Part shown: in pieces, positions 1 to 7,216 of the stretch
Numbering within the stretch: the first letter of the stretch is position 1
Layout: every line of letters starts with the position of its first letter
Source of the DNA: Caldisericota bacterium
GTDB lineage: Bacteria > Caldisericota > JANLFM01
Length of the DNA stretch: 7,216 nt
NCBI GenBank assembly: GCA_024655865.1
Contig: JANLFM010000045.1
Location: 1-7,216 of the forward strand
Direction of reading: 5' to 3'
Notes under the pieces: generated by a model
Seen by the model: the letters and a program-made list of their open reading frames with translations, nothing else
What the model was told of the DNA's origin: nothing
Databases searched by the model: none
Made by a program: the position numbers and the translations under genes

Positions 1-2
1 AA

Positions 3-605
3 GCGCGCCTCAAAGCTTCCGGGCTCACCCCGCGCCTTCTTCTGGCGCGCCTCGAAAACTTCGAGGAGGATCCAGGGAAGGAGCGCGCCCTAAAGCTGGC
101 CCGGGAGTTCCTGGAGCGCTGGCCGGAGCAAAAGAGCGAGCCTCACTCTTCCGGGATCCTCTTCTGGGGGCCTCCCGGTGTGGGAAAGTCCCACCTGGCA
201 GCAGCCATTGCCAACGCCCTTTTAGAGCGCGGAGATGCGCCCCTTTTCCTGAACGTGGTGGATTTTTTGAACACTCTGCGCGATCTCTACCGGGAGGAGG
301 AAAGCGAGTCCTCGGAGATGGAGCGCGCCACATCAACTGATCTCCTTGTCCTGGACGACCTGGGAGCGGAGAAGCCCACGGAGTGGGCATTGGAGAAGAT
401 CTACCAGCTGATCAACATAAGATACGAGAGCCTGCTCCCCATGATTGCCACGACGAACCTGGACTTGAACTCCCTGGAGCGCCTCTTAGGAGAGCGCACC
501 TTCGGGAGGCTCCTGGAGATGTGCCTCCCCGTGGAGGTGGGAGGGGAAGATCGCAGGAGGAGGATCGCCAGATTGAGGGCTTTTCCCAGTGGAGGGGAGA
601 AGTGA
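3..605 (+). CDS. DnaC/IstB-type AAA+ ATPase, probable replicative helicase loader (5' partial)
   Basis: The frame is open from the first bases of the window, so the start lies upstream and only the N-terminal helicase-binding part is missing. The visible 200 residues follow the DnaC family in order: an RLENFEED segment before the ATPase core, Walker A GPPGVGKSH (nt 168-194), Walker B LLVLDDLGAEK (nt 342-374), a sensor-like MIATTN, and the terminal GERTFGRLLEMC plus GGEDRRRR stretch that carries the arginine finger region in this family. DnaC-type proteins use ATP to load the ring helicase onto single-stranded DNA; phages and plasmids often encode their own. IstB of IS21 elements shares this core, but no IstA gene is visible here. 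The family call is solid. The assignment to a phage or plasmid replication module is inferred from the coupled small ORF and the mobile surroundings. Confidence 0.9.
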   Translation, partial: ARLKASGLTPRLLLARLENFEEDPGKERALKLAREFLERWPEQKSEPHSSGILFWGPPGVGKSHLAAAIANALLERGDAPLFLNVVDFLNTLRDLYREEESESSEMERATSTDLLVLDDLGAEKPTEWALEKIYQLINIRYESLLPMIATTNLDLNSLERLLGERTFGRLLEMCLPVEVGGEDRRRRIARLRAFPSGGEK

Positions 606-802
606 ACAGGAAGCCTGCCCAGGGCTTGCTTCCCTCAGAGCTCACGCCCGCCCAGTTTGAATTGCTCAAAGCACCTCCTCGCCCTCCCGCTCGAGGGATC
701 CCTCCCATAACTGAGGAGGAGGCACAGGAAAGACGCAAGCGCTACCTGGAGACTATTGGCGCGGTGCTCAAAAATCTGGAAAATAGGACGGAGGTGAGAT
801 AA
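602..802 (+). CDS. Small hypothetical protein translationally coupled to the DnaC-like gene
   Basis: A 66-residue ORF starts at a GTG that overlaps the TGA stop of the ATPase gene (GTGA, 602-605), with the purine-rich GGAGGGGAG just upstream inside that gene. This arrangement points to translational coupling. The same frame stays open upstream to a possible ATG at 383, but that would overlap most of the conserved ATPase, so the GTG is preferred. The protein is charged. It has a Pro/Arg-rich linker (APPRPPARGIPP) followed by a predicted helix rich in Glu, Arg and Lys (TEEEAQERRKRYLETIGAVL). I do not recognise the family. Its position suggests an accessory to replication or helicase loading, which is inference from context only. 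Confidence 0.6.
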   Translation: MNRKPAQGLLPSELTPAQFELLKAPPRPPARGIPPITEEEAQERRKRYLETIGAVLKNLENRTEVR

Positions 803-812
803 GGGAGGTCCC

Positions 813-898
813 GGTCGGCGTAGATTTTGGGATCTCGGTTGGCGCGCTTCAAAGGGCTCGCCGCACGCCGACCCGGCGGGCCCTTTGGAGTTATCCCA
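813..898. other. Candidate structured RNA with pseudoknot-topology inverted repeats
   Basis: Three sets of complementary arms can be read directly. GGTCGGCGT (813-821) pairs perfectly with ACGCCGACC (865-873). AAAGGGCTCGCCG (851-863) pairs with CGGCGGGCCCTTT (874-886) with one mismatched position. TGGGAT (828-833) pairs with ATCCCA (893-898) and encloses the second stem. The 3' arm of the first stem lies inside the loop of the second, so they form either an H-type pseudoknot or mutually exclusive structures. I do not recognise a known RNA family, and the strand is undetermined. Confidence 0.35.
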
Positions 899-1100
899 GC
901 CTTTATGGCTTACCTTCGCCTTAACGCGAAGTGCCCAGAGCTTCCAGTTTCCTACCTTCTCCTTCGCCTCACTACAGAGAGCCCGCACCAAGCGCCCCGC
1001 AACCAAATCAACAGACCTATTGAAGGAGTCAAAATTAGCAGAGGCATTAGAGAAGCAAATGAGCAAGGAGAGAGTGAAGAGTAGGCTAATTCAATTGTGA
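885..1100 (+). other. Possible relic or short ORF with a coding-like 3' end
   Basis: A 71-codon frame ends at TGA 1098-1100. Its last 30 codons (from 1011) look coding-like: KESKLAEALEKQMSKERVK reads as an amphipathic, lysine-rich helix. The first half overlaps the inverted-repeat region, is low in plausibility, and has no good ribosome binding site. It may be the tail of a disrupted gene whose 5' part has been replaced. No family is recognised. Confidence 0.15.
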
Positions 1101-1104
1101 TAAT
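1096..1104 (+). promoter_or_regulatory. Candidate extended -10 promoter for the R-M gene
   Basis: TGTGATAAT provides a TG dinucleotide one base before GATAAT, a 5/6 match to TATAAT. It lies about 80 bp upstream of the R-M start, with no stop-to-start coupling to an upstream gene. No good -35 hexamer sits at the standard spacing, so activity would depend on the extended -10 element. It lies just outside the IS-end-like sequence at 1112. Confidence 0.3.
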
Positions 1105-1111
1105 ATTAGTC

Positions 1112-1130
1112 TGTTAAGAGGGTGGATCAG
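1112..1130 (+). repeat. Solo IS-end-like sequence (left partner of the IS end at 4834)
   Basis: TGTTAAGAGGGTGGATCAG matches the reverse complement of 4816-4834 (TGTCAAGAGGGGGTATTAG) at 15 of 19 positions, including TGTYAAGAGGG. Allowing one gap, the similarity continues into the following TTC. The two sequences lie in inverted orientation on either side of the R-M gene. No matching target-site duplication is visible next to 1112 and 4834. Confidence 0.4.
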
Positions 1131-1184
1131 CTTCTTCATAGCATAGTGGGCAAGACGAAGAAGAGATAAGCTCTAAAAGAGGGA

Positions 1185-4100
1185 ATGGAAAGAGGGCATT
1201 ACCGGGAAGGAAAAGAATTGCTGAAGCAATATCTGGAGCAGTTAACTCAGATTTTTAATCGTGGAGATGCCAGGGAGGAAAGCTATTATTCCATTCTGGA
1301 AGGATTATTGAAGGAATACGCGGATTTCACCGGCAAGAAAAATATTCAAGTAACCACCCTGCCCAAGAAAACAGAAGCCGGAAACCCCGATTTTAGAGTG
1401 TGGGACGGGAAGCAGCACATCGTCGGTTATATTGAGGCCAAAGCGCCAACAGTTGATGACCTGAACCAGATTGCAGAATCTGCTCAATTGAAGCGCTACC
1501 GGGACACTTTTCCCAACTTGATCTTAACTAATTTTATCGAATTCAGGCTTTATCGTAACGGCGATTTGGATGAGCGCGTGCAGATCGCCAGGCCTTTTAT
1601 CCTCCATAGGCTCCAAATGAGACCCCCGGTTGAAAATGAGGCAGGCCTCTTTAAACTGCTGGAGAAATTTTTCTCTTATTCTTTCCCCGAAATCCACGAC
1701 GCTAAAACCCTGGCCATGGAATTGGCGAAGAGAACGCGCTTTTTAAGGGATGAGATTATCAAGCAGGAATTAGAGGAAGAGTCAAGCCCGGAAAAGGAGT
1801 CAATATCAGCTTTCTACGAAGCATTCAAAAAGTATTTAATCAGCGGTCTAACAAAGGAGGAATTCGCGGATCTTTATTCCCAGACCATCACTTATGGGCT
1901 TTTCGCGGCTCGCACCCGTTCGGAAAATAGCTTTAACAGGAAACTGGCATACGATAGCATTCCCCATACCATTGGAATTTTGAAAGATTTGTTCAAGTTC
2001 ATTTCGCTTGGGAACTTGCCCCAGCAAATGGAGTGGATCATTGATGATATCGCAGAGGTCCTGGCGGTCACGGATGTCTTTAAAATCCTCGACCAGTACT
2101 TCCGGGAGCACAAAGGCAAGGATCCTATAGTACATTTTTATGAGACTTTTCTTGCCCAGTATGACCCTCAGACTTATGAGACTTTTCTTGCCCAGTATGA
2201 CCCTCAGACCAGAGAAAAGAGGGGGGTCTATTACACCCCGGAACCCGTTGTTTTATACATAGTGAGGTCTCTGCACCATATCCTTAGGGAGCATTTTAGA
2301 AAGAGCGACGGCTTCGCGAGTTCGGGAGTGACTGTCCTTGACCCGGCGGCGGGAACGCTCACCTTCCTTGCTGAGGCGGCAAAATTAGCGGTTGAGGAAT
2401 TTACAACTAAATACGGCGAAGGCGGAAGAAAGGAATTCATCAAGGATTACATCCTTAAAAACTTTTACGCCTTTGAACTCATGGTCGCTCCTTACACTAT
2501 TGGTCACCTGAAAATGTCCTTCCTTTTAGAGGAATTAGGGTACAAGCTACATGAGGATGATAGGTTCCACCTTTACCTTACTAATACGCTGGAGATGGAG
2601 GAACTTGATCAGACGAAGGTTCCAGGTATTGCTTCCCTTTCTGAGGAATCCCATTTAGCGGGCAAGATCAAAAAAGAACAGCCCATTCTGGTCATTTTAG
2701 GTAATCCTCCCTATTCGGGGCATTCTGCCAACATTAATCCCTGGATTGATAAGCTCCTTAAAGAAGATGTGGACGGCCTTCAGAGCTACTATAAGGTCGA
2801 TGGAAAGCCCCTGGGCGAGAAAAACCCCAAATGGCTGCAGGACGATTACGTTAAGTTCATCCGCTTTGCTCAGTGGAAGATTAACCAGGCGGGGGAAGGG
2901 GTTTTGGGATTTATTACCAATCACAGCTACCTCGACAATCCCACCTTCCGGGGCATGCGGCAATCTCTGATGAACAGTTTTAATGAGATTTATATCCTTG
3001 ACCTCCACGGCAATAGCCTGAAAAAGGAGAAGTGCCCCGATGGCTCCAAAGATGAGAATGTCTTTGATATCCAGCAAGGGGTAGCTATCGCCTTATTTAT
3101 CAAGAGAAAGGGCGAGCATAAAGAGTGTCAGGTTTACCATTCAGAAATCTGGGGGCTGAGAGAGGAAAAATATAATTTTCTTCTAACCAACGATATTAAA
3201 ACTACGAAATGGGAAATGTTGTCGCCGAAATCTGAGTTTTACCTCTTCATCCCGAGGGAGGAAAGCCTTTTAAGCGCCTATCAAAAATTCTTAAAGATAA
3301 CCGATGTCTTTCCCGTAGGGAGCGTGGGAATAGTTACGGCCAGAGATAAACTTACCATCGCCTGGACACCAGAAAAGATGTGGCTGACTGTCATGAATTT
3401 TTCAAGATTAGACACCGAAATAGCCAGAGAAGTATACCAGTTAGGCAAGGATGTGAGAGACTGGAAAGTGGAACTGGCGAAGAAGGATTTAAAAGAAAGC
3501 GGTTTGGATAAAAGGAAAATTGTGCCGATTCTGTACCGTCCATTTGATATTAGGTACACGTATTACACCGGTAAATCCCGCGGTTTTCATTGCATGCCGC
3601 GACCGGAAGTTATGCGCCACATGATGCAGGAGAATTTGGGGTTGATTACTGCCAGACAAATGGATAAATCGGGAATACAGCCTGTTTTTGCTACTAATTC
3701 AATAATAGATGCCCATTCAATAACTTCAGCAGTCTCAATCTCTAATCTTTTCCCCCTCTACCTCTACCCCGACTCAGACAAAGATCACCTCTTTAACCAA
3801 GAAAAACCGCCAGAGGAGAGGGAACCGAACATCAACCCCGGTCTTTTTGCCAGGCTCATTGAAGTCTATGGAAAGGAACCGACTCCGGAGGAGATTCTCT
3901 ATTACCTCTACGCTGTGCTCTACTCCAACATCTACCGCGTAAGATACGCTGAATTTCTGAAAACCGATTTCCCCAGGGTCCCTTTCACCCAGGATTATGG
4001 GCTGTTCTCTAAAATGGCTGAATTCGGTAAAAGGCTTGTAGAGTTGCATCTCCTTAAATCAGAAGAACTCGACCCCCCTTTGGCTAAATTCCAGGGGCAG

Positions 4101-4379
4101 GGGGACGGCAAAGTCGGTAAACTCAAATACCTCGATGCAAAGGTGTATATAAACGATGATCAGTATTTTGAGGGTATCACACCAGAGGTCTGGGAATACC
4201 AGATAGGCGGTTATCAAGTCTGCGATAAATGGCTTAAAGATAGAAAAGGCCAGAGATTAGGGCTTGATGAGATAAAGCGATATTGCCAGATCGTTACCGC
4301 CCTTTCAAAGACAATCGAAATCCAGAAAGAGGTCGACGCCCTTTACCCAGAGGTCGAAGAGGAAGTCATAGAATTTTAA
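1185..4379 (+). CDS. Single-chain restriction-modification enzyme (type IIG, with type ISP-like C-terminus)
   Basis: This intact 1064-residue protein combines cleavage and N6-adenine methylation. The N-terminal domain has a PD-(D/E)xK signature: P68-D69, then E84-A-K86 on a strand (GYIEAK). The methyltransferase starts near RGVYYTP (346-352, motif X region), followed by DPAAGT (386-391, AdoMet-binding motif I) and NPPY (507-510, the catalytic motif typical of adenine methylases). The C-terminus carries RPFDIRYTYY (from residue 785) and MPRPEVMRHM, characteristic of type ISP C-terminal recognition regions. No DEAD-box helicase lies between nuclease and methyltransferase, unlike true type ISP enzymes such as LlaGI, so type IIG is the better class. 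The ATG follows an AAGAGGGA ribosome binding site. The gene looks AT-richer than both flanks, consistent with horizontal acquisition, and no separate methylase or specificity subunit is present. Target sequence and activity cannot be read from the sequence. A 36-bp tandem duplication (residues 319-342) precedes the methyltransferase. Confidence 0.92.
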   Translation: MERGHYREGKELLKQYLEQLTQIFNRGDAREESYYSILEGLLKEYADFTGKKNIQVTTLPKKTEAGNPDFRVWDGKQHIVGYIEAKAPTVDDLNQIAESAQLKRYRDTFPNLILTNFIEFRLYRNGDLDERVQIARPFILHRLQMRPPVENEAGLFKLLEKFFSYSFPEIHDAKTLAMELAKRTRFLRDEIIKQELEEESSPEKESISAFYEAFKKYLISGLTKEEFADLYSQTITYGLFAARTRSENSFNRKLAYDSIPHTIGILKDLFKFISLGNLPQQMEWIIDDIAEVLAVTDVFKILDQYFREHKGKDPIVHFYETFLAQYDPQTYETFLAQYDPQTREKRGVYYTPEPVVLYIVRSLHHILREHFRKSDGFASSGVTVLDPAAGTLTFLAEAAKLAVEEFTTKYGEGGRKEFIKDYILKNFYAFELMVAPYTIGHLKMSFLLEELGYKLHEDDRFHLYLTNTLEMEELDQTKVPGIASLSEESHLAGKIKKEQPILVILGNPPYSGHSANINPWIDKLLKEDVDGLQSYYKVDGKPLGEKNPKWLQDDYVKFIRFAQWKINQAGEGVLGFITNHSYLDNPTFRGMRQSLMNSFNEIYILDLHGNSLKKEKCPDGSKDENVFDIQQGVAIALFIKRKGEHKECQVYHSEIWGLREEKYNFLLTNDIKTTKWEMLSPKSEFYLFIPREESLLSAYQKFLKITDVFPVGSVGIVTARDKLTIAWTPEKMWLTVMNFSRLDTEIAREVYQLGKDVRDWKVELAKKDLKESGLDKRKIVPILYRPFDIRYTYYTGKSRGFHCMPRPEVMRHMMQENLGLITARQMDKSGIQPVFATNSIIDAHSITSAVSISNLFPLYLYPDSDKDHLFNQEKPPEEREPNINPGLFARLIEVYGKEPTPEEILYYLYAVLYSNIYRVRYAEFLKTDFPRVPFTQDYGLFSKMAEFGKRLVELHLLKSEELDPPLAKFQGQGDGKVGKLKYLDAKVYINDDQYFEGITPEVWEYQIGGYQVCDKWLKDRKGQRLGLDEIKRYCQIVTALSKTIEIQKEVDALYPEVEEEVIEF
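2138..2209 (+). repeat. Perfect 36-bp tandem duplication inside the R-M gene
   Basis: Positions 2138-2173 and 2174-2209 are identical and adjacent. At the protein level the 12-residue unit YETFLAQYDPQT occurs twice (residues 319-330 and 331-342), immediately before REKRGVYYTP. Relatives, as I recall the family, have one such unit. The duplication keeps the frame and lengthens the linker between the helical region and the methyltransferase. Confidence 0.97.
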
Positions 4380-4493
4380 GTATTCGATAGACTTATGCGG
4401 TGAATAAGTTCAGATAGAGGCGATACACCCAGTAGACAAAAAAGAAGTACAGGGTTACCCACTCTGGGAACAAAAAGAAAGGAGCCCCTGCAC

Positions 4494-4819
4494 ATGAGAA
4501 AGCTTAGCGCAAGTACGCTCCTCCATAAGGGAACTCTTCCGCCCGGCCAAGGTGCGTTTGAAGTTTCTGGAATTCTCAAAAGGATCATTCCGTCTCCTTG
4601 ACCTGTCTTCAGATTGGCATCTCCCGCATCCTCAGGGAGGAGTTCTGGGCCTTCTATGAGAATGACGATAACCTGGAGGAGATGAGGGCTGCTTTAAGGA
4701 GATGGACCTCTGAGGTGTATAATGGAAAACGACCACACCAGGGTTTAGGGTACCTTACCCCGGCACAATACCTTTTAAGTTTTAAGAGGGGCGAAAGTGT
4801 ATCGCATGCAGTGAACTAA
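4494..4819 (+). pseudogene. IS481-like transposase remnant: frameshifted HTH fused to the C-terminal end
   Basis: An AAAGAAAGGAG ribosome binding site precedes an ATG at 4494, but that frame closes at 4601. HTH-like sequence appears in a second frame (RELFRPAKVRLKFLEF, 4528-4575). After a shift near 4574 it continues in the frame that ends at 4819 (SQKDHSVSLTCLQIGISR). Together these resemble the KVLEFYxxH..VSLTCRxFGISR helix-turn-helix of IS481-type transposases. The sequence then jumps straight to the C-terminal part: ILREEFW, followed by VYNGKRPHQGLGYLTPAQYL, the YN..RPHxxLgyltP motif of rve-type integrase cores. The DDE catalytic region that normally lies between is absent. A TTG at 4598 could start a 73-residue product from the last frame, but that would be inactive as a transposase. 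Family assignment rests on motif recall; an IS3-like relative is the main alternative. Confidence 0.75.
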
Positions 4820-4834
4820 TACCCCCTCTTGACA
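4816..4834 (-). repeat. Right terminal inverted repeat of the IS remnant
   Basis: Read on the minus strand this is TGTCAAGAGGGGGTATTAG. It overlaps the transposase stop codon, as IS right ends often do, and matches the solo end at 1112-1130 in inverted orientation. Its outermost bases on the plus strand form TTGACA. Confidence 0.55.
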
Positions 4835-4856
4835 AACGTTTGTTCGACGTTCTAAA
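4829..4856 (+). promoter_or_regulatory. Candidate hybrid promoter at the IS edge, with a 12-bp palindrome
   Basis: A perfect -35 hexamer TTGACA (4829-4834) forms the last bases of the IS, pointing outward. TCTAAA (4851-4856, 4/6 to TATAAT) lies 16 bp downstream in flanking DNA. The palindrome ACAAACGTTTGT (4832-4843) overlaps the -35 and spacer. Extended to 4845, AAACGTTTGTTC resembles the Firmicutes LexA core GAACNNNNGTTC with one mismatch. The palindrome crosses the IS junction, so it may be accidental. Confidence 0.4.
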
Positions 4857-4894
4857 CTGAGGGCAGGAAGCAGGCCTCCCCAAGCTTCTCCCTT

Positions 4895-4929
4895 ACAGGG
4901 TCGGCACAAGTCGGCCCTGTTTTTGTTTT
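4895..4929 (+). terminator. Rho-independent terminator
   Basis: An 11-bp stem (4895-4905 with 4910-4920, two G-U pairs) closes a four-base ACAA loop. It starts ACAGGG and ends CCCTGT, and is followed by TTTTTGTTTT. It would stop read-through from the R-M and IS region. If the candidate promoter at 4829-4856 is active, it would also act as a leader terminator about 30 nt after the start site. The next gene begins 34 bp downstream. Confidence 0.8.
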
Positions 4930-4962
4930 AGGGGAATGAAGGAAAGAAAGGAGAAAAGAAAA

Positions 4963-5187
4963 ATGGCAATTGAAAATCCAATAGGAAAGAGGCTCACCCT
5001 GAAGCTCTCCAAGGGAACGGATCCGGAGACCGGGAAGCCGATTTACACCTCGGTTTCCATCTCCAAGATCATTCCTGCGGCGGAGGCCGACGCCTTACTC
5101 GCTACCGCCAACGAAATCGCCGGGCTCCTCCTCTATCCGCTCTACGATGTGCAAGCCGTCACCACGGTGGAGCTTCTGGAGGGCTAA
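4963..5187 (+). CDS. DUF1659-like small protein
   Basis: This 74-residue protein (MAIENPIGKRLTLKLSKG...) has the layout of the DUF1659 family: a beta-hairpin with GKRLTLKL, a GTDPETGKPIY turn, and an SVSISKI strand. Then comes one helix (AAEADALLATANEIAGLL) and a closing strand ending VTTVELLEG. There is no signal peptide or membrane segment. The ATG at 4963 was chosen over an in-frame ATG at 4936: AAAGGAG lies 9 nt before it and the protein then starts as family members do. DUF1659 genes are known as small Firmicutes proteins often near DUF2922 genes, as here; their function is unknown. It is the first gene after the terminator and lies 23 bp before the next ORF, so they are probably co-transcribed. 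Confidence 0.8.
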   Translation: MAIENPIGKRLTLKLSKGTDPETGKPIYTSVSISKIIPAAEADALLATANEIAGLLLYPLYDVQAVTTVELLEG

Positions 5188-5210
5188 GCTAAAGGAAAGG
5201 AGGTGGAAAA

Positions 5211-5552
5211 ATGGCCAAGGTATATGCTCCTTTGATGTCCATTGATGCGTCCGGGACCTACGCCAACCAGCTGACCTACGCCAAGTGGAAGGGGATCCGC
5301 TACGTGAGAAATCACGTGATCCCGATGAACCCCAGGACCGCGAACCAGGTGTTGATCAGAGACGCTTTCACTGATGCGGTAAGCCAGTGGCACCAGGAGG
5401 ACCAGACTACCAAGGACGCCTGGAAGGCTGCGGCTTTAGCTGCAGGAAGGCCCCTGAGCGCCTTCAACCTCTACGTGGGGAAGTTTGTCTCCTGGGTGAA
5501 GGTGAACACTACCAACCCACCCAGCCCCTTCCTGCCCACTTCTACTCCCTAA
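5211..5552 (+). CDS. WKG/YVR-motif protein of unknown function, phage-associated type
   Basis: A strong ribosome binding site (AAAGGAGG, 7 nt spacing) precedes this 113-residue ORF. The protein opens with SIDASGTYANQLTYAKWKG and then IRYVRNHVIPMNPRTANQ, followed by R-DAFTDAVSQW and later DAWKAAA. This spacing (KWKG..YVR...P.NPRT..Q...R..F..A...W......W) is a pattern I recall from small uncharacterised proteins in phages and Firmicutes genomes. A hydrophobic aromatic segment (FNLYVGKFVSWV) precedes a Pro/Thr/Ser-rich tail (NPPSPFLPTSTP). No enzyme motif, signal peptide or membrane helix is evident. Repeated aromatic residues suggest a structural or binding role, but that is speculation. It lies between the DUF1659-like and DUF2922-like genes in the same direction. 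Confidence 0.8.
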   Translation: MAKVYAPLMSIDASGTYANQLTYAKWKGIRYVRNHVIPMNPRTANQVLIRDAFTDAVSQWHQEDQTTKDAWKAAALAAGRPLSAFNLYVGKFVSWVKVNTTNPPSPFLPTSTP

Positions 5553-5581
5553 AGGGGAGGGGAATCCATTCCCAACCCTTT
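5551..5581 (+). terminator. Hairpin overlapping the stop of the WKG/YVR gene, possible weak terminator
   Basis: AAAGGG (5551-5556) pairs with CCCTTT (5576-5581), and inside it GGGAAT (5560-5565) pairs with ATTCCC (5568-5573). The inner loop is only two bases, so the innermost pairs would open. Only a mixed CCTTAAA follows instead of a U tract, so it may protect the mRNA 3' end rather than terminate. Confidence 0.35.
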
Positions 5582-5618
5582 CCTTAAACGCAACAACACT
5601 TGCATGTTTGGGTTAGAA

Positions 5619-5648
5619 CTCCGCTTCTGCTCCGCTTCCACACCGCTT
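5619..5648 (+). repeat. Short 11-bp-period direct repeat in an intergenic region
   Basis: CTCCGCTTCTG, CTCCGCTTCCA and CACCGCTT follow each other with an 11-bp period, about one helical turn. The repeat lies in the 155-bp gap between the WKG/YVR and DUF2922-like genes, which otherwise shows no gene. It could be a simple slippage product or a binding-site array. Confidence 0.45.
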
Positions 5649-5707
5649 ATGTTCGATAAAGTGGGCTGACGAATTTCGGCTGGAAGTTCAAGAAAGGAGA
5701 GTGAAGA

Positions 5708-5932
5708 ATGCCCGATACGAGGACTTACCTCAAGCTGGTTTTCACCACTCAGGAAGGTGGGACCCACACGATCTCCCTCCGGGATCCCAAGAGCAACCTG
5801 ACAAGCCAGGAGGTTTCCCAGGTGATGCAGAACATCGTCTCGAGGAACATCATCCTGGCAAGCTCCGGGGAGCTCACGGGGATCAAGGAGGCCTACATCT
5901 CGGGAACGACAGTAACTGAGATTCTGCCCTAG
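5708..5932 (+). CDS. DUF2922-like small protein
   Basis: This 74-residue protein follows a good AAAGGAGA ribosome binding site. It begins with a strand TYLKLVFTT, a glycine turn (EGGTHTISLRDPK), a helix (LTSQEVSQVMQNIVSRNI), and ends with EAYISGTTVTEIL. This is the usual DUF2922 shape and length, from family recall. No catalytic motif, signal peptide or membrane segment is visible. Its strand-turn-strand-helix-strand order resembles the DUF1659-like protein two genes upstream, and both end in a T-V-x-E-L/I strand, so the two may share ancestry or pair with each other (inference). Function is unknown. It is separated from both neighbours by 120-155 bp gaps containing hairpins, so it may have its own transcript ends. 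Confidence 0.8.
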   Translation: MPDTRTYLKLVFTTQEGGTHTISLRDPKSNLTSQEVSQVMQNIVSRNIILASSGELTGIKEAYISGTTVTEILP

Positions 5933-5950
5933 TCAGGGCAATTGGGGGAG

Positions 5951-5975
5951 AGGGGCGGGGTCTACCCCCGCCCCT
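5951..5975 (+). terminator. GC-rich perfect hairpin after the DUF2922-like gene
   Basis: AGGGGCGGGG (5951-5960) pairs perfectly with CCCCGCCCCT (5966-5975) around the loop TCTAC. Only TAGTTG follows, so the U tract is poor. It begins 18 bp after the stop codon and probably acts as a terminator or transcript-stabilising 3' end. Confidence 0.5.
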
Positions 5976-5981
5976 TAGTTG

Positions 5982-5998
5982 AGGCTCTGTGAGAGCCT
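5982..5998 (+). other. Second short hairpin in tandem with the first
   Basis: AGGCTCT (5982-5988) pairs with AGAGCCT (5992-5998) around the three-base loop GTG. It starts 6 bp after the GC-rich hairpin and has no U tract. The two together may form a bipartite 3' end or a leader structure for the downstream membrane-protein gene. Confidence 0.4.
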
Positions 5999-6065
5999 GA
6001 AAGCTTAAGGGGGAGAAAGGGGGAGGTCTGCTTCCCATAAACCAAATACTCAGGAGGTGGAAAAA

Positions 6066-6290
6066 ATGGAGATCTCTAATTGGACTAAATTGGCGGTGGT
6101 GGTGATTGTCTGCGCGGCGGCGATTATTTTAGGATATGCCGGGAAGCTGGACTCCCAGGCCGTGGTAGCTTTGCTTTCTGCTTCTCTGGGATATGTTTTC
6201 GGGAATGCTCACGGGGTGATCTCCGCTGTGCAGAATTTAAATAAGGTTCAGGGGAATAAGACGCCAAGCGTTCCGCCAGATGGAGGATAA
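6066..6290 (+). CDS. Small two-helix membrane protein, holin-like
   Basis: A 74-residue protein starts at the ATG 8 nt after AGGAGG (6052-6057). The GTG at 6057 overlaps that ribosome binding site and is rejected. Residues 8-26 (LAVVVIVCAAAIILGYAGK) form a clear membrane helix. Residues 31-50 (AVVALLSASLGYVFGNAHGV) form a second, weaker one, leaving a polar, positively charged tail (NLNKVQGNKTPSVPPDGG). Size, hairpin topology and position directly before an amidase match class II-type holins, which make membrane pores that let leaderless endolysins reach the wall. No sequence family is recognised, so holin is inferred from topology and context; a small anchor or regulator of the amidase is the alternative. 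Its stop codon is 1 bp before the amidase start, and its last codons contain the amidase ribosome binding site. Confidence 0.75.
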   Translation: MEISNWTKLAVVVIVCAAAIILGYAGKLDSQAVVALLSASLGYVFGNAHGVISAVQNLNKVQGNKTPSVPPDGG

Positions 6291-6291
6291 A

Positions 6292-7095
6292 ATGAAGATC
6301 GCCATTGATGCCGGACACGGAAAGGACGGGGATCCCGGGGCCGTTGGACCCTACGGGACTAAAGAGGCGGAGATTACCCAAGCTTTGGCCCTGCAATTGG
6401 GGAACTTCTTCCTGGCATTAGGGCAGGAGGCCTTTCTCTGCGACCGCTCCTTATATGCTTCAGAAAGAGCGGTGCAGGCCAAGGATCAGGGATGCGATAT
6501 TTTGCTCTCCCTGCATTGCAATGCCGGGGGTACTCAAGCCCAAGGAATTGAGGCTTGGTTCTCGCACGGGAACGCGGACGGGCAAGAGTTGGCTCAAAGG
6601 ATCCTCTCAGTTTTGATCTCTGAGACCGGAGAACCCTCAAGAGGTGTCAAGGACGACGCCGACTGGCGCCCTGCGTCTGACCCTACCTGGACCGGGGGAA
6701 TGGGGGTCCTCCGGAATTTCCCAGGCCCCGCTGTACTGATTGAACTTCTTTTTATCTCCAACCCTCAAGAGGAAAAGCTCCTTGCCTCCCGGGAATTCTT
6801 AGAGAAGTGCGCCCACGCTATCGCCTGCGGGGTGCTGGACTTCCTGAATTCCTGGAAGAAGGGGAACCCGGGAGTGAGTAATCCCTCTCAAGCGCTTGAT
6901 CCTTTCCCTGACCTCTCCCCTACCCTCTGGGAGGGGAAGGCGCGGAAGATGGTTTTAGCCCTGCGCGAACTGGGGATAATTACGGGGTATGAGGACGGGA
7001 CATTCAGGCCGGATCAACCTATTTCCAGGATGGAAGCCGCCTCCCTCATCTACCGCACGCTCGCCTATTTAGGAAAGCTCCCACCTCTGGAATGA
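6292..7095 (+). CDS. N-acetylmuramoyl-L-alanine amidase (Amidase_3) with a C-terminal SLH motif
   Basis: This 267-residue zinc amidase cleaves the bond between N-acetylmuramic acid and L-alanine in peptidoglycan. Expected residues are present: H9 in DAGHG, E25 in KEAEIT and H75 in SLHCNA as zinc ligands, and E151 in VLIELLFISNP as the catalytic glutamate. After a Ser/Pro linker, residues 205-260 form one SLH motif (FPDLSPTLWEGKARKM..., GYEDGTFRPDQPISRMEAA). SLH motifs bind pyruvylated secondary wall polymers and usually come in threes, so one is few. No signal peptide is present; the protein starts directly in the catalytic domain, as phage endolysins do. The ATG at 6292 is preferred over 6280 because GGAGG lies 5 nt before it. 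It is tightly coupled to the holin-like gene. A lysis enzyme is most likely, with a host wall-remodelling amidase as the alternative. Confidence 0.93.
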   Translation: MKIAIDAGHGKDGDPGAVGPYGTKEAEITQALALQLGNFFLALGQEAFLCDRSLYASERAVQAKDQGCDILLSLHCNAGGTQAQGIEAWFSHGNADGQELAQRILSVLISETGEPSRGVKDDADWRPASDPTWTGGMGVLRNFPGPAVLIELLFISNPQEEKLLASREFLEKCAHAIACGVLDFLNSWKKGNPGVSNPSQALDPFPDLSPTLWEGKARKMVLALRELGIITGYEDGTFRPDQPISRMEAASLIYRTLAYLGKLPPLE

Positions 7096-7099
7096 GCCT

Positions 7100-7216
7100 T
7101 CAAGTGTGCTTGGGTCTCTTCATATGGACCTGGTATCTCTCAGAGAACTCGCTTAAGGGAACCTGGTTCTCCAGGTGCTCCCGGATGATCTTCACTTTCT
7201 GCTCCGGAGTGTAATA
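7100..7216 (-). pseudogene. IS3-type transposase OrfA fragment (start beyond window, 3' truncated)
   Basis: On the minus strand the window edge opens in frame with YYTPEQKVKIIREHLENQ and continues VPLSEFSERYQVH. This is the N-terminal helix-turn-helix of an IS3-family OrfA. In complete proteins, as I recall the family, the motif continues P-N-x-x-Y-R-W-K-K. Here it changes after VH (about 7118-7124) to MKRPKHT and a stop, so the element is truncated. The fragment ends 5 bp from the amidase stop codon and faces it. Confidence 0.8.

Follow-up and report, generated by a model that had tools for sequence, protein, structure and literature searches.

In the phi29-like phage KonjoTrouble, gp33 and gp34 form a holin-endolysin cassette. 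Two further systems serve as background. In streptococcal fratricide, the wall hydrolases CbpD and LytA act under a competence regulator, and DNA is released. The uviA-uviB genes combine a UV-inducible sigma factor with the holin-like protein BhlA/UviB. A further point of comparison is p6 of phage phi29, a DNA-wrapping protein whose fold was called novel by its authors (PMC10899789).

The bacterial locus analyzed here resembles each of these in part. Like gp33-gp34, the cassette family to which it belongs has a YvrJ-family gene in the holin position beside a wall hydrolase, but the KonjoTrouble endolysin is of another type than the cassette amidases. Unlike in the phage, the bacterial cassette is not surrounded by phage genes and has a DUF1659-DUF2922 pair in front, and its members combine apparent LexA- or ComK-type control with SLH or SPOR wall-binding domains. 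The likeness to fratricide lies in the wall hydrolase, the competence regulator, and a possible DNA release; the enzymes and regulators are different, and the fratricide set has no holin gene or DUF pair. With uviA-uviB, the cassette shares a sigma factor, a small single-helix membrane protein, and probable DNA-damage control, but BhlA and YvrJ were unrelated in profile comparison (0.8%), and a BhlA/UviB ancestry of YvrJ was rejected. The strand-strand-helix-strand order of p6 recurs in the DUF1659 model, although the structural score is below the level of a relation and there is no sequence similarity between the two. In the open literature searched, we found no described role for DUF1659, DUF2922, or YvrJ (of 5.4 million papers, one mentioned DUF1659 and none DUF2922) and no description of the cassette. 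Apparently, the gene set is widespread among bacteria yet undescribed.

RESULTS

The window carries an accessory copy of a conserved cassette

The window is the whole 7,216-nucleotide contig C39 of a draft, MAG-type assembly (1.82 Mb, 63 contigs). Five open reading frames within 4963-7095 run in one direction, each preceded by a Shine-Dalgarno site, by which the starts were set (4963, 5211, 5708, 6066, and 6292; Table 1). The amidase probably starts at the ATG at 6292, which has GGAGG ahead of it. The DUF1659 and DUF2922 proteins are members of their Pfam families (61.6 bits against a gathering cut-off of 24.1 for PF07872 and 78 bits against 25.5 for PF11148), and both amidase domains exceeded the Pfam cut-offs (Amidase_3, PF01520, E 8e-35, 120.8 bits; SLH, 1.5e-11). 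No match in Pfam was obtained for the proteins encoded at 5211-5552 and 6066-6290. Frames, Shine-Dalgarno sites, and Pfam matches thus agree with the earlier note, which had described five same-direction genes including DUF1659, DUF2922, a membrane protein, and an amidase. The 5' boundary of the repeated unit is at about 4824 and takes in the promoter and the LexA box, which corrects the previous start at 4963.

Table 1. Features of the cassette in the window
Feature	Positions	Strand	Remarks
Promoter	4824..4858	+	TTGACA 4829-4834, TAAACT 4853-4858; promoter scan
LexA/SOS box CAAACGTTTGTTCG (reverse CGAACAAACGTTTG)	4833..4846	+	Inside promoter, between -35 and -10
Intrinsic-terminator-like hairpin in leader upstream of DUF1659	4895..4925	+	11 pairs, then T run
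DUF1659 protein, 74 aa	4963..5187	+	PF07872, E 6e-17; predicted beta-beta-alpha-beta
YVR protein, 113 aa	5211..5552	+	No Pfam family matched
DUF2922 protein, 74 aa	5708..5932	+	PF11148, E 5e-22; predicted beta-beta-alpha-beta
Small membrane protein, holin position	6066..6290	+	Hydrophobic segments read from sequence; no family
Amidase_3 (N-acetylmuramoyl-L-alanine amidase) with one SLH domain, without signal peptide	6292..7095	+	

The genome contains a chromosomal copy on contig C22, with DUF1659, DUF2922, an Amidase_3 with SLH, and YvrJ behind the amidase. Extra copies, about 72-95% alike in DNA, are located on C39 (the window), C42, C35, C34, and at the end of C13. Five copies were alike from CTCTTGACA in the promoter onward and unrelated upstream of CTCTTGACA. 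The window genes are an accessory copy of a conserved cassette. The extra copies adjoin restriction-modification genes (Type ISP, Type I), DUF3800 genes, or an integrase; the restriction and DUF3800 genes beside several of them suggest that the cassette may mark island borders. The window-type membrane protein was seen in the extra copies of this genome only.

Several observations concern the surroundings. The cassette in the window adjoins a Type ISP restriction-modification enzyme (1185-4379; Type_ISP_C, 1.5e-90), and insertion-element remnants, an IstB-like fragment and a transposase integrase-core tail, lie at 180-605 and 4598-4819. In the C42 copy (L017, 3273-4289), the amidase gene is spread over several frames, indicating that it is broken or misassembled. 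A DUF3800-IX RNA (L020, 396-463; Rfam RF02968, 51.7 bits) has a DUF3800 gene and the cassette copy of C13 as neighbors.

The gene order recurs across phyla

DUF2922 was present in 33 of the 54 genomes of the phylum to which the window belongs. There, DUF1659 directly precedes DUF2922, and in most families YvrJ and an amidase follow; depending on the family, the latter is of the Amidase_3 or the Amidase_2 type, and SLH is often attached. A plasmid of Peribacillus asahii carries DUF1659-DUF2922-YvrJ-amidase, the four genes being annotated as such. Among 80 Bacillaceae loci, DUF1659-DUF2922-YvrJ was nearly constant, and amidases were rare.

A first contig scan with the window DUF2922 as the query gave no match. 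For the second, an approximate consensus query was used, and every match was confirmed by tblastn. DUF2922 was found in 100 of 199 sampled Bacillota genomes. We read 60 Bacillota loci in full: DUF1659 precedes DUF2922 in 59 of them, and within four genes there is a YvrJ gene in 43, a ComK-like gene in 20, and an amidase in 18, leaving 42 loci without an amidase at that distance. Among downstream same-strand genes, both amidases (16/166 versus 5/544 elsewhere in the same stretches, p 3e-7) and ComK-like genes (21/166 versus 2/544, p 3e-12) were enriched. With the plasmid set and the 59 of 60 loci, the gene order is far beyond chance, and the recurrence with amidases for which the earlier note had proposed a survey was seen across phyla. 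What is conserved is the core DUF1659-DUF2922-membrane protein-(amidase), in which the membrane protein is usually YvrJ. The YVR protein, previously taken for a general member, is outside this core: among the 54 genomes of the phylum, it occurs only in this one, in three accessory copies.

Other arrangements were also encountered. In one family of the same phylum (L036, L043, and L046), a DUF1659-DUF2922 pair without YvrJ or amidase is convergent to a PilT gene. L021 (1047-2753) encodes DUF1659, DUF2922, a coiled-coil membrane protein, an uncharacterized 189-aa protein, and Holin_LLH, again without YvrJ or amidase. One genome (G239) had 8 DUF2922 matches; the seven that were read (L207-L213) each stand beside a DUF3102-type gene.

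The two DUF proteins are probably distant relatives

In AlphaFold models (pLDDT 92 for DUF1659 and 79 for DUF2922), both proteins adopt a strand-strand-helix-strand order. Profile comparison with hhalign gave scores of 90% and 82% in favor of homology over about 50 residues, compared with 0.2% for a reversed control. The likeness of the predicted folds and these values speak for the suspected common ancestry, and DUF1659 and DUF2922 appear to be distant relatives. Structurally, the DUF1659 model came closest to phi29 p6 (PDB 8pw2; Z 5.8, 59 residues, 2.3 A), and DUF2922 matched p6 with Z 3.9. Both models were nearest to phi29 p6, T7 Gp2, and phi29 p56, with scores too low to prove a relation. 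A Foldseek search of the models returned no match under E 0.001, no sequence relative with a solved structure was convincing for either protein, and no known fibre or shell protein was matched by sequence or fold. DUF1659 and DUF2922 probably function together as a cytoplasmic pair; that they bind DNA in the manner of p6 is a guess.

DUF2922 was absent from 50,697 phage records and from the viral contigs searched, and its candidacy as a phage protein was dropped, though one PHROG of no assigned function matches it. Among 19 tested proteins of KonjoTrouble, there was neither DUF1659 nor DUF2922.

The membrane protein and the amidase resemble a holin-endolysin pair

The YvrJ of the chromosomal copy is a true PF12841 member (59.4 bits against a cut-off of 29.5). 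YvrJ matches a PHROG holin family (1e-7) and is related to KonjoTrouble gp33 (E 1e-17), which is annotated as a holin and lies directly before the endolysin. The window membrane protein matched neither YvrJ (PF12841) nor any holin family. Of the earlier proposal that it is a putative holin, the position thus stands, and membership in a holin family does not. By homology and position, respectively, YvrJ and the window protein may be holins. In L171, the slot after DUF2922 is taken by another phage holin family, and in L021 such a family is encoded four genes on from DUF2922.

The window amidase retains the catalytic residues H, E, H, and E when aligned with solved amidases. Most cassette amidases begin 5-11 residues before the catalytic motif, which leaves no room for a signal peptide, as in endolysins; unrelated amidases of the same stretches differ in this respect. 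Amidase_3 and Amidase_2 alternate between cassettes. That the hydrolase and the membrane protein are each exchanged for unrelated genes of like kind speaks most strongly for roles in wall cutting and membrane opening, respectively.

LexA boxes and competence regulators accompany the cassette

The LexA motif CRAACN4GTTYG has 10 sites in the whole genome, of which 5 are upstream of cassette copies (<0.01 expected in that little sequence). A gene of the DNA polymerase III alpha type also has a perfect box at its start. The genome encodes LexA with an S24 domain; no LexA box was found at its lexA gene. Of the boxes in the 60 fully read Bacillota loci, 13 fell within the cassette or immediately ahead of it (86 kb) and 3 in the remaining 620 kb (p 1e-15); the reversed motif gave 0 and 7 sites, respectively. 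Several Bacillota boxes stand before the ComK-like gene; 49 of the 60 loci have no strict box. A box at the promoter together with LexA in the genome would place the cassette in the window within the LexA (SOS) regulon.

The chromosomal copy is without a LexA box and faces an HTH and ImmA/IrrE peptidase pair. Such pairs constitute another kind of DNA-damage switch. In the leader of this copy (L016, 8443-8535), a long hairpin overlaps a terminator-like hairpin, as in attenuation (z -3.0). For the leader ahead of DUF1659, an Rfam search produced no match.

The ComK-family neighbor reached 97.4% in profile comparison with ComK, and one member was over the Pfam cut-off. Conversely, the top 16 matches in a ComK profile search all belonged to the ComK-like family of the cassette. 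In 16 of 80 Bacillaceae loci, a sigma-70 gene is near the cassette, in most cases immediately upstream of DUF1659, and ComK paralogues are beside the cassette in 4 of 80. The SOS boxes and competence regulators, missed by the earlier note, are the most telling feature of the cassette. RecD2 helicase and/or ComF genes were noticed near the cassette in L171, L197, L203, and L205, and SbcD-like genes, recognized by eye only, in some Bacilli. ComEC was present in 192 of the 199 sampled genomes; since it is nearly universal, its co-occurrence with the cassette says nothing, and its phylogenetic profile was dropped as evidence for competence.

DISCUSSION

We assign a probability of about 0.5 to the reading that the window genes are an accessory copy of an SOS- or competence-controlled cassette of the holin-endolysin type that is kept by bacteria. 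The earlier idea of a module like that of phage lysis fits the membrane protein in holin position, the amidase, and the recurrent order. Upon DNA damage, RecA would be activated, and LexA would be cleaved and leave its box within the promoter. Read-through of the leader terminator would then permit synthesis of both DUF proteins, the membrane protein, and the amidase. With the membrane protein acting as a holin, the amidase, which has no signal peptide, would pass to the wall and cut peptidoglycan there, held by its SLH domain. Lysis or a local opening of the envelope may result, and DNA may be released or let in. The same genes seem to be wired to a sigma factor or a regulator of the ComK family in many Bacillota, which would tie envelope opening to competence. 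Nearly all Bacilli copies are without an adjacent amidase and without a LexA box, so in Bacilli lysis by this amidase cannot account for everything.

A possible but doubtful alternative is that the cassette serves DNA uptake and not lysis, with the amidase and membrane protein opening the wall locally to DNA that the DUF proteins bind or guide within the cell. The ComK-family gene in a third of the fully read Bacillota loci, true ComK paralogues beside the cassette in Bacilli, sigma-70 genes directly upstream, RecD2 and ComF neighbors, the PilT gene adjoining the pair in one family, and the weak fold match to the DNA-binding p6 all point this way. However, a membrane protein of the holin type and an amidase without a signal peptide suit lysis better, and the ubiquity of ComEC makes its co-occurrence uninformative. 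We consider it unlikely that the cassette is a phage remnant or satellite without a role in the host, carried by prophages or islands and kept by recombination. In its favor, YvrJ and the holins that replace it are phage genes, and integrase and restriction genes neighbor the extra copies. Against it, the copies read had no phage structural genes in their surroundings, and DUF2922 is missing from the phage and viral sequences searched and occurs in half of the sampled Bacillota genomes. We give still less credence to the DUF proteins being cargo, for instance building blocks of a filament or particle that lysis would free. Such a role would suit a pair of small proteins that are rich in beta structure, have no signal peptide, show no other export route, and are encoded ahead of a holin-type gene and an amidase gene; against it, neither protein matched a known fibre or shell protein in sequence or fold.

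Our preferred reading, a cassette of the holin-endolysin type under SOS or competence control, suggests that bacteria open their envelope deliberately upon DNA damage. A more specific version is tentative: a p6-like, DNA-binding DUF1659-DUF2922 pair would act with a phage-derived holin and the amidase in releasing or importing DNA, controlled by damage and competence. The shared cassette, with its LexA boxes and ComK-family regulator, provides a context in which DUF1659, DUF2922, and YvrJ can be tested, and it hints that DNA damage, competence, and the opening of the envelope are linked in settings other than phages. If the p6-like reading is true, damaged cells would share or acquire DNA through a controlled opening of the envelope.
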